Source: Streptomyces sp. NRRL F-5727 (GTDB lineage Bacteria; Actinomycetota; Actinomycetes; Streptomycetales; Streptomycetaceae). Taken from it: 64,000 bases of DNA. Shown here piece by piece: positions 1 to 64,000 of the stretch; position 1 is the stretch's first letter, and each line of letters starts with the position of its first letter. Under the pieces are notes generated by a model. It saw nothing but the letters and a program-made list of their open reading frames with translations. It ran no database searches and had not been told where the DNA came from. The position numbers and the translations under genes are program-made. The stretch spans positions 1 through 64,000 of the forward strand of contig NZ_JOGX01000011.1 in NCBI RefSeq assembly GCF_000719555.1, in the 5' to 3' direction.

Positions 1-38
1 TCGACGATCTTGTCGCCCCACCCCTTCCAGTCGACCAT
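1..38 (-). CDS. 5' fragment of a gene running off the left edge
   Basis: Only the first 12 codons are present, reading MVDWKGWGDKIV. The ATG overlaps the TGA of the preceding gene in an ATGA arrangement, so it is very probably translationally coupled to it. The family cannot be recognised from this fragment. The context (a helical WXG-like protein upstream, an SseB-like protein before that) would suit a secreted or toxin-like product, but that is inference. Confidence 0.5.
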   Translation of the reverse strand, partial: MVDWKGWGDKIV

Positions 39-685
39 CAGCGGCTCTCCCCCCACCGCGGCTGCTCGGCCTGCTCGATCGTCGCCCGGTCGGGATCGAG
101 CGTCTCCTTGAACTCCTCGTCCATCGCGTCACGCAGCTCGCCGTCGAGCAGACCGGACCGCTCCAGGGAGTCCATCTGCGAGTCCACGACGTCGTATCCG
201 GTGTTCTTCCAGGTCTGCTTGACCTCGTCGTGCGCCTGGGTGAAGGACTCCGGGCTCCAGTCCGCCCCGTCCCAGGCGTGCTGGTCGCGGATCGTGTCCC
301 AGCGCATCTGCTTGACCTCGTCCTCCGACAGATGCGGGTTGCCGTTGAGGGAGTTCACGCCGATCTTGATCGTGTCCTTGACGTACTGGTCCTGCTCGGC
401 GAACGAACCCGCCGACAGCCCCACGCCCTGCGCGAAACCGTTTCCCCGCATGGTCAGGGCGCGCACACCCCATTCCCAGCGCTCGCAGAAGGTCTCGAAC
501 TGCGACGCCAGCCCGCCGTGGCCCAGTTCGAGGCCGGAGAGAGCCAGGTCGGAGAAGCCACGGCCCATCGTCGCCTCACCGATCATGCCGAGCTCCTTCA
601 GCTCGGCGTGCGCCAGGTCGATGCCCTTCGCGATCTGCGCCAGCGCCGCCGGCGGCGCCACGAGTTCAGGCTGATTCCCGCTCAC
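38..685 (-). CDS. Hypothetical helical protein, possibly type VII secretion related
   Basis: This is a 215-residue protein of unknown function. The start chosen is a GTG whose first bases overlap the TGA of the upstream SseB-like gene (GTGA); the open frame continues further upstream but that part is Arg/Gly-rich and is the opposite phase of the neighbour. The sequence looks all-helical, with a Trp-containing WEWG motif near residue 68 and an acidic second half. Helical proteins of about this kind occur beside actinobacterial ESX-type substrates and polymorphic toxins. No catalytic motif and no signal peptide are visible. Assignment to type VII secretion is a guess from shape and neighbours. 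Confidence 0.65.
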   Translation of the reverse strand: MSGNQPELVAPPAALAQIAKGIDLAHAELKELGMIGEATMGRGFSDLALSGLELGHGGLASQFETFCERWEWGVRALTMRGNGFAQGVGLSAGSFAEQDQYVKDTIKIGVNSLNGNPHLSEDEVKQMRWDTIRDQHAWDGADWSPESFTQAHDEVKQTWKNTGYDVVDSQMDSLERSGLLDGELRDAMDEEFKETLDPDRATIEQAEQPRWGESR

Positions 686-1227
686 AGAGCCCCCGCCCCT
701 CGATCCGATCCGGCCGTTTCCGCCGCTTCCCCGAGATCCACCGCCACCGCGTCCGGAACGATCCCCGCCACCGGCGGGAACACCACCCCGTCCGCGCTGC
801 CCGCGTCCAGCGCCACTCCGCCCGGACCCGGCAGCATCGGCACCATCACGTCGAGCAGGCGCGCACCCAGGACCGTCCGGTACGTCCACTCGCGCCCGGC
901 CTCGCCCCGCGCCGCCGCGAACCGCGCCAGCGCCTCCTCGTCCGAGAACGCGCAGATCCACCGCACCCCGTTGAAGTCGGCGGTCCACAGGCTGCCCTGC
1001 TCGTCGAACGGCACCAGCACCGCCGTACGCCGGAACTCGCCCAGCAAACGCGCAAACTCGCGCCGGGCCGCGTCCTGCCCGGCGGGCGCCGGGTCGGCCG
1101 GCCGCTCCCCCGGCGCGGCGGGCACCGGTGCGGAGGACGCCGCCTCGACCCGCTGCGGTTCCACCGCCAACTCGCTCAGTCTGGAAGCCGGTCGCGGCTT
1201 CGGTATCTCATCCCCGTTGTCAGTCAC
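682..1227 (-). CDS. SseB-like N-terminal domain protein
   Basis: A 181-residue protein with a Pro/Ala-rich first 50 residues, then a compact domain containing LVPFDEQGSLWTADFNGVRWICAFSDEEALARF. That pattern is typical of the SseB protein N-terminal domain family, which in actinobacteria is common in small secretion or toxin-immunity gene sets and whose biochemical role is unknown. The start is GTG. Its TGA overlaps the GTG of the next gene, so the three leftmost genes form one minus-strand operon. Domain recognition is by eye from the W-x-A-F-S-D-E core. Confidence 0.7.
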   Translation of the reverse strand: MTDNGDEIPKPRPASRLSELAVEPQRVEAASSAPVPAAPGERPADPAPAGQDAARREFARLLGEFRRTAVLVPFDEQGSLWTADFNGVRWICAFSDEEALARFAAARGEAGREWTYRTVLGARLLDVMVPMLPGPGGVALDAGSADGVVFPPVAGIVPDAVAVDLGEAAETAGSDRGAGAL

Positions 1228-1316
1228 CGCCCCATGCTGTCACGTGATCATTTCCACCAGCAACGACGCGGGGCTCCGCCCGTGCGGACGTACGGGTCGC
1301 GGCCGGTTCCGATCGG

Positions 1317-2234
1317 TCAGTAGCGGATCCAGTGCGGGTCCGGGACCACGGTGAGCAGGGCGGAGAGGGCCATGATCACGGCGAGGACGGTGAGCTCGAC
1401 GCGGGCCGGGGGCCGGGCGTCGGCGCCGGACAGCAGCCGGGAACGGGCCATCAGGGCCAGCAGGCTGGCGCCGCCGAAGAGGGCGAGCTTCACCAGCAGG
1501 ACCCTGCCGTACGCGGTGCCGAGCACGGCGTCCAGGGGCAGCCGGCGCAGCGTGGAGACGGTGCCGGTGACGGCGAGGGCCGCGTAGACGCAGGCGGCCA
1601 TCCGGGCGTACCGGAGCAGCACCTCGCGGCCGCCGTCGCGCAGCCGCAGCACCCGGAGGACGTGGAGCAGGGTGCCGGTCCAGAGCGAGGCGGCGGTGAG
1701 GTGGACGACGGTGAGTCCGGTGCCGACGCCGAAGCCGGCGCTCTCGGGGTGGGCGCGCAGCGCCTCGGCGACGATCGCGGCGGCGAGCGGGAGGGCGGCG
1801 AGGCCGGGGCGCCGGGAGGCGGCGCAGACCGCGGCGAGCAGGCAGGCGTTGGCGGTGACCAGCAGCAGCCGGCCTTCGCGGAGCCCGTAGACGACGGGGA
1901 GGCTCAGCCCGCTGACGGCGGCGAGGAGGAGCAGGAGGCCGGCGGAGGCGGCCGCGGCGAGCAGGGCGCCGGGGGCGGCCAGGCGGCGCGGCAGGGGGCC
2001 GGCGCCGGCCAGCCGGGTGCCGGCGAGTTCGCCGACGGCGAGGGCCAGGCCGGCGAGGAGAAGGATCCGGAGCAGGGTGGTGGGGTGGGCCGCGGGTATC
2101 CGCAGCTCGCCGGTGCCCGTCCGGGCGAGGCCGGCGCCCAGGAGGGCGACGGCGAGGACGCCGAGGACGGCGGCGGCGGCGAGCACCGCGGCGCCTCGAC
2201 GGCTCGGGGTGCCGAGGGGTCCGGGAAGCGTCAC
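1317..2234 (-). CDS. CopD-like integral membrane protein
   Basis: A 305-residue protein with about eight hydrophobic segments from residue 15 to the C-terminus. The segment HLTAASLWTGTLLHVL near residue 180 matches the His-containing helix of the CopD/YcnJ C-terminal domain, a family linked to copper uptake or tolerance. The start is GTG at 2234. No CopC/YcnI partner lies beside it; instead a small EF-hand gene is next on the same strand, 85 bp upstream. Copper specificity is family knowledge and not shown by the sequence here. Confidence 0.75.
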   Translation of the reverse strand: MTLPGPLGTPSRRGAAVLAAAAVLGVLAVALLGAGLARTGTGELRIPAAHPTTLLRILLLAGLALAVGELAGTRLAGAGPLPRRLAAPGALLAAAASAGLLLLLAAVSGLSLPVVYGLREGRLLLVTANACLLAAVCAASRRPGLAALPLAAAIVAEALRAHPESAGFGVGTGLTVVHLTAASLWTGTLLHVLRVLRLRDGGREVLLRYARMAACVYAALAVTGTVSTLRRLPLDAVLGTAYGRVLLVKLALFGGASLLALMARSRLLSGADARPPARVELTVLAVIMALSALLTVVPDPHWIRY

Positions 2235-2319
2235 CGGACGATCGTCACCGAGCCCGGGACGGGCGGCAACTCAGGGTGAAGGCCGCCCGGCCCAGGTCCC
2301 GGAGCAGGTCAGGCCCGGG

Positions 2320-2535
2320 TCACGCCTTGCTGAGGTGGGACCAGAACTCGTCCCACGACAGGCGGCCGTCGCCGTTGTCGTCGCGCTGCTTGATGAGGGC
2401 CTCGGCCACCGTCTCGGTGACGTTGAAGTCACCCAGCTGGGCCATGACGCTCTTGTACTCCGCGGCGGTGATGAAGCCGTCCCCGTCCACGTCGTACCGG
2501 TTGAATGCCGTGCGTGCCGACTCGATGTCCGCCAC
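2320..2535 (-). CDS. Small two-EF-hand calcium-binding protein
   Basis: A 71-residue cytosolic protein made almost entirely of two EF-hands. Loop 1 is D15-V-D17-G-D19-G-F-I-T-A-A-E26 and loop 2 is D52-D-N54-G-D56-G-R-L-S-W-D-E63; both have all canonical calcium ligands, so both should bind calcium. Small proteins of this kind in Streptomyces (Cab family) are tied to calcium effects on germination and aerial growth. The GTG start is preceded by GAAGGGGCGG. It could share transcription with the CopD-like gene downstream. Confidence 0.88.
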   Translation of the reverse strand: MADIESARTAFNRYDVDGDGFITAAEYKSVMAQLGDFNVTETVAEALIKQRDDNGDGRLSWDEFWSHLSKA

Positions 2536-2560
2536 TGCTTCCGCCCCTTCTCGGTGCTGT

Positions 2561-2576
2561 TCTGACGGGGGTCAGA
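2561..2576. promoter_or_regulatory. Palindrome between EF-hand gene and acetyltransferase
   Basis: Inverted repeat TCTGAC-gggg-GTCAGA lies in the 75-bp gap between two divergent genes. Its position is suitable for an operator acting on either gene. The binding protein is unknown. Confidence 0.35.
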
Positions 2577-2610
2577 TTAGCTGGCCGTCGTGGTGTCCGA
2601 TGATGGCGGT

Positions 2611-3249
2611 ATGAGCGGTGACGTGACACGGATACTCGAGGCGGCGGCGCGCGGGGAGTTCCCGCCCATGGACGGCGGGACGACGGTGGTGCCGCAGCCG
2701 GACCCGCGGGACGCGGGGGTGCTGGCCTTCACGGCCCATTCGGTGGTCTTCGCCGACGTCGATCCGGCGTGGGTGCGGGCGGAGCTGGCGGCGACCGGGA
2801 GCGACCCGCTCGCGGCGAGCATGAACCCCCGTTTCCTGGTGCGGCTGATGACGGAGACCGGCCGGCGGATGAACACCGTCGACCTGCTGACGGTCGCCGA
2901 CGCCCTGCCGGGCCCTCCGCCGCTGGAGCTGCGGGAGATCGAGGACCCGGAGCACCCGCGGGTGGCGCGGGCCCTGAAGTACCGGGACGACGTGCGGGTG
3001 TGGGCCGCGGACGGCGGGGTGCTGGTCCTGGGGCGCGGGGTGGCCGGGCGCTGGGAGGCGGCGGTCGAGGTGGACGAGGCGGTGCGGCACCGGGGGCTCG
3101 GCCGGGCGCTGGCGACGGCGGCGCGCCATCTGACGCCGGGCGGAGTGGTCTGGGCGCAGCAGTCGCCGGGGAACGCGCGGAGCGTGCGGACCTTCCAGGC
3201 GGCGGGGTACCGGCCGGTGGCCTCGGAGGCGCTGCTCACCGCCGCGTGA
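2611..3249 (+). CDS. GNAT-family N-acetyltransferase
   Basis: A 212-residue protein. The C-terminal part (about residues 125-205) has the acetyl-CoA binding motif A layout VEVDEAVRHRGLGRALATAARHLTP, with the Q/R-x-x-G-x-G/A variant RHRGLGRAL, followed by NARSVRTFQAAGYRPV, the usual GNAT end. The N-terminal half is less conserved. The ATG at 2611 is preferred over the in-frame GTG codons at 2590 and 2593. The substrate is unknown. It is convergent with the ATP-binding protein gene. Confidence 0.8.
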   Translation: MSGDVTRILEAAARGEFPPMDGGTTVVPQPDPRDAGVLAFTAHSVVFADVDPAWVRAELAATGSDPLAASMNPRFLVRLMTETGRRMNTVDLLTVADALPGPPPLELREIEDPEHPRVARALKYRDDVRVWAADGGVLVLGRGVAGRWEAAVEVDEAVRHRGLGRALATAARHLTPGGVVWAQQSPGNARSVRTFQAAGYRPVASEALLTAA

Positions 3250-3548
3250 GCCCGTCCACTATGTGGATGATCGAGGGAAACAACCGGTGAATCGCATAGC
3301 CATTCACAGTTTTCAAGGTGAGTGCTGCACGTCACCAACGATTCACAATTAAAACGTCAACATATGTCCGCTTTGATAACGATACTGGCGTTTGGCGGTG
3401 TGGCCCGCCGTCTGTCATAGTCGGTGTCACGACCCCCATTGACCCGGGCCAGGTCGCTTTGGCTGCCGTGGATACACCCCCCCGTCCACGGCGCATCACA
3501 CGGAAGCCCCCAGCAGCCCCACCACGGCGCACGGGGGCTTCCGTGCGT
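3250..3548. other. Gene-free, locally AT-rich stretch
   Basis: This stretch lies between two convergent genes. From about 3280 to 3400 it is clearly richer in A and T than the surroundings and carries GTGAAT (3287-3292) with ATTCAC (3302-3307) as an inverted repeat, plus another ATTCAC word near 3341. The right end holds the terminator at 3499-3545. No convincing coding frame or promoter was found. It may be a decayed gene or an untranslated RNA. Confidence 0.4.
3499..3545 (-). terminator. Hairpin terminator after the ATP-binding protein gene
   Basis: Perfect 13-bp inverted repeat CACGGAAGCCCCC (3499-3511) and GGGGGCTTCCGTG (3533-3545), 3 bp beyond the stop codon of the minus-strand gene. 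There is no T-run, as is usual in Streptomyces. Confidence 0.75.
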
Positions 3549-4061
3549 TCAGCGGTCGGTGACCCGCATCTCGAACCAGGTCGTCTTGCCGCGCGGCCCG
3601 AGGTCCACGCCCCACCGGTCGGAGAGCTTGTCGACGAGGAAGAGGCCCCGGCCGCTGACGTCGAGCTCGGCCACCGGCATCAGACACGGCAGCCCGCGCG
3701 AGGGGTCCCGCACCTCGATCCGGATCCGTCCGGGGCGCCGCAGGGCGCGGAGCGCGAAGACCCGGGCGCCGGTGTGCCGGACCGCGTTGCCCACCAGCTC
3801 GGAGACGAGCAGGACCGCGTGCTCGGCGAGGGTCGGGCCGAGCCCCCACTGCCGGAGCACCACGTACTGGGTCATCCGCCGGGCGGTCCTGGCGGACTCC
3901 GGCCGCGACGGCAGACGCACGTCGGCCTCCGCCGGGTTCCCCCACTCCCGCATCGCCGCGAGGGCCTCTTCGTCCTCCAGGGTCGGTGTCCACCGCGCGG
4001 CGGGCACACCGCCCTGCCGCGGTTGTTCCCTGCTCTCCAGGCCCGCCATGCCCCCCATCAT
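3549..4061 (-). CDS. ATP-binding SpoIIE/RsbW-like regulatory protein
   Basis: A 170-residue single-domain HATPase. Residues 75-160 carry the N box LVSELVGNAVRHTG and the G box SGRGLFLVDKLSDRWGV, as in the anti-sigma factor and serine kinase group that is greatly expanded in Streptomyces. The first 45 residues are low in order and vary in the family. It is likely to act in partner-switching control, but no anti-sigma antagonist or sigma factor gene is adjacent. The start could be any of three near in-frame ATGs (4061, 4058, 4049); the longest is given. Confidence 0.82.
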   Translation of the reverse strand: MMGGMAGLESREQPRQGGVPAARWTPTLEDEEALAAMREWGNPAEADVRLPSRPESARTARRMTQYVVLRQWGLGPTLAEHAVLLVSELVGNAVRHTGARVFALRALRRPGRIRIEVRDPSRGLPCLMPVAELDVSGRGLFLVDKLSDRWGVDLGPRGKTTWFEMRVTDR

Positions 4062-4176
4062 GACCGCCGGAGACGCACCGCGGGGGCCGTTCCGGTGGAA
4101 TGGCCCCCGCAGGGCGGCGCGTCGCCCTGACGGCCCGTCGGACGACGGGCCGCCGGGCTGACGGCCGGTCGGAAGA

Positions 4177-4944
4177 TCAGGCGAACTTCGCCTTGCCCGG
4201 CCCCTCTTCGACGAAGCTGCGCATGCCGGTCTCGCGGTCCGCGGTGGCGAACAGCGCCGAGAACCAGGTCCGTTCCAGGGCCAGACCGGTGTCGATGTCC
4301 GCCTCCAGACCCTGGTCGATCGTCTCCTTGGCGGCGCGCAGCGCCACCGCCGGCCCCTGGGCCAGCTTCGCCGCCCAGGCGTGCGCCTGCTCGTACACCT
4401 CGGCGGCCGGGACGACCCGGTCGACCAGGCCGAGCGTCAGCGCCTCGTCCGCCTTCACCATCCGGCCGGTGAAGATGAGGTCCTTGGCCTTGGACGGGCC
4501 GACCAGGCGGGAGAGCCGCTGGGTGCCGCCGGCGCCGGGGATCAGGCCGAGCAGGATCTCGGGCTGGCCGAGCTTCGCGTTGTCGGCGGCGATCCGGTAG
4601 TCGGCGCAGAGGGCGAGCTCGCAGCCGCCGCCGAGGGCGTAGCCGGTGATCGCGGCGACGACCGGCTTGGGGATGCGGGCGACGGCGGTGAAGGAGTCCT
4701 GGAGCGCGCGGGACCGCTCGACCATGGCCACGTGGTCCATGACCTGCATCTCCTTGATGTCCGCGCCGGCCGCGAAGACCTTCTCGCCGCCGTAGAGGAC
4801 GACGGCCCGCACGTCGTCGCGGTCGGTGGCCTCCTGGGCCAGCTCGCGCAGCCGGTCCTGGGTGGCGATGTCCAGGGCGTTCATCGGCGGGCGGTCGAGA
4901 CGGATCGTGCCGACGCCGTCGGCGACTTCGAGGTTCACAGTCAT
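4177..4944 (-). CDS. Enoyl-CoA hydratase/isomerase family protein
   Basis: A 255-residue crotonase-fold protein. The oxyanion-hole segments are GGEKVFAAGADIKEM near residue 52-66 and ITGYALGGGCELALCADYRIA near residue 99; the catalytic glutamate of the PEILLGLIPGAGGTQRL motif is present. It should hydrate 2-enoyl-CoA in fatty acid or amino acid breakdown. There is no Shine-Dalgarno before the ATG; TAACCT ends 7 bp upstream, so a leaderless transcript is possible. It stands alone on the minus strand. Confidence 0.9.
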   Translation of the reverse strand: MTVNLEVADGVGTIRLDRPPMNALDIATQDRLRELAQEATDRDDVRAVVLYGGEKVFAAGADIKEMQVMDHVAMVERSRALQDSFTAVARIPKPVVAAITGYALGGGCELALCADYRIAADNAKLGQPEILLGLIPGAGGTQRLSRLVGPSKAKDLIFTGRMVKADEALTLGLVDRVVPAAEVYEQAHAWAAKLAQGPAVALRAAKETIDQGLEADIDTGLALERTWFSALFATADRETGMRSFVEEGPGKAKFA

Positions 4945-4960
4945 GGGAGAGAGGTTAGTG

Positions 4961-4972
4961 CGCGTTAACGCG
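4961..4972. promoter_or_regulatory. Palindrome upstream of the enoyl-CoA hydratase
   Basis: Perfect 12-bp palindrome CGCGTTAACGCG, 17 bp upstream of the ATG, between the possible -10 (TAACCT) and further upstream sequence. It is a candidate operator. It slightly overlaps the terminator of the upstream transpeptidase gene. Confidence 0.4.
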
Positions 4973-5013
4973 GACGGGCCCGGTGCCGTTGCTCACAGCA
5001 CCGGGCCCGTCCG
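4971..5013 (-). terminator. Hairpin terminator after the first L,D-transpeptidase gene
   Basis: Perfect 16-bp stem CGGACGGGCCCGGTGC (4971-4986) and GCACCGGGCCCGTCCG (4998-5013) with an 11-nt loop, just beyond the minus-strand stop codon at 5027. Confidence 0.8.
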
Positions 5014-5026
5014 GGACGGCGGGGGT

Positions 5027-6271
5027 CTAGGCGATCCACTCCGACCAGGACATGTTCCAGCCGTTCAGGCCGTTCTCCGGCTTGATCTGCTTGTCCTTCG
5101 AGTTCTTCACGATGACGACGTCACCGATGATCGAGCGGTCGTAGAACCAGGCGGCGGGGGTGGAGCTGTCGCCCGCGCCCCGGGTGTCCGAGAGGCCGAC
5201 GCAGCCGTGGCTGACGTTCTGCGAGCCGAAGGTGGACTTCGGCGCCCAGTAGTTGCCGTGCACGAAGGTGCCGGAGGTGGACAGGCGCATGGCGTGCGGC
5301 ACGTCCTTGATGTCGTACTCGCCGCCGAAGCCGACGGTGGCCCCGTTCATGCGGGTCACCTTGTACTTCTCGCTGATGACCATCTGGCCGTTGTACGTGG
5401 TCGTGGACGGGGCGCCCGCGGTGATCGGCAGGGTCTTGATGATCTTGCCGTCGCGCTCGACCTTCATGGTCTTGGCGCTCGCGTCGACCGTGGAGACCTG
5501 ACGGCGGCCGATGGTGAAGGAGTACGTCTTCTTCTGCTTGCCGTAGACGCCCGGGCGGCCCTCGACGCCGTCCAGGTTGAGCTCGACGGTGACCTTCGTC
5601 CCGGCCTTCCAGTACTCCTCGGGGCGGAAGTCGAGGCGGTCGTTGCCGAACCAGTGGCCCTCGATCTCGACGGCCGGCTCGGCCGTCACCTTGATGGCCT
5701 TCTCCACGGCCTCGGGGTCGGTGATGCCCCGGGTGAAGTTGATGGAGACCGGCATGCCGACGCCGACGGTGGTGTCCGCCTCCGGCGTGTAGTGGCCGAT
5801 GAAGGTGTTCTTCGGGACCAGGGTGGTGAAGGTGGTGTCCTTCGCCGACTCGCGGCCCTCGGCGTCCTTGGCGATCGCGTGGACCTTGTACTGGGTGCCG
5901 GCCGACAGGTGGGCCAGCGGCTCCCAGCTCGCGCCGTCCGCCGAGATCTTCCCCTCGACCGGGGCGCCCTTGGAGTCGGCGACCGTCACGGTCGTCAGCT
6001 TGCCCTGCTCGGCGGTGACCTTGAGGGCCCCGCTGGTGGCGACCGAGTCGGCGCCGTCCTTCGGCAGGACGGTCACGACCGCCTGCGAGGCGGCGTTGTC
6101 GGGGGCCGCGGTCCCCTGGCCCGTGCCCTTGGCCCCGGTCCCGTCGGCCGTCTTGGACGGCTCCTCGCCGCCGCACGCGGTCAGGACGAGGAGCAGCGCC
6201 CCCGTCGCCAGGGCTCCGAGGCGGAGCCCCCGCCGCCGCACCGGCGTCCCCGATATCGGCTGCCCGTTCAC
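5027..6271 (-). CDS. Lipoprotein L,D-transpeptidase (first of a tandem pair)
   Basis: A 414-residue exported protein with a lipobox ending LTAC at Cys33, so it should be lipid-anchored outside the membrane. Two Ig-like domains (about residues 60-260) precede a YkuD catalytic domain with the HGNYW and SHGCVGL motifs; catalytic Cys is about residue 357. The family makes 3-3 cross-links in peptidoglycan. The GTG at 6271 was chosen because AGGGGAGA lies at the right spacing and because it places the signal peptide correctly. It is a paralogue of the next gene. Confidence 0.92.
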   Translation of the reverse strand: MNGQPISGTPVRRRGLRLGALATGALLLVLTACGGEEPSKTADGTGAKGTGQGTAAPDNAASQAVVTVLPKDGADSVATSGALKVTAEQGKLTTVTVADSKGAPVEGKISADGASWEPLAHLSAGTQYKVHAIAKDAEGRESAKDTTFTTLVPKNTFIGHYTPEADTTVGVGMPVSINFTRGITDPEAVEKAIKVTAEPAVEIEGHWFGNDRLDFRPEEYWKAGTKVTVELNLDGVEGRPGVYGKQKKTYSFTIGRRQVSTVDASAKTMKVERDGKIIKTLPITAGAPSTTTYNGQMVISEKYKVTRMNGATVGFGGEYDIKDVPHAMRLSTSGTFVHGNYWAPKSTFGSQNVSHGCVGLSDTRGAGDSSTPAAWFYDRSIIGDVVIVKNSKDKQIKPENGLNGWNMSWSEWIA

Positions 6272-6410
6272 TATGGTCTTCTCCCCTCGCACGACCCGGC
6301 GGCTGACCGGGCCCCACCCCCATGCGCACGTCCCGTGCACGGCGCTAGATAATCACACCGGAAGACACGAAAGTTCCACGTGAATGTCACCGTTCAGTCC
6401 CAGTTGGGGC

Positions 6411-6448
6411 GGGCCGGAGGCGAGCGGGGAGCGGCTCGCGTCCGGCCC
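6411..6448 (-). terminator. Hairpin terminator after the second L,D-transpeptidase gene
   Basis: GGGCCGGA-gg-CGAGC (6411-6425) pairs with GCTCG-cg-TCCGGCCC (6434-6448) with one internal mismatch, 16 bp beyond the stop codon. Confidence 0.6.
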
Positions 6449-6464
6449 CCGCGCCGGAGCCGGG

Positions 6465-7682
6465 TCAGCGCAGCGCGGAACCCGCCTTCCAGGCCGCCCA
6501 GTCCAGGTTCCAGCCGCCGAGACCGTTGTCCGGAGCGACCTTCCGGTCCTTGGAGTTGACCACCTCGACGACGTCGCCGATCAGGCTCCGGTCGAAGAAC
6601 CAGCCGGCCGGGGTGTCGGAGCCGCCGCCCTTCACGTCCCGCAGACCCACGCAGCCGTGGCTGACGTTGGCCGAGCCGAAGGTGGCGGGGTCGGCCCAGT
6701 AGTTGCCGTGGAGGAAGGTGCCCGACTCGGTGAGCCGCATGGCGTGCGGCACGTCCTTGATGTCGTACTCGCCGCCGAAGCCGACCGTCGCCCCGTTCAT
6801 CCGGGTCACGTCGTACAGCTCGGTCACCACCATCTTCCCGTTGTACGTGGTGGTCTTCGGCGCGCCCGCGGTGATCGGCAGGGTCGCGAGGACCCGCCCG
6901 TCCCGCCGCACCTCCATGGTGTGGGCGGCGGCGTCGACCAGGGAGACCTGGGAGCGGCCGACCGTGAAGCCGACCGTCTTGCGCTGGATGCCGTAGACGC
7001 CGGGGGCTCCCTCGACGTCCCGGAGCCCCAGCTCGACCGTCACCTTCGTGCCGGGCGCCCAGTACGCGGCGGGGCGGAAGTCGAGCCGCTCCTTGCCGAA
7101 CCAGTGGCCGACGACCTCCACCGGCGGGTCGGCGGTGACCCGGATGGCCCGCTCCACCTCGGCCCGGTTCTCGATCGGGCGGTTGAAGCCGAAGGAGACG
7201 ATCATGCCGGCGCCGACAGTGGAACGGTTCTCCGGCGTGAAGTAGCCGATGAACCGGCTCTCCGGCACCACGGTGGTGAAGGTGGTGTGCCGGGCCGAGC
7301 GGTGCCCGTGCGCGTCCAGCGCCACCGCGTCCACGCTGTACTTCGCGGCCAGCGCGAGCCGGGTGGAGCCGGCGGGCCGCCAGCGCAGCCCGTCGGCGGA
7401 GAGCGTGCCGGGGACGGCGGACCGGCGCCCGTCCGCCACCTGGGTCACGCTCACCCGTTCGAGCCGCCCGCTGTCCACCCGTACCTCCAGGGGACCGTCC
7501 GCGGGCACCGCGCGGCTGCCGTCCTCCGGGACGACCCGGATCACGTCCCCGGGGGCCCGCGCCTTGCCCGGAAGGCCCAGGCCGACGCCTCCTTCCCCGT
7601 CCGATCCGGTGCAGCCGGCGAGACCCACGAGGAGCCCCGCGACCGCGAGGAGTTGCCCGGCCCGTTCCCATACACGTGTCAC
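6465..7682 (-). CDS. Lipoprotein L,D-transpeptidase (second of a tandem pair)
   Basis: A 405-residue protein with lipobox LAGC at Cys24, Ig-like domains and a YkuD domain carrying HGNYW and SHGCVGL (Cys about 344). It follows the same domain plan and has long identical stretches with the gene at 5027-6271, for example NGATVGFGGEYDIKDVPHAM, so the pair arose by tandem duplication. The GTG at 7682 has GGAGGGG about 18 bp upstream, which is rather far; no better in-frame start is seen. It is divergent from glgX. Confidence 0.9.
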   Translation of the reverse strand: MTRVWERAGQLLAVAGLLVGLAGCTGSDGEGGVGLGLPGKARAPGDVIRVVPEDGSRAVPADGPLEVRVDSGRLERVSVTQVADGRRSAVPGTLSADGLRWRPAGSTRLALAAKYSVDAVALDAHGHRSARHTTFTTVVPESRFIGYFTPENRSTVGAGMIVSFGFNRPIENRAEVERAIRVTADPPVEVVGHWFGKERLDFRPAAYWAPGTKVTVELGLRDVEGAPGVYGIQRKTVGFTVGRSQVSLVDAAAHTMEVRRDGRVLATLPITAGAPKTTTYNGKMVVTELYDVTRMNGATVGFGGEYDIKDVPHAMRLTESGTFLHGNYWADPATFGSANVSHGCVGLRDVKGGGSDTPAGWFFDRSLIGDVVEVVNSKDRKVAPDNGLGGWNLDWAAWKAGSALR

Positions 7683-7869
7683 GCGTGGCCCAACGACGAC
7701 CCCCCTCCAGGGGAAACGTGCGTGCGGGCCATGTTGGGGGGACGGCGCTGCGGGCAGAACAGGGAGGACGACCGGGAGTACACGAGGGTGCGGGAGGACG
7801 CGCGGGGCCGGGGCCGGGACGCCCCTGCCCCGGTGCGCGGGCCCGCCGGAGCCGCGGGAGGCCAGGGCG

Positions 7870-10071
7870 GTGTCGAGCGCAGCCGAACAGCAGGCGGTAC
7901 CGGAGCATGCCCCGGGACGGACCGCGCCCCCGGTGTGGCCGGGCGCGCCGACCCCCCTCGGGGCCCGCTGCCGGGTCGGACCGGACGGGACCCGGGGCAC
8001 CAACTTCGCCCTCTGGGCGGGCGGCGCGGAGGCGGTCGAGCTCTGCCTGTTCGCCCCGGACGGCACCGAGACCCGGCTGCCGCTGACCGAGCTCACCCAC
8101 GAGATCTGGCACGGCTTCGTGCCCGGCGTCGGACCCGGGCAGCGGTACGGCTACCGGGTGCACGGCCGCTGGGACCCGTGGACCGGCGCCCGCTGGAACC
8201 CGGCGAAGCTGCTCCTCGACCCGTACGCGCGGGCCGTCGACGGCGAGTTCACGCTGCCGCCCGAGGTGTACGGGCACGTGCGGGACTGGCCGCAGCAGCA
8301 CGTCGCCGACACCGTCCGCGACGAGCGGGACTCCGCCCCGCACGTCCCCAAGGGGGTCGTCGTACGGGACGACGACGACTGGTCCGACGACCGCAGGCCC
8401 AAGACGCCCTGGCAGGACTCCGTCATCTACGAGCTGCACGTCAAGGGCTTCACCGCCCGGCACCCCGGCATCCCGGAGCGGCTGCGGGGCACCTACGCGG
8501 GGCTCGCCCACCCGGCCGCGGTCGACCACCTGGTCCGCCTCGGGGTGACGGCCGTCGAGCTGCTGCCGGTCCACCAGTTCGCCCACGAGGACCACCTGCT
8601 GCGCCGCGGCCTCACCAACTACTGGGGCTACAACTCGATCGGCTACTTCGCCCCGCACGCCGGCTACTCCTCGTCCGGCACCACCGGGCAGCAGGTCGGC
8701 GAGTTCAAGCGGATGGTCCGGGCGCTGCACGCGGCCGGCATCGAGGTCATCCTCGACGTCGTCTACAACCACACCGCGGAGGCGGGCGAGCTCGGCCCCA
8801 CCCTCTCCCTGAAGGGCATCGACAACCGCGGCTACTACCGGCTCCAGTCGGACGCGCGGCGCTACGCCGACTACACCGGCTGCGGCAACACCCTGCACGT
8901 CGTCCAGCCGCAGGTGCTACGGCTCATCACCGACTCGCTGCGGTACTGGGTGACCGAGATGGGCGTCGACGGCTTCCGCTTCGACCTGGCGGCGGCGCTG
9001 GCCCGGTCGATGCACGACGTCGACATGCTGTCGCCGTTCCTCGCCGTCATCGCCCAGGACCCGGTCCTGCGCCGCGTGAAGCTCATCGCCGAACCCTGGG
9101 ACGTCGGCAACGGCGGCTACCAGGTCGGCGCCTTCCCGCCGCTGTGGACCGAGTGGAACGACCGCTACCGGGACGCCGTGCGGGACTTCTGGCGCGGCGC
9201 CCTGCCCGACGTGCGCGACCTCGGCTACCGGCTCTCCGGCTCCAGCGACCTGTACGCCTGGGGCGGCCGGCGGCCCTACGCCTCCGTCAACTTCGTCACC
9301 GCCCACGACGGCTTCACCCTCCGCGACCTCGTCACGTACGAGCGCAAGCACAACGAGGCCAACGGGGAGGGCAACCGGGACGGCACCCACGACAACCGCT
9401 CCTGGAACTGCGGCGCGGAGGGCGAGACGGACGACCCGGAGGTGAACGCCCTCCGGCTCCGCCAGCTCCGCAACCTGCTCACCACGCTGCTGCTCTCCAC
9501 CGGCGTCCCGATGCTCGTCGCGGGCGACGAGATGGGCCGCACCCAGGGCGGCAACAACAACGCGTACTGCCAGGACAACGAGATCGGCTGGCTCGACTGG
9601 TCCCTCCCCGACGACCCCGGCCGCGCCCAGCTCCTCGCCCTGACGAGGCGCCTGCTGGCCCTCCGCCACCGCCACCCGGTGCTGCGCCGCCGCGCCTTCT
9701 TCTCCGGCCGCCCGCAGGGCGCGGACGGGCTGCGGGACCTGGCCTGGTTCGGCCCGGACGGCACTGAGATGACGGAAGGCGACTGGTACGCGCCCTCGGC
9801 CACGCTCGCCCTCTATCTGTCGGGCCGCGACATACCGGGCCGGGACGAGCGCGGCGAGCAGGTCCTCGACGACAGCTTCCTCGCCGTCCTCCACGCGGGC
9901 CCCCGGCCCCTGTCCTTCCGCCTCCCGGGCCCGCCCTGGGCCCAGACGTACGAACGCGTCCTGGACACCGCCCTCGACGACCAGACCGTGCCCCCGGGCA
10001 CGCTCCACCCGGGCGGGACGGTGCTGGAGGTGGGGGCGCGGTCGGTGGTGCTGCTGCGGGTGGCGGGGTGA
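7870..10071 (+). CDS. glgX: Glycogen debranching enzyme GlgX
   Basis: A 733-residue GH13 enzyme that hydrolyses alpha-1,6 branches in glycogen-like glucans. An N-terminal CBM48-like region (TNFALWAGGAEAVELCLF) precedes the barrel. The nucleophile is D372 in DGFRFDLAAA, the acid/base E408 in LIAEPWDVG, and the third carboxylate lies in TAHDGFTL. Length matches GlgX/TreX. GTG 7870 was chosen because CGGGAGG stands 8 bp upstream; the open frame extends upstream through the divergent promoter region but without coding character. It fits with glgP and the glgE genes nearby. Confidence 0.95.
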   Translation: MSSAAEQQAVPEHAPGRTAPPVWPGAPTPLGARCRVGPDGTRGTNFALWAGGAEAVELCLFAPDGTETRLPLTELTHEIWHGFVPGVGPGQRYGYRVHGRWDPWTGARWNPAKLLLDPYARAVDGEFTLPPEVYGHVRDWPQQHVADTVRDERDSAPHVPKGVVVRDDDDWSDDRRPKTPWQDSVIYELHVKGFTARHPGIPERLRGTYAGLAHPAAVDHLVRLGVTAVELLPVHQFAHEDHLLRRGLTNYWGYNSIGYFAPHAGYSSSGTTGQQVGEFKRMVRALHAAGIEVILDVVYNHTAEAGELGPTLSLKGIDNRGYYRLQSDARRYADYTGCGNTLHVVQPQVLRLITDSLRYWVTEMGVDGFRFDLAAALARSMHDVDMLSPFLAVIAQDPVLRRVKLIAEPWDVGNGGYQVGAFPPLWTEWNDRYRDAVRDFWRGALPDVRDLGYRLSGSSDLYAWGGRRPYASVNFVTAHDGFTLRDLVTYERKHNEANGEGNRDGTHDNRSWNCGAEGETDDPEVNALRLRQLRNLLTTLLLSTGVPMLVAGDEMGRTQGGNNNAYCQDNEIGWLDWSLPDDPGRAQLLALTRRLLALRHRHPVLRRRAFFSGRPQGADGLRDLAWFGPDGTEMTEGDWYAPSATLALYLSGRDIPGRDERGEQVLDDSFLAVLHAGPRPLSFRLPGPPWAQTYERVLDTALDDQTVPPGTLHPGGTVLEVGARSVVLLRVAG

Positions 10072-10083
10072 GGCGGCGGGGCG

Positions 10084-11328
10084 TCAGCGGAGGGTGACGT
10101 AGCAGACGAAGTCGCCGGAGACGGTGGCCTCGGGACCGGTGTAGCCGTAGCTGACGGTCTCGGTGCCGCCGACCTGGTACGTGCCGGCGGGGTGGGCGTC
10201 CCGCGTCCACGCGGCGGGCACGGTGCGGAGGTCCTCGCGGCAGCGCGCGGCCGCGAGGGCGCGCCCGAGGCCCTGCGGGTCCTTGTTCCGGTAGGTCTCG
10301 TCGACCCGCTGCACGGCGAAGACCCGCACGTCGGCGTCCTTGCCGCAGGCCACGGGCCGGACGAGGCGGTCCGCCGAGCCGAGGCCGGTGTCCGTCGAGG
10401 CGCAGGCGCCGGGCTTCACCTCGACCAGCGCCGCGGTGACCCGCTCGGCGTCCTCGGTCCGCTCCCCCGCCGGGATGCCGGGCACGGTCTGCCCGCCGTG
10501 CCCGGTGAGCGTGTACGTGGCGCGCAGCGAGGTGACGCCCCGCAGGACGCCGGCGCCGCGCAGGCCGCGCAGGAGCGGGGCGTAGTCGGCCTCGGCGCTC
10601 AGCAGCCGGCCGTCCTTGTCGAGGACCACCGTCACCGGGACCTCGCCCGGCGTCCTCGCGTCCCGGGAGGCGTACCGGATCCCGGCGGGCAGGAGGTCGG
10701 TGAGGCTCCTGCCGTACACGTCGACGCGGTACGTCCGCCGGCCGTCCGCGCCGGTCCTGGGCGCGCGCTCCGGGTCGGCGTGGCGGACGACGTCGGCGAG
10801 GGTGCCGCCCCAGGGCTCCGACTCGCCCGCGAGGGCCAGGATCTCGCCGACGCGGTCCGTGAACTCCTTGGACCCGGAGGCGTCGTACCGCAGCCAGGTG
10901 CCCCGGGCGGTGCGGTAGCCGACGTCGTTCTCCTCGACGGCGAAGACCTGGGGGTCGCGCGCCCCGGAGGGCAGGCCGAGCTCGGTGGCCGTGTCCTCCG
11001 GAAAGCCGCGCGGGACGACGTACGAGCGCGTCACGCGGGCGGAGTCCCTCGCGTAGTCGAGGACGCCGGTGGTGGTCTCCACGGCGGTGCCCTCGGCGGA
11101 GCCGTAGGAGAGGGTGGCGGTGAAGCGGGCGGAGCCGGTGGCGGCGGTGGCCCGGGCGGCGGCGTTCAGCTGGTCGGCGAGCTTCTCCTCGTAGACCGGC
11201 TTCCCGGTCGGCGACGGCGCCTCGGCGGCCGGCTTCCCCCGCGTGCCGGCCGCCTGGCAGCCGACGGCCGCGGCGAGCAGCGGCAGCAGGACGGCGGTCG
11301 CGGCGGCTCGTCTCGTACGGGTCCTCAT
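10084..11328 (-). CDS. Secreted lipoprotein of unknown function
   Basis: A 414-residue protein with a typical signal: RTRRAAATAVLLPLLAAAVGC, lipobox AVGC near residue 22. The rest contains a LolA/LppX-like stretch (ARATAATGSARFTATLSYGS, then TTGVLDYARDSARVTRSYV), suggesting a half-barrel lipid-binding fold, followed by a Cys-bearing C-terminal domain. No catalytic motif is seen. ATG 11328 has GGGGAGAGACACC upstream. It is convergent with glgX (12 bp apart) and divergent from the ABC exporter genes, with which it may be functionally linked. Confidence 0.75.
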   Translation of the reverse strand: MRTRTRRAAATAVLLPLLAAAVGCQAAGTRGKPAAEAPSPTGKPVYEEKLADQLNAAARATAATGSARFTATLSYGSAEGTAVETTTGVLDYARDSARVTRSYVVPRGFPEDTATELGLPSGARDPQVFAVEENDVGYRTARGTWLRYDASGSKEFTDRVGEILALAGESEPWGGTLADVVRHADPERAPRTGADGRRTYRVDVYGRSLTDLLPAGIRYASRDARTPGEVPVTVVLDKDGRLLSAEADYAPLLRGLRGAGVLRGVTSLRATYTLTGHGGQTVPGIPAGERTEDAERVTAALVEVKPGACASTDTGLGSADRLVRPVACGKDADVRVFAVQRVDETYRNKDPQGLGRALAAARCREDLRTVPAAWTRDAHPAGTYQVGGTETVSYGYTGPEATVSGDFVCYVTLR

Positions 11329-11432
11329 GGTGTCTCTCCCCACCCCTGGTGCGTGTACTGGGCAGGGATCCTACGGGCGGCGTCCGAAAATCGGGTGAGA
11401 CGTGTCAGTGGTGCCCCCTAGGGTCGGCCCTG

Positions 11433-13226
11433 ATGCCCGAGACACCTGTCACCTCCGAGTCCGTCGCCGTCCGGCGCTCCGCCGTGCGGGTGCTGCTGCG
11501 GCTCTGGCCGTATGTGCGGCCCGTGCGGGGGCGGTTCTTCAGCGCCGCCTTCGTCGCGGTCGTCGCCTCCTGTCTGAGCCTCGTCATCCCACTGGTGCTG
11601 AAGTGGCTGGTGGACGGGCCGGTCGCGGACCGGGACCCGGGCGGGGTGTGGCTGGGGGCGCTGTACCTGCTGCTGCTCGGGGTCGCCGAGGCCGGGCTGT
11701 TCGGGCTGCGGCGGTGGCTGGTGGCGCGGCCGCTGTCGTCCGTGGAGGCGCGGATGCGGGAGGACCTGTACGGGCGGCTCCAGCGGCTGCCGATCGCCTT
11801 CCACGACCGGTGGGCGTCCGGGCAGCTGCTGTCGCGCGGCACCACGGACCTCATGATCGTCCGGATGTTCCTGGCCTTCCCGCTGACCTTCCTGGTCGTC
11901 AACGCGGTGACCATCCTGGCGGGCTGCGCGCTGCTGCTGGGGCAGGACCGGTCGCTCGGGCTGGTGCTGCTGACGCCGGTGGTGCCGGTGATGGTGCTGT
12001 GCTCGTACTTCGAGCGGCGGTACGGGGTGGTGGCGCGGCGGGCGCAGGACCAGGTGGGCGATCTGACGACGGTGGTGGAGGAGAGCGTCCTCGGCATCCG
12101 GATCGTCAAGGGCTTCGGCCGGCACCGCAGCCAGGCGGACGCCTTCCGCCGGCTCGCGGAGCTGCTGCGCTCCACGGAGCTGTCCAAGGCGCGGCTGCTC
12201 GCCACGATCTGGGCGCTGATCACGGTCCTGCCGGAGCTGGCGATCGGCGCCGCGCTGGTGCTCGGCTCGGTGCGGGTCGCGGACGGCGACCTGTCGGCGG
12301 GCACCCTGGTCGCCTTCCTGTCGACGGCGCTCGCGCTGCGCTGGCCGGTGGAGTCGATCGGCTTCCTGCTCGCGATGAGCCAGGAGGCGGTGACGGCGAC
12401 GGAACGGTACTTCGAGGTGATGGACGCCGAGGAGGAACGGGACGCGGCCGCGCCGGCGGCCGCGCCGGCGGGGGCCGCCGACGGGCTCCGCTTCGAGGGC
12501 GTGTCCTTCCGCTTCCCGGACGCGCCGGACGACGCCCCGCCCGTGCTGGACTCCATCGACCTGCACGTGCGGCCGGGCGAGACGCTGGCGCTGGTCGGGG
12601 CGACCGGCTCCGGCAAGACCACGCTGACCGCGCTGGTGCCGCGGCTGCACGAGGTGAGCGCCGGGCGGATCCTGCTGGACGGCGAGGACATCGCCCTGAT
12701 GGAGCGTGAGCGGCTGCGCACGCTGGTGTCCGTGGCGTTCGAGGAGCCGACCCTCTTCTCGGCGAGCGTCGGCGAGAACGTGCTGATGGGCGCGGGCCCG
12801 GAGGCCGGGGAGCCGGAGCTGGCGCGGGCGCTGGGCATCGCGCAGGCGGACGGTTTCGTCGGGCGGCTGCCGGAGGGGACCCGGACGCAGGTCGGCGAGC
12901 AGGGGCTGAGCCTCTCGGGCGGTCAGCGGCAGCGGCTCGCGCTGGCCCGGGCGGTGGTCGGCCGGCCGCGCTTCCTGGTGCTCGACGATCCGCTGTCGGC
13001 GCTGGACGTGCACACCGAGGCGCGGGTGGAGGCGGCCCTGCGCGAGGTGCTGAAGGAGACGACGGCGCTGGTCGTGGCGCACCGGCCGTCGACGGTGATG
13101 CTGGCCGACCGGGTGGCGCTGCTGTCCGGCGGCCGGATCGCGGCGGTCGGCACCCATCAGGAACTGCTGCGGAGCAGCGCCGAGTACGCCTGGCTGATGT
13201 CGGGCGGAGGGGACGGGGAACGGTGA
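11433..13226 (+). CDS. ABC exporter half-transporter, subunit 1 (degenerate Walker B)
   Basis: A 597-residue protein: six-helix transmembrane domain (about residues 25-320) fused to a nucleotide-binding domain. Walker A is GATGSGKTT, signature LSGGQRQR, H-loop VVAHRPST. The catalytic glutamate after Walker B is replaced by aspartate (FLVLDDPLSALD). Such substitution is typical of the impaired ATP site in heterodimeric exporters. It overlaps the next gene by 4 bp, so the two are coupled. The substrate is unknown. ATG 11433 gives a start just before the transmembrane domain. Confidence 0.92.
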   Translation: MPETPVTSESVAVRRSAVRVLLRLWPYVRPVRGRFFSAAFVAVVASCLSLVIPLVLKWLVDGPVADRDPGGVWLGALYLLLLGVAEAGLFGLRRWLVARPLSSVEARMREDLYGRLQRLPIAFHDRWASGQLLSRGTTDLMIVRMFLAFPLTFLVVNAVTILAGCALLLGQDRSLGLVLLTPVVPVMVLCSYFERRYGVVARRAQDQVGDLTTVVEESVLGIRIVKGFGRHRSQADAFRRLAELLRSTELSKARLLATIWALITVLPELAIGAALVLGSVRVADGDLSAGTLVAFLSTALALRWPVESIGFLLAMSQEAVTATERYFEVMDAEEERDAAAPAAAPAGAADGLRFEGVSFRFPDAPDDAPPVLDSIDLHVRPGETLALVGATGSGKTTLTALVPRLHEVSAGRILLDGEDIALMERERLRTLVSVAFEEPTLFSASVGENVLMGAGPEAGEPELARALGIAQADGFVGRLPEGTRTQVGEQGLSLSGGQRQRLALARAVVGRPRFLVLDDPLSALDVHTEARVEAALREVLKETTALVVAHRPSTVMLADRVALLSGGRIAAVGTHQELLRSSAEYAWLMSGGGDGER

Positions 13227-15073
13227 CGGACACCACGCTCGTGGAGCCGGAGGAGGAGCGGGCGGACGGGCCCGGTCCGGGCGATCCGTTCGACCGGGAC
13301 GACCTGCCGGCGCCGCGCGGGGCGACCGGCGCGCTGCTGCGCTCGCTGCTGGCCGCGCACCGGTTCCGGGTGGCGGTGGCGGCGCTGGTGCTGCTGGTGA
13401 AGGAGGCGGCGGTCCAGGCGGGCCCGCTGCTCGTGGCGTACGCGATCGACCGCGGGGTGCCGGCCTTCCGGGCCGGGGACCACGGTCCGCTGGTCGCGGT
13501 GGCGGCCGGCTGTCTGCTGTGCGCGGCCGGAGCCGGGGCGCTCCAGTACGCGTTCGTCCGGGGCGCTGCGCGGATCAACCAGGACGTGCTGCTCGATCTG
13601 CGGGGGCGGATCTTCCGGCACGCACAGGTGCTGAGCGTGGACTTCCACGAGCGGTACACCTCGGGGCGGCTGATCTCGCGGTCGACGACGGACGTGGAGT
13701 CGCTGCGGGAGCTGCTGTCGGAGGGGCTCCAGGAGCTGATCGGGGTGGTGCTGTCGTTCGTGTCGATCGCGCTGGTGCTGCTCTGGCTGGACCTCGGGAT
13801 CGGTGCGGTGGCGGTGGCCTCGTTCGGGCCGCTGTACCTGCTGGTGCGCCGGTACCGGCGGCGGGCGGGCGCGGTGTTCGCGGAGCGGTCGACGGCGATC
13901 GCCGGGGTGATCGTGAAGTTCGCCGAGACGATGAACGGGATCCGGCCGGTGCGGGCGTTCCGCCGGGAGCGGGTGAACGACGCGGAGTTCGCGGGGCTCA
14001 ACCACCGGCACGAGCGCAGCAACGGCGACGCGCTCCTGGAGATGGCCCGCTATGTGGTCGGCTCGCGGCTGGTGGCGAACACGGCGGTGGCCGGAATGTG
14101 CCTGTGGGGCGCCTACCGGGTGGCGGCGGGCTCGCTGGAGCTGGGCGTGCTCGCGGCGGCGGTGCTGTACGTGCGGCGGCTCTACGACCCGATCGACCGG
14201 CTCGGCATGTTCCTCAACTCGTACGAGTCGGCGGCGGCGTCGCTGTCGAAGATCGCGGGTCTGCTGGCGCAGGAGCCGGGCGTGCCGGAGGCGGCGGCGC
14301 CGCGGGAGCTGCCGGCGCGGGCCGGGACGGCACCGGGGCGGGAGGTCGTCTTCGACGGGGTGCGGTTCGCGTACCGGACGGGCGGCGAGGTGCTGCCCCG
14401 CTTCGACCTGCGGATCCCGGCGGGGCAGACGGTGGCCGTGGTCGGCGCGACCGGCGCCGGCAAGTCGACGCTGGCGAAGCTGCTCGCCCGCTTCTACGAC
14501 CCGACGGACGGCCGGGTGCTGCTCGACGGCGTCGACCTGCGCGAACTGGCCACGCCGGAGCTGCGGCGCGGGGTGGTGATGGTGACGCAGGAGGCGTTCC
14601 TGTTCTCCGGGACGGTCGCGGAGAACATCGCGATCGGCCGCCCGGACGCCGGCCGGGAGGAGATCGAGCAGGCGGCGAAGGCGATCGGCGCGCACGAGTT
14701 CATCGCCGGGCTGCCGGACGGCTACGACACCGACGTACGGAAGCGGGGCGGCCGGATCTCGGCCGGTCAGCGCCAGTTGGTGGCCTTCGCGCGGGCGCTC
14801 CTCGCGGACCCGGCGGTGCTGATCCTGGACGAGGCGACGAGCTCGCTGGACGTGCCGGGCGAGCGGGCGGTGCAGCACGCGATGGACACGGTCCTGGCCG
14901 GCCGTACGGCGGTGGTCATCGCCCACCGCCTGTCCACGGTCGAGGTCGCGGACCGGGTTCTGGTCATGGAGGCGGGCCGCGTCGTCGAGGACGGCCCGCC
15001 GGCCGACCTGATCGCCGGGAAGGGCCGCTACGCCGGCCTCCACCGCGCCTGGCGCGACTCCCTGACGGGCTGA
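13223..15073 (+). CDS. ABC exporter half-transporter, subunit 2 (degenerate signature)
   Basis: A 616-residue partner of the preceding gene, starting at a GTG that overlaps its TGA. Six transmembrane helices (about residues 45-330) are followed by an ATPase domain with Walker A GATGAGKST, Walker B plus glutamate LILDEATSSLD, and H-loop VIAHRLST, but the signature is ISAGQRQ where SGGQ is expected. Its weak signature would face the weak Walker B of subunit 1, leaving one consensus and one degenerate ATP site, a known heterodimer design. The N-terminal 35 residues are acidic and likely cytosolic. Confidence 0.92.
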   Translation: MTDTTLVEPEEERADGPGPGDPFDRDDLPAPRGATGALLRSLLAAHRFRVAVAALVLLVKEAAVQAGPLLVAYAIDRGVPAFRAGDHGPLVAVAAGCLLCAAGAGALQYAFVRGAARINQDVLLDLRGRIFRHAQVLSVDFHERYTSGRLISRSTTDVESLRELLSEGLQELIGVVLSFVSIALVLLWLDLGIGAVAVASFGPLYLLVRRYRRRAGAVFAERSTAIAGVIVKFAETMNGIRPVRAFRRERVNDAEFAGLNHRHERSNGDALLEMARYVVGSRLVANTAVAGMCLWGAYRVAAGSLELGVLAAAVLYVRRLYDPIDRLGMFLNSYESAAASLSKIAGLLAQEPGVPEAAAPRELPARAGTAPGREVVFDGVRFAYRTGGEVLPRFDLRIPAGQTVAVVGATGAGKSTLAKLLARFYDPTDGRVLLDGVDLRELATPELRRGVVMVTQEAFLFSGTVAENIAIGRPDAGREEIEQAAKAIGAHEFIAGLPDGYDTDVRKRGGRISAGQRQLVAFARALLADPAVLILDEATSSLDVPGERAVQHAMDTVLAGRTAVVIAHRLSTVEVADRVLVMEAGRVVEDGPPADLIAGKGRYAGLHRAWRDSLTG

Positions 15074-15136
15074 CGGACCGGACGGGGGCGGAGGTTCCGG
15101 TTCCCCGCGAAACGATCCGGCCATCGGTTCGGTAAA

Positions 15137-15165
15137 GCCGTCCCGCGTCCGAAGGGCGGGACGGC
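15137..15165 (+). terminator. Hairpin terminator after the ABC exporter operon
   Basis: Perfect 10-bp stem GCCGTCCCGC (15137-15146) and GCGGGACGGC (15156-15165) with a 9-nt loop, 64 bp after the stop codon. Confidence 0.7.
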
Positions 15166-15467
15166 GGGTGGCGCTCCGGCGGCCCGGCGGGCGGACGACT
15201 CGGCGTTCCCGCACGCCGAACGGGGTGTGACACCGCGCCCAAGATCGATGAAACGTCCGGTTAACGAACGCGCCCGTGCGCGCAGCGGACGACTTCCGGC
15301 CAAGTTATTGACGCGCTCCTGACAGATACCGCCGGTAGCTGCCAGTCTTCCCCCCGGTTCCTCGCAATCACGTTCGTCGCGTCACCCGATCGTGCGTCAT
15401 CGCTCTGCTTGCTCCGCCCGGCCCGTTCACCCAGCGGCCCGGTACCCCCCTCGCAAAAGGAGTTCGC
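15166..15467. other. Intergenic region with the metalloprotease promoter
   Basis: No coding frame is seen in these 302 bp. TTGACG at 15308-15313 could be a -35 element, but no good -10 stands at normal spacing, so the promoter type is unclear. AAAAGGAG just before the GTG at 15468 is a strong ribosome binding site. Confidence 0.45.
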
Positions 15468-17498
15468 GTGAGATCCACGCCCAGCCGCCGTGCCACCGCG
15501 ACCGGCGCGCTCATCGCCGCCGCCGCCATGATCGCCGTCGGCGTCCAGGCCGGCAGCGCCTCCGCCGACAACCTCGGCACGGCCGCCGCCCCGGCGTCGG
15601 CCCTCGGGAAGGTCAACCCGGGCAAGCTCCCCGCCGACCTCTCCCCCGCCCAGCGCACCGCGCTGATCAAGGCCGCCGACGCCGACAAGGCCGAGACGGC
15701 CAAGGAGCTGGGCCTCGGCTCCCAGGAGAAGCTGGTCGTCCGCGACGTGGTCCAGGACCGCGACGGCACGACCCACACCCGCTACGAGCGCACCTACGCG
15801 GGCCTCCCGGTCCTCGGCGGCGACCTGATCGTGGCCGAGTCCAAGGCCGGCGCCACCACCGGCGTCTCCAAGTCCTCCCGCGCGGAGCTGAAGAACGTCG
15901 ACCTCACGGCCGACGTCGCCCCCGCCGCCGCGGAGAAGCAGGCCGTCGGCGCGGCCGCCGCCGAGGGCTCGAAGGCCACCAAGAGCGAGCGCGCCCCGCG
16001 CAAGGTCGTCTGGATGGGCCAGAACGGCGCCCCGGTCCTCGCGTACGAGACCGTCGTCGGCGGCCTCCAGCACGACGGCACGCCGAACGAGCTGCACGTC
16101 GTCACCGACGCCAAGTCCGGCGCCAAGCTGTACGAGTGGCAGGCCGTGCACACCGGCACCGGCAACACCCAGTACAGCGGCCAGGTCACGCTCGGCACCG
16201 CGCCCTCGTACACGCTGACCGACACCGGCCGCGGCAACCACAAGACGTACAACCTCAACCGGGGCACCTCCGGCACCGGCACGCTCTTCTCCGGCTCGGA
16301 CGACGTCTGGGGCGACGGCACGCCGACCAACCTGGAGACGGCCGGCGCCGACGCCCACTACGGCGCCGCGCTCACCTGGGACTACTACAAGAACGTGCAC
16401 GGCCGCAGCGGCATCCGCGGCGACGGCGTCGGCGCGTACTCCCGGGTCCACTACGGCAACGCGTACGTCAACGCCTTCTGGCAGGACTCCTGCTTCTGCA
16501 TGACGTACGGCGACGGCTCGAACAACACCAAGCCGCTCACCTCCATCGACGTGGCCGCCCACGAGATGACCCACGGCCTCACCTCGGTCACCGCCAAGCT
16601 CGTCTACAGCGGCGAGTCCGGCGGCCTCAACGAGGCCACCTCCGACATCTTCGCGGCGGCCGTCGAGTTCTACGCCAACAACCCGAACGACAAGGGCGAC
16701 TACCTCGTCGGCGAGAAGATCGACATCCGCGGCAACGGCACCCCGCTCCGCTACATGGACAAGCCCAGCAAGGACGGCTCGTCCAAGGACGCGTGGTACT
16801 CGGGCATCGGCTCGATCGACGTCCACTACTCCTCGGGCCCGGCGAACCACTTCTTCTACCTGCTCTCCGAGGGCAGCGGCGTCAAGACCGTCAACGGCGT
16901 GACCTACGACTCGCCGACCTCCGACGGCCTGCCGGTCACCGGCATCGGGATCGACAAGGCCCGGATGATCTGGTTCAAGGCGCTCACCACCAAGTGGACC
17001 TCGTCCACCAACTACGCGGGCGCCCGCACCGGCACGGTCGCGGCCGCCGAGGAGCTGTACGGCGCCGGCAGCCCCGAGGCCCTCGCCGTCCAGCACGCCT
17101 GGGCCGCCGTCAACGTCGGCACCCGCCCCGGCACCACCCCGCCCACCGGCACGGTCTTCGAGAACACCGCCGACGTCTCCATCCCGGACTCCCCCGGGGC
17201 CGCGGTGACCTCCTCGGTCAACGTGACCGGTCGCACGGGCAACGCTCCCAGCAACCTCTCCGTCGGCGTGGACATCGTCCACACCTACATCGGTGACCTG
17301 GTCGTCGACCTCATCGCCCCCGACGGCTCGGTCTACAACCTGCACAACCGCTCCGGCGGCAGCGCGGACAACATCAACCAGACCTACACGGTCAACGCCT
17401 CGTCCGAGGTCGCCAACGGCACCTGGAAGCTCCGCGTCCAGGACAAGGCGTCCATCGACACCGGCTACATCAACAGCTTCAAGCTGACCTTCCCGTAA
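15468..17498 (+). CDS. Secreted M4-family neutral zinc metalloprotease
   Basis: A 676-residue preproprotein. A signal peptide with an AxA site (GSASA, about residue 33) is followed by an FTP-type propeptide, then the thermolysin-like domain with the zinc motif H365-E-M-T-H369, the third ligand in GGLNEATSD and the active-site His in DVHYSSGPANH. The last 110 residues form a P/Homo B domain (from about residue 565), often seen on secreted Streptomyces proteases. GTG start with AAAAGGAG at ideal spacing. It stands as a single transcription unit. Confidence 0.94.
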   Translation: MRSTPSRRATATGALIAAAAMIAVGVQAGSASADNLGTAAAPASALGKVNPGKLPADLSPAQRTALIKAADADKAETAKELGLGSQEKLVVRDVVQDRDGTTHTRYERTYAGLPVLGGDLIVAESKAGATTGVSKSSRAELKNVDLTADVAPAAAEKQAVGAAAAEGSKATKSERAPRKVVWMGQNGAPVLAYETVVGGLQHDGTPNELHVVTDAKSGAKLYEWQAVHTGTGNTQYSGQVTLGTAPSYTLTDTGRGNHKTYNLNRGTSGTGTLFSGSDDVWGDGTPTNLETAGADAHYGAALTWDYYKNVHGRSGIRGDGVGAYSRVHYGNAYVNAFWQDSCFCMTYGDGSNNTKPLTSIDVAAHEMTHGLTSVTAKLVYSGESGGLNEATSDIFAAAVEFYANNPNDKGDYLVGEKIDIRGNGTPLRYMDKPSKDGSSKDAWYSGIGSIDVHYSSGPANHFFYLLSEGSGVKTVNGVTYDSPTSDGLPVTGIGIDKARMIWFKALTTKWTSSTNYAGARTGTVAAAEELYGAGSPEALAVQHAWAAVNVGTRPGTTPPTGTVFENTADVSIPDSPGAAVTSSVNVTGRTGNAPSNLSVGVDIVHTYIGDLVVDLIAPDGSVYNLHNRSGGSADNINQTYTVNASSEVANGTWKLRVQDKASIDTGYINSFKLTFP

Positions 17499-17520
17499 GG
17501 GGAACGGCACGCACGAGGCG

Positions 17521-17556
17521 CGGACGCCCGGAGGGAGCCTTCCCTCCGGGCGTCCG
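17521..17556. terminator. Bidirectional terminator
   Basis: Perfect 16-bp stem CGGACGCCCGGAGGGA (17521-17536) and TCCCTCCGGGCGTCCG (17541-17556) with a 4-nt loop. It lies between the convergent metalloprotease and histidine kinase genes and can serve both. Confidence 0.85.
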
Positions 17557-17561
17557 CCCGT

Positions 17562-19103
17562 TCACCCCAGCTCGTCCCGGGAGACCAGCCGCCCCGCCGC
17601 GAAGCAGAGCCGGTAGACCGGACGCTCCGCGAAGACCGTCGCCCGGTAGTAGCGGCACTCGTCCACGCCCCCCGGCTCCGGCGACAGCCCCGCGGGAAGC
17701 CGCTCCAGCGCGTGGTCCGGCAGGTCCTCCACGAGCTCCGCGTACGCCTGGCCGACCAGCAGCCGCGCGTAGTTGTCGGGCTCCAGGTACGAGCGGGACT
17801 GCGACCACACCGCGACGCCCGCCGTCAGCACCGCCAGCGCGGCCAGCAGCGCCAGCGGGATCCAGATCGCCCGCACCAGGTCCTTGCGCACCCGCCGCCG
17901 GGCCCGGTCCAGCTCCCGGGCCGAGGTCGGCGCGGCCGGCACCGCCGCCGGCGCTCGCCGGGGGAGCACCGCCGTCAGCGCGAACCCGCCGCCGCGCACC
18001 GGGCCGTGGGTCAGCGTGCCGCCCGCGAGCCGCACCCGCTCGTCGAGACCGACCAGGCCGGAGCCCCCGGAGGCGGGCGGCCCCGAACCGGCGCCCGGCC
18101 CGCTGACCACCCGTACCGTCACCCGCTCGCCGGTCTCCCGGACCTCCACCGTGACGGCCGCGCCCGGGGCGTGCTTGGCCGCGTTCGTCAGCCCCTCCTG
18201 CACCACCCGGTGCAGCGCCCGCCCCGCCATCCCCGGCAGCTCCGGCACCACGCCGGAGTGCGCCTCGCCGGAGTGCGCCTCGCCGGAGAGCGTCACGTCG
18301 AGGCCCGAGGCCCGCGCCCGGTCCACCAGGTCGCCGACCGTCTCGTCGGCCGGCGCAGTCGGGGCCCCCGCGCCCTCCTCCCGCAGCACCCCGACGACGT
18401 CCCGCAGCCGCTCGGTCGCCTCCGCCGCCGCCCGCCGCAGCTCGCCGGCCGCCCGCTGCTGCTCCGGCCCGAGCCCGGGGTCCACCTCCAGGACGCCCGC
18501 CCGCACCGCGATCAGCGCCAGGTCGTGGCCGAGGGAGTCGTGCATGTCCCCGGCGATCCGGGACCGCTCCCGCAGCCGCTCCCGGTCGGCGACCGCCGCC
18601 TGCTCCCGCTCCATCCGGTCCGCCAGCTCCCAGCCGCTGCGCACCAGCCGGTCGTACTGGCGCACGTACCGGCCGACCAGCCAGGGCGCCACGATCGCCA
18701 GCGCGAGGGCGAGCAGCAGGGTGAACCAGGGTCCGAGCGAGGTGCCGGTGAGCCGGGTGAGCAGCAGCCCCACCGCCGCCACGCCGCCGAACAGCCAGAG
18801 CGAGCCGCGGGTGTGGTCCTGCCGGCGCCCGGCGAGATAGCCGAAGGCGACCAGGGCGAGGCTGTACGAGGGGGTGAACAGCTCCAGCGAGGCCGGCAGG
18901 CTCGCCGCGCAGGTGACGGCGAGCGGCAGCAGCGGCCACCGGCGGCTGACGGCGACGCAGCCGCCGAGCACGGTGACCCCGGCGGCGACGTGGAGCCAGG
19001 ACCCGCCGTCGTTCGGGTCGGAGCGGAGCAGCACCGGGACGGAGAGCAGCAGCCAGAGCGCCAGGTCGACGAGCCGGCGGCGCGCCGGGGAGGTCTCAGG
19101 CAC
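17562..19103 (-). CDS. NarL-type sensor histidine kinase with an extra C-terminal membrane segment
   Basis: A 513-residue kinase. The N-terminal part has about five membrane segments (residues 10-145), then a HisKA_3 box RSRIAGDMHDSLGHDL with phospho-acceptor H188 and a HATPase domain with N box VVQEGLTNAAKHA (about 300-312) and GSGLVGLDERV. Unusually, a further membrane helix (about 411-433, IWIPLALLAALAVLTAGVAVW) and an 80-residue tail with CRYYR and LCFAAG follow the ATPase domain. It overlaps the response regulator gene by 8 bp. The signal is unknown. Confidence 0.88.
   Translation of the reverse strand: MPETSPARRRLVDLALWLLLSVPVLLRSDPNDGGSWLHVAAGVTVLGGCVAVSRRWPLLPLAVTCAASLPASLELFTPSYSLALVAFGYLAGRRQDHTRGSLWLFGGVAAVGLLLTRLTGTSLGPWFTLLLALALAIVAPWLVGRYVRQYDRLVRSGWELADRMEREQAAVADRERLRERSRIAGDMHDSLGHDLALIAVRAGVLEVDPGLGPEQQRAAGELRRAAAEATERLRDVVGVLREEGAGAPTAPADETVGDLVDRARASGLDVTLSGEAHSGEAHSGVVPELPGMAGRALHRVVQEGLTNAAKHAPGAAVTVEVRETGERVTVRVVSGPGAGSGPPASGGSGLVGLDERVRLAGGTLTHGPVRGGGFALTAVLPRRAPAAVPAAPTSARELDRARRRVRKDLVRAIWIPLALLAALAVLTAGVAVWSQSRSYLEPDNYARLLVGQAYAELVEDLPDHALERLPAGLSPEPGGVDECRYYRATVFAERPVYRLCFAAGRLVSRDELG
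18252..18288 (-). repeat. In-frame 15-bp tandem repeat in the histidine kinase gene
   Basis: Unit GCCGGAGTGCGCCTC occurs twice (18252-18266 and 18267-18281) and partly a third time, giving SGEAHSGEAHSG at residues 273-284, between the HisKA and HATPase regions. Such repeats can change copy number by slippage without shifting the frame. Confidence 0.8.
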
Positions 19104-19764
19104 CGGGCGGTCCCTCCGCCACCAGCCCGGCCTCGTGGGCGAGGACCGCGAGCTGGACGCGGTTGCGCAGGCCGAGCCGGGCCAGGACCGCGCTCACATG
19201 GGCCTTCACGGTGCCCTCGACGACGTGCATGCGGGCGGCGATCTCCTGGTTGGAGCAGCCGGCGGCGAGCAGCGAGACGACCTCGCGTTCGCGGCCGGTG
19301 AGCGGGGCCAGCCGGGCGCGGGCGTCGGCGGCGCGGGTGAGCCGCTCGCCGCCGAGGGTGTCGATGACCCGGCGGGCGACGGTGGGCGAGAGGGCGGCGC
19401 CGCCGCCGGCGACGGCGCGGACCCCGGCGATCAGCTCGCGGGGGTCGCCGGACTTGAGGAGGAAGCCGCCGACGCCGCCGCCGAGGGCGCGGGCGATGTA
19501 GTCGTCCTCGGAGAAGGTGGTGAGCATGACGACCGCCGTGTCCGGCAGGGTGCGGCGGAGCGCGTCGGCGGCGGCGAGGCCGTCGAGGCGGGGCATCCGG
19601 ATGTCGAGGAGGGCCACGTCGGGCCGGTGGAGCCGGGCCAGCTCCACGGCCTCGTGGCCGTCGCCCGCCTCGGCGACCACCTCGATCCCCGGGTCGGTGG
19701 TGAGGATGGCCCGCACCCCGGCACGGATCATCGCCTCGTCGTCGGCGAGCAGCACCCTGATCAT
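19096..19764 (-). CDS. NarL/LuxR-family response regulator
   Basis: A 222-residue regulator. The receiver domain begins IRVLLADDEAMIRAG with the acidic pair, the phosphorylated Asp lies in DVALLDIRMPRLDG (about residue 53), and the conserved Thr/Lys follow in VVMLTTF and FLLKSG. The C-terminal LuxR helix-turn-helix is LTGREREVVSLLAAGCSNQEIAARMHVVEGTVKAHVSAVLARL. It is the cognate partner of the kinase gene it overlaps and is first in the operon. ATG 19764 fits the domain boundary; an upstream in-frame start would only add unstructured residues. Confidence 0.92.
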   Translation of the reverse strand: MIRVLLADDEAMIRAGVRAILTTDPGIEVVAEAGDGHEAVELARLHRPDVALLDIRMPRLDGLAAADALRRTLPDTAVVMLTTFSEDDYIARALGGGVGGFLLKSGDPRELIAGVRAVAGGGAALSPTVARRVIDTLGGERLTRAADARARLAPLTGREREVVSLLAAGCSNQEIAARMHVVEGTVKAHVSAVLARLGLRNRVQLAVLAHEAGLVAEGPPGA

Positions 19765-19845
19765 GCGCTCCAGCGTAGGCCGTGCCCTTCGGGCCAGGCC
19801 GATCCTGGGCACCCGGGGCCCGGAAGCGGGCCCCGGGCGTGCGGG

Positions 19846-22413
19846 CTACCGCAGGAGCACTCCCGCGCCCCGGTTCGCCGCGCCCTCGCCGCCGGGCTCC
19901 TCCGGCAGGGCGACGAGGCCGGTTTCGGCGGGGTGGGCGAGGAGCGGGTGGGCGGGCAGCACGCGGACCGTGCAGCCGAAGGATCCGGTGCGGTCGAGCT
20001 CCAGGGTGCCCGCGTAGGGCTGCCGGCCCTCCAGGTCCGGGCCGCCGGCCGGTTTGAGCGTGACGGTACGGGTGGCGCTGAGGGTGTCGTCGGCGTCCAC
20101 CCGGCCGGTGACCGCCTGCACCTCCACGTCGTCGGGGGCGAGGCCGCCGAGCGCGACCCGGACCCGGACGACCGGGGTGGCGCCCAGTTCGGCGCCGGCC
20201 TCCGCGAGGTCGTCGCCGATCTCCACGTGGTCCACGGAGACACCGGGCCAGGCCGCCCGGACCCGGGCCTTCCAGGCGGCGAGCTCCCGGGCGCGGTCGG
20301 GGGTGAGCGCCCGGCGGGCCGCGGCGGCGGGGACGTACAGCCGCTCGACGTAGTCGCGGACCATCCGGTCGGCGAGCACCTTGGGGCCGAGGTCGGCGAG
20401 GGTGCGGCGGACCATGGCGGTCCAGGCGGCGGGGACGCCGTCGGCGCCGCGGTCGTAGAAGCGGGGGGCGACCCGGCGTTCGATCAGCTCGTAGAGGGCG
20501 GCGGCCTCCAGGTCGTCGCGGCGCTCCTCGTCGGCCGCGGCGGCACCGTCGGCGGTGGGGATGGCCCAGCCGAACTCGGGCTCGTACCACTCGTCCCACC
20601 AGCCGTCGAGGACGGAGAGGTTGAGGCAGCCGTTGAGGGCGGCCTTCATGCCGCTGGTGCCGCACGCCTCCAGCGGGCGCAGCGGGTTGTTGAGCCAGAC
20701 GTCGCAGCCGGGGTAGAGGCCGCGGGCCATCTCCATGCCGTAGTCGGGCAGGAAGACGATCCGGTGCCGGACCCGGGGGTCGTCGGCGAACCGGACCAGT
20801 TCCTGGACGAGTTTCTTGCCGCCGTCGTCGGCCGGGTGGGCCTTGCCGGCGACGACCAGCTGCACCGGCCGCTCGGGGTGGAGCAGCAGGGCGCGCAGCC
20901 GCTCCTTGTCGCGGAGCATCAGGGTGAGCCGCTTGTACGAGGGGACCCGGCGGGCGAAGCCGATGGTGAGGACGTCGGGGTCGAGGACGCTGTCGGTCCA
21001 GCCGAGTTCGGCGGCGGCGGCGCCGCGCTGCCGCCAGGAGGCCCGTACCCGGTCCCGGACGTCGGCGACGAGCCGGGTGCGCAGGGCGCGGCGCAGCTCC
21101 CACAGCTCGCGGTCGCCGGCGTCGGCGCCGAGCCGGGTGACCTCGGGGGCGGTCCAGGTGGGGGCGTGGACGCCGTTGGTGATCGAGGAGATGGGCACCT
21201 CGTCGGCGTCGAAGCCGGGCCAGAGTCCGGCGAACATCTCCCGGCTGACGGCGCCGTGGAGGGTGGAGACGCCGTTGGCGCGCTGGGCGAGGCGCAGTCC
21301 CATGGCGGCCATGTTGAAGACGCCGGGGTCGCCGCCGAGCGGGGTCTCGTCGCCGAGGGCGAGGACGCGGCCGGTGTCGAGGCCGGGGAGGGCGCCGTCG
21401 TCGCCGAGGTGGCGGGCGACCAGTTCGCGGTCGAAGCGGTCGATGCCGGCCGGGACGGGGGTGTGGGTGGTGAAGACGGTGCCGGCCCGGACGGTTTCGA
21501 GGGCGGCGTCGAAGTCCAGTCCCGCGCCCTGGAGTTCGCGGATCCGTTCGAGGCCGAGGAAGCCGGCGTGGCCCTCGTTGGTGTGGAAGACCTCGGGTTC
21601 GGGGTGGCCGGTGAGCCGGGTGTAGGTGCGGACCGCGCGGACGCCGCCGATGCCGAGGAGCATCTCCTGGAGGAGCCGGTGCTCGCTGCCGCCGCCGTAG
21701 AGCCGGTCGGTGACGGACCGCTCGCCGGGGCCGTTCTCCTCGACGTCCGAGTCGAGCATCAGCAGCGGGACGCGGCCGACCTGGGCGATCCACAGGTGGG
21801 CGTGGAGGCTGCGGCCGCCGGGCAGGGCGAGGGCGATCCGGGCGGGGGTGCCGTCGGGTTCGCGGAGCAGGGTGACGGGCAGTTCGCCGGGGTCGAGGAC
21901 GGGGTACTGCTCCTGCTGCCAGCCGTCGCGGCCGAGGGACTGGCGGAAGTAGCCGTGGCGGTAGAGGAGTCCGACGCCGATGAGCGGGACGCCGAGGTCG
22001 CTGGCGGACTTGAGGTGGTCGCCGGCGAGGATGCCGAGCCCGCCGGAGTACTGGGGCAGGGCGGCGGCGACGCCGAACTCGGGCGAGAAGTAGGCGAGGG
22101 CGGCGGGCCCGTCGCCGGAGCCGCGCTCCTGGTACCAGCGGGGCCGGGTCAGGTAGGCGTCGAGGTCGTCGGCGGCGGCGGTGAGCCGGGCGAGGAAGTC
22201 GCGGTCGGTGGCGAGCGCGGCGAGCCGGGGCGCCTCCAGGGCGCCGAGGACGCGGACGGGGTCGGCGCCCGCGAGCCCCGCGGGGGCGAGGGAGTCGAAG
22301 AGGGCGCGGGTCGGTTCGTGCCAGGACCAGCGCAGGTTGCGCGCCAGGGCGGCGAGGGGTCGAAGGGTGTCGGGGAGGACAGGACGCACGGTGAATCGAC
22401 GGATTGCCTTCAC
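19846..22413 (-). CDS. glgP: Alpha-glucan (glycogen) phosphorylase
   Basis: An 855-residue enzyme of the actinobacterial/archaeal alpha-glucan phosphorylase group with an N-terminal DUF3417 region (residues 10-115). It releases glucose 1-phosphate from glycogen using pyridoxal phosphate. Visible blocks include LPQYSGGLGILAGDHLKSASDLG, the FHTNEGHAGF region, GKAHPADDGGK, and the C-terminal EACGTSGMKAALNG segment near the cofactor. The GTG at 22413 is preceded by AGGTGGGACAC. It is minus-strand, opposite in direction to glgE, and complements glgX in glucan breakdown. Confidence 0.95.
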   Translation of the reverse strand: MKAIRRFTVRPVLPDTLRPLAALARNLRWSWHEPTRALFDSLAPAGLAGADPVRVLGALEAPRLAALATDRDFLARLTAAADDLDAYLTRPRWYQERGSGDGPAALAYFSPEFGVAAALPQYSGGLGILAGDHLKSASDLGVPLIGVGLLYRHGYFRQSLGRDGWQQEQYPVLDPGELPVTLLREPDGTPARIALALPGGRSLHAHLWIAQVGRVPLLMLDSDVEENGPGERSVTDRLYGGGSEHRLLQEMLLGIGGVRAVRTYTRLTGHPEPEVFHTNEGHAGFLGLERIRELQGAGLDFDAALETVRAGTVFTTHTPVPAGIDRFDRELVARHLGDDGALPGLDTGRVLALGDETPLGGDPGVFNMAAMGLRLAQRANGVSTLHGAVSREMFAGLWPGFDADEVPISSITNGVHAPTWTAPEVTRLGADAGDRELWELRRALRTRLVADVRDRVRASWRQRGAAAAELGWTDSVLDPDVLTIGFARRVPSYKRLTLMLRDKERLRALLLHPERPVQLVVAGKAHPADDGGKKLVQELVRFADDPRVRHRIVFLPDYGMEMARGLYPGCDVWLNNPLRPLEACGTSGMKAALNGCLNLSVLDGWWDEWYEPEFGWAIPTADGAAAADEERRDDLEAAALYELIERRVAPRFYDRGADGVPAAWTAMVRRTLADLGPKVLADRMVRDYVERLYVPAAAARRALTPDRARELAAWKARVRAAWPGVSVDHVEIGDDLAEAGAELGATPVVRVRVALGGLAPDDVEVQAVTGRVDADDTLSATRTVTLKPAGGPDLEGRQPYAGTLELDRTGSFGCTVRVLPAHPLLAHPAETGLVALPEEPGGEGAANRGAGVLLR

Positions 22414-22448
22414 GTGTCCCACCTTCGCAGGCCGGTGACGGAACGGAG

Positions 22449-22472
22449 CGGACGCACCACGCTGTGCGTCCG
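22449..22472 (-). terminator. Hairpin after the AraC-family gene
   Basis: Perfect 9-bp stem CGGACGCAC (22449-22457) and GTGCGTCCG (22464-22472) with a 6-nt loop, between the AraC stop and the glgP start on the same strand. Confidence 0.6.
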
Positions 22473-22532
22473 GCGTGCCGCACCGAGCGTAGGGGCTCGG
22501 CGGCCGCGGGGCCACGGTGCCTCCGCCGGGGT

Positions 22533-23411
22533 TCAGACCCGGCGGGGCGCGGCGGCCCGGTACTCCCCCGGGGTCATGCCGTAGGCGGTGCGGAAGGCGA
22601 GGTGGAAGCCGACCCGGCTGCGGTAGCCGACGCGGGCGGGGACGGCGGACTGGGGGAGCCCGGTCTCGGCGAGCAGCCGGGCGGCCTCCCGTATCCGGCG
22701 GGCCGTCAGACGGCGGGCCGGGGGTGTGCCGACGGCCTCGCGGAAGGCGGCGGTGAAGGCGGAGCGGGACATGCCGGCCTCGCGGGCGAGGGTGACCACG
22801 GTCCAGGGCTCGGCGTAGCGGGTCTCGATGGCGGCGATCGCGCGGCCGATGCCGGGGTGGTGGTACGGGCCGTCCGGCGGCCGGGGCGCGGCGGCCAGAC
22901 CGAGGGCCGTCTCCAGGACCCGCAGGGCGAGCAGCCGGTCGCCGGGCCCGGGGCGCCGGCCGGGGGCGGCGAGCAGGGCGAGGGTGTCGCGGAGCAGGGG
23001 TTCGGCCTCGACGCGGGCCCGGTCGAGGCGGAGGGCGCGGGGCAGGGCGGCGGCGAGGGGCGGGGCGGCCGGGCGGCCGTATCCGGTGCGGACGGTCAGG
23101 ACGCGCACGCCCGCGCCGGCCCCGCCGGGTTCGACCACGAAGACGGCGGGCCCGGCGGGGACTCCCCGCGGAGGTGCTGCGCCCGGGGGGCCCGGCGGGC
23201 TCGTCGGCAGGGGGGTGTCCGGCACGGCCGGTGGCGGGGTGTCCGGGGCGGCGGCCGGTTCCGGCGTGAGGTGGTGGCGGGCGCCGGTCGGGAGCAGGGC
23301 GAGGTCTCCGGGGGCGAGTTCGAGGGCGCGGACCCCCGCGGCGGAGAGCCGGCACCGTCCGGCGAGGACGTGGTGGAGGACGGCCCGCGTGCCGCCGGTC
23401 TCGGTCTGCAT
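22533..23411 (-). CDS. AraC-family transcriptional regulator with cupin-like sensor domain
   Basis: A 292-residue regulator. The first 80 residues form a cupin-like ligand domain (LAGRCRLSAAGVRALELAPGDLALLPTGARHHL); a Pro/Ala-rich linker follows. Two helix-turn-helix units lie at about 190-290: EPWTVVTLAREAGMSRSAFTAAFREAVG and LPQSAVPARVGYRSRVGFHLAFRTAYGMTPGEYR, the AraC signature. ATG 23411 is favoured by GGAAGG upstream; GTG 23432 is the alternative. It is divergent from glgE and might control it, but the ligand is unknown. Confidence 0.85.
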   Translation of the reverse strand: MQTETGGTRAVLHHVLAGRCRLSAAGVRALELAPGDLALLPTGARHHLTPEPAAAPDTPPPAVPDTPLPTSPPGPPGAAPPRGVPAGPAVFVVEPGGAGAGVRVLTVRTGYGRPAAPPLAAALPRALRLDRARVEAEPLLRDTLALLAAPGRRPGPGDRLLALRVLETALGLAAAPRPPDGPYHHPGIGRAIAAIETRYAEPWTVVTLAREAGMSRSAFTAAFREAVGTPPARRLTARRIREAARLLAETGLPQSAVPARVGYRSRVGFHLAFRTAYGMTPGEYRAAAPRRV

Positions 23412-23763
23412 CGGAACTGCCGCCTTCCGCACCCGGTGAACGACGGACGGTCAGCGTAGCGAGCGCGGGCGGGAGATCGGGTCCCTCCGGGGGGTGCCGG
23501 GCGGGTTTCGTGTCCGGCGCGCGTCTTGCCCGGCCCCCTACGCCCTAGTAGTTAACAAAGGGCCGGATTGCCCGCCCGGTTCGCTGGGCAAGGCTCCCCC
23601 GGTACCCCCCGAATCCGTCCTCCCCGTACCCGTCTTCATCCCTGTGGGCCCGCCATCCGAGTGAACGCGGAGGGGCGCGGCGATGCCGTCCTCCCCCCGG
23701 CCTCCGGCGCGGCTAGAAAGAGCGCACCACCACCCGCACCCCCGTAACCCGTCAGGTGATGCT
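23412..23763 (+). promoter_or_regulatory. Divergent promoter region of glgE and the AraC gene
   Basis: 352 bp without a gene. The best promoter-like pair on the plus strand is TTGCCC (23526-23531) and TAGTTA (23549-23554) with 17 bp between. An inverted TTGCCC/GGGCAA pair follows near 23569-23593. This would give a leader of about 200 nt for the glgE operon. Evidence is by eye only. Confidence 0.35.
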
Positions 23764-25757
23764 GTGAATCCGCTCATGGGACGTATTCCCGTACTGGACG
23801 TCCGCCCGCTGGTCGACTGTGGCCGGCGCCCCGCGAAGGCGGTGGTCGGCGAGACCTTCGAGGTGTCGGCGACCGTCTTCCGCGAGGGCCACGACGCGGT
23901 CGCCGCCAATGTCGTACTGACCGGCCCGACCGGCCGGTCGGGGCCGTGGACCCCGATGCGCGAGCTGGCCGAGGGCTCCGACCGCTGGGGTGCCGAGGTC
24001 ACCCCGGACGCCGAGGGCCTGTGGACGTACACCGTCGAGGCGTGGAGCGACCCGCTGGCGACCTGGCGCCACGCGGCGAGGATCAAGATCCCGGCCGGGA
24101 TCGACTCCGAACTCGTCCTGGCCGAGGGCGCGGAGCTGCACGAGCGGGCCGCCAAGGGCGTCCCGAAGAAGGGCGGCGGGCGCGAGGCGGTGCTCGCGGC
24201 GGCGGACGCGCTGCGCGACGCGTCCACGCCGGCGGCGGCCCGGCTCGCGGCGGCGCTCGCCCCGCAGGTGACGGAGGCGCTGGACCGGCATCCGCTGCGC
24301 GAACTGGTCTCCGCCTCCCCGGCGTTCCCGCTCCGGGTGGAGCGCGAGCGGGCGCTGTACGGCTCCTGGTACGAGTTCTTCCCGCGCTCGGAGGGCGTGC
24401 GGAAGGTCAAGGGCCGTACGGTGCCGGGCAACTTCCGGACCGCCGCCGAACGGCTTCCGGCCATCGCGGCGATGGGCTTCGACGTGGTCTACCTGCCGCC
24501 GATCCACCCGATCGGCGAGACCCACCGCAAGGGCCCCAACAACGCCCTGTCGGCGTCGCCGAGCGACGTCGGCGTGCCGTGGGCGATCGGTTCGCCGGAG
24601 GGCGGTCACGACGCGGTCCACCCCGACCTGGGCACGATCGAGGACTTCGACGCCTTCGTGGCCCGGGCCCGTGAACTGCGCCTGGAGATCGCGCTGGACT
24701 TCGCGCTCCAGTGCTCGCCGGACCACCCGTGGGTGGAGAAGCACCCGGAGTGGTTCCACCACCGGGCGGACGGCTCGATCGCCTACGCCGAGAACCCGCC
24801 GAAGAAGTACCAGGACATCTACCCGATCGCGTTCGACAAGGACATGGACGGCATCGTCGCCGAGACCGTGCGGGTGCTGCGGCACTGGATGGACCACGGG
24901 GTGCGGATCTTCCGGGTGGACAACCCGCACACCAAGCCGGTGGTGTTCTGGGAGCGGGTGATCGGGGAGATCAACGGCCGGGACCCGGACGTGATCTTCC
25001 TGGCGGAGGCGTTCACCCGGCCGGCGATGATGCGGACGCTGGGCGCCGTCGGCTTCCAGCAGTCCTACACGTACTTCACCTGGCGGAACAGCAAGGACGA
25101 GCTGACCGAGTACCTGACGGAGCTGTCCGGGGACGTGGCGGCGCAGATGCGGCCCAACCTCTTCGTGAACACCCCGGACATCCTGCACGCCTACCTCCAG
25201 GAGGGCGGCCGGCCGGCCTTCGAGGCGCGGGCGGTGCTCGCGGCGACGCTCTCGCCGACCTGGGGCATCTACGCCGGGTACGAGCTGTGCGAGAACACCC
25301 CGCTGCGCCCGGGCAGCGAGGAGTACCTCGACTCGGAGAAGTACCAACTCCGGCCGCGCGACTGGGAGTCGGCGGAGCGGGCGGGCGCGACGATCACCCC
25401 GCTGATCACCTCGCTGAACCGGATCCGGCGCCGTCACCCGGCGCTCCGGCGGCTGCGGAACCTGACCTTCCACACGACCGACAACGCGCAGGTGATCGCG
25501 TACTCCAAGAAGTCGGGTTCGAACACCGTTCTGGTGGTCGTCAACCTCGACCCGCACCACACCCAGGAGGCGACGGTCTCGTTGAACATGCCGGAACTCG
25601 GCCTCGGCTGGCACGAGACCGTGCCGGTGCGCGACGAGCTCACCGGCGCCACCTATCACTGGGGCAGGAACGCCTACGTGCGCCTGGAACCGGGCGTCAC
25701 GCCCGCGCACGTGCTCGTCCTGCGACCGTCCCCGCAGACCGGAGGGTCACCCACCTC

Positions 25758-25761
<4 letters not shown>
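23764..25761 (+). CDS. glgE: Maltosyltransferase GlgE
   Basis: A 665-residue GH13 subfamily 3 enzyme that transfers maltosyl units from maltose 1-phosphate onto alpha-1,4-glucan. The N-terminal region [25 protein letters not shown] is characteristic. The nucleophile is D386 in [10 protein letters not shown] and the acid/base E415 in [10 protein letters not shown]. Length matches Streptomyces GlgE. GTG 23764 has AGGTGA at good spacing; ATG 23776 is possible. The stop overlaps the ATG of treS. This gene defines the trehalose to maltose to maltose 1-phosphate to glucan route. Confidence 0.95.
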
Positions 25762-27452
<1,691 letters not shown>

Positions 27453-27479
27453 CATTCAGTCAGCTACGGATCCGCCGGG

Positions 27480-27503
27480 GTGGGACGGTTTCCGCCGTCC
27501 CAC
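27480..27503 (+). terminator. Hairpin between treS and mak
   Basis: Perfect 9-bp stem GTGGGACGG (27480-27488) and CCGTCCCAC (27495-27503) with a 6-nt loop, 28 bp after the treS stop. It may end or attenuate the glgE-treS transcript. The following 170 bp up to the maltokinase start hold no other obvious gene; TTGACA at 27450-27455 lacks a good -10. Confidence 0.5.
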
Positions 27504-27676
27504 TCTGGGAACTGTGTCCCACACACGAACCCGCCCCATCCGGGTCCATCCATATGGATCTTCCCTTTCCGACACGTCCCGCACATCCGGACAGCCCCAG
27601 CCGCCATCCGGGACAATCTGCGCATTTGAACGCCTACGACAGCCAACTGCGCGCCCCGGGGAAAGGACGCGATGCC

Positions 27677-29026
27677 ATGCCGGAGACCGCATCCACCACC
27701 CGGGCCCCGGACGCCCTCCTTCCGTCCCTGACGCCCCTGCTCCACGAATGGCTGCCCCGGCAGCGCTGGTTCGCGGGCAAGGGCCGCCGGGTCACCGGAT
27801 TCACGCTGGACGCGGCCACCGAGCTGCTGCCGCTGGACGGCCCCGGCCCCGGACTCCTCCACCTCCTGCTGCGGGTCGAACAGCCCGGCCGCCCGGCCGG
27901 CGAACCCGCCGACTGCTACCAACTCCTGCTCGGCGTACGGACCCAGCTGCCGCCGCGCCTCGCCCCCGCCCTCATCGGCCGCGTCCGGCAGGGCCCGCTG
28001 ACCGGCCGCGCCGTCTACGAGGGGCTGCGCGACCCGCGCCTCGCCGGGCTCCTGTACGAGCGGCTGCGCACCCCCGGCCGCACCGGACCGCTCCGCTTCC
28101 ACGCCACCCGCGCCCTGCCCGGGGCGCTCGCCCCCCGGGTCCTCGACGGCGAACAGTCCAACTCCTCGCTCGTCTTCGGCGACGCGTACATCCTGAAGAT
28201 CTTCCGCCGGGTCAGCCCCGGCGCCAACCCGGACCTGGAACTGCCGCTCGCCCTCGACCGGGCCGGCTGCGCCCGCGTCCCGGCCCCGGTGGCCTGGTTC
28301 GAGTCCGGGGCGGCGACGCTGGGCGTGCTCCAGCCGTATCTGCGCGACTCCCGCGACGGCTGGCGGCTCGCCCTCGACGCCCTCGCGGCGGGGCGGGAGT
28401 TCGCCACCGAGGCGCGGGCGCTCGGACGGGCCACCGCCGAGGTCCACCTCGCCCTCGCCGAGGCCCTGCCCACCCAGCGGCTGCCGCGCGCCGAGACCGA
28501 GGGCCTGGCGGCCGCGATGGACCGGCGGCTGCACGCCGCCGCCCAGGCCGTCCCCGCGCTGCTGCCGTACGTCCCCGGCCTGCGGGCCGTCTTCGCGGCG
28601 GCCGGCGACGCGGAGGGCGCCGGCACGGTGCAGCGCATCCACGGCGACCTGCACCTCGGGCAGACCCTGCGCGGCTCCGACGGCGCCTGGGCCGTCATCG
28701 ACTTCGAGGGCGAGCCGGCGAAGCCGCTCGACGAGCGGCGCCGCCCGCAGCCGACCGTCCGCGACGTCGCCGGCATGCTCCGCTCCTTCGACTACGCGGC
28801 CCGCACCCACCGGCCGTGGAACGCCGACTGGGCGGCCCGCTGCCGGGCCGCGTACTGCACCGGCTACGCCGAGGTCGCCGGCGCGGACCCCCGCACCGAT
28901 CCCGCGCTGCTGCGGGCCTACGAGACCGACAAGGCGGTGTACGAGGTCGTCTACGAGGCCCGGCACCGCCCGGACTGGCTCCCCGTGCCCATGTCCGCCA
29001 TCCACCGCCTCGCCACCCTCCGGTGA
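27677..29026 (+). CDS. mak: Maltokinase
   Basis: A 449-residue kinase of the Pep2/Mak family that phosphorylates maltose to maltose 1-phosphate with ATP. The N-terminal cap begins [16 protein letters not shown], typical of the family. The catalytic loop is [13 protein letters not shown] (about residue 320) and the metal-binding aspartate lies in [22 protein letters not shown] 27677 is preferred because the family starts near [19 protein letters not shown] and GGGGAAAGGA lies upstream; the open frame extends back to treS with no coding character. Confidence 0.93.
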
Positions 29027-29132
29027 GCGGGCGGCACCGGGCGCGCGAGATGGCCCGTTCGGCGGAGTTTCCTGGCACCCGGCGAGGGAGTTGCCTATTT
29101 CGTACCCTTTTCGATGTTTCAGGAGGCTTCCG

Positions 29133-31349
29133 GTGACCGCCAAGACGCCCCGCACGGCGCCCCCGATCGACCCCGGCGAGCGCGCGCGGCTGCTCGCCGG
29201 GGAGCACCACGATCCGCACGCGCTGCTCGGCGCCCACCCGGTGAAGGGCGGCGTCGTCCTCCGGACGCTGCGGCCCTGGGCCCGGTCGGTCACGGCCGTG
29301 CTCCCGAAGGGGCGGACGGTCGAGCTGCGCCACGAGGGCGACGGCCTGTTCTCGGCGCTGGTGCCGCTGCTGCGGAAGGTCCCGGCGTACGAGTTCCGTG
29401 TGCGGTACGACGACGGGCCGGAGCTCGCCGTCCAGGATCCGTACCGGCACCTGCCCTCGCTCGGCGAGCTGGACCTGCATCTGATCGGCGAGGGCCGGCA
29501 CGAGGAGCTGTGGACGGCGCTCGGCTCCCGGGTGATGACCCACGGCGGGGTGTCCGGCACCCGCTTCGCCGTCTGGGCGCCGAACGCGCGCGGCGTCCGC
29601 GTCACCGGCGACTTCGTCCACTGGGACGGCACCGGGCTGCCGATGCGCTCGCTCGGCTCGACCGGCGTGTGGGAGCTGTTCGTGCCCGGCATCGGGGAGG
29701 GGGCGGTCTACAAGTACGACATCACCCGCCCCGACGGCTCGCACACCGTGCGGGCCGACCCGATGGCCCGGCGCACCGAGTGCCCGCCGAACACCGCCTC
29801 GATCGTCACCGCCTCGCACTACGAGTGGGGCGACCAGGAGTGGATGGCGCGGCGCGGGGCCCGGCCGCCGCACGAGGCGCCGATCTCGGTCTACGAGCTC
29901 CACCTCCCCTCCTGGCGACCCGGCCTGACCTACCGCCAGCTGGCCGAGGAGCTGCCCGCTTACGTCCGTGAACTCGGCTTCACGCACGTGGAGTTCATGC
30001 CGGTCACCGAGCATCCCTTCGGCGGCTCCTGGGGCTACCAGGTCACCGGCTTCTACGCGCCGACCGCCCGGCTCGGCACCCCGGACGACTTCAGGTACCT
30101 GGTGGACGCGCTGCACCGGGCCGGCATCGGCGTGCTGATGGACTGGGTGCCGGCCCACTTCCCCAAGGACGACTGGGCGCTGGCCGAGTTCGACGGGCGC
30201 CCGCTGTACGAGCACGCGGATCCGCGCCGCTCGCACCACCCGGACTGGGGCACCCTGGAGTTCGACTACGGCCGCAAGGAGGTGCGGAACTTCCTCGTCG
30301 CCAACGCGGTCTACTGGTGCCAGGAGTTCCACGTCGACGGCCTGCGGGTGGACGCGGTGGCGTCGATGCTCTACCTCGACTACTCGCGGGAGTACGGCGA
30401 GTGGCTGCCGAACGAGTACGGCGGCCGGGAGAACCTGGACGCGGTCGCCTTCCTCCAGGAGATGAACGCCACCGTCTACCGCCGCTGCCCCGGCATCGTG
30501 ACCTTCGCCGAGGAGTCGACCGCCTGGGACGGGGTGACCCGGGCGACGGACCTGGTCGGCCCGGGCGGCTTCGGCGGGCTCGGCTTCGGCATGAAGTGGA
30601 ACATGGGCTGGATGCACGACTCGCTCCAGTACATGGAGAAGGAGCCGGTGCACCGCAAGTACCACCACCACGAGATGACCTTCTCGATGGTGTACGCGTA
30701 CAGCGAGAACTACATCCTGCCGATCTCCCACGACGAAGTGGTGCACGGCAAGCGGGCGCTGGTGTCCAAGATGCCCGGCGACTGGTGGCAGCGGCGCGCC
30801 AACCACCGCGCCTACCTGGGCTTCATGTGGGCCCACCCGGGCAAGCAACTCCTCTTCATGGGGCAGGAGTTCGCGCAGGGTTCCGAGTGGTCGGCGGACC
30901 ACGGGCCGGAGTGGTGGCTGCTCGATCCGGAGTACGGCGCCGAGGCCGACCACCGGGGCGTGAGGGACCTGGTGCGGGACCTGAACCAGGTCTACACGGC
31001 GACGCCGTCGCTGTGGGAGCGGGACACCGCGCCGGAGGGCTTCGAGTGGGTGGTCGGGGACGCGGCGGACGACAACGTCCTCGCCTTCCTCCGCTACGAC
31101 GCCTTCGGCTCGCCGCTGCTCGCCGTCTGCAACTTCTCCCCCGTGGTCCGGCACGACTACCGGATCGGGGTGCCGGACGCCTTCGCCGCGTGGGGCGAGG
31201 TGCTGAACACGGACGCCTCCCGGTACGGCGGTTCGGACGTGGTCGGCACCGACCCGGTGAAGACCGAGTCGGTGCCGTGGCACGGGCGGGCGGCGAGCGT
31301 CCGGATGACGCTGCCGCCGCTCGCGACGGTCTGGCTCAGGCCCGCCTGA
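29133..31349 (+). CDS. glgB: 1,4-alpha-glucan branching enzyme
   Basis: A 738-residue GH13 branching enzyme that makes alpha-1,6 links in the glucan grown by GlgE. An N-terminal extension and CBM48 domain ([23 protein letters not shown]) precede the barrel. Nucleophile D407 in [11 protein letters not shown], acid/base E460 in FAEEST, and SHDEVVHGK complete the site. GTG 29133 has AGGAGG six bases upstream, an excellent site. Its 3' end overlaps the convergent helD gene by 14 bp. It is likely co-regulated with mak, 106 bp upstream. Confidence 0.95.
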
Positions 31350-33570
31350 CGATCCCGAGCCGCTGGGTGGCCCGGGTCAGCGCCACGTACAGGTCGTTCA
31401 CGCCGTGCGTGGCGCCGGCCCGGATGCCGTCCGGGTCGACGACGAGGACCGTGTCGAACTCGAGGCCCTTCGCCTGGCGGGGGTCGAGGAGGACCACCGG
31501 GCGGGTGAGGTCGGGCTTCGGGCCGTACGAGGCGTCGGGGAGGGCCGCGACCAGGCCGGGCAGCAGCTCCGGCGGGGCGATCACGGCGATCCGGCCCTCG
31601 CCGCCGAGCTCGGCGGCGACCGCGTCGGCGGTCTCCTTCACCGGGTCCTCGACGGTCCGGTCCCACGGTTCGACGCCGGTGGAGCGGACCGAGCCCGGCG
31701 GCTCGAAGGCCGGGTCGTCCGCCCGGCGGACGGCGGCGGCGACCGCCATGATCTCGGCGGGCGTGCGGTAGTTGACCCCGAGCCGCACGTGCTGCCAGCG
31801 GTCCTGCACGTACGGGGCGAGGATCGCGTCCCACGCGCCGACGCCGGCCGGGTCGCCGGTCTGGGCGGGGTCGCCGACCAGTGTCATCGAGCGGGTGGGG
31901 CTGCGGCGCATCAGCAGCCGCCACTGCATCGCGGACAGCTCCTGCGCCTCGTCGACGATGATGTGGCCGAAGGCCCAGGTGCGGTCGGCGGCGGCCCGCT
32001 CGGCGGCGGTGCGGTGGTCGGCCTCCTCGTGCCGCTCGGCGAACCGCTCGGCGTCGATGATGTCGTGCGCGGACAGCACCTCGGAGGCGTCCTCGTCCAG
32101 CTCCTCCTTGTCCTCGAACTCGTAGGTGCGGGAGGCGAAGGAGACGTCGAGGACGCCCTGGGCGTACTGCACCCGGCGCTGCCGCTCGGCCTCCTGGGCG
32201 GCGCGGGCGGCGGAGTCGTCGTGGCCGAGGAGTTCGGCGGCCTCGTCGAGGAGCGGCACGTCGCCCGGGGTCCAGGCGCCGCCGTCGCGGCGGATCGCCG
32301 CCGCGTCCTCCTCGGGGAGGTGGGTGGGCTCGGCGAGGTAGTCGGCGAGGAACTCCTCGGGGGTGAGCTCCGGCCAGAGGGTGTCGATGGCGGCGTGCAC
32401 GTCGGGGTTGGCGGCGATGCCCTTGGCGAGCAGGGCGATGTCGTCGGGGCCGAGGAAGTTGGGGCCGCCGTACGGGTCGGCGCCGATCCGGTCGGCGAGC
32501 TGCGCGGCGAGCGCGTCGAGGATCCGGAAGACGAAGTAGGGGCGGGCGAGGTTGTGCGGGAGGGCGGTCTCGCGGGCCTTGTGGCGGGCCTCCAGGGCCA
32601 TGTCCCAGTCGATGACCAGGTCGCCGTCCTCGTGCGGGACGATCAGCGGCGCGCCGCGCTCGGGGACCTGCTGCCGGTCGCGTACGGCCTCCGCCAGGGC
32701 GGCGGCCATCCGGACGTCGCCCTTCACGGCGGCGGCGCGGGCGGTGTCGGCGGCGCCGGCCCGGACGCCCGGGTACAGCTCGCCGGGGGTGGCGAGCAGG
32801 ACGCCGGTCTCGCCGAGCGAGGGCAGCACGTTGCCGATGTAGCCGAGGAAGGCCGGGTTGGGGCCGACGATGAGGACGGCCCGCCTGGCGAGCTGCTCGC
32901 GGTGGGCGTAGAGCAGGTACGCGGCGCGGTGCAGGGCGACCGCGGTCTTGCCGGTGCCGGGGCCGCCCTCGACGACCAGGACGCCGGTGTGCGGGGAGCG
33001 GATGATGGCGTCCTGCTCGGCCTGGATGGTCTGCACGATGTCGTGCATGCGGCCGGTGCGGGCGGCGTCGAGCGCGGCGAGCAGCACCTCGTCGGCGTCC
33101 CGGCCCTCGTGGCCGGAGCGGGTGCGGTCGGCGAGGTCGAGGACCTCGTCGTGGAGCGACACGACCTCGCGGCCCTTGGTGGTGATGTGCCGGCGGCGGC
33201 TGAGGCCCATCGGCTCGTGGCCGGTGGCGAGGTAGAAGGGGCGGGCGACGTCGGCTCGCCAGTCGACGACGAGCGGGGTCCGCCGCGGGTCGTCCTCGCG
33301 CAGGCCGATGCGCCCGATGTGGTGGTCGCGCCCGTCCCGGAAGACGAGCCGGCCGAAGCAGAGGCCGGTCTCGCCGGCGTTGAAGGCGGCGAGCAGCCCC
33401 GACTGCTCCGCCACCATGACGTCCCGCTCCAGGCGCGACTGCGCGCTGCCGGTCCCGGGCGTCCTGAGCGCCTCGCCGACGGCGGCCTCGGCCCGCTCCC
33501 TCAGGTCGTCGAGCCGCGCGTAGAGCGAGGTGATGAATTTCTGCTCGTCCCGAATTGGCTCGGTTGACAA
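31336..33570 (-). CDS. helD: HelD-family RNA polymerase-associated ATPase
   Basis: A 744-residue protein of the HelD/HelR group, UvrD-like motors that bind RNA polymerase, release stalled complexes and in some actinomycetes protect against rifamycins. An N-terminal coiled-coil arm (residues 8-60) is followed by Walker A GPGTGKT (203-209), DEAQ box [18 protein letters not shown] and the final [12 protein letters not shown]. The start is a TTG at 33570, the only reasonable initiator before the conserved arm. A plus-strand promoter overlaps these first codons. Whether it gives rifamycin tolerance cannot be read from sequence. Confidence 0.9.
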
Positions 33571-33593
33571 TTCGACTCCCAGCGCGATACAGT
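33564..33593 (+). promoter_or_regulatory. Consensus-like promoter antisense to the helD start
   Basis: TTGACA (33564-33569), 18-bp spacer, TACAGT (33588-33593) on the plus strand. This is one of the best promoter matches in the window. It lies over the first helD codons and points away from helD, toward the T-tract terminator at 33706. Confidence 0.55.
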
Positions 33594-33658
33594 GCCTTTA
33601 GTGAAATGCTCCATGAATTCCTCACGGAATCCTCGTGAGTGAGCACACGGAATTCACT

Positions 33659-33689
33659 AATATAGGCGCCGCACCACCCCGACTGTCAA
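33659..33689 (-). promoter_or_regulatory. Probable helD promoter
   Basis: On the minus strand TTGACA (33684-33689), 19-bp spacer, TATATT (33659-33664). It would start transcription near 33651, giving a leader of about 80 nt for helD. Its -35 lies in the loop and stem of the plus-strand terminator. Confidence 0.5.
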
Positions 33690-33706
33690 TTCAGCCGGGG
33701 TTTTTT
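33677..33706 (+). terminator. Rho-independent terminator with T-tract
   Basis: CCCCGACTG (33677-33685) pairs with CAGCCGGGG (33692-33700) with one mismatch and a 6-nt loop, followed by TTTTTT (33701-33706). The T-run is on the plus strand only, so it serves a plus-strand transcript. Such T-runs are uncommon in this GC-rich DNA. Confidence 0.75.
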
Positions 33707-33764
33707 CGTGCCGTCGCGCGGTTTCGGCGCGGTGCGGGACCGAGCACCGGAAGCCGGACAGGGC

Positions 33765-34208
33765 CTAGCCGAGGCTCTTGTGGAAGTGGACGTCCTCCGC
33801 GCCGCCCGGGATGCCGAGCGTGCGGCCGGTCTCCACGTACCCGTGCCGCCGGTAGAAGTCCGGGGCCTGGAAGGTGAAGGAGGAGACGGTGGCGCGGTCG
33901 CAGCCGCGCCGGCGGGCCTCGGCCTCGGCCGCGCGCAGCAGCCTGCTCCCCCAGCCGTCCCGGCGGCGGTCCTCGCGCACCCACAGCATCTCGATGCCGA
34001 GCAGTCCGCCCCAGGTCCAGGCGGTCAGCCCGCCGACGGTCTCGCCCGTCACCGGGTCCTGCGCCCGCACGGACAGCTCGCCCTGGTCCTCGGGGGTGGT
34101 CCCGGTGGCCGCGAAGTTGTACGCGTCGAGGCCCCGGTCCAGGAGCTTCGACAGCTCCGGGTCGCGGTCCCCGACGGTCAGACCCGCCTCGTCGTGATCA
34201 TGGTTCAT
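33765..34208 (-). CDS. GNAT-family N-acetyltransferase
   Basis: A 147-residue single-domain acetyltransferase. Motif A reads LWVREDRRRDGWGSRLLRAAEAEARRRGC, motif B SFTFQAPDFYRRHGYVETG, as in small-molecule GNAT enzymes. The ATG at 34208 overlaps the TGA of the upstream nitroreductase-hemerythrin gene (ATGA), so both belong to one operon and are likely co-translated. The substrate is unknown. Confidence 0.88.
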   Translation of the reverse strand: MNHDHDEAGLTVGDRDPELSKLLDRGLDAYNFAATGTTPEDQGELSVRAQDPVTGETVGGLTAWTWGGLLGIEMLWVREDRRRDGWGSRLLRAAEAEARRRGCDRATVSSFTFQAPDFYRRHGYVETGRTLGIPGGAEDVHFHKSLG

Positions 34209-35068
34209 GCGGGCGAGTCTGGCACGGACGCCCTCAGGAGCGGGACGATCTCCGCCTCCTCGTAGGCGAAGTGCGTCTCCAGCTCCGTCCGCAGCCGGTC
34301 GAACCCGGGGCGCAGCTCCGCCGGGCCGGTCTCGTCGACCCGGGCGAGCAGCTCCCGCAGTCCGTCCAGGGCGCGGGCGACGGTGTCGTGCTCGGCGCGC
34401 AGCCGCTCGAAGACCCCGGCCTTCTCCGGGAACTCCCGGGCCAGGTAGGGGAAGAGGCCCGCGTCCTCGCCGCCGTGGTGATGGGCGAGACCGGCGCAGA
34501 AGGTGAGGCAGTGGCGGCGGAGCTCCACCGTGAGGTCGGCGGCGCCCGGCGCGGCGAGGCCGTCGGCGAGGGCCGCGAGTTCCCCGCGCAGCCAGTCGTG
34601 GATCCTCACCAGCTCGTCGGCGAGGGCGTCGAGCCGGTCCGGCGGGGTGTGGTCGGAGTCGGGGATGCGGTGGAGGACGACGACGGGCAGGACCCGGTCG
34701 GTGGCCTTCTGGTAGTCGGCGTAGCCCGGGGCGGCGGCGACGACCTTGGCGAAGAGCGCGTCCCGTTCGGCGCCGGTGGCGGCGACGGCCGTCGCCCGCC
34801 AGCGGTCCGCGCCGCGTTCGACGGTCACGGTGGGGTGGACCAGGACGTTGCGGTACCAGTCCGGGTGGCGGTCGGAGCCGCCGGCCGAGCCGACGACGAG
34901 GAGCCGGTCGCCGTCCTCGACGAAGCCGAGCGGGGTGGTGTGTTCTCTTCCGGACCTGGCGCCGGTGGTGGTGAGGAGAAGGAGCACCCATCCCTCGAAG
35001 GGGCCGCCGAGTCGACCGGCGTTGGTGCGGAATTCTTCGATGACGCTGACGTTGAAGTCGAGAGGCAA
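34205..35068 (-). CDS. Fusion of an F420-type nitroreductase-like domain and a hemerythrin-like domain
   Basis: A 287-residue protein. Residues 1-130 match the Ddn/DUF385 nitroreductase family (LLLTTTGARSGREHTTPLGFVEDGDRLLVVGSAGGSDRHPDWYRNV), which uses deazaflavin F420. Residues 150-280 look like an HHE hemerythrin bundle, with HDW, HHHGGEDAGLFPYL, EHD and ETHFAYEEAEIVPLL offering iron ligands. The start is TTG; a TAG codon stands three codons upstream in frame, so nothing longer is possible. A role in redox or nitrosative stress is inferred from the domains. Confidence 0.82.
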   Translation of the reverse strand: MPLDFNVSVIEEFRTNAGRLGGPFEGWVLLLLTTTGARSGREHTTPLGFVEDGDRLLVVGSAGGSDRHPDWYRNVLVHPTVTVERGADRWRATAVAATGAERDALFAKVVAAAPGYADYQKATDRVLPVVVLHRIPDSDHTPPDRLDALADELVRIHDWLRGELAALADGLAAPGAADLTVELRRHCLTFCAGLAHHHGGEDAGLFPYLAREFPEKAGVFERLRAEHDTVARALDGLRELLARVDETGPAELRPGFDRLRTELETHFAYEEAEIVPLLRASVPDSPA

Positions 35069-35146
35069 CTGCCATCCCTACTGTCCTCTTGCCTCCATGT
35101 CTCCGCTTTCGAGCGCGGACCGACACGCGACGTGAGTGCGCCCATT

Positions 35147-35208
35147 CTCACGCGGAGGCCCTTGACGGTGTCAAGGGCTCACGTGGAGGCCCTTGACGGT
35201 GTCAAGGG
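35147..35208. repeat. Tandem 31-bp repeat, each copy with a 9-bp-arm palindrome
   Basis: Two copies (35147-35177, 35178-35208) differ at one base. Each holds GCCCTTGAC-ggt-GTCAAGGGC, except that the outer base of the first arm is shared with flanking sequence. On the minus strand the nearer copy supplies TTGACA followed after 19 bp by GAGAAT, so it overlaps a possible promoter of the nitroreductase-hemerythrin operon. Tandem operators for a dimeric regulator are likely. Confidence 0.6.
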
Positions 35209-35228
35209 CCTTTCCCGCGGGGCGGGTT

Positions 35229-35272
35229 CCTCCCGGTGCCCGGATCCGGCTCAAGGCCCGGGTCCCGGGAGG
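35229..35272 (-). terminator. Hairpin terminator after dctA
   Basis: CCTCCCGG (35229-35236) and CCGGGAGG (35265-35272) form an 8-bp stem, with further pairing of inner GCCCGG and CCGGGT words, 13 bp beyond the dctA stop. Confidence 0.6.
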
Positions 35273-35285
35273 AGGTTCGGGGCGG

Positions 35286-36662
35286 TCAGACGCCGGCGCG
35301 GGCGCGCTCCTCGCCCTGGTCGCGCGGGTCGGGCACGGCGGCCGGCTCGTCGCCGGGGTGGTCGGCGTGGCCCGCGTGGTCGTCGGTGAAGCTCTTCTCG
35401 TCGAAGGGGAACTTCCCCGCCAGGACCTCGGTCACCCGCGTCCGGTCGATCTCCTTCGTCCAGGTGCCGACGAGGACGGTGGCGACGGCGTTGCCGGCGA
35501 AGTTGGTGAGGGCGCGGGCCTCGCTCATGAAGCGGTCGATGCCGACGATCAGGCCGACGCCGTCGACCAGGTCGGGGCGGTGCGACTGGAGGCCGCCGGC
35601 GAGGGTGGCGAGACCGGCGCCGGTGACGCCCGCGGCGCCCTTCGATGCGATGACCATGAAGACGAGGAGGGAGATCTGCTCGCCGATCGAGAGCGGGTCG
35701 CCCATCGCCTCGGCGACGAAGAGCGAGGCCATCGTGAGGTAGATGGCGGTGCCGTCGAGGTTGAAGGAGTAGCCGGTGGGGACGGTGATGCCGACGACGG
35801 GCTTGGAGACGCCCAGGTGCTCCATCTTCGCGATCAGGCGGGGCAGCGCGGACTCTGAGGAGGAGGTCGAGAGGATCAGCAGGAACTCGCGGCCCAGGTA
35901 CTTCAGCAGCGACCAGAGGTTGACCCCGGCGACCAGCCGGAGCAGCGTGCCGAGGACGACGAAGACGAAGAGGGCGCAGGTCACGTAGAAGCCGATCATG
36001 ATGACGGCGAGCGACTTCAGCGCGTCGAGGCCGGTCGCGCCGACGACGGCGGCGATGGCGCCGAAGGCGCCGACCGGGGCCGCCCACATGATCATGGAGA
36101 GGATCCGGAAGACGAGCCGCTGGATGTGGCCGATGCCGCGCAGCACCGGCTCGCCGGCCGGGCCCATCGCCTGGAGCGCGAAGCCCGCCAGGAGGGCGAC
36201 GAGGAGGGTCTGGAGGACCTCGCCGCCGGTGAAGGCGGAGACCAGGGTCGTCGGGATGATCCCGAGCAGGAAGTCGGCGGTGCCCTCGCTCGCGCCCTCC
36301 GCCTGCTTGGCGCCGGCCTCGGCCAGCTCCTTGGTGAGGTGGAGGCCGGAACCGGGCTCCAGGAGGTTGCCGACGACGAGGCCGATCGCGAGTGCGACGG
36401 TCGACATCACCATGAAGTAGCCGAGCGCGAGACCGCCGACGGCACCCACCTTGGCGGCCTTGCGGACCGAGCCGACGCCCAGCACGATCGTGCAGAAGAT
36501 GATCGGCGAGATCATCATCTTGATCAGGTTCACGAAGCCGGTGCCCAGCGGCTTCAGCTCGACGGCCACGCCCGGGGCGAGGAAACCGACGCCGACGCCG
36601 AGCAGGACGGCGCCGATCACGGCCAGATACAGGTAGTGGGTACGGTCCCGGCGTGCGGCCAC
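35286..36662 (-). CDS. dctA: C4-dicarboxylate:cation symporter DctA
   Basis: A 458-residue membrane transporter of the glutamate/C4-dicarboxylate symporter family, expected to import succinate, fumarate and malate. About eight helices and two hairpin loops are seen, with the serine-rich reentrant loop STSSSESALPRL and the substrate motif NLDGTAIYL. The C-terminal 45 residues are acidic and His-rich. GTG 36662 was chosen because GAGGAGG stands just upstream. It is divergent from a CitA-like kinase gene, the usual regulatory partner of dicarboxylate uptake. Confidence 0.93.
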   Translation of the reverse strand: MAARRDRTHYLYLAVIGAVLLGVGVGFLAPGVAVELKPLGTGFVNLIKMMISPIIFCTIVLGVGSVRKAAKVGAVGGLALGYFMVMSTVALAIGLVVGNLLEPGSGLHLTKELAEAGAKQAEGASEGTADFLLGIIPTTLVSAFTGGEVLQTLLVALLAGFALQAMGPAGEPVLRGIGHIQRLVFRILSMIMWAAPVGAFGAIAAVVGATGLDALKSLAVIMIGFYVTCALFVFVVLGTLLRLVAGVNLWSLLKYLGREFLLILSTSSSESALPRLIAKMEHLGVSKPVVGITVPTGYSFNLDGTAIYLTMASLFVAEAMGDPLSIGEQISLLVFMVIASKGAAGVTGAGLATLAGGLQSHRPDLVDGVGLIVGIDRFMSEARALTNFAGNAVATVLVGTWTKEIDRTRVTEVLAGKFPFDEKSFTDDHAGHADHPGDEPAAVPDPRDQGEERARAGV

Positions 36663-36725
36663 GGGGTCCTCCTCGTGCTGATGGGTGTCCACGTCCCGGT
36701 GGACTCCGCGACTATCCATCAGCCT

Positions 36726-36739
36726 GTGACCCGGGTCAC
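36726..36739. promoter_or_regulatory. Crp-like site between dctA and the sensor kinase gene
   Basis: Perfect palindrome GTGACCCGGGTCAC fits the Streptomyces Crp motif GTG-N6-GNCAC. It lies in the divergent promoter region, 64 bp upstream of dctA. Binding is inferred from motif match. Confidence 0.5.
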
Positions 36740-36747
36740 CGTTGCGT

Positions 36748-36771
36748 GCGTTTCGTTCATGGCCGAAACGC
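36748..36771. promoter_or_regulatory. Inverted repeat, possible response-regulator site
   Basis: GCGTTTCG (36748-36755) and CGAAACGC (36764-36771) with an 8-bp spacer, between dctA and the kinase gene. The position and form suit a site for the CitB-like response regulator encoded next door. Confidence 0.4.
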
Positions 36772-36845
36772 GCGCGCCCGCTTCCGCGGAGCACGATTCG
36801 GGAACGCAATGCCCCGGAGCAAATCCAGGCGTGCACACTTGCCGC

Positions 36846-38474
36846 ATGCGTCTCCCGCCCTTCCGCCCCCTCCCCCTGCCGCGGCCCCGCAGCCTGGCCG
36901 GCCAGCTCTTCGCGATGCAGGTCGTGCTGATGGCCGCGGTCGTGGCGGGCTGCGCGGTCTTCGCGTACGTCACGGACCGGGCGCAGGCCGAGGAGACCGC
37001 GCGCCGGCAGTCCACGGCGACCGCGACGGCCGTGGCCGGATCGCCGTCCGTCGTGGCGGCGGTCCGTACCGCCGACCCGTCCGCCGCGCTCCAGCCGTAC
37101 GCGGAGGAGCTGCGCCGGCGGGCGGACGTGGCCTTCGTGGTGATCATGGCGCCGGACGGGACGCGGTGGACGCACCCGGAGCCGGACCGGATCGGCCGCC
37201 ACTACCTCGGCCACATCGAGCCGGCGCTGCGCGGCGAGACCTTCTCGGAGACGTACCCGGGGACGCTCGGCCCGTCGGTGCGGACGATCACCCCGGTGCT
37301 CGCCGGCGGCCGGGTGGTCGCCCTGGTCAGCGCGGGCATCACCATCGAGCGGATCAGCGCGCAGGTACGGGAGCAGGTGACCGCGCTGCTCGGGATGGCG
37401 GGGGCGGCGCTCGCCCTCGGCGGCGCCGGCACGTATGTGATCAACGCGCGGCTGCGGCGGCACACCCACGGGATGAACGCCGCCGAGCTGAGCCGGATGC
37501 ACGACTACCACCAGGCCGCGCTGCACGCGGTGCGGGAGGGCCTGGTGATGCTCGACGGGCGGCGCAGGATCGCGCTCATCAACGACGGGGCGCGCGAGCT
37601 GCTCGGCCTGGACGAGGGGGTGGTCGGCCGGCCGGCGGCCGAGCTCGGGCTCCCGGCGCCGCTGACCGGGGCGCTGCTCTCCTCGGAGCCCCGGGTGGAC
37701 GAGACCCATCTGACCGACGACCGGGTCCTCGTCGTCAACACCCGGCCGGTGGTGGGCGGGGAGCGGCGCGGCACCGTGGTGACGCTCCGGGACCGCACCG
37801 AACTCCAGGCGCTCTCCGGCGAGCTGGACTCCCAGCGGGGTTTCACGGAGGCGCTGCGCTCGCAGGCCCACGAGGCGGCGAACCGGCTGCACACGGTGGT
37901 GTCGCTGATCGAACTCGGGCGGGTGGCCGAGGCGGTGGAGTTCGCCACGGCGGAGCTGGAGCTGGCGCAGGCGCTCACCGACCGGGTGGTGGACGCGGTC
38001 GGCGAGCCGGTGCTCGCGGCGCTGCTGCTCGGCAAGGCGGCGCAGGCGAACGAGCGGGGCGTGGAGCTGGTCCTCACCGAGGACAGCCGGATCGACGACG
38101 GACTGCTCCCGCCGGCGCTGGGGCCGCGGGATCTCGTCACGGTGCTGGGCAATCTCGTGGACAACGCGGTGGAGGCGGCGGGCGGCACGCCGCACGCGCG
38201 CGTGACGGTCACGGTCGCGGCCCGCTCCGGCGACGGCGAGCTGCTGCTCCGGGTCGGCGACAGCGGTCCCGGCGTCCGCCCCGCCGACCGGGACGCGGTG
38301 CTCGGCCGGGGCTGGTCCACCCGGGGTCCGGGCCGCGGGCTCGGCCTGGCGCTGGTCCGGCAGGCCGTCACCCGCGCGGCCGGCACCCTCACCGTGGACG
38401 AGGCCCCGGAGGGCGGCGCCCGCTTCACGGTCCGCGTCCCCCTCCCCCGTACCCCCGCCGGAGGCGACAGATGA
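36846..38474 (+). CDS. CitA/DcuS-type sensor histidine kinase
   Basis: A 542-residue kinase. A transmembrane helix (about 20-42) is followed by an extracytoplasmic PAS-like sensor (about 45-175) with the family motif IGRHYLGHIEPALRGETFSETYPGTLGPSVRTITPV, a second helix (about 180-200), a cytoplasmic PAS domain, the phospho-acceptor H342 in SQAHEAANRLHTVVSLIELG and a HATPase with NLVDNAVEAAGG. This family senses C4-dicarboxylates or citrate. The context beside dctA supports dicarboxylate sensing. ATG 36846 has no clear Shine-Dalgarno. Confidence 0.92.
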   Translation: MRLPPFRPLPLPRPRSLAGQLFAMQVVLMAAVVAGCAVFAYVTDRAQAEETARRQSTATATAVAGSPSVVAAVRTADPSAALQPYAEELRRRADVAFVVIMAPDGTRWTHPEPDRIGRHYLGHIEPALRGETFSETYPGTLGPSVRTITPVLAGGRVVALVSAGITIERISAQVREQVTALLGMAGAALALGGAGTYVINARLRRHTHGMNAAELSRMHDYHQAALHAVREGLVMLDGRRRIALINDGARELLGLDEGVVGRPAAELGLPAPLTGALLSSEPRVDETHLTDDRVLVVNTRPVVGGERRGTVVTLRDRTELQALSGELDSQRGFTEALRSQAHEAANRLHTVVSLIELGRVAEAVEFATAELELAQALTDRVVDAVGEPVLAALLLGKAAQANERGVELVLTEDSRIDDGLLPPALGPRDLVTVLGNLVDNAVEAAGGTPHARVTVTVAARSGDGELLLRVGDSGPGVRPADRDAVLGRGWSTRGPGRGLGLALVRQAVTRAAGTLTVDEAPEGGARFTVRVPLPRTPAGGDR

Positions 38475-39160
38475 ACGGGCCGCAGGAGATCCGGGTGCTC
38501 GTGGTCGAGGACGACCCGGTCGCCGCCGACGCGCACGCGCTGTACGCGGGCCGGGTGGAGGGCTTCCGGGTGGTCGGGGTGGCGCACTCGCGGGCGGCGG
38601 CGGTGCGGCTGCTCGACCGGGTGCCCGTGGACCTGATCCTGCTCGACCTCTATCTGCCGGACGGCTACGGGCTCGCCCTGCTGCGGGCGCTGCGGGCCGC
38701 CGGGCACGGGGCGGACGTCATCGCGGTGACCTCGGCGCGCGATCTGGCCGTGGTGCGCGAGGGGGTCTCCCTCGGGGTGGTCCAGTACGTCCTCAAGCCC
38801 TTCGCCTTCGCCACCCTGCGGGACCGGCTGACCCGGTACGCCGAGTTCCGGGGCGCGGCCGGCGAGGCGTCCGGGCAGGACGAGGTCGACCGGGCGCTGG
38901 CCGCGCTGCGCGCCCCGCAGCCGGCGACCCTGCCGAAGGGGCTGAGCGGTCCGACGCTGGAGTCGGTCACCCGCTCCCTGCGCGAGGCGCCGGCCGGGCT
39001 GACCGCCGCGGAGGCGGGCGCGGCGGTGGGCATCTCGCGGATCACCGCCCGCCGCTATCTGGAGCACCTGGTCACCGAGGGCCGGGCGGTCCGCGCCCCG
39101 CAGTACGGCCAGATCGGCCGCCCGGAGCTCCAGTACCGCTGGCGCGGCGGCGGCCGCTGA
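38471..39160 (+). CDS. CitB/DcuR-type response regulator
   Basis: A 229-residue regulator whose ATG overlaps the kinase stop (ATGA). The receiver domain has VLVVEDDPVAADAH, phosphorylated Asp in VDLILLDLYLPDGYG (about residue 57) and the VLKPFAFATLRDRL lysine. The C-terminal output domain is of the CitB winged-helix type with GLTAAEAGAAVGISRITARRYLEHLV. It probably activates dctA in response to external dicarboxylates, by analogy with DctR/DcuR systems. Confidence 0.92.
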   Translation: MNGPQEIRVLVVEDDPVAADAHALYAGRVEGFRVVGVAHSRAAAVRLLDRVPVDLILLDLYLPDGYGLALLRALRAAGHGADVIAVTSARDLAVVREGVSLGVVQYVLKPFAFATLRDRLTRYAEFRGAAGEASGQDEVDRALAALRAPQPATLPKGLSGPTLESVTRSLREAPAGLTAAEAGAAVGISRITARRYLEHLVTEGRAVRAPQYGQIGRPELQYRWRGGGR

Positions 39161-39293
39161 CCGGCGCCCCGGCCCGCGCCGTCCGCTCACCGGACGTCAC
39201 GCCCCGATTACCGGCCGGTTCCCACCTTCCTCCAGGCTGTGGCCTCAGATGAACGCACCGTAGCCAGCCGTCACTGCGCGCGCCTACCGTGGC

Positions 39294-39968
39294 GTGGTGC
39301 ACCATCCCTCTCCTCCCTTCGACGCCCCGGCCGCGCGCCGCCTGCGTCAGGGGCTCGGCATGGCACCGGGTCATGTCGCGTACGGCCTCCGGGCCCAGTA
39401 CGGCCTCCCGGTCACCCCCGACACCGTCGCCGCCTGGGAGCGCGGCACCCTCGCGCCGAGCGAACAGGAGCTGACCGCGCTCGCGGGCGTCCTGTGGTGC
39501 TCGCCCGCCGATCTGATCGCCGTCGCCTCCACCCTGCGCGAGCACCGGGTGGCCCGCGGGCTCTCCGTGGAGGACCTCGCCCGGCACGTGGGCGTCGCCG
39601 CGCACGCGTACCGCCGGATGGAGGACGAGGGCAGCTGGAAGGGGACCGAACGGCAGACGGCCGCGCTCGCCCAGGTCCTCGGCCTCGGCCCGCGGGCGCT
39701 GATCACCGCCACCGGCGGCGACGGACGCCTCGCGGAGCTGCTGCGGGACGCGGCGACCACCCGCTGGCAGGCGTACGTGAAGCCGGCCGTGCGGATGCTG
39801 CCGCTGCCCAAGCGGGTGCTGGAGCCGGCGCTGGCGCGGCTGCACGCCGAGTACCACGCCCACATGGCGGCGACGTCCAGCTGGGGCGCCTCCGGGGCGA
39901 CGGGCGACGAGGGCCGGGCGTACCTGGAGGCGATCACCGACCACTTCTGGGCGGCGGTGGGGCACTAG
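39294..39968 (+). CDS. XRE-type helix-turn-helix protein
   Basis: A 224-residue cytosolic DNA-binding protein with two XRE-like units: about residues 12-60 (RRLRQGLGMAPGHVAYGLRAQYGLPVTPDTVAAWERG) and about 80-125 (LREHRVARGLSVEDLARHVGVAAHAYRRMEDEG). The C-terminal 90 residues have no recognised motif. Two adjacent GTG codons (39294, 39297) could start it. It is a single gene convergent with pfkA. The target is unknown. Confidence 0.82.
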   Translation: MVHHPSPPFDAPAARRLRQGLGMAPGHVAYGLRAQYGLPVTPDTVAAWERGTLAPSEQELTALAGVLWCSPADLIAVASTLREHRVARGLSVEDLARHVGVAAHAYRRMEDEGSWKGTERQTAALAQVLGLGPRALITATGGDGRLAELLRDAATTRWQAYVKPAVRMLPLPKRVLEPALARLHAEYHAHMAATSSWGASGATGDEGRAYLEAITDHFWAAVGH

Positions 39969-39985
39969 TACCCCGGGAAACGGAC

Positions 39986-40016
39986 GACGGAGGTCCCGCC
40001 GGGCGGGACCTCCGTC
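39986..40016. terminator. Bidirectional terminator between the XRE gene and pfkA
   Basis: GACGGAGGTCCCG (39986-39998) pairs with CGGGACCTCCGTC (40004-40016), a 13-bp perfect stem with a 5-nt loop, between convergent stops. Confidence 0.85.
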
Positions 40017-40034
40017 CCTGCGTGCCGGGAGCGG

Positions 40035-41060
40035 TCAGAAGACCGACTCCGCCTCCCGGATCCGGTCCGCCGGGACCGTCTTCAGCTGGGTGACGGCCTC
40101 CGCCAGCGGCACCATCTTCACGTCGGTGCCGCGCAGCGCGGTCATGTTGCCGAAGTCGCCGCGGTGCACGGCCTCCACCGCGTGCCAGCCGAAGCGGGTG
40201 GCGAGGACGCGGTCGTACGCCGTCGGGGTGCCGCCGCGCTGGACGTGGCCGAGGATGACCGGGCGGGCCTCCTTGCCGAGCCGCCGCTCCAGCTCGTAGG
40301 CGAGGGCGGTGCCGATGCCCTGGAAGCGCTCGTGGCCGAACTGGTCGATCTCGCCCTTGCCGTAGTCCATCGTGCCCTCGGCCGGGTGGGCGCCCTCGGC
40401 GACGCAGATGACGGCGAACTTCTTGCCGCGGGCGAAGCGCTCCTCGACCATCTTGACCAGGTCGGCCGGGTCGAAGGGGCGCTCGGGGAGGCAGATGCCG
40501 TGGGCGCCGCCGGCCATGCCGGACTCCAGCGCGATCCAGCCGGCGTGCCGGCCCATCACCTCGACGACCATGACCCGCTGGTGGGACTCGGCGGTGGTCT
40601 TCAGCCGGTCCATCGCCTCGGTGGCGACGCCGACGGCGGTGTCGAAGCCGAAGGTGCGGTCGGTCGACGAGATGTCGTTGTCGATGGTCTTGGGGACGCC
40701 GACGACCGGGACGCCCGCGTCGGAGAGCATCCGGGCGGCGGTCAGGGTGCCCTCGCCGCCGATCGGGATGAGGGCGTCGAAGCCGCTCTTCTCCACGAGC
40801 GCCTTGGCGTTGTCGCAGGCGGCGGCGAAGCGGTCGCGCTCCAGGCGGGACGAGCCGAGGATGGTGCCGCCGCGGGCGAGGATGCCGCTGACGGCGTTGA
40901 GGTCGAGGGTGCGGTAGCGGCCGTCGAGGAGTCCGGCGTAGCCGTCCTCGAAGCCGATGACCTCGTCCCCGTAGTTGGTCACGGCCCGGTGCACGACCGA
41001 CCGGATCACTGCGTTCAGGCCGGGGCAGTCGCCGCCTGCGGTGAGGACTCCGATGCGCAT
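40035..41060 (-). CDS. pfkA: 6-phosphofructokinase
   Basis: A 341-residue glycolytic enzyme phosphorylating fructose 6-phosphate. It begins MRIGVLTAGGDCPGLNAVIR; the phosphate-binding loop is IPIGGEGTL and the catalytic segment VPKTIDNDISSTDRTFGFDTAV. PKTIDND with MGRHAGWIAL marks the actinobacterial group that resembles PPi enzymes but normally uses ATP; the GGEGT loop supports ATP. CAGGAGA lies upstream of the ATG. It is divergent from pta. Confidence 0.95.
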   Translation of the reverse strand: MRIGVLTAGGDCPGLNAVIRSVVHRAVTNYGDEVIGFEDGYAGLLDGRYRTLDLNAVSGILARGGTILGSSRLERDRFAAACDNAKALVEKSGFDALIPIGGEGTLTAARMLSDAGVPVVGVPKTIDNDISSTDRTFGFDTAVGVATEAMDRLKTTAESHQRVMVVEVMGRHAGWIALESGMAGGAHGICLPERPFDPADLVKMVEERFARGKKFAVICVAEGAHPAEGTMDYGKGEIDQFGHERFQGIGTALAYELERRLGKEARPVILGHVQRGGTPTAYDRVLATRFGWHAVEAVHRGDFGNMTALRGTDVKMVPLAEAVTQLKTVPADRIREAESVF

Positions 41061-41402
41061 CGTGCTGTGTCTCCTGCTCGGTCGCGGTCCGTTTGAGCCG
41101 TTTCGATTCTCACACGCCGGATCCGTCCGGGGCGTTCGCCGCCGCTCCGCGCGTGCCGGGAGCGGGGCCGAACGGGGGCCTTTCGTCCCTCGGGGAGGGC
41201 CTTTCGTACAGCAAGCGACCTACCCAGGTGCAGGGGTATTGTCAAGGGGGTAATGCCGCCCTATCGGCTTCTTTTCGGGATCGAGAGTTGACTGGGGTGA
41301 CGCAGGGCGAGGGCCGGGCCCCCAGGACGGGCCGGGCCCTCACGCAGGACGGCCCTTCCACGGGACGGGCCCCTACCGCAGGACTGGACAGGAGACCACG
41401 GC
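41061..41402 (+). promoter_or_regulatory. Divergent pfkA / pta region with pta promoter and GC-rich leader
   Basis: No gene is seen in these 342 bp. A plus-strand promoter fits at TTGTCA (41239-41244), 17 bp, TATCGG (41262-41267), giving a leader of about 130 nt for pta. The leader repeats GGGCCGGGCCC at 41311-41321 and 41329-41339 and can form alternative GC-rich hairpins. The pfkA promoter was not identified with confidence. Confidence 0.4.
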
Positions 41403-43496
41403 GTGACGCGCAGCGTGTACGTGACCGGGATCGACCGCGGGGACGGCCGCCAGGTCGTCGAGCTGGGAGTCATGGAACTCCTCACCCGACAGGTGGACCG
41501 CGTGGGGGTGTTCCGCCCCCTGGTGCACGACGGTCCCGACCGCCTCTTCGACCTGCTGCGCGCCCGCTACCGGCTGACCCAGGACCCCGCCACGGTCTAC
41601 GGCATGGACTACCACGAGGCGTCCGCCCTCCAGGCCGAGCAGGGCACGGACGAGCTGGTCTCCCGGCTGGTCGACCGCTTCCACGCGGTCGCCCGCGACT
41701 ACGAGGTCGTCCTCGTCCTCGGCACCGACTTCGCCGCCACCCAGCTCCCCGACGAGCTGGCCCTCAACGCCCGCCTGGCGAACGAGTTCGGCGCCTCCGT
41801 CATCCCCGTCGTCGGCGGCAAGGGCCAGCCCTCCGAGTCCGTGCGCGCCGAGGCCCGCAACGCCTTCCGGGCCTACGACGGCCTCGGCTGCGACGTCCTC
41901 GCGATGGTCGTCAACCGGGTGGCGGGCGAGGACCGCGAGACCATCGCCGAGCGGCTGGCCGCCCGGCTCCCCGTCCCCTGCTACGTCCTCCCGGACGAGC
42001 CGGCGCTCGCCGCGCCGACGGTCGCCCAGATCACCCACGCGCTCGGCGCGACCGTCGTCCTCGGCGACGACGCCGGGCTCGCCCGCGACGCCCTGGACTT
42101 CGTCTTCGGCGGCGCGATGCTGCCGAACTTCCTCGACGCGCTGACCCCGGGCTGTCTGGTCGTCACCCCCGGGGACCGCGCCGACCTGGTCGTCGGCGCG
42201 CTCGCCGCCCACTCGGCCGGTACGCCCCCGATCGCCGGCGTCCTGCTCACCCTGGACGAGCGGCCCACCGACGCGGTCCTCACCCTGGCCGCCCGGCTCG
42301 CCCCCGGCACCCCGGTGATCTCCGTCCCCGGCAACAGCTTCCCGACCGCCGCCGAACTCTTCGCCCTGGAGGGCAAGCTGAACGCGGCCACCCCGCGCAA
42401 GGCGGAGACCGCGCTCGGCCTCTTCGAGCGGCACGTGGACACCACCGACCTGCTCAAGCGGATCTCGGTGGCGCCCAGTGGCCGGGTCACCCCGATGATG
42501 TTCGAGCACGAGCTCCTGGAGCAGGCCCGGGCCGACCGGCGCCGGGTGGTGCTGCCCGAGGGCACCGAGGAGCGGGTGCTGCGCGCCGCCGACGTGCTGC
42601 TGCGCCGGGACGTCTGCGACCTCACCCTGCTCGGCGACGTCGAGACCATCCGCAAGAAGGCCGCCGACCTCAGCGTCGACCTGCGGGACACCCAGCTGAT
42701 CGACCCGCAGACCTCCGAGCTGCGGGACGACTTCGCCGAGAAGTACGCGGCGCTCCGCGCCCACAAGGGCGTCACCGTGGAGCTCGCGTACGACGTCGTC
42801 TCGGACGTGAACTACTTCGGCACCCTGATGGTCCAGGAGGGGCTGGCCGACGGCATGGTCTCCGGCGCGGTCCACTCCACCGCCGCGACCATCCGCCCCG
42901 CCTTCGAGATCATCAAGACCAAGCCGGACGCCTCGATCGTCTCCTCGGTCTTCTTCATGTGCCTCGCCGACAAGGTGCTGGTGTACGGCGACTGCGCGGT
43001 CAACCCGGATCCGGACGCCGAGCAGCTCGCGGACATCGCCGTGCAGTCGGCGGCCACCGCGGCCCGCTTCGGCGTCGACCCGCGGATCGCGATGCTCTCG
43101 TACTCCACCGGCACCTCCGGCTCCGGCGCCGACGTCGACAAGGTCCGCGAGGCCACCAAGCTGGTCCGGGAGGCGCACCCGGCGCTGCGGATCGAGGGCC
43201 CGATCCAGTACGACGCGGCCGTGGAGCCCTCCGTGGCGGCGACCAAGCTGCCCGGCTCGGAGGTGGCCGGCCAGGCGACCGTGCTGATCTTCCCGGACCT
43301 CAACACCGGCAACAACACCTACAAGGCGGTGCAGCGTTCGGCCGGCGCCGTCGCCGTCGGCCCGGTCCTCCAGGGCCTGCGCAAGCCGGTCAACGACCTC
43401 TCGCGCGGCGCCCTCGTCAGCGACATCGTCAACACGGTCGCCATCACGGCGATCCAGTCCCAGGTCCCCGCCCCGACCGAGGAGCTCCCCGCATGA
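41403..43496 (+). CDS. pta: Phosphate acetyltransferase (long form)
   Basis: A 697-residue enzyme interconverting acetyl-CoA and acetyl phosphate. The N-terminal half (residues 1-350) has the dethiobiotin synthetase-like and DRTGG domains of long-form Pta; the C-terminal catalytic domain starts near MMFEHELLEQARADRRRVVLPEGTEERVLRAA and includes GLADGMVSGAVHSTAATIRPAF and SYSTGTSGSGADVDKVREAT. GTG 41403 has CAGGAGACC upstream. It overlaps ackA by 4 bp, so both steps of acetate overflow are co-translated. Confidence 0.96.
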   Translation: MTRSVYVTGIDRGDGRQVVELGVMELLTRQVDRVGVFRPLVHDGPDRLFDLLRARYRLTQDPATVYGMDYHEASALQAEQGTDELVSRLVDRFHAVARDYEVVLVLGTDFAATQLPDELALNARLANEFGASVIPVVGGKGQPSESVRAEARNAFRAYDGLGCDVLAMVVNRVAGEDRETIAERLAARLPVPCYVLPDEPALAAPTVAQITHALGATVVLGDDAGLARDALDFVFGGAMLPNFLDALTPGCLVVTPGDRADLVVGALAAHSAGTPPIAGVLLTLDERPTDAVLTLAARLAPGTPVISVPGNSFPTAAELFALEGKLNAATPRKAETALGLFERHVDTTDLLKRISVAPSGRVTPMMFEHELLEQARADRRRVVLPEGTEERVLRAADVLLRRDVCDLTLLGDVETIRKKAADLSVDLRDTQLIDPQTSELRDDFAEKYAALRAHKGVTVELAYDVVSDVNYFGTLMVQEGLADGMVSGAVHSTAATIRPAFEIIKTKPDASIVSSVFFMCLADKVLVYGDCAVNPDPDAEQLADIAVQSAATAARFGVDPRIAMLSYSTGTSGSGADVDKVREATKLVREAHPALRIEGPIQYDAAVEPSVAATKLPGSEVAGQATVLIFPDLNTGNNTYKAVQRSAGAVAVGPVLQGLRKPVNDLSRGALVSDIVNTVAITAIQSQVPAPTEELPA

Positions 43497-44707
43497 CCGG
43501 CACTCCCACCCGCGTCCTCGTCCTGAACTCCGGCTCCTCGTCGGTGAAGTACCAGCTCCTCGACATGAGCGACGGCAGCCGGCTCGCCCAGGGCCTGGTG
43601 GAGCGGATCGGCGAGGACACCTCCCGGCTCGCCCACACCCCGCTGCAGGGCGGCGGCGGCGCGAAGCGGGAGCGGACCGGACCGATCCCCGACCACGCGG
43701 CGGCGCTGAAGGCGGTCGCCGAGGAGCTGGCGGCGGACGGGCTCGGCCTGGACTCCCCCGAGCTGGCCGCGATCGGCCACCGGGTGGTGCACGGCGGGCT
43801 GCGCTTCACCGAGCCGACGGTCATCGACGAGGAGGTGATCGCCGAGATCGAGCGCCTGGTGCCGGTGGCGCCGCTGCACAACCCGGCGAACCTGCTCGGC
43901 ATCCGCACGGCCATGGCGCTCCGCCCCGACCTGCCGCAGGTCGCCGTCTTCGACACCGCCTTCCACACCACGATGCCGGAGGCGGCGGCCCGGTACGCGA
44001 TCGACGTGGAGACCGCCGACGCGCACCGGATCCGCCGCTACGGCTTCCACGGCACCTCCCACGCGTACGTCTCCCGGGCGACGGCGAAGCTGCTCGGCAA
44101 GGCGCCCGAGGAGGTGAACGTGATCGTGCTGCACCTCGGCAACGGCGCCTCCGCCTCGGCGGTGCGCGGCGGCCGCTGCGTGGACACCTCGATGGGCCTG
44201 ACCCCGCTGGAGGGCCTGGTCATGGGCACCCGCTCCGGCGACGTCGACCCGGCGGTCACCTTCCACCTGATGCGGGTGGCGGGCATGTCGGCCGACGAGA
44301 TCGACGTCCTGCTCAACAAGCGGTCCGGGCTCGTCGGGCTCTGCGGCGACAACGACATGCGCGAGATCCGGCGCCGGATCGACGAGGGCGACGAGCGCGC
44401 CGCGCTCGCCTTCGACGTCTACGTCCACCGGCTGAAGAAGTACATCGGCGCGTACTACGCGGTGCTCGGCCGGGTCGACGCGGTCGCCTTCACCGCCGGC
44501 GTGGGCGAGAACGCGGCGCCGGTACGGGAGGCGGCCATCGCCGGCCTGGAGGAACTGGGCCTCGCCGTGGACGCCGGTCTCAACGCCGTACGGTCGGACG
44601 AACCGCGGGTGATCTCGCCCGAGTACGCCCGGGTGGCGGTGGCCGTGGTGCCGACCGACGAGGAGCTGGAGATCGCCCGTCAGAGCTACGCACTCGTGAG
44701 CGAGTAG
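43493..44707 (+). CDS. ackA: Acetate kinase
   Basis: A 404-residue ASKHA-fold kinase converting acetyl phosphate and ADP to acetate and ATP. It begins VLVLNSGSSSVKYQLLDM; other signatures are GHRVVHGG, FDTAFHTTMP, RRYGFHGTSHAYV with the active-site His, and GNGASASAVRGGRCVDTSMGLTPLEGLVMGTRSGDVDP. The ATG overlaps the pta stop. It is 98 bp upstream of the pyk start, in the same direction. Confidence 0.97.
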   Translation: MTGTPTRVLVLNSGSSSVKYQLLDMSDGSRLAQGLVERIGEDTSRLAHTPLQGGGGAKRERTGPIPDHAAALKAVAEELAADGLGLDSPELAAIGHRVVHGGLRFTEPTVIDEEVIAEIERLVPVAPLHNPANLLGIRTAMALRPDLPQVAVFDTAFHTTMPEAAARYAIDVETADAHRIRRYGFHGTSHAYVSRATAKLLGKAPEEVNVIVLHLGNGASASAVRGGRCVDTSMGLTPLEGLVMGTRSGDVDPAVTFHLMRVAGMSADEIDVLLNKRSGLVGLCGDNDMREIRRRIDEGDERAALAFDVYVHRLKKYIGAYYAVLGRVDAVAFTAGVGENAAPVREAAIAGLEELGLAVDAGLNAVRSDEPRVISPEYARVAVAVVPTDEELEIARQSYALVSE

Positions 44708-44764
44708 CCACTCGAACGAGTGAACGCCTGAGCGGGTCCCCGCCCATTTGTACTTTCCGCCAGC

Positions 44765-44776
44765 CGGAATATTCCG
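44765..44776. promoter_or_regulatory. Palindrome upstream of pyk
   Basis: Perfect 12-bp palindrome CGGAATATTCCG, 29 bp before the pyk start in the 98-bp ackA-pyk gap. It may be an operator or contain the -10 region (TATTCC). Confidence 0.3.
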
Positions 44777-44805
44777 CAGTGAAACAAACCGATAGGATCC
44801 GCCTC

Positions 44806-46236
44806 ATGCGCCGTTCCAAAATCGTCTGCACGCTGGGCCCCGCCGTCGACTCGTACGAGCAGCTGAAGGCTCTCATCGAGGCCGGCATGAACGTGGCCCG
44901 TTTCAACATGAGCCACGGGACCCAGGCAGAGCACCAGGAGCGGTACGACCGTCTCCGCAAGGCCGCCGCCGACACCGGCCGCGCCGTCGGTGTGCTGGCC
45001 GACCTCCAGGGCCCCAAGATCCGTCTGGAGACCTTCGCGGAGGGTCCGGTCGAGCTGGTCCGCGGGGACGAGTTCACCATCACCACCGAGGACGTCCCCG
45101 GCGACAAGTCCATCTGCGGCACCACCTACAAGGGCCTCCCGGGCGACGTCTCCAAGGGCGACCAGGTCCTCATCAACGACGGCAACGTCGAGCTGCGGGT
45201 CGTCGAGGTCGAGGGCCCGCGGGTCAAGACCGTCGTCATCGAGGGCGGCGTGATCTCCGACCACAAGGGCATCAACCTGCCCGGCGCGGCGGTCAACGTC
45301 CCGGCCCTCTCCGAGAAGGACGTCGAGGACCTCCGCTTCGCCCTCCGGATGGGCTGCGACATGGTCGCGCTCTCCTTCGTCCGCGACGCCGCCGACGTCA
45401 AGGACGTCCACAAGGTGATGGACGAGGAGGGCCGCCGGGTCCCCGTCATCGCCAAGGTCGAGAAGCCGCAGGCCGTCGAGAACATGGCCGAGGTCGTCGC
45501 CGCCTTCGACGCCGTGATGGTCGCCCGCGGCGACCTCGCCGTCGAGTACCCGCTGGAGCGGGTGCCGATGGTGCAGAAGCGGCTCGTCGAGATGTGCCGC
45601 CGGAACGCCAAGCCGGTCATCGTCGCCACCCAGATGATGGAGTCGATGATCACCAACTCGCGGCCGACCCGCGCCGAGGCGAGCGACGTCGCCAACGCCA
45701 TCCTGGACGGCGCCGACGCGGTCATGCTCTCCGCCGAGTCCTCGGTCGGCGCCTACCCGATCGAGACCGTCAAGACGATGTCGAAGATCGTCACCGCGGC
45801 CGAGGAGGAGCTCCTCTCCAAGGGCCTCCAGCCCCTCGTCCCGGGCAAGAAGCCGCGCACCCAGGGCGGCTCGGTCGCCCGCGCCGCCTGTGAGATCGCC
45901 GACTTCCTCGGCGGCAAGGCGCTGATCGCCTTCACCCAGTCCGGCGACACGGCCCGCCGCCTCTCCCGCTACCGGGTGCAGCAGCCGATCCTCGCCTTCA
46001 CGACGGACGCCGACACCCGCAACCAGCTCACCCTGAGCTGGGGCGTCGAGTCCTTCCTCGTCCCCTTCGTCGACAACACCGACGCGATGGTCGACCTCGT
46101 CGACGCCGAGCTCCTCAAGCTCCAGCGCTACAACGAGGGCGACACCATGGTCATCACCGCCGGCTCGCCCCCCGGCGTCCCCGGCACCACCAACATGGTC
46201 CGCGTCCACCACCTGGGCGGCGGCGAGCGCGCCTGA
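44806..46236 (+). CDS. pyk: Pyruvate kinase
   Basis: A 476-residue enzyme converting phosphoenolpyruvate and ADP to pyruvate and ATP. It starts MRRSKIVCTLGPAVDSYEQL, has the catalytic lysine motif VIAKVEKPQAVENM and DAVMVARGDLAVEYPLERVPMVQK with TQMMESMI, and a C-terminal regulatory domain ending VRVHHLGGGERA. ATG 44806 matches the conserved family start; an in-frame upstream start at 44779 would add only nine residues. With pfkA, pta and ackA it forms a glycolysis/acetate neighbourhood. Confidence 0.96.
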   Translation: MRRSKIVCTLGPAVDSYEQLKALIEAGMNVARFNMSHGTQAEHQERYDRLRKAAADTGRAVGVLADLQGPKIRLETFAEGPVELVRGDEFTITTEDVPGDKSICGTTYKGLPGDVSKGDQVLINDGNVELRVVEVEGPRVKTVVIEGGVISDHKGINLPGAAVNVPALSEKDVEDLRFALRMGCDMVALSFVRDAADVKDVHKVMDEEGRRVPVIAKVEKPQAVENMAEVVAAFDAVMVARGDLAVEYPLERVPMVQKRLVEMCRRNAKPVIVATQMMESMITNSRPTRAEASDVANAILDGADAVMLSAESSVGAYPIETVKTMSKIVTAAEEELLSKGLQPLVPGKKPRTQGGSVARAACEIADFLGGKALIAFTQSGDTARRLSRYRVQQPILAFTTDADTRNQLTLSWGVESFLVPFVDNTDAMVDLVDAELLKLQRYNEGDTMVITAGSPPGVPGTTNMVRVHHLGGGERA

Positions 46237-46262
46237 CGCGCTCCCCTCGGGATCACGCACGA

Positions 46263-46300
46263 CGACGGCCTCTCCTCCCGGGTGGGAGGAGAGGCCGTCG
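46263..46300. terminator. Bidirectional terminator after pyk
   Basis: A 17-bp perfect stem, CGACGGCCTCTCCTCCC (46263... to 46279) with GGGAGGAGAGGCCGTCG (46284-46300) and a 4-nt loop, between convergent pyk and the secreted low-complexity protein gene. The first base of the left arm is within one position of 46263. Confidence 0.85.
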
Positions 46301-46330
46301 CTCTGTGCGGCTCCCGGAGTGGTACGGGGG

Positions 46331-47677
46331 TCAGGCCGGTTCGACGGTGTTGCGGAGGTCCTCCACGTGGAGGTTGCCGCCGAACTGGCCCGCCTGCTTG
46401 AGCTTCACGTTGGTGAAGAAGACCGCCGGGAGGTCCAGCGGGGGCGGGGACTCCGGGCCGAAGGTGATCGGGATGATGCCGAGGAGGTTGCCCTTCAGCT
46501 CCTCCGTGTACATCGTCACGGTGCCGCCGGTGATGGTCGACGTCGAGCCCCGCTGGGAGCGGACGTGGCCCTCGCGACCGTCGGAGTGCTCGGTGATCTG
46601 GTGCAGGTCCTTGATGCCCACGTAGGTCGCGGTGAACTTCAGGACCTTCTTCTCCTGGCCGCCGTAGGTCTTCACCTCGACGATGCCGTGGTACTTCAGG
46701 CCGCTGAGCGTGAGCATGGTGCTCTCCAGGCGCCACGGCTCGTCCGGGAGCAGCGGGATGCCCGGCTCCAGCTCGGCCGCGGCGAGCGCCGCGTCGTCGC
46801 GTTCGGGGCAGGGGAAGCGGGGCTTGGCGCCGTCGGGTATGTCCGTGTCCTGCTTGGCGTCCAGGCCCTTGGCGCTCTCGTCGAGCTCCTTGACCGCGAC
46901 GCCGGCCTGCTTGGCGGCCTTCTCGATGGCGGCCTTGGTCTTCGCCGCGGCGGCGTCGGCCTTCGCGGCGGCCGTGTCCTTCTGCTCGGCGGGCGCCTCG
47001 GTGGGTGCCTCGGTGGGCGCGGGCTCGTCGGCCGTGGCCGCCTTCTGCTGCGGCGCGGCCGTCGTCGCCGACGGGGTCGGCGCGGGCGTCGCGGTGGCGG
47101 ACGGGGTCGCCGTCGGCTCCCGGTCCGGGGCCAGGCCGTCGAAGAAGTCCGTGATGGCGTCGCCGACGCCCAGCGGGTCGAGCGGGTTGACCGACTGGGT
47201 GGGCGTGGGCGTCGGGGCGGGCGCGGCCGTGTCGGCGGCGGAGGCCGCGAGGGCGGACGCGGTCGCGGTCGCCGTCGGCTCCGGGGTCGCCGTGGCGGTG
47301 GGCGCGGCGGTCGCGGTCGCGGTGGCGGACGGGGTCGCCGACGGCTCCTCGGACGGTTCGGTCGGCTCGGTGGCCGTGGCCGTCGGTTCCGGCTTCGCGG
47401 TCTCGGTGGCCTTCGCCGTGGGCGTGGCCGTCGTCTCCTCCGCCACCGGCTCGTCGGAGCGGGTCACACAGGGGCCGGGGGCGAAGGGGATGTCCTTCTC
47501 GTCGGCCAGGGCGGGACTGGGCGCCAGGCCCATGCCCATGAGCACCGCGGTCGGCATGGCGGCGAGCGCCATCGCCTTGCCCGCGGGGCCCTGGATCCTG
47601 TTCAGCAGCGTCTTGCGAGGGGCCGCGTGGCGCGGCCCGCTCCTCCCGAGGCCCTGCTGGGTCTCGTCACCCCGCAC
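46331..47677 (-). CDS. Secreted protein with Thr/Pro/Ala-rich linker and C-terminal beta-rich domain
   Basis: A 448-residue exported protein. A long twin-positive N-terminus leads to a hydrophobic stretch and AxA site (PSPALADE, about residue 58). Residues 75-270 are low-complexity repeats of Thr, Ala, Pro, Glu (TATATEPTEPSEEP and similar), probably crossing the cell wall; a helical Ala/Lys stretch follows, then a C-terminal domain (about 315-448). Its FFTNVKLKQAGQFGGNLHVEDL resembles the C-terminus of the DUF6230 protein two genes upstream. GTG 47677 has GGAGG at 4 bp and overlaps the DUF6114 gene by 11 bp. Confidence 0.75.
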   Translation of the reverse strand: MRGDETQQGLGRSGPRHAAPRKTLLNRIQGPAGKAMALAAMPTAVLMGMGLAPSPALADEKDIPFAPGPCVTRSDEPVAEETTATPTAKATETAKPEPTATATEPTEPSEEPSATPSATATATAAPTATATPEPTATATASALAASAADTAAPAPTPTPTQSVNPLDPLGVGDAITDFFDGLAPDREPTATPSATATPAPTPSATTAAPQQKAATADEPAPTEAPTEAPAEQKDTAAAKADAAAAKTKAAIEKAAKQAGVAVKELDESAKGLDAKQDTDIPDGAKPRFPCPERDDAALAAAELEPGIPLLPDEPWRLESTMLTLSGLKYHGIVEVKTYGGQEKKVLKFTATYVGIKDLHQITEHSDGREGHVRSQRGSTSTITGGTVTMYTEELKGNLLGIIPITFGPESPPPLDLPAVFFTNVKLKQAGQFGGNLHVEDLRNTVEPA

Positions 47678-48239
47678 TGTTCCTCCCGCCGTTGGCGTCG
47701 ATCGTCGTGTCGGTCGCCGGCTCGTACGCCTCGCGCTGCTCCGGGACTCCGGCCGCCAGGACGGTCTCGGCCTCGGAGTCGGAGTCGTACGCGGTCTCCT
47801 CGGAGACCGCCGGCTCACCGTCGTGCTCCGCGTGGCCGGTCTTCTCGACCGGCGGGGCGGGTGCCCAGGCCGCGGACATGCCGCCGCCGACGAGGGCGAA
47901 CAAGAACCCGATGACGAGACCGCCGAAGTTCGACACGGGGATGGAGACCAGGCCGAGCACGATCGCCGCGATGCCCGCGAAGACCCGGACGACGGGCTGG
48001 AACCACATCGTCAGGCCGAGCGTGAAGAGCAGTACGCCGATGATCAGCGCACCGGCTCCGGCGGTCGTGGCCATGGCCAGGGTGATGTTGCCGAGGCGTA
48101 CGTCCCCGTACGGGAGGTAGGCGATCGGCAGGCTGGCGAGGATGGTGAACAGGCCCGCCCAGAAGGGCCGGGTCTGCCGCCAGACCTTGAACCGGTTCTC
48201 CTTGCGGACTTCGGGGGAGGCAGGGGTCTCGGCGCTCAT
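47667..48239 (-). CDS. DUF6114-family membrane protein
   Basis: A 190-residue protein with four predicted membrane helices between residues 24 and 125 (RPFWAGLFTILASLPIAYLP; LAMATTAGAGALIIGVLLFTLGLTMWF; then two more in VFAGIAAIVLGLVSIPVSN and GGLVIGFLFALVGGGMSAAW) and an acidic cytosolic or external tail of about 65 residues. The family is widespread in Streptomyces beside DUF6230 proteins and has no known function. ATG 48239 follows GGGAGCTG. It is the middle gene of a three-gene minus-strand module. Confidence 0.85.
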   Translation of the reverse strand: MSAETPASPEVRKENRFKVWRQTRPFWAGLFTILASLPIAYLPYGDVRLGNITLAMATTAGAGALIIGVLLFTLGLTMWFQPVVRVFAGIAAIVLGLVSIPVSNFGGLVIGFLFALVGGGMSAAWAPAPPVEKTGHAEHDGEPAVSEETAYDSDSEAETVLAAGVPEQREAYEPATDTTIDANGGRNSAG

Positions 48240-48304
48240 GGAAAACAGCTCCCTGGAAGCGGTGTTGCTGAGAAAGGTGAGGAGACCGGGACCGGCCCGG
48301 TGCA

Positions 48305-48332
48305 GGTGCGGGCCGCCGGAACGGCCCGCACC
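48305..48332 (-). terminator. Hairpin between the DUF6230 and DUF6114 genes
   Basis: Perfect 11-bp stem GGTGCGGGCCG (48305-48315) and CGGCCCGCACC (48322-48332) with a 6-nt loop, directly after the DUF6230 stop. It could partly terminate, or protect the upstream message so that DUF6230 is made in excess. Confidence 0.6.
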
Positions 48333-48345
48333 CCGGAGCACCAGG

Positions 48346-49014
48346 TCAGTCCTGGAAGCACTCCTTCTCGGTGCCCCGGTGCAGGGACAGCTTGAGGTCG
48401 GGGAGCTTGAAGGTGGCGGCCGTCGTGGCCCACGCCTTCTGCTTGACGTTGGTCAGGACGACCTCTTCGGCGCGCTGGGCGAAGCCGTTCGGGTTGGCCT
48501 TGGTGTTGGGCTGGATGCCCTGGCCACCGTCGTACTTCGGCAGACCGCCGGCCGCGACGCCGATGTCGATGTTCTTGAAGTCGGCGTCGGCGTCCAGGTA
48601 GGAGACATCGAGGTAGATGTCCTTGGCCTGGACCTTGTCCGCGTCGGCGCCGCTCTTCGCGGCGGCCTTGCCGGCCTCCAGGCGCAGGGTGATGTCACCC
48701 AGGCCCAGGACGGGGGTCACGACGGACTGGCACATGTTGGTGATCTTGGCCGTGTCGAAGCCGGAGACCGCGACCGGAGCGGCGAACGGCTTGCCCTCCA
48801 GGTCCTTGCCCTGGTCGACGCTGCCGTACTGGACGAACTCGGTGCCCTCGAGCTTGTCCGTCGTGACCTTGAACTCCTGGCCGGAGATCGCGAAGGACGC
48901 GGCGAGCGCGCCCTGCGCCAGGCCGACACCGATCGCGGCCGTGGCCGCCAGGCTCGGGACCATGACGACGGCGAACCGCTTCCATCTGGTCCCGCCACGA
49001 ACCTGGGAACTCAT
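48346..49014 (-). CDS. DUF6230-family exported protein
   Basis: A 222-residue protein with an uncleaved or signal-like hydrophobic segment (residues 15-38, VVMVPSLAATAAIGVGLAQGALAASF) and an extracytoplasmic beta-rich domain. Two cysteines (CQS near residue 95 and C at position 219) could form a disulfide. Relatives are sometimes labelled cholesterol esterase, but no esterase motif (no GxSxG) is present. ATG 49014 has AAGGAGG at ideal spacing. It heads the module with the DUF6114 membrane protein and the low-complexity protein. Confidence 0.85.
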   Translation of the reverse strand: MSSQVRGGTRWKRFAVVMVPSLAATAAIGVGLAQGALAASFAISGQEFKVTTDKLEGTEFVQYGSVDQGKDLEGKPFAAPVAVSGFDTAKITNMCQSVVTPVLGLGDITLRLEAGKAAAKSGADADKVQAKDIYLDVSYLDADADFKNIDIGVAAGGLPKYDGGQGIQPNTKANPNGFAQRAEEVVLTNVKQKAWATTAATFKLPDLKLSLHRGTEKECFQD

Positions 49015-49368
49015 GAGAATCCTCCTTCTCGGACGTACATCTCCAGGAGGGGCCCGGGGCCCGTCCTGGGATGGGAGAAGAGCTACGTCCTCGGGAAGGA
49101 GAGCGCCGAGGCATCAGGAGACGCGACGCGCGTCCGGATCACCGGCGATCACCCCCGAGCGACAACCATGTGCCGCGCGTGCGCACGGCCCGGTGGACAG
49201 GTCCTGCCCGGTGGGAGCAGGAACCCCCCTGTCCGATGGCCGGCAGCCTGGGGCGCCGGCCCGCCCGGTGGGGACCCGCGCCGCGCGTCCAGGCGGTTGC
49301 CGGGGCGTGCGGTTCGGACCGAGCGTGGCCGATCGTGGTCCATTCCCGGCGCCCGCACAAGGGGTTCA

Positions 49369-49382
49369 TTACTCGCTAGTAA
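49369..49382. promoter_or_regulatory. Dyad TTACT-CGCT-AGTAA
   Basis: Inverted repeat with 5-bp arms, in the long region upstream of the DUF6230 gene. The half-site TTACT/AGTAA recurs at 49499 and in the icmA palindrome at 53688. It is typical in form for TetR-family operators. Confidence 0.45.
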
Positions 49383-49498
49383 CGGACGTGTGACCGCGCC
49401 ATGGCGTGATGCCGCCGAGCGGGCACGCAGGGTGGGGGCGCGAGGTGCCGAAAATCCGCTTATAGGAGGGTGAACCCGGACAGACACACGGGTTCGAT

Positions 49499-49511
49499 TT
49501 ACTGCAAGTAA
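49499..49511. promoter_or_regulatory. Dyad TTACT-GCA-AGTAA
   Basis: Second dyad with the same arms as the one at 49369 but a 3-bp spacer, 130 bp further upstream of the DUF6230 gene. Confidence 0.4.
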
Positions 49512-49513
49512 CA

Positions 49514-49551
49514 GCGGCCGCGATTATCAAGATTTGGTAAAGCGCGGCCGC
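49514..49551 (-). terminator. GC stem with AT-rich loop after the thioredoxin gene
   Basis: GCGGCCGCG (49514-49522) and CGCGGCCGC (49543-49551) form a perfect 9-bp stem around a 20-nt AT-rich loop. It lies 90 bp beyond the minus-strand thioredoxin stop and may terminate that gene. Each arm also contains the octamer GCGGCCGC. Confidence 0.5.
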
Positions 49552-49641
49552 CGGTTGTCACCGTGTCGCCAAATCGACGGACGATCCGGCACCCTTCCCC
49601 GCCCTGAGCAGGCGCTTAGCCTCAGGCCGGGGACAACGGGC

Positions 49642-50607
49642 TCAGAACAGCACGCGGGCCAGCGCCTGCCGGGCCGCGATCACCCGCGGGTCCTCGGGGC
49701 CGATCACCTCGAACAGCTCCAGGAGACGGAGCCGGGCCGTGTTCCGGTCGTCGCCGAAGGTCCGGCCGACGGTCTCGACCAGCCGCCCGAAGGCGTCCTG
49801 CACATGACCGCCCGCCAGGTCCAGGTCGGCGGCGGCGATCTGCGCCTCGACGTCCGCCGGGTCGTCCGCCGCGTTCTTCCGCACCGCCTGCGGGTCCATG
49901 CCCTGCACCCGCTGCAGCAGTTCGGCCTGGGCGAGGCCCAGCTTGGCCTCGGGGTGCTCGGGGTCGTCGGCCAGCACGTTCTTGTACGCCTGCACCGCGC
50001 CGGCCAGATCGCCCGCGTCCAGGGCGGACATGGCCGCCTCCAGGAGGGCGTCGTACGGGCCGGCGGCCGGCCGCTCGGACCCGGAACCGGCGGCGTCCCG
50101 GTCCACGGTGAGGCCCGTGAGGCCGAAGCGCTCCTCGCCGACGTGGATCAGCTGGTCGAGGGTCTCGCGGATCTGCGCCTCCGGCACCGCACCCTGGAAG
50201 AGGGGCAGGGCCTGGCCGGCGACGACCGCGAAAACGGCCGGAATTCCCTGGATGCCGAACTGCTGCATCAGCATCTGGTTGGCGTCGACGTCGATCTTCG
50301 CGAGCAGGAAACGACCGTCGTACTCCACGGCCAGCCGCTCCAGGAGCGGACCCAGCTGCTTGCACGGCTCGCACCACTCGGCCCAGAAGTCGAGGACGAC
50401 CGGGACCTCGGCGGAACGCTGGAGCACATCGCGCTCGAAGCCCGCCTCGTCGACGTCGATCACGAGGGCGGACGGCGGCACCGCCGCGGGTCCGCCGTGG
50501 CGCGCCGCCTCGGCGCGCGCCTGCTCCGCCTTCGCCTTGGCCTCTCCGGCCGCCTTCACCGCGGCGAGGTCGACGACGCCGCTCATGGACATGTTTCGGG
50601 GCTGCAT
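49642..50607 (-). CDS. Thioredoxin-TPR protein (CnoX/YbbN-like co-chaperone)
   Basis: A 321-residue cytosolic protein. Residues 1-60 are variable; the thioredoxin domain (about 65-165) has VVLDFWAEWCEPCKQLGPLLE, so both active-site cysteines are kept, unlike some YbbN proteins. The C-terminal half has TPR-like helices (LLEAAMSALDAGDLAGAVQAYKNVLADDPEHPEAKLGLAQAEL). Family members protect client proteins from oxidation and hand them to chaperones. ATG 50607 follows GGGGGAGG. Confidence 0.92.
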   Translation of the reverse strand: MQPRNMSMSGVVDLAAVKAAGEAKAKAEQARAEAARHGGPAAVPPSALVIDVDEAGFERDVLQRSAEVPVVLDFWAEWCEPCKQLGPLLERLAVEYDGRFLLAKIDVDANQMLMQQFGIQGIPAVFAVVAGQALPLFQGAVPEAQIRETLDQLIHVGEERFGLTGLTVDRDAAGSGSERPAAGPYDALLEAAMSALDAGDLAGAVQAYKNVLADDPEHPEAKLGLAQAELLQRVQGMDPQAVRKNAADDPADVEAQIAAADLDLAGGHVQDAFGRLVETVGRTFGDDRNTARLRLLELFEVIGPEDPRVIAARQALARVLF

Positions 50608-50743
50608 GAGTACATCCTCCCCCTTCCGCGCGCGGAACCGGTAAGCCATGGCTGAACAGCACCCTCCGCCGAGGGCGCCCGTACCCGCCGGGTCCCCACC
50701 CGGCGGTCCTGCATGGTTGTCGCTCAGGCCGCTCAATGCCTTT

Positions 50744-50760
50744 CGCTACGGGTCGTAGCG
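50744..50760. promoter_or_regulatory. Dyad between the thioredoxin and TetR genes
   Basis: CGCTACG-ggt-CGTAGCG, 7-bp arms, in the 252-bp divergent gap. The same gap has a 9-bp hairpin at 50685-50706 in the thioredoxin leader and an imperfect dyad at 50832-50847 overlapping a GAGTAT -10-like word just before the TetR gene. Confidence 0.4.
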
Positions 50761-50859
50761 TAATGGCCGACGCGGGGCCGGGGGCCACCGTCCTCCCGTG
50801 AACTGCCTCACACGACGGGCCCCTGGCGCCGTACCTACCGGCGAGTATGGTCGTCGTTC

Positions 50860-51483
50860 ATGTGTAGCCGCACCACCCCCCGAACCGGCCGCCCCCGCTC
50901 CACCGAGGCCGACGCGGCCATCCTGGAGGCGACCCGCGCGGCCCTGGTGGAGCTGGGCTGGTCGAAACTCACCATGGGCGACGTCGCCGGCCGCGCCGGG
51001 GTCGCCAAGACCACCCTGTACCGCCGCTGGGCCAACAAGAACGAACTGGTCGTCGACGCCGTCGCCGTCCTCTTCGATGAACTCGAACTGCCCGACCTGG
51101 GTTCCCTCCAGGCGGACATCGAGCACGTGGTCCTCCAGTTCGCCGCCCTCCTGGAGCGCCCGGAGACCAAGACCGCGCTGATGGCCGTCGTCGCCGAGTC
51201 GACCCGGGACGTGCCGCTGCGCGAACGGATCCGCACCTCGATCGTGGAGCGCCAGAAACGGCTGGTCCTCGACGGTCGGCGGCGGGCGCAGGAGCGCGGC
51301 GAACTCCCCGCGGACCGCGACCCGGTGACCGTGGACGCCATCGACGACCTGATCTTCGACGTGGTCGCCGGCGCCGTGGTGCACCGCGCTCTGGTGAGCG
51401 CCGAGCCGGTGGACGGCCAGTGGGTGGCCCGGCTCTCCGCGCTGCTCGTGGGCGGCCTGGGCGCGGTGGCGGCGCTCGGCTAG
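50860..51483 (+). CDS. TetR-family transcriptional regulator
   Basis: A 207-residue repressor-type protein. The N-terminal helix-turn-helix is ATRAALVELGWSKLTMGDVAGRAGVAKTTLYRRWANKNELVVDAV (residues 25-68), the TetR/AcrR pattern; the C-terminal half is the ligand and dimer domain. It is followed 9 bp later by a PPOX-family gene, which it may regulate. The ATG has no clear ribosome site, and the leader would be very short. It is also a candidate binder of the TTACT-type dyads nearby. Confidence 0.9.
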   Translation: MCSRTTPRTGRPRSTEADAAILEATRAALVELGWSKLTMGDVAGRAGVAKTTLYRRWANKNELVVDAVAVLFDELELPDLGSLQADIEHVVLQFAALLERPETKTALMAVVAESTRDVPLRERIRTSIVERQKRLVLDGRRRAQERGELPADRDPVTVDAIDDLIFDVVAGAVVHRALVSAEPVDGQWVARLSALLVGGLGAVAALG

Positions 51484-51492
51484 CGTGCCCGC

Positions 51493-51912
51493 ATGATCAC
51501 CCGTACAGACATCCGGCTGTCCGAGCCGGTGCGCGCCCTGCTGGACGACGTCAACCACGCCGTCCTGGCCACGATCCAGCCCGACGGCTCCCCGCAGACC
51601 TCGGTGGTGTGGGTGGGCCGGGACGGCGACGACGTGCTGATCTCCAGCCAGGACGGCCGCCGCAAGGTCGGGAACATCCGGGCCGACGCCCGGGTCTCCC
51701 TCACCCTCCTCGACCGCCGCGACCCCGACCGCTACGCGGAGATACGCGGCACGGCCACGGTCACCGAGGACGAGGGCCGGGCCCTGGCGGTGGCGCTGGC
51801 GGAGAAGTACGAGGGCGAGGGCGCCGGCCGGGAGTACCTGGAGCTGCCGCCGGAGAAGGTCCGGGTGGTGCTCCGGATCACCCCGGCGAAGGTGCTGGGC
51901 TCGGTCCGCTGA
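51493..51912 (+). CDS. PPOX-class flavin/F420-dependent oxidoreductase
   Basis: A 139-residue split-barrel protein of the pyridoxamine 5'-phosphate oxidase-like group; the actinobacterial branch often uses F420. Typical blocks are HAVLATIQPDGSPQTSVVWVGRDGDDVLISS and RRKVGNIRADARVSLTLLDRRDPDRYAEIRGTATV. It lies 9 bp downstream of the TetR gene, so it is probably in the same operon. The exact cofactor and substrate cannot be told. Confidence 0.85.
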   Translation: MITRTDIRLSEPVRALLDDVNHAVLATIQPDGSPQTSVVWVGRDGDDVLISSQDGRRKVGNIRADARVSLTLLDRRDPDRYAEIRGTATVTEDEGRALAVALAEKYEGEGAGREYLELPPEKVRVVLRITPAKVLGSVR

Positions 51913-51925
51913 CGCGGGCGGACGA

Positions 51926-51958
51926 AGGGCCGGTGCGGGGAGGTCCCGTACCGGCCCT
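51926..51958. terminator. Bidirectional terminator between the PPOX gene and icmA
   Basis: AGGGCCGGTGCGGG (51926-51939) pairs with CCCGTACCGGCCCT (51945-51958), 14 pairs including one G-T, with a 5-nt loop, between convergent stops. Confidence 0.85.
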
Positions 51959-51978
51959 GTCCGTTCGCGTCGGGGGCG

Positions 51979-53679
51979 TCAGAAGCCCGCGGGCTCCACG
52001 TACACGCCCCACTCGTCGCGGAGCACGTCGCAGATCTCGCCCAGGGTGGCCTCGGCGCGGACCGCGTCGAGCATCGGCGGGATCATGTTGGAGCCGTCCC
52101 GGGCCGCCGCCAGCATCGCGTCGAGGGAGGCGCGGACCTTCGCCTCGTCGCGCCGGCCCTTCCGCTCGCCGAGGACCCGGACCTGCTCCCACTCGACCTC
52201 GTGGCTGACCCGCAGGATCTCCAGGTCGCCGGTGACCGAGCCGTGGTGGACGTTGACGCCGACGACCCGCTTCTCGCCCTTCTCCAGGGCCTGCTGGTAG
52301 CGGAAGGCGGACTCGGCGATCTCGCCGGTGAACCAGCCGTCCTCGATGCCGCGCAGGATGCCGGAGGTGATCGGGCCGATCGGGTGCTGCCCGTCCGGGT
52401 GGGCCCGGAGCCCGCGCTCCTTGATCTGGTCGAAGATCTTCTCGGCGTCGGCCTCGATCCGGTCGGTGAGCTGCTCGACGTACCAGGAACCGCCCAGCGG
52501 GTCGGCGACGTTGGCGACGCCGGTCTCCTCCATCAGCACCTGCTGGGTGCGGAGCGCGATCTCGGCGGCCTGCTCGCTGGGGAGCGCGAGGGTCTCGTCG
52601 AGGGCGTTGGTGTGGAGGGAGTTGGTGCCGCCGAGGACGGCGGAGAGGGCCTCGACCGCGGTCCGCACGACGTTGTTGTACGGCTGCTGGGCGGTGAGCG
52701 AGACGCCGGCGGTCTGGGTGTGGAAGCGGAGCCACTGCGCCTTGTCGGTCTTGGCGCCGTAGACCTCCTTCATCCAGCGGGCCCAGATCCGGCGGGCGGC
52801 GCGGAACTTGGCGATCTCCTCGAAGAAGTCGAGGTGCGCGTCGAAGAAGAAGGAGAGGCCGGGCGCGAAGACGTCCACGTCGAGGCCGCGGGAGAGACCG
52901 AGCTCGACGTAGCCGAAGCCGTCGGCGAGGGTGTACGCCAGCTCCTGCGCGGCCGTCGCCCCGGCCTCGCGGATGTGGTAGCCGGAGACGGAGAGCGGCT
53001 TGTACGCGGGGATGCCGGCGGCGCAGTGCTCCATCAGGTCGCCGATGAGGCGCAGGTGGGGCTCGGGCGGGAAGAGCCACTCCTTCTGCGCGATGTACTC
53101 CTTGAAGATGTCGGTCTGGAGCGTGCCGTTGAGCACGGCCGGATCGACGCCCTGGCGCTCGGCGGCGACCAGGTACATGCAGAAGACGGGGACGGCGGGG
53201 CCCGAGATCGTCATCGACGTGGTGACGTCGCCGAGCGGGATGTCCTTGAAGAGGACCTCCATGTCGGCGGCGGAGTCGATGGCGACACCGCAGTGGCCGA
53301 CCTCGCCGAGGGAGCGGGGGTCGTCGGAGTCGCGGCCCATGAGGGTGGGCATGTCGAAGGCGACCGAGAGCCCGCCGCCGCCGGCGGCGAGGATCATCTT
53401 GTACCGCTCGTTGGTCTGCTCGGCGTTGCCGAAGCCGGCGAACTGGCGGATGGTCCAGGTGCGGCCCCGGTAGCCGGTCGGGTGCAGTCCCCGGGTGAAG
53501 GGGTACTCGCCGGGCCAGCCGATGCGCTCGAACCCCTCGTAGCTGTCCCCGGGCCGGGGCCCGTAGACCGGCTCGACGGGGTCCCCGGAGAGCGTGGTGA
53601 AGTCGGCGTCGCGCTTGCGGGCCTTGTCGTAACGGGCCTGCCAGCGACGGCGGCCTTCCTCGATGGCGTCAGCGTCCAT
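51979..53679 (-). CDS. icmA: Isobutyryl-CoA mutase large subunit
   Basis: A 566-residue coenzyme-B12-dependent mutase catalytic subunit, interconverting isobutyryl-CoA and n-butyryl-CoA. The barrel has YPFTRGLHPTGYRGRTWTIRQFAGFGNAEQTNERYK, GGLSVAFDMPTLMGRDSDD and TAQQPYNNVVRTAVEALSAVLGGTNSLHTNALDE. Phe in AFDMPT, where methylmalonyl-CoA mutases have Tyr, and the 566-residue length both point to IcmA. The B12-binding domain must come from a separate small subunit, not found here. ATG 53679 fits; an earlier ATG would read through the palindrome and a rare TTA codon. Confidence 0.93.
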   Translation of the reverse strand: MDADAIEEGRRRWQARYDKARKRDADFTTLSGDPVEPVYGPRPGDSYEGFERIGWPGEYPFTRGLHPTGYRGRTWTIRQFAGFGNAEQTNERYKMILAAGGGGLSVAFDMPTLMGRDSDDPRSLGEVGHCGVAIDSAADMEVLFKDIPLGDVTTSMTISGPAVPVFCMYLVAAERQGVDPAVLNGTLQTDIFKEYIAQKEWLFPPEPHLRLIGDLMEHCAAGIPAYKPLSVSGYHIREAGATAAQELAYTLADGFGYVELGLSRGLDVDVFAPGLSFFFDAHLDFFEEIAKFRAARRIWARWMKEVYGAKTDKAQWLRFHTQTAGVSLTAQQPYNNVVRTAVEALSAVLGGTNSLHTNALDETLALPSEQAAEIALRTQQVLMEETGVANVADPLGGSWYVEQLTDRIEADAEKIFDQIKERGLRAHPDGQHPIGPITSGILRGIEDGWFTGEIAESAFRYQQALEKGEKRVVGVNVHHGSVTGDLEILRVSHEVEWEQVRVLGERKGRRDEAKVRASLDAMLAAARDGSNMIPPMLDAVRAEATLGEICDVLRDEWGVYVEPAGF

Positions 53680-53687
53680 GCCTTCGA

Positions 53688-53711
53688 ATTTACTAGGACG
53701 TCCTAGTAAAT
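53688..53711. promoter_or_regulatory. Perfect 24-bp palindrome at the icmA start
   Basis: Left arm ATTTACTAGGAC and right arm GTCCTAGTAAAT, no mismatch and no spacer, ending 8 bp before the icmA ATG. It would overlap the -10/start region and block transcription when bound. The adjacent MarR gene or a TetR protein could be the binder. Confidence 0.65.
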
Positions 53712-53722
53712 GTCGATGGCAC

Positions 53723-53746
53723 ACCCCCGCACATCTGTGCGGGGGT
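53723..53746 (-). terminator. Hairpin terminator after the DUF3817 gene
   Basis: ACCCCCGCACA (53723-53733) and TGTGCGGGGGT (53736-53746), an 11-bp perfect inverted repeat 5 bp beyond the stop. Confidence 0.75.
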
Positions 53747-53751
53747 GGGTG

Positions 53752-54084
53752 TCAGGCGTTCGCGGGAACCGGCTGCGCGCCGCTGACCAGCGGCTTCACC
53801 TCGGCGACGACCTTACGCTCGACGATGAAAGCGGCGAAGGGGATCGTGCCGGAGAGCAGCACCCACACGATCTTGCCGAACGACCAGCGGGCCTTGGAGC
53901 CCAGGTCGAAGGCGAAGATCAGGTAGATGATGTACAGGACACCGTGGAGCTGGGAGACCGCGAAGGTCAGGTCCTCGCCGGTGTCGAAGCCGTACTTGGC
54001 GACCATGCAGCCACAGAGCACGAGCAGCATGACGGCGGTCACGTACGCCATGACGCGGTAGCGGGTCAGCACGCTGGATTTCAT
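53752..54084 (-). CDS. DUF3817-family small membrane protein
   Basis: A 110-residue protein with three membrane helices (about 10-30, 40-60, 70-90). The core VSQLHGVLYIIYLIFAFDLGSKARWSFGKIVWVLLSGTIPFAAFIVERK is the DUF3817 signature, whose function is unknown. A second member of the family lies at 63129-63482. It is a single gene between icmA and marR on the minus strand, ending in a strong terminator. Confidence 0.88.
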   Translation of the reverse strand: MKSSVLTRYRVMAYVTAVMLLVLCGCMVAKYGFDTGEDLTFAVSQLHGVLYIIYLIFAFDLGSKARWSFGKIVWVLLSGTIPFAAFIVERKVVAEVKPLVSGAQPVPANA

Positions 54085-54127
54085 GCCGTCGAGCGTAACC
54101 GCCCGTTCCGGGCGATCTTCGCCGGGG

Positions 54128-54637
54128 TCAGCCCTCGTCGAAGTCGTGCGCCGCGACCCGCAGGGGGCGCAGCAGGGCGAAGATCTCGGCGCACTCCTCG
54201 GCGTCGTACGCGCCCAGGCCGAACTCCATGTCCATCAGATCGCGGGTGGCGGACTCGACCACCTCGCGGCCCTTCTCGGTGATGGAGGCGAGGGTGCCGC
54301 GCCCGTCGTTGGGGTTGGGGCGCTTGTCGACGAGGCCGGACTTCACCAGGCGGTCCACCGTGTTCGTCACCGAGGTGGGGTGGACCATCAGCCGCTCGCC
54401 GATCTTCGACATCGGCAGCTCGCCCGCCTGGGAGAAGGTGAGCAGCACCAGAGCCTCGTAGCGGGCGAAGGTCAGCCCGTAGGGCTTGACCACGGCGTCG
54501 ACCTCGGCCAGCAGGATCTGGTGGGCGCGCATGATCGAGGTGATCGCGGCCATCGAGGGGACCGGACCCCAGCGCTTCTGCCAGAGTTCGTCGGCTCGGG
54601 CGATGGGGTCGAAGGGGAGACTGAGCGGCTTCGGCAC
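54128..54637 (-). CDS. MarR-family transcriptional regulator
   Basis: A 169-residue winged-helix protein. The DNA-binding part is LTFARYEALVLLTFSQAGELPMSKIGERLMVHPTSVTNTVDRLVKSGLVDKRPNPNDGRGTLASITEKGREVV (about residues 55-128) with the usual DxRG wing. It lies upstream of the DUF3817 gene and icmA on the same strand, and is a natural candidate to control the icmA palindrome. The ligand is unknown. Confidence 0.92.
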   Translation of the reverse strand: MPKPLSLPFDPIARADELWQKRWGPVPSMAAITSIMRAHQILLAEVDAVVKPYGLTFARYEALVLLTFSQAGELPMSKIGERLMVHPTSVTNTVDRLVKSGLVDKRPNPNDGRGTLASITEKGREVVESATRDLMDMEFGLGAYDAEECAEIFALLRPLRVAAHDFDEG

Positions 54638-54668
54638 GCGTCGACCTTACCGACTGGTCATATGGCGG

Positions 54669-55913
54669 TCAGCCCCGTCTCACTTTTCGGCCGCCCGACG
54701 CCCGGGCCTCGGCCAGCAGGGCGGCCACGGCCGCGGTGGCGAGGACGCCGGCGCCGGCGACGGTCAGATGGACGGGGACGAACTCGGCGACGAGCCCCGC
54801 GCCGGCCATGCCGACGCCCTGGACGGTCATCATCCCGGCCGTCATGAGGGTCATGGCCCTCCCCCGCCGCTCCTCCGGGACGGCGGCGACGAACCAGGCG
54901 TCGAGGCCGAGGGTGTACGCCCCGGCGGCGCCGGCCAGCACGAGGGCGAGCGCGGCGAGGGCGGGGCCGGGGCGGAGCGCGTAGAGGAGGAAGGGGAGGA
55001 AGCCGGCGAGGAGGAGCGGGGCGACGAGCCGGGAGCGGGTGGCGGGGCGCAGGACGGCGCCGGCCAGGAGCTCACCGGCGATGGTGCCGACGGGCATGGC
55101 GCACATGAGGAGGCCGAGGGCGGCGGTGGAGACGCCGAGCTCGTCGGCGTAGGGGGCGGCGAGCGCCTCGGGGACGACGACGAAGAACGGCGGCACCCAG
55201 AAGAGCAGCATCAGGGCGCGGATCCGCCGGTCGCGCAGCAGCGACCAGGTGGCGCCGAGCCCTTCGCGCCGGTCCGCGGCGCGGGCGGGGCGGCGGGCGG
55301 TGCCGAGGCGCAGCAGGAGGGCGGAGAGGAGGAAGGTGCCGGCGGTGAGGGCGATGGCGCCGCGGGCGGGCAGGACGGTGAGGAGGACGCCGCCGACGCC
55401 GAACCCGGCGAGCAGGGCGGACTGGGAGACGATCCGGAGGAGGGAGCGGCCGAGGACGAAGAGGTCCCCCTCGCCGAGGATGTCGGCGAGGGTCGCCATC
55501 CGGGTCCCCTGGAAGACGGGGGCGACGGCGGCGACGGCGCAGCGCAGCACGAGGAGCCCGGCGACGGGGGTGGCGGGCAGCACCATCAGCGCGACGGCGG
55601 CGGCGCAGACCAGGTCGCAGACGACGAGCACGCGACGGGGCGGATGGCGGTCGGCGAGCCCGGCGAGGAGGGTGCCGCCGAGGAGGTAGGGCAGGAACCC
55701 GAGCGCGAAGGTGAGGGAGGAGAGGAGCGGGGAGCGGGTGAGGTCGTAGACGAGCACGGTGAGCGCGATCTCGCTGACGACGAGCCCGAGCAGGGACAGC
55801 AGGTGCGCCCCGAACACCCACCGGAACTCCCGGACGCGGAAGACGGCGAGGTAGCCGGGCGGGGCGGTTTCCGCGGCGGGGGGAGCGGTGGCGGGGGTGT
55901 CGGTCCGGGTCAT
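54669..55913 (-). CDS. MFS-family exporter
   Basis: A 414-residue major facilitator protein with about 12 helices. The first loop GLADRHPPRRVLVVCDLVCAA is the MFS motif A variant; the domain-connecting loop around residue 205 (ARRPARAADRREG) is Arg-rich. It looks like a drug or metabolite efflux pump. It is divergent from an ArsR-like regulator, with a palindrome between the two, which suggests regulation by that protein. Confidence 0.88.
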   Translation of the reverse strand: MTRTDTPATAPPAAETAPPGYLAVFRVREFRWVFGAHLLSLLGLVVSEIALTVLVYDLTRSPLLSSLTFALGFLPYLLGGTLLAGLADRHPPRRVLVVCDLVCAAAVALMVLPATPVAGLLVLRCAVAAVAPVFQGTRMATLADILGEGDLFVLGRSLLRIVSQSALLAGFGVGGVLLTVLPARGAIALTAGTFLLSALLLRLGTARRPARAADRREGLGATWSLLRDRRIRALMLLFWVPPFFVVVPEALAAPYADELGVSTAALGLLMCAMPVGTIAGELLAGAVLRPATRSRLVAPLLLAGFLPFLLYALRPGPALAALALVLAGAAGAYTLGLDAWFVAAVPEERRGRAMTLMTAGMMTVQGVGMAGAGLVAEFVPVHLTVAGAGVLATAAVAALLAEARASGGRKVRRG

Positions 55914-55953
55914 GGGCGCAGCCTGCTGCGCGGGGTGGGCTCCGCCCTAGACT

Positions 55954-55969
55954 TTCGGCTTCAGCCGAA
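55954..55969. promoter_or_regulatory. Operator-like palindrome between the MFS and ArsR-like genes
   Basis: TTCGGCT-tc-AGCCGAA, 7-bp arms, in the 67-bp divergent gap just upstream of the regulator start. The position fits autoregulation and control of the MFS gene. Confidence 0.55.
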
Positions 55970-55980
55970 TCTCGGGGGGC

Positions 55981-56979
55981 GTGGTGCCGTACCACCTGGT
56001 CTTCGGCGAAGCCGATCCGCTGCGGATCCGGTTCGCCGTGTCGCCGCTGTGGGAGACGCAGTCCGCCGTGCGGGTATTGGCGCGGCCGCGGCAGCAGGGG
56101 TACCACCTGCCGTGGCTGCGGCGGATCGGCGGGGCGGCGCGGGAGCTGGACCTGGCGCCGCTCCAGCTGCTGATGCCGCTGCGGGGGCATTCGCCGGACT
56201 TCCTGTACCCGCCGCCGCTGGGGCCCGCCGCCTCCTTCGAGGAGGAGCTCGCCGCCGTACGTGCGGTCGATCCGGCGCTGGTCGGGCCGGACCTCGCCCG
56301 GGCGCTGGCCTGTACGCCGGGGGCGGCCGAGAGCGCGGAGGGGCGGCGGCTGCTCGCCGACCCCGCCGGGGCGGTGGAGCGGCTGGCCGGTCTGCTGGAG
56401 GCCGCCTGGGAGGCGCTGATCGCCCCGCACTGGCCCCGGCTGCGGGCGCTGCTCGAGGCGGACGTCGCCCACCACTCGCGGCGGCTCGCGGAGGGCGGTC
56501 TCGAACGGCTGCTCGCAGAGCTGCACCCGTCGTTCTCCTGGGACCCGGAGGCGGCGGTCCTGGAGGTGGGCGCCTACCGCGGCGAGCACGTGCGGGCGCT
56601 GGGCGGGCGGGGTCTGGTGCTGATGCCGTCGGTGTTCATCTGGCCCGAGGTGGTGAGCGGTTTCGACGAGCCGTGGCAGCCGACGGTGGTGTATCCGGTG
56701 CGCGGGATCGGCGGGCTGTGGACGGAGTCGCGGGAGCGGACGCCGCGGGCCCTGGCCCGGCTGCTCGGCCCGGTGCGGGCGGACGTGCTGTGCGCGCTGG
56801 ACGAGCCGACGGGGACGACGGCGCTCGCGCACCGGCTGGGGCGGGCTCCGTCGTCGGTCTCCGCGCACCTCGCCGTGCTGCGGGACGCGGGGCTGCTGAC
56901 CTCGCGCCGTTACGGCCACCAGGTGCTGTACGAGCGGACGCCGCTGGGGATCGCGGTGTCGCAGCCGGACGCCGGCTGA
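55981..56979 (+). CDS. ArsR-like regulator with DUF5937-type N-terminal domain
   Basis: A 332-residue protein. The N-terminal 240 residues (VPYHLVFGEADPLRIRFAVSPLWETQSAVRVLA) match the DUF5937-type extension found on ArsR-like regulators in actinomycetes. The C-terminal winged helix is LLGPVRADVLCALDEPTGTTALAHRLGRAPSSVSAHLAVLRDAGLLTSRRYGHQVLYERT. No metal-binding Cys pair is visible, so a metal sensor is unlikely. It starts at GTG 55981 or the adjacent GTG. It probably controls the divergent MFS gene. Confidence 0.87.
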   Translation: MVPYHLVFGEADPLRIRFAVSPLWETQSAVRVLARPRQQGYHLPWLRRIGGAARELDLAPLQLLMPLRGHSPDFLYPPPLGPAASFEEELAAVRAVDPALVGPDLARALACTPGAAESAEGRRLLADPAGAVERLAGLLEAAWEALIAPHWPRLRALLEADVAHHSRRLAEGGLERLLAELHPSFSWDPEAAVLEVGAYRGEHVRALGGRGLVLMPSVFIWPEVVSGFDEPWQPTVVYPVRGIGGLWTESRERTPRALARLLGPVRADVLCALDEPTGTTALAHRLGRAPSSVSAHLAVLRDAGLLTSRRYGHQVLYERTPLGIAVSQPDAG

Positions 56980-57043
56980 CCGTCATGTAACGATACGTCC
57001 CGTTGGTTCCGCCACTCCCCGTGTTGCCGACCCTGGGGGCCGG

Positions 57044-58066
57044 ATGTCCCGCCGTACCGCCGTCACCGCCTTCGCCCTCGCGACCGCCCTGCTGCTGACC
57101 GGCAGCGGGTGCTCCTCCGACGGGCCCGCCCCCTCCCCCGTCGGCCCGCCCGCCGCGACGAAGGGCGAGGCCCCGGCACCGACCGGCGGGTCGCCGTTCT
57201 GGGTGGACCCGGAGAGCGACGCGGCGAAGCAGGTGCGGCAGTACGAGGCGCAGGGCCGCACCGACGACGCCCACGTGCTGAAGCGGATCTCGGAGCAGCC
57301 GGTCGCGGAGTGGCCGGCCGGGGACGACCCGGTGCCGGAGATCCTGCGGGCGGTGCGCGGGGCGACGGCCGAGAACCGGACGGCGGTCTTCGTGGCGTAC
57401 AACATCCCGCACCGGGACTGCGGCATGTACTCGGCGGGCGGGGCGCACGACGCGCAGGCGTACCGGGCGTGGGTGGACGCCTTCGCGTCGGCGATCGGGG
57501 ACGCCTCGGCGGTGGTGGTGCTGGAGCCGGACGCGGTGCCGCACATGGTGGACGGCTGCACGCCGGGGCAGTACCACGAGGAGCGGTCGCAGCTGCTGAC
57601 GGAGGCGATCGAGCGGCTGAAGCGGCAGCCGCGGACCCGGGTCTACCTGGACGCGGGGAACCCGGCGTGGATCGACGATCCGGGGAAGCTGGTGGAGCCG
57701 CTGCGGCGGGCGGGGATCTCCCGCGCGGACGGCTTCTCGCTGAACGTGTCGAACTTCCAGACCAACGCGGCGGTGCGGGACTTCGGGGCGGCCCTGTCGG
57801 GGCTGCTCGGCGGGATGCACTTCACGATCGACACGAGCCGGAACGGCGCCGGCCCCCTCCCGGGCGACCGGGCGGAGGCGTGGTGCAATCCCCCGGGCCG
57901 GTCGCTCGGCGTGCCGCCGACGGACCGGACCGGGGACGCGCTGGTGGACGCGTATCTGTGGATCAAGCGTCCGGGCGATTCGGACGGGCAGTGCCGGGGC
58001 GGCCCGGCCGCGGGGACCTGGTGGCCGGACTACGCGCTCGGGCTCGCCCGCCGCGCACGGTCCTGA
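57044..58066 (+). CDS. cslZ: GH6-family endoglucanase lipoprotein (CslZ-like)
   Basis: A 340-residue exported hydrolase. The signal ends LTGSGC (Cys near 23), so it is a lipoprotein. The GH6 catalytic motifs are visible: AVFVAYNIPHRDCGMYSAGGA and VVLEPDAVPHM; the C-terminus has WCNPPGRSLG and AYLWIKRPGDSDGQC. In Streptomyces a GH6 enzyme beside glxA and cslA trims the beta-glucan made at hyphal tips. Here it faces glxA tail to tail with a 7-bp gap. Confidence 0.88.
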   Translation: MSRRTAVTAFALATALLLTGSGCSSDGPAPSPVGPPAATKGEAPAPTGGSPFWVDPESDAAKQVRQYEAQGRTDDAHVLKRISEQPVAEWPAGDDPVPEILRAVRGATAENRTAVFVAYNIPHRDCGMYSAGGAHDAQAYRAWVDAFASAIGDASAVVVLEPDAVPHMVDGCTPGQYHEERSQLLTEAIERLKRQPRTRVYLDAGNPAWIDDPGKLVEPLRRAGISRADGFSLNVSNFQTNAAVRDFGAALSGLLGGMHFTIDTSRNGAGPLPGDRAEAWCNPPGRSLGVPPTDRTGDALVDAYLWIKRPGDSDGQCRGGPAAGTWWPDYALGLARRARS

Positions 58067-58073
58067 TCATCCG

Positions 58074-60041
58074 TCAGTCGCCTTTCACCTGGACCCACTT
58101 GGCCTCCGAGGGGATGCCGGCGTCGTCGGTGACGAAGAGCATGTACCAGCCGGGCGGCACGAGCGTGCGGTCCTCGGGGGCGTCCACGGTCACGGTGAGT
58201 CCGTCCTTGCCCTTGGTCAGCTCCAGGGCCACCGAGCGCTGTTCGACGTCGGTGGTGTGGGTGACGGCGCTGGGCCGCATGAGGCGGGCCTTGGCGATCC
58301 GGCCGGCGTCCTTGGTCTTGAAGGTGGCGCGGCCGTTCCGGTCGAGCTCCCGCGGGCCCTCGCCGAGGGCCGGCCGGTCGGGTCCCGCCTTGTGCAGATA
58401 GGGCGGGGTGAAGACCTCGATGCGCTGCTCGAAGGTGCCGAGCTTGGTGTTGTCCTTGTCGTCGAAGAGCGGGTCGGAGCCGAAGGTGGCGACCCGGCCG
58501 TCGGGCAGCAGCAGCGCCTCCGAGTGGTAGTTGCGGCCGACCATGGGGTCGGCGGCGGCGGCGAAGGCGTTGGCGGCGGGGTCGTAGAACTGGGCCTTGA
58601 GGATGTCGCTGCCGCCGCGGCCGCGGTAGTCGCGGGAGCCGCCGGTGGTGAAGACGGTGTCGTCGGGGAGCAGGACGCTGCTGAGGTAGCGGGTGCCCTG
58701 CGGGAGGGCGGGGCCGTCCCGGAAGGTCGGGCTGTCGGTGTTCAGGTCGACGATGGAGGTGCGGGCGGTGGACTTGGCGGACTCGCCGACCCCGCCGCCG
58801 CCGAGGACCATCACCTTCTGGGCCTGCGCCGGGGGCAGGATCAGGGAGGCGGAGGTCTCCAGCTGGTCGGGGTCGGTCAGCCCGGGCAGGGTGGTGAACT
58901 TGTTGGTCTTCAGGTCCCACAGGCCCGGCGCGCGGCCCTTCTCGGCGGGCCCGTAGCCGGCGTTGGAGCCGGTGTAGAGGAGCTTGCCGCCCTTGGTGAG
59001 GAAGAGCGAGGGGTAGGTGGGGAAGTAGCGGAAGGGGCCCTTGCTCCACTTCTTGGTCTTCGGGTCGTAGATCTCGTTGTCGCCGGGGACGACGTCGCCG
59101 ACGTCGTTGAGCCCGGACACGGCGAGGACCTTGCCGTCCTGGAGGCCGACGAGCGTGGGGTACCAGCGGGCGTCCTTCATCGGGGCGACCGGGATGTACT
59201 TCTCCGCCCTGGGGTCGAACTCGTAGGCGGCCTTGATGCCCTGGAAGTCCTGCTTCTCGGTGGTGAGCTTCTGGGCGAGGCCGTAGACGTTGTCGGCCTG
59301 CTCGCCCTTGAGCCCGACGACCTCGTACTGGGCGGCCTCGGTGGTGAGGCCCTGCGGGCCCTCCTCGACGGCCTCGACGAAGACCCGGGCCTCGGCCGCG
59401 GTCACCTTGGTTTTCCACGGCTTCATCTGGCCGCTCTTGAAGTACGAGATCTCGAACTCGCGCTTCGCCTTGGGCACGGTGACGTCGGTGGTGGTGACGT
59501 ACTCGACCCCGGACGGGGAGCGGAAGCGGGTGCCCTTCTTCAGGGTGACGGCCTTGTCGGGGCTCTCGTTCTTCACCCGCATCCCGCCGCCGGCCTTCTT
59601 CACCCCGCCGTCGAGCACCTCGTAGCGGGCCGTGCCGCCGGCCACCAGGAGCCGCCCGTCGGGGAGCTGGCTGTGGCCGGCGCAGAAGAAGTCCTCCGGG
59701 GTGGGGATCTTCTTGAAGGTGTTCTTCACCGGGTCCCACAGGACGGTGTCGAAGGTCCCCGCGTCGAAGTTCTTCTGGTTGTTGCCGGAGCCCGCGATCA
59801 GCAGCACCTTGCCGGTGTGCAGGAGGGCGGCGTGGATGGCGTTGATCCGGGCCCCGTCGGGGACGGAGACACCGCCCCAGGAGCCGTACTTCTTCTTGTA
59901 GCCGGGCTGGGCGATCTTGTAGGCGTGGTACTTCTCCGAGGCGAAGGAGACGGCGGCGGGCGCGTTGAGCGCCGCGAGGACGACGACGGCGCCGCTGCCG
60001 AGCAGGGTCTTCTTGAACTTCTTGGACGGCCGGTAGGCCAT
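58074..60041 (-). CDS. glxA: Copper radical oxidase GlxA
   Basis: A 655-residue galactose-oxidase-like protein with an N-terminal membrane anchor (about 13-33) and a Kelch-type propeller. Cys120 in DFFCAGHSQ corresponds to the cysteine that cross-links to the radical tyrosine; the Tyr505-His506 pair in GRNYHSEALLLPDG and the His in VTHTTDVEQ are likely copper ligands. The C-terminal DUF1929 domain ends it. GlxA works with CslA in depositing the tip glucan needed for aerial growth. It starts 3 bp after cslA ends, with GGAGGG upstream. Confidence 0.94.
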   Translation of the reverse strand: MAYRPSKKFKKTLLGSGAVVVLAALNAPAAVSFASEKYHAYKIAQPGYKKKYGSWGGVSVPDGARINAIHAALLHTGKVLLIAGSGNNQKNFDAGTFDTVLWDPVKNTFKKIPTPEDFFCAGHSQLPDGRLLVAGGTARYEVLDGGVKKAGGGMRVKNESPDKAVTLKKGTRFRSPSGVEYVTTTDVTVPKAKREFEISYFKSGQMKPWKTKVTAAEARVFVEAVEEGPQGLTTEAAQYEVVGLKGEQADNVYGLAQKLTTEKQDFQGIKAAYEFDPRAEKYIPVAPMKDARWYPTLVGLQDGKVLAVSGLNDVGDVVPGDNEIYDPKTKKWSKGPFRYFPTYPSLFLTKGGKLLYTGSNAGYGPAEKGRAPGLWDLKTNKFTTLPGLTDPDQLETSASLILPPAQAQKVMVLGGGGVGESAKSTARTSIVDLNTDSPTFRDGPALPQGTRYLSSVLLPDDTVFTTGGSRDYRGRGGSDILKAQFYDPAANAFAAAADPMVGRNYHSEALLLPDGRVATFGSDPLFDDKDNTKLGTFEQRIEVFTPPYLHKAGPDRPALGEGPRELDRNGRATFKTKDAGRIAKARLMRPSAVTHTTDVEQRSVALELTKGKDGLTVTVDAPEDRTLVPPGWYMLFVTDDAGIPSEAKWVQVKGD

Positions 60042-60044
60042 GGA

Positions 60045-61937
60045 TCAGTTCCCTCCGGTCGTCGTGGGCGCGGTGGTCGCGGGCGGGTGCGGCGGCAGGG
60101 GCGGGAACTGCGGCAGCGGCGGTACGGTGCGCAGCTCGACCCCCTTCCGGGCGAGGGCGAGGCGGCGGTCGCGGGTCCGGATGCGGGCCCGCTCGCGGAC
60201 GGTGCGGGCGCGCCGGTCGCGCAGCAGGGTCCAGGCCCAGACGGTGACCGGGGCGAGCGCGATGACGAGGGCGAGGACCGCCCAGGTGCGCATGGCCGCG
60301 TGGGTGTGGTCGAAGCGGACCGAGGCCACCAGGGAGGCGACGAGGACGACCGCCCAGTAGAGGTGGATGCGGAAGGTGAGGACCCGGTCGGGGCTGGCGG
60401 CGCCGCCCTTGGGGGTGACGACGAAGCGGCCGCGGGTGCGCAGCAGCGCGGAGCCGAGGGACTTGAGGTAGATGGGCGCGGAGAGCGCGGACATCACCAT
60501 GCCGGCGAGGCCGCCGGAGCCCTCGGGTTCGTGCGGGGAGACGTTGTGGCGGCGGTTCCAGAGGTAGAGGCCGATCTGGAGGGCGACGGCGTCGCTGTAG
60601 ATCATGAGCCAGACCTGGGAGGAGACCTGGGTGCCGGAGGCGCCGAGCCACAGGTAGAGGACGCAGCTGAGGATGCCGAGCAGCCAGTTGACGGCCGTCA
60701 TGGGGTAGTAGACGAGCATCAGCGTGTAGTTGAGGAGGCGGCCGGGCGGCATGCTGAACGGCGCCTTCCAGTACTGCTTGATGATCGTCTCGTACGTCCC
60801 CCGGGACCAGCGGAGCTGCTGGGTGAAGAAGTCCGTCCATGACTCGGGTCCCTCGCCGACGGCGAGGACGTCGGGGGTGTAGACGGAGCGCCAGCGGCGG
60901 CCGGTGACCGGGTTCCTGCGGCGGTGCAGCTCGAAGCCGGTGGCCATGTCCTCGGTGATGGAGTCGTACAGGCCGCCGATCTGCTTGAGGGCGGCGATCC
61001 GGACGACGTTGTTCGTGCCGACGAACATCGGGGCGCGGTAGCGGTTGCCGGCGCGCTGGATGAGCGCGTGGAAGAGGAACTGCTGGGACTCGGCGGCCTT
61101 GGTGACGGCGCCCGTGTAGTTGCCGTAGACCTGCGGTCCGACGACGAAGGCGGTGTCGGGGTCGCGGAAGTAGCCGAGCATCCGCTCCAGGAAGTTGGGG
61201 AGCGGGACGTGGTCGGTGTCGACCGAGGCGAAGTAGTCGTAGGCGTCGCCGTGCATGGCGAGCCAGGCGTTGTAGTTGCCGTGCTTGGTCTTCGCCTTGT
61301 GGACGCCCTTCTTCCGGTTCCACTCGGGCACCCCGGCGCGGGTGAAGTGGCGGACGCCGAGTTCGGCGCAGAGGGCCTTGGCCTCGTCGGAGTCGCCCTC
61401 GTCGAGGAGCCAGACGTGCAGGGTGCCGTCGTGCCGCATGCGGACGGCGGCCTCCAGGGTGCCGCGCACCATGGCGAGGGGTTCCTTGCCGGGCACGTAG
61501 GTGGTGAGGAAGGCGACCCGGGTGCCCTTCGCGGGGTACACGGGGACGGGGTCGCGGGCGACCATGGTGGCGTGGGCGATCGAGACGACGTTCACCAGCA
61601 TGAAGAGGCAGATGAGGCCGATCGACACGAGCATCACCGTGTCGTAGGGCACCCGCCAGGTGTCGTCGCCCTCGCGGACGGTCCAGTGGGTGGGCCAGAC
61701 CAGGTAGGCCAGGAGCACCGCGGAGAGCAGCGGCGCGAGGGCCATGAGGAGGACGGCTCGTATTCGGTGCGGTTCCTTCGAGAGCAGACTCGTGTACTGC
61801 ACCTGGTACTCCGCCGTGTCCGGTTCCGTGAGGGGACCGGCGAGTCGGCTGTAGGTGTCGTAGTCGTAGCCTCCCGGCCGCACGGTGCCTCCAGCTGTCG
61901 TCGATCGGGTCGATATCCCCACGAAAAGGGACATCAT
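60045..61937 (-). CDS. cslA: Cellulose synthase-like glycosyltransferase CslA
   Basis: A 630-residue membrane GT2 enzyme making a beta-glucan at hyphal tips. Two N-terminal helices (about 65-125) precede the catalytic domain with VWLLDEGDSDEAK, SVDTDHVPLP, TEDMATGFELH and the QQLRWSRG motif; four or more helices follow. The last 40 residues are Pro/Thr-rich. Two adjacent ATGs (61937, 61934) could start it; no strong ribosome site is seen. It is 37 bp downstream of a TetR gene in the same direction. Confidence 0.94.
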   Translation of the reverse strand: MMSLFVGISTRSTTAGGTVRPGGYDYDTYSRLAGPLTEPDTAEYQVQYTSLLSKEPHRIRAVLLMALAPLLSAVLLAYLVWPTHWTVREGDDTWRVPYDTVMLVSIGLICLFMLVNVVSIAHATMVARDPVPVYPAKGTRVAFLTTYVPGKEPLAMVRGTLEAAVRMRHDGTLHVWLLDEGDSDEAKALCAELGVRHFTRAGVPEWNRKKGVHKAKTKHGNYNAWLAMHGDAYDYFASVDTDHVPLPNFLERMLGYFRDPDTAFVVGPQVYGNYTGAVTKAAESQQFLFHALIQRAGNRYRAPMFVGTNNVVRIAALKQIGGLYDSITEDMATGFELHRRRNPVTGRRWRSVYTPDVLAVGEGPESWTDFFTQQLRWSRGTYETIIKQYWKAPFSMPPGRLLNYTLMLVYYPMTAVNWLLGILSCVLYLWLGASGTQVSSQVWLMIYSDAVALQIGLYLWNRRHNVSPHEPEGSGGLAGMVMSALSAPIYLKSLGSALLRTRGRFVVTPKGGAASPDRVLTFRIHLYWAVVLVASLVASVRFDHTHAAMRTWAVLALVIALAPVTVWAWTLLRDRRARTVRERARIRTRDRRLALARKGVELRTVPPLPQFPPLPPHPPATTAPTTTGGN

Positions 61938-61974
61938 CCGGCGTGTCGACTGGAGTACTCCGAGTGAGGGTGCT

Positions 61975-62628
61975 CTAGCGCCCGCGTCCACCCGATCGAC
62001 GCAGCGTGTACGCGACCGCCTTCCGCGCCACCGGGTTCAGCTCCTCCACCGCGGCGATCAGCGCACCCAGCTGCTCCAGCGCGGTGAGGGCGGCGTCGGC
62101 ACCCTCCGGGTCGACGCCCTCGTAGAGTTCGAGCCCGACGAAGGAGGCGGCGACCGCCCGGGCCAGTCCGGCGGGGTCGGCGAAGCCGTCCAGCGGGGTG
62201 CCGGCGAGCACCCGCCGCAGCACGGTCTCGATCTCCTCGACCCACAGGTCGAGCCCGGCGGCGGTGGCGGGCGCGAGCCGGGGGTGGCTCTGGGCGCCGG
62301 CGAGCAGCTGGGCGAGGACGGCGACGTGCCCGGCGTCCCGCTCCTCCTCGTGCATCGCGCGACCGAAGGCGAGCAGCTCGGTGAGGCTGGTGACGGCCCG
62401 GAGCCGGTCGCGGTGGCGGGCCACCCGCTGCTCGGCCCCGTGCCGGCAGGCGGCGGCGAGCAGTTCGTCGACGGAGCCGAAGTGGTAGAAGACCAGCGCC
62501 TGGTTGACCCCCGCCGCGGCGGCGACGGACCGGGCCGAGGTGCCGGTGATCCCGTGCTCGACGAGCGACCGCAGCGCCCCGTCGAGCAGCTTCTCGCGGG
62601 TCTCCCGCCCCTTGGCGTCCTGCGCCAT
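61975..62628 (-). CDS. TetR-family regulator upstream of cslA
   Basis: A 217-residue regulator. The helix-turn-helix is ALRSLVEHGITGTSARSVAAAAGVNQALVFYHFGSVDELLAAA (residues 18-62). The C-terminal half is the ligand domain. ATG 62628 has GGAGGGGG at good spacing. Its promoter lies between two copies of a TTGAGCG palindrome, so it is probably autoregulated. Being 37 bp upstream of cslA, it may control cslA-glxA, which would be a transcriptional input into tip glucan synthesis. Confidence 0.9.
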   Translation of the reverse strand: MAQDAKGRETREKLLDGALRSLVEHGITGTSARSVAAAAGVNQALVFYHFGSVDELLAAACRHGAEQRVARHRDRLRAVTSLTELLAFGRAMHEEERDAGHVAVLAQLLAGAQSHPRLAPATAAGLDLWVEEIETVLRRVLAGTPLDGFADPAGLARAVAASFVGLELYEGVDPEGADAALTALEQLGALIAAVEELNPVARKAVAYTLRRSGGRGR

Positions 62629-62728
62629 CCCGCCCCCTCCTGGCGTACGCGGCGCGTCGCCGGCCCGGTGGCGCTCCCCCGCGGAGACACCGGCGCCGGC
62701 GACGGCCGGAAACGGGAGCCGCCCCGTC

Positions 62729-62744
62729 TTGAGCGATCGCTCAA
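62729..62744. promoter_or_regulatory. TetR-type operator, copy 1
   Basis: Perfect palindrome TTGAGCGATCGCTCAA, downstream of the predicted -10 of the TetR gene. It is related to the copy at 62763, with centres 34 bp apart. Confidence 0.7.
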
Positions 62745-62749
62745 GGAGG

Positions 62750-62778
62750 ACGTTAGCCGATGTTGAGCGTCCGCTCAA
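62750..62778 (-). promoter_or_regulatory. Promoter of the TetR gene with operator copy 2
   Basis: On the minus strand TTGAGC (62773-62778), 17 bp, TAACGT (62750-62755). The -35 is part of operator copy 2, TTGAGCGTCCGCTCAA (62763-62778), so bound repressor would cover the -35 and, through copy 1, the start site. Confidence 0.6.
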
Positions 62779-62798
62779 AGTCCCCCGGGACACGACGA

Positions 62799-62824
62799 AG
62801 CCCCTGGCCGGAGGGCCAGGGGCT
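62799..62824 (-). terminator. Hairpin terminator after the thiamine-binding-like gene
   Basis: Perfect 11-bp stem AGCCCCTGGCC (62799-62809) and GGCCAGGGGCT (62814-62824) with a 4-nt loop, 14 bp beyond the stop. Confidence 0.8.
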
Positions 62825-62838
62825 GCGGGTGCGGAGGG

Positions 62839-63132
62839 TCAGCCGGCGAGGTGGCGTTCCACCGTCTCGACCTTGGCGGTGAGGCCGTCGGTGACGCCGG
62901 GCCGGATGTCGGCCTTGAGGACGAGGGAGACGCGCGGGGCGCGGGCCTCGACGGCGGCGACGGCCCGCCTCACGACGTCCATGACCTCGTCCCACTCGCC
63001 CTCGACGCTGGTGAACATGGCGTCGGTGCGGTTCGGCAGGCCGGACTCGCGGACCACCCGGACGGCGTCGGCGACGTACTCGCCGACCTCCTCGCCCACG
63101 CCGAGCGGGGTGACCGAGAACGCGACGATCAC
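62839..63132 (-). CDS. MTH1187/YkoF-type thiamine-binding-like protein
   Basis: A 97-residue cytosolic protein beginning [54 protein letters not shown], the pattern of the MTH1187 family, a small ferredoxin-like fold associated with thiamine or its pyrimidine in other bacteria. The GTG overlaps the TGA of the upstream DUF3817 gene (GTGA), so the two are co-translated. The physiological role is unknown. Confidence 0.88.
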
Positions 63133-63482
63133 GCCTTCACCGCCCCCTGGGCGGCCTCGGCGCCGGCGCGGGAGGCGGCGACGGCCGCCTCGGCCTCGGC
63201 CTTCAGCCTGCGGTCGGCGAAGAAGCCGCCGAAGGGCAGGACGGAGAGGACGAAGTAGACGGCCGCGGTGCCGAAGCTCCACTTGGTGCGGTTCCAGGCG
63301 TCCAGCCAGAAGAGCACGTAGAGGACGAAGAGCACGCCGTGGACGGCGCCCATCACCGGCACCGCGTTGAAGTCCGTGGTCCGCTTCAGCACCGAGCAGA
63401 CCAGCAGGAGCAGGAACGAGACGGCCTCGGGCGCGGAGACGAGCCGGAGGCGGTGGAGCGAGGAAGCGGTCTTGAGGTCCAC
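63129..63482 (-). CDS. DUF3817-family small membrane protein (second copy)
   Basis: A 117-residue protein with three membrane helices. The core [50 protein letters not shown] aligns with the protein at 53752-54084. The Ala/Glu-rich tail is helical. GTG 63482 has GAAGGTGA upstream. It overlaps the thiamine-binding-like gene by 4 bp and is divergent from the AIM24 gene. Confidence 0.88.
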
Positions 63483-63543
63483 GGAGGGGTCACCTTCGTA
63501 TTCGAGCCGGTGATGCGGGCCGGCGGCGGGCTGCCGAACCGAT

Positions 63544-63563
63544 CTTGTGAACGGATGCACAAG
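63544..63563. promoter_or_regulatory. Inverted repeat between the DUF3817 and AIM24 genes
   Basis: CTTGTG-aacggatg-CACAAG. The core TTGTGA-N6-GCACAA is one base from the Rex or Crp-type consensus TTGTGA-N6-TCACAA. It lies in the 149-bp divergent gap. Confidence 0.35.
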
Positions 63564-63631
63564 GGTGGGCGGGTCCATTGTGCACGCCGACTTTGCTGTC
63601 TCTTTATCCGGGTCCCCGCTACCTTCGACCG

Positions 63632-64000
63632 GTGGCTACGTTCCGACTCCAAGGCAGCAAGGTGCTCGCCGTGACGATGACCGGCGACGCCGTCAAGGCG
63701 AAGAACGGCTCGATGGTCGCCTACGACGGGCAGATGGCGTTCAAGAAGATGAGCGGCGGCGGGGAGGGCCTGCGCGGCATGGTCACCCGTCGGCTGACCG
63801 GCGAACAGATGGAGGTGATGGAGGTCAGGGGCCAGGGGACCTGCTGGTTCGCCGACCGGGCCTCCGAGATCAACCTCGTCCAGCTGCACGGCGACAAGCT
63901 GTGGGTGGAGGCGAGCAACCTGCTCTGCACCGACGCGGGGCTGCGCACCGGCACCACCTTCACCGGGCTGCGCGGCGGCGCGACCGGCAACGGCCTCTTC
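63632..64000 (+). CDS. AIM24-family protein, 5' part
   Basis: The first 123 codons of a gene that runs off the right edge, open throughout. The sequence VATFRLQGSKVLAVTMTGDAVKAKNGSMVAYDGQMAFKKMSGGGEGLRGMVTRRLTGEQMEVMEVRGQGTCWFAD has the repeated beta pattern of the AIM24/TIGR00266 family, of uncertain function. The GTG start has no Shine-Dalgarno; TACCTT ends about 6 bp upstream, which suggests a leaderless transcript. Confidence 0.82.
   Translation, partial: MATFRLQGSKVLAVTMTGDAVKAKNGSMVAYDGQMAFKKMSGGGEGLRGMVTRRLTGEQMEVMEVRGQGTCWFADRASEINLVQLHGDKLWVEASNLLCTDAGLRTGTTFTGLRGGATGNGLF

Follow-up and report, generated by a model that had tools for sequence, protein, structure and literature searches.

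Convergent promoters are a feature of phage 186, in which one promoter interferes with the other. Interference of this kind is named in the discussion of a study of Bacillus subtilis (Sudzinova et al. 2026, PMC12802891), according to which the convergent promoters PhelD and Panti-helD, located at a Class I helD gene, form a rifampicin alarm. The two transcription start points of this pair are 39 bp apart, both starts included, and a 17-bp deletion abolished regulation, while mutation of the antisense -10 box de-repressed helD. The antisense promoter is described as the stronger of the two and the sense promoter as slow to clear; the antisense RNA is terminated and about 94 nt long. Exposure to rifampicin raises the sense transcript and lowers the antisense transcript, and deletion of helD left the regulation of helD unchanged (PMC12802891). 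The discussion of that paper assigns the helD genes of actinobacteria to control by the RAE, and its main text names Streptomyces once. Here we describe a pair of facing promoters at a Streptomyces helD gene and compare it with the B. subtilis alarm and with the RAE.

Anatomy of the helD locus in the window

The stretch of DNA analysed, referred to as the window, comprises 64,000 nt of Streptomyces sp. NRRL F-5727 (GCF_000719555.1, NZ_JOGX01000011.1, positions 1-64,000, forward strand) and is a Streptomyces-type chromosome segment. Residues 5-743 of its HelD align with M. smegmatis HelD (6yxu_H, 574.9 bits), through what we take to be the location of the PCh loop in the Class II HelD alignment; judged by this full-length homology, the protein is a Class II HelD. 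It scored below the curated NCBIfam cut-offs for HelR, reaching 419.3 of 750 bits with NF041254 and 711.2 of 1100 bits with NF041258. The widespread HelD group of this gene apparently has no curated NCBIfam family of its own, the nearest being the one at 711 of 1100 bits. On one flank of helD lie glgE, the maltokinase gene pep2 and glgB, and on the other a GNAT gene and further genes followed by pfkA, pta and pyk. We take SCO5439, beside glgB, to be the S. coelicolor counterpart. In S. venezuelae, glgB, pep2, treS and glgE are SVEN_5094-5097 (PMC5042117), so that glgB is two locus numbers from SVEN_5092, which encodes a HelD of 747 aa (PMC8655204). Given this synteny, the window helD is most likely of the SVEN_5092 type.

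Table 1. Features of the helD locus (positions in the window)
Feature	Position	Strand	Remarks
helD	31336..33570	-	744 aa, TTG start; Class II RNA-polymerase-recycling motor
helD start codon	TTG 33570-33568	-	Start assigned in this work; SD GGGAG upstream
helD Shine-Dalgarno (SD) GGGAG	33576..33580	-	From the sequence; relatives show CTCC or CCCC at the same place
Antisense promoter P-anti-helD	33564..33593	+	TTGACA-18-TACAGT
Antisense promoter boxes	-35 TTGACA 33564-33569; -10 TACAGT 33588-33593	+	Predicted start A33600
helD (sense) promoter	33659..33689	-	TTGACA-19-TATATT; from sequence and conservation
Sense promoter boxes	-35 TTGACA 33689-33684; -10 TATATT 33664-33659	-	Predicted start ~33652
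Intrinsic terminator of the antisense RNA	33677..33706	+	Sense -35 box in the loop
Predicted antisense RNA	33600..33706	+	~107 nt, placed from promoter and terminator positions
Predicted 5'-terminal stem-loop of helD mRNA	33609..33652	-	Between both promoters; from folding

A sequence-only reading of this DNA had proposed the two facing promoters, and both are correct to the base (Table 1). Consensus matches number 11 of 12 for the sense promoter and 10 of 12 for the antisense promoter. The antisense -35 box overlaps the helD start codon, TTGACA being the complement of TTG-TCA, and the spacer of the same promoter overlaps the helD SD. A promoter scan of 19 kb listed the antisense site as its sole sigma70-like site, against 0.3 expected, and the exact pattern of the convergent pair had a single match in the strain's own genome.

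The plus-strand stem followed by six T that had been proposed as a terminator is likewise present, with 8 of its 9 positions paired: the stem at 33677-33700 (CCCCGACTG/CAGCCGGGG) precedes T6 at 33701-33706 and folds at -12.2 kcal/mol (z -3.57 in the window). A terminator scan of 19 kb found two other stems, against 2.9 expected, and did not list this imperfect stem in the helD leader; for this reason the local scan gives the terminator no support, but its conservation does. The candidate plus-strand RNA is predicted to be 107 nt long, and its overlap with the helD transcript, earlier put at about 50 nt, comes to the first ~53 nt of the helD leader, with full complementarity. On the mRNA, the predicted start at 33600 corresponds to a point some 20 nt ahead of the SD, so that the antisense RNA would cover neither the SD nor the start codon. 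That the plus RNA can fold agrees with the stretch 33599-33706, for which z is -3.12.

We also considered other identities for the plus RNA. As an mRNA it was rejected, the ORFs at 33635-33877 and 33708-34265 giving no Pfam match at E 0.001, and as a known sRNA it was set aside as well, none being named at the site in the relevant portions of PMC8655204, PMC10719064, PMC3781837 and PMC6584129; PMC11678152 left antisense transcripts out. When the window was searched with Rfam at gathering thresholds, nothing was found at the facing-promoter site. The only hit lay elsewhere, a che1 RNA (RF02935) at 49143-49235 on the minus strand, whose score of 82.1 bits exceeds the gathering score of 54.1.

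Conservation and spacing of the facing promoters

Conservation in relatives had been set beforehand as a check able to refute the sequence-only reading, and the arrangement was found to be kept in nearly all ortholog upstreams. For an estimate free of any search pattern, helD orthologs were collected at E <= 1e-150; they were present in 95 of 101 genomes, and 90 upstreams were read (L031 and L202-L290, with genomes G010, G030, G037, G043 and G050 left out). A lenient script detected the full arrangement in 86 of these 90, including L246, which was counted only via a degenerate sense -10, and inspection by eye added L214, in which all boxes are present. The antisense promoter alone was kept in two upstreams (L233 and L251), and L207 is a protein match that lacks the N-terminus and begins at residue 76. 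The script detected an antisense TTGACA followed by TANNNT at 16-19 bp in 88 of the 90 upstreams, and in L214 it was recognised by eye; the antisense -35 is TTGACA in 89 of the 90. The TTG start and a serine codon TCA are kept along with this box; over 24 ORFs of the window, TCA accounts for 6 of 604 serine codons.

Searches with patterns extended this survey. BLAST of 181 bp against 199 genomes of the genus matched 36, and at 30 matched loci the order of the boxes was constant while the DNA between them was very different. These 30 and 80 named helD loci, whose genomes are partly shared, gave 110 loci, and the whole arrangement was recognised by a regex in 106 of them, the one failure among the 80 named loci being L066. 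Loci with an incomplete match (L014, L017, L026 and L066; in a second count L014, L066 and L168) were left out, as were duplicates. The exact pattern TTGACAAT..ATATA..GTCAA was found in 94 of 392 genus genomes and a looser pattern in 111 of 132 genus genomes, a set that overlaps the first, and in 1 of 15 genomes from elsewhere in the order; the reversed controls of both patterns gave 0 matches. Matches in 10 of 51 genomes from other genera of the family were counted irrespective of their position relative to helD. The regexes demand TTGACAA, TANNNT and near-AATATA and leave the gap free within 44-112, so the box frequencies obtained with them are not free estimates. Together, the data indicate that the facing-promoter arrangement is real and not a product of chance, and that it is kept in nearly all Streptomyces helD upstreams read.

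Two observations concern individual records. The helD matches at L066 and L207 start only at residue 75-76 and have no facing promoters ahead of them; these may be the same or sister genomes. In L039, from a record titled Microtetraspora glauca, helD is 96% identical and is preceded by the arrangement of Streptomyces type; the record title may be outdated or mislabelled.

Among the 86 upstreams, the antisense -10 was TATACT in 29, TACAGT in 17 and TATGGT in 12. Averaged over 219 unique elements, the antisense -10 matches TATAAT at 4.1 of 6 positions, its -35 being TTGACA by construction of the test, and the sense -35 matches its consensus at 4.7 of 6; in these elements the sense -10 is mostly TATATT and the sense -35 varies (TTGACG, TTGACA, TTGCGC). 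The total consensus matches are about equal, so that by sequence neither promoter stands out as the stronger. In 214 of the 219 elements the terminator has a core stem with 5 or more GC pairs, and CAA or CCA, the tested part of the sense -35, lies inside the hairpin in 212. At least 4 T within the next 10 nt follow the stem on the plus strand in 169 elements, on the minus strand in 73 and on both in 70; because many stems run into symmetrical A/T tracts these counts are low estimates, and some of the terminators may work in both directions. By a script test, 13 of the 219 elements have an additional plus-strand hairpin that resembles a terminator and precedes the sense start, so that some antisense RNAs might be only ~40 nt long. 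Such extra hairpins, with a T-run between the promoters, were seen in L060, L167, L186, L197 and in a clade resembling L232, L234 and L240.

The distance between the two -10 boxes falls into classes: it is 50-55 in 173 of the 219 elements, 60-66 in 34 and 75-76 in 7, with single elements at 68, 72, 74, 91 and 109 and none at 56-59. A count over 111 genomes agrees, bar four at 46-49 and one at 59, and so do the 86 pattern-free upstreams, with 50-55 in 75, 61-66 in 8, and also 72, 91 and 109. With start points taken 7 nt from each -10, the predicted starts are separated by about 40 bp in elements of the main class (gap 52) and by about 53 bp in the window (gap 65). The HelD tree of 158 rows requires at least 24 changes of spacing class, indicating that the longer classes arose many times. 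The spacings cluster in steps of ~11-12 bp (resultant 0.80 at 11.5 bp and 0.68 at 10.5 bp, for 18 long-spacing lineages picked by eye from the tree order and with the period chosen afterwards), and the elements at 68, 72, 91, 59 and 46-49 fit such steps poorly. A role for rotation, that is helical phase, between the promoters is suggestive only.

How the facing promoters may act on helD

Two modes of helD control had been put forward in the sequence-only reading, transcriptional interference and antisense RNA. Given that both promoters, their spacing and the terminator are conserved, and that the B. subtilis counterpart was shown experimentally, interference is supported, and antisense RNA is less so. 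We think it probable that the pair is a convergent-promoter interference switch for a Class II helD without RAE, acting like that of B. subtilis, with the antisense RNA mainly a by-product. According to this model, the antisense promoter inside the helD leader would fire towards the helD promoter, and its transcript would end at the terminator built over the helD -35 box; each antisense polymerase would sweep the whole helD promoter and displace or occlude polymerase there. When antisense initiation falters, for instance with polymerase trapped by an inhibitor or initiation slowed, interference would drop and helD would be transcribed, by analogy with B. subtilis, for which this was shown. The hairpin between the promoters would serve the helD mRNA as a stem-loop at its 5' end, as the strand-biased wobble pairs of relatives suggest. 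Unusual protein occupancy suggested upstream of sven5092 (PMC3781837) is in line with the model. Against it stand the consensus scores, which give the antisense promoter no lead over the sense promoter, the position of the 19-bp spacer on the sense promoter, and the expression of S. coelicolor helD genes, described as varying only about 2-fold with growth phase (PMC8655204).

A stricter likeness, in which the pair reproduces the full B. subtilis alarm by specifically sensing sub-inhibitory rifampicin-type inhibitors and inducing the window-type helD, is possible and appears doubtful to us. Such a mechanism requires just polymerase and two promoters, and the two systems share the gene family, the main-class spacing and a terminated antisense transcript comparable in length (~94 nt in B. 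subtilis, ~107 nt predicted here). However, of the five helD genes of S. venezuelae only SVEN_6029, the one bearing an RAE, is given as rifampicin-induced in the pertinent section of PMC8655204 (Larsen 2021, citing Surette et al.), and hence the window-type ortholog seems not to be induced. Moreover, an RAE-linked HelR and rox are already present in the genome. The exact core of the RAE-like palindrome occurs there at two sites only, before a HelR paralog (L032, G000 C4; 1224 bits against a cut-off of 750, NF041254) and before the rifampin monooxygenase gene rox (L306, G000 C28; 810.7 bits against a cut-off of 800), and the RAE of S. venezuelae is likewise located at rox and helR (PMC10719064). 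Around the window helD, a search allowing up to 3 mismatches found no RAE palindrome (19 bp). Given an RAE-like palindrome at HelR and none at the window helD, we concluded that two helD control systems stand side by side in the genome of Streptomyces sp. NRRL F-5727.

A wider reading takes the pair as a polymerase collision site, with fixed distance and helical phase, that senses stalled or trapped polymerase generally, HelD clearing the site and thereby feeding back on its own gene. We consider it unlikely; the B. subtilis helD deletion, which did not alter regulation (PMC12802891), speaks against the feedback. WhiA ChIP-seq in S. venezuelae, as reported for the untagged control, had its sole genome peak upstream of sven5092 (PMC3781837), suggesting unusual protein occupancy there, or alternatively cross-reaction of the antibody. 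If the site does hold colliding polymerases, this peak would be their footprint. The peak is possibly a sign of polymerase crowded at the facing promoters.

The hairpin between the promoters bears on the remaining alternatives. Analysis of 138 representatives revealed a stem above the score used in 117, its sequence differing between clades. Among the non-Watson-Crick pairs of these 117 stems, plus-strand A.C pairs, which are G.U in the helD mRNA, number 135 and plus-strand G.U pairs 57 (p 3e-4, adjusted for the composition of the arms, with kinship corrected only by 75% clustering). Of 105 representatives, 81 have a sense strand that folds more stably than the plus strand, and in 23 it is the less stable one. 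In 65 of the 117 stems the distance from the stem base to the sense -10 is 5-7 nt, which places the stem start near the predicted helD start; a distance of 5-8 nt covers 74 stems. Because of the strand-biased wobble and the stem's position near the predicted helD start, the hairpin of the relatives resembles a stem-loop at the 5' end of the helD mRNA. The window by itself favours neither strand, its overlap stretch giving z -2.31 for the minus and z -2.24 for the plus strand. Covariation, to which the sequence-only reading had pointed, was checked only within the gap-52 class, since hairpin registers differ between clades: in register, over 49 representatives, the best register has 41% Watson-Crick pairs against 20-34% for the others.

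These results make it improbable, in our judgement, that the antisense RNA pairs with the helD leader and alters its stability or translation. The ~53 nt of full complementarity and the stable plus-RNA fold in the window would suit such pairing, but the start of the RNA, ~20 nt short of the SD, leaves both SD and start codon uncovered, the sequence of the overlap varies widely between clades, the wobble pairs of the 117 stems are biased away from plus G.U, and 13 of 219 elements carry the early terminator-like hairpin. The helD leader could instead be the main conserved function, a 5'-terminal stem-loop for stability or promoter escape beside a weak or silent antisense promoter. The closeness of the stem base to the sense -10 and the stabler fold of the sense strand agree with this. 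However, it leaves unexplained the plus-strand TTGACA and TANNNT at 17-18 bp and the plus-strand terminator, and in the window the longer helD leader, 33540-33656, folds no better than shuffles (z -0.39); we regard a leader function of this kind as highly improbable. A transcription factor bound to the inter-promoter palindrome deserves next to no credence: an inverted repeat is present in 117 of 138 representatives and the untagged ChIP peak lies upstream of sven5092, but the sequence of the repeat differs between clades with its pairing kept, in contrast to protein-binding sites of the RAE kind.

Facing promoters compared with known helD control systems

In the open-licence papers searched, a facing-promoter arrangement at helD is undescribed for actinobacteria; the supplementary tables of PMC12802891 may list Streptomyces sites. 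Since the antisense -35 falls within the helD start, the filter of that study against overlap with annotated regions may have discarded such sites. What appears to be new is the convergent-promoter layout at an actinobacterial Class II helD, and what was known is the Class I switch of B. subtilis.

Having the same layout and main-class spacing at a Class II helD implies either great age of the design or two separate origins at genes of the same kind. The arrangement makes the sensing of polymerase trapping in general directly testable. It also offers a reason for the presence of several helD genes in Streptomyces, with an RAE-controlled HelR alongside a HelD under convergent promoters. The S. 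venezuelae ChIP-seq peak obtained without a tagged protein might be explained by the arrangement as well.

Relative to phage 186, the Streptomyces site has no repressor gene, and gene and spacing differ. The RAE-controlled helR and rox share with the window helD the genome and the protein superfamily, whereas the window helD is without RAE. The closest likeness is to the B. subtilis alarm: in both, promoters of sigma-A type, as judged from their boxes, face each other upstream of helD, the start points lie about 40 bp (predicted, Streptomyces main class) and 39 bp apart, and a short antisense RNA, predicted in Streptomyces, ends at an intrinsic terminator located upstream of the sense promoter. 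Unlike in B. subtilis, the antisense -35 of Streptomyces overlaps the helD start codon, the sense -35 lies within the loop of the antisense terminator, and the spacing clusters in ~11-12 bp steps; the 19-bp spacer belongs to the sense promoter in the window, whereas in B. subtilis it belongs to the antisense promoter. The genes differ as well, that of B. subtilis being Class I and that of Streptomyces an actinobacterial Class II helD whose response to rifampicin is doubtful. In its anatomical features, as read from the sequence, the Streptomyces site corresponds to the dual-promoter helD system of B. subtilis, and it probably functions like it.
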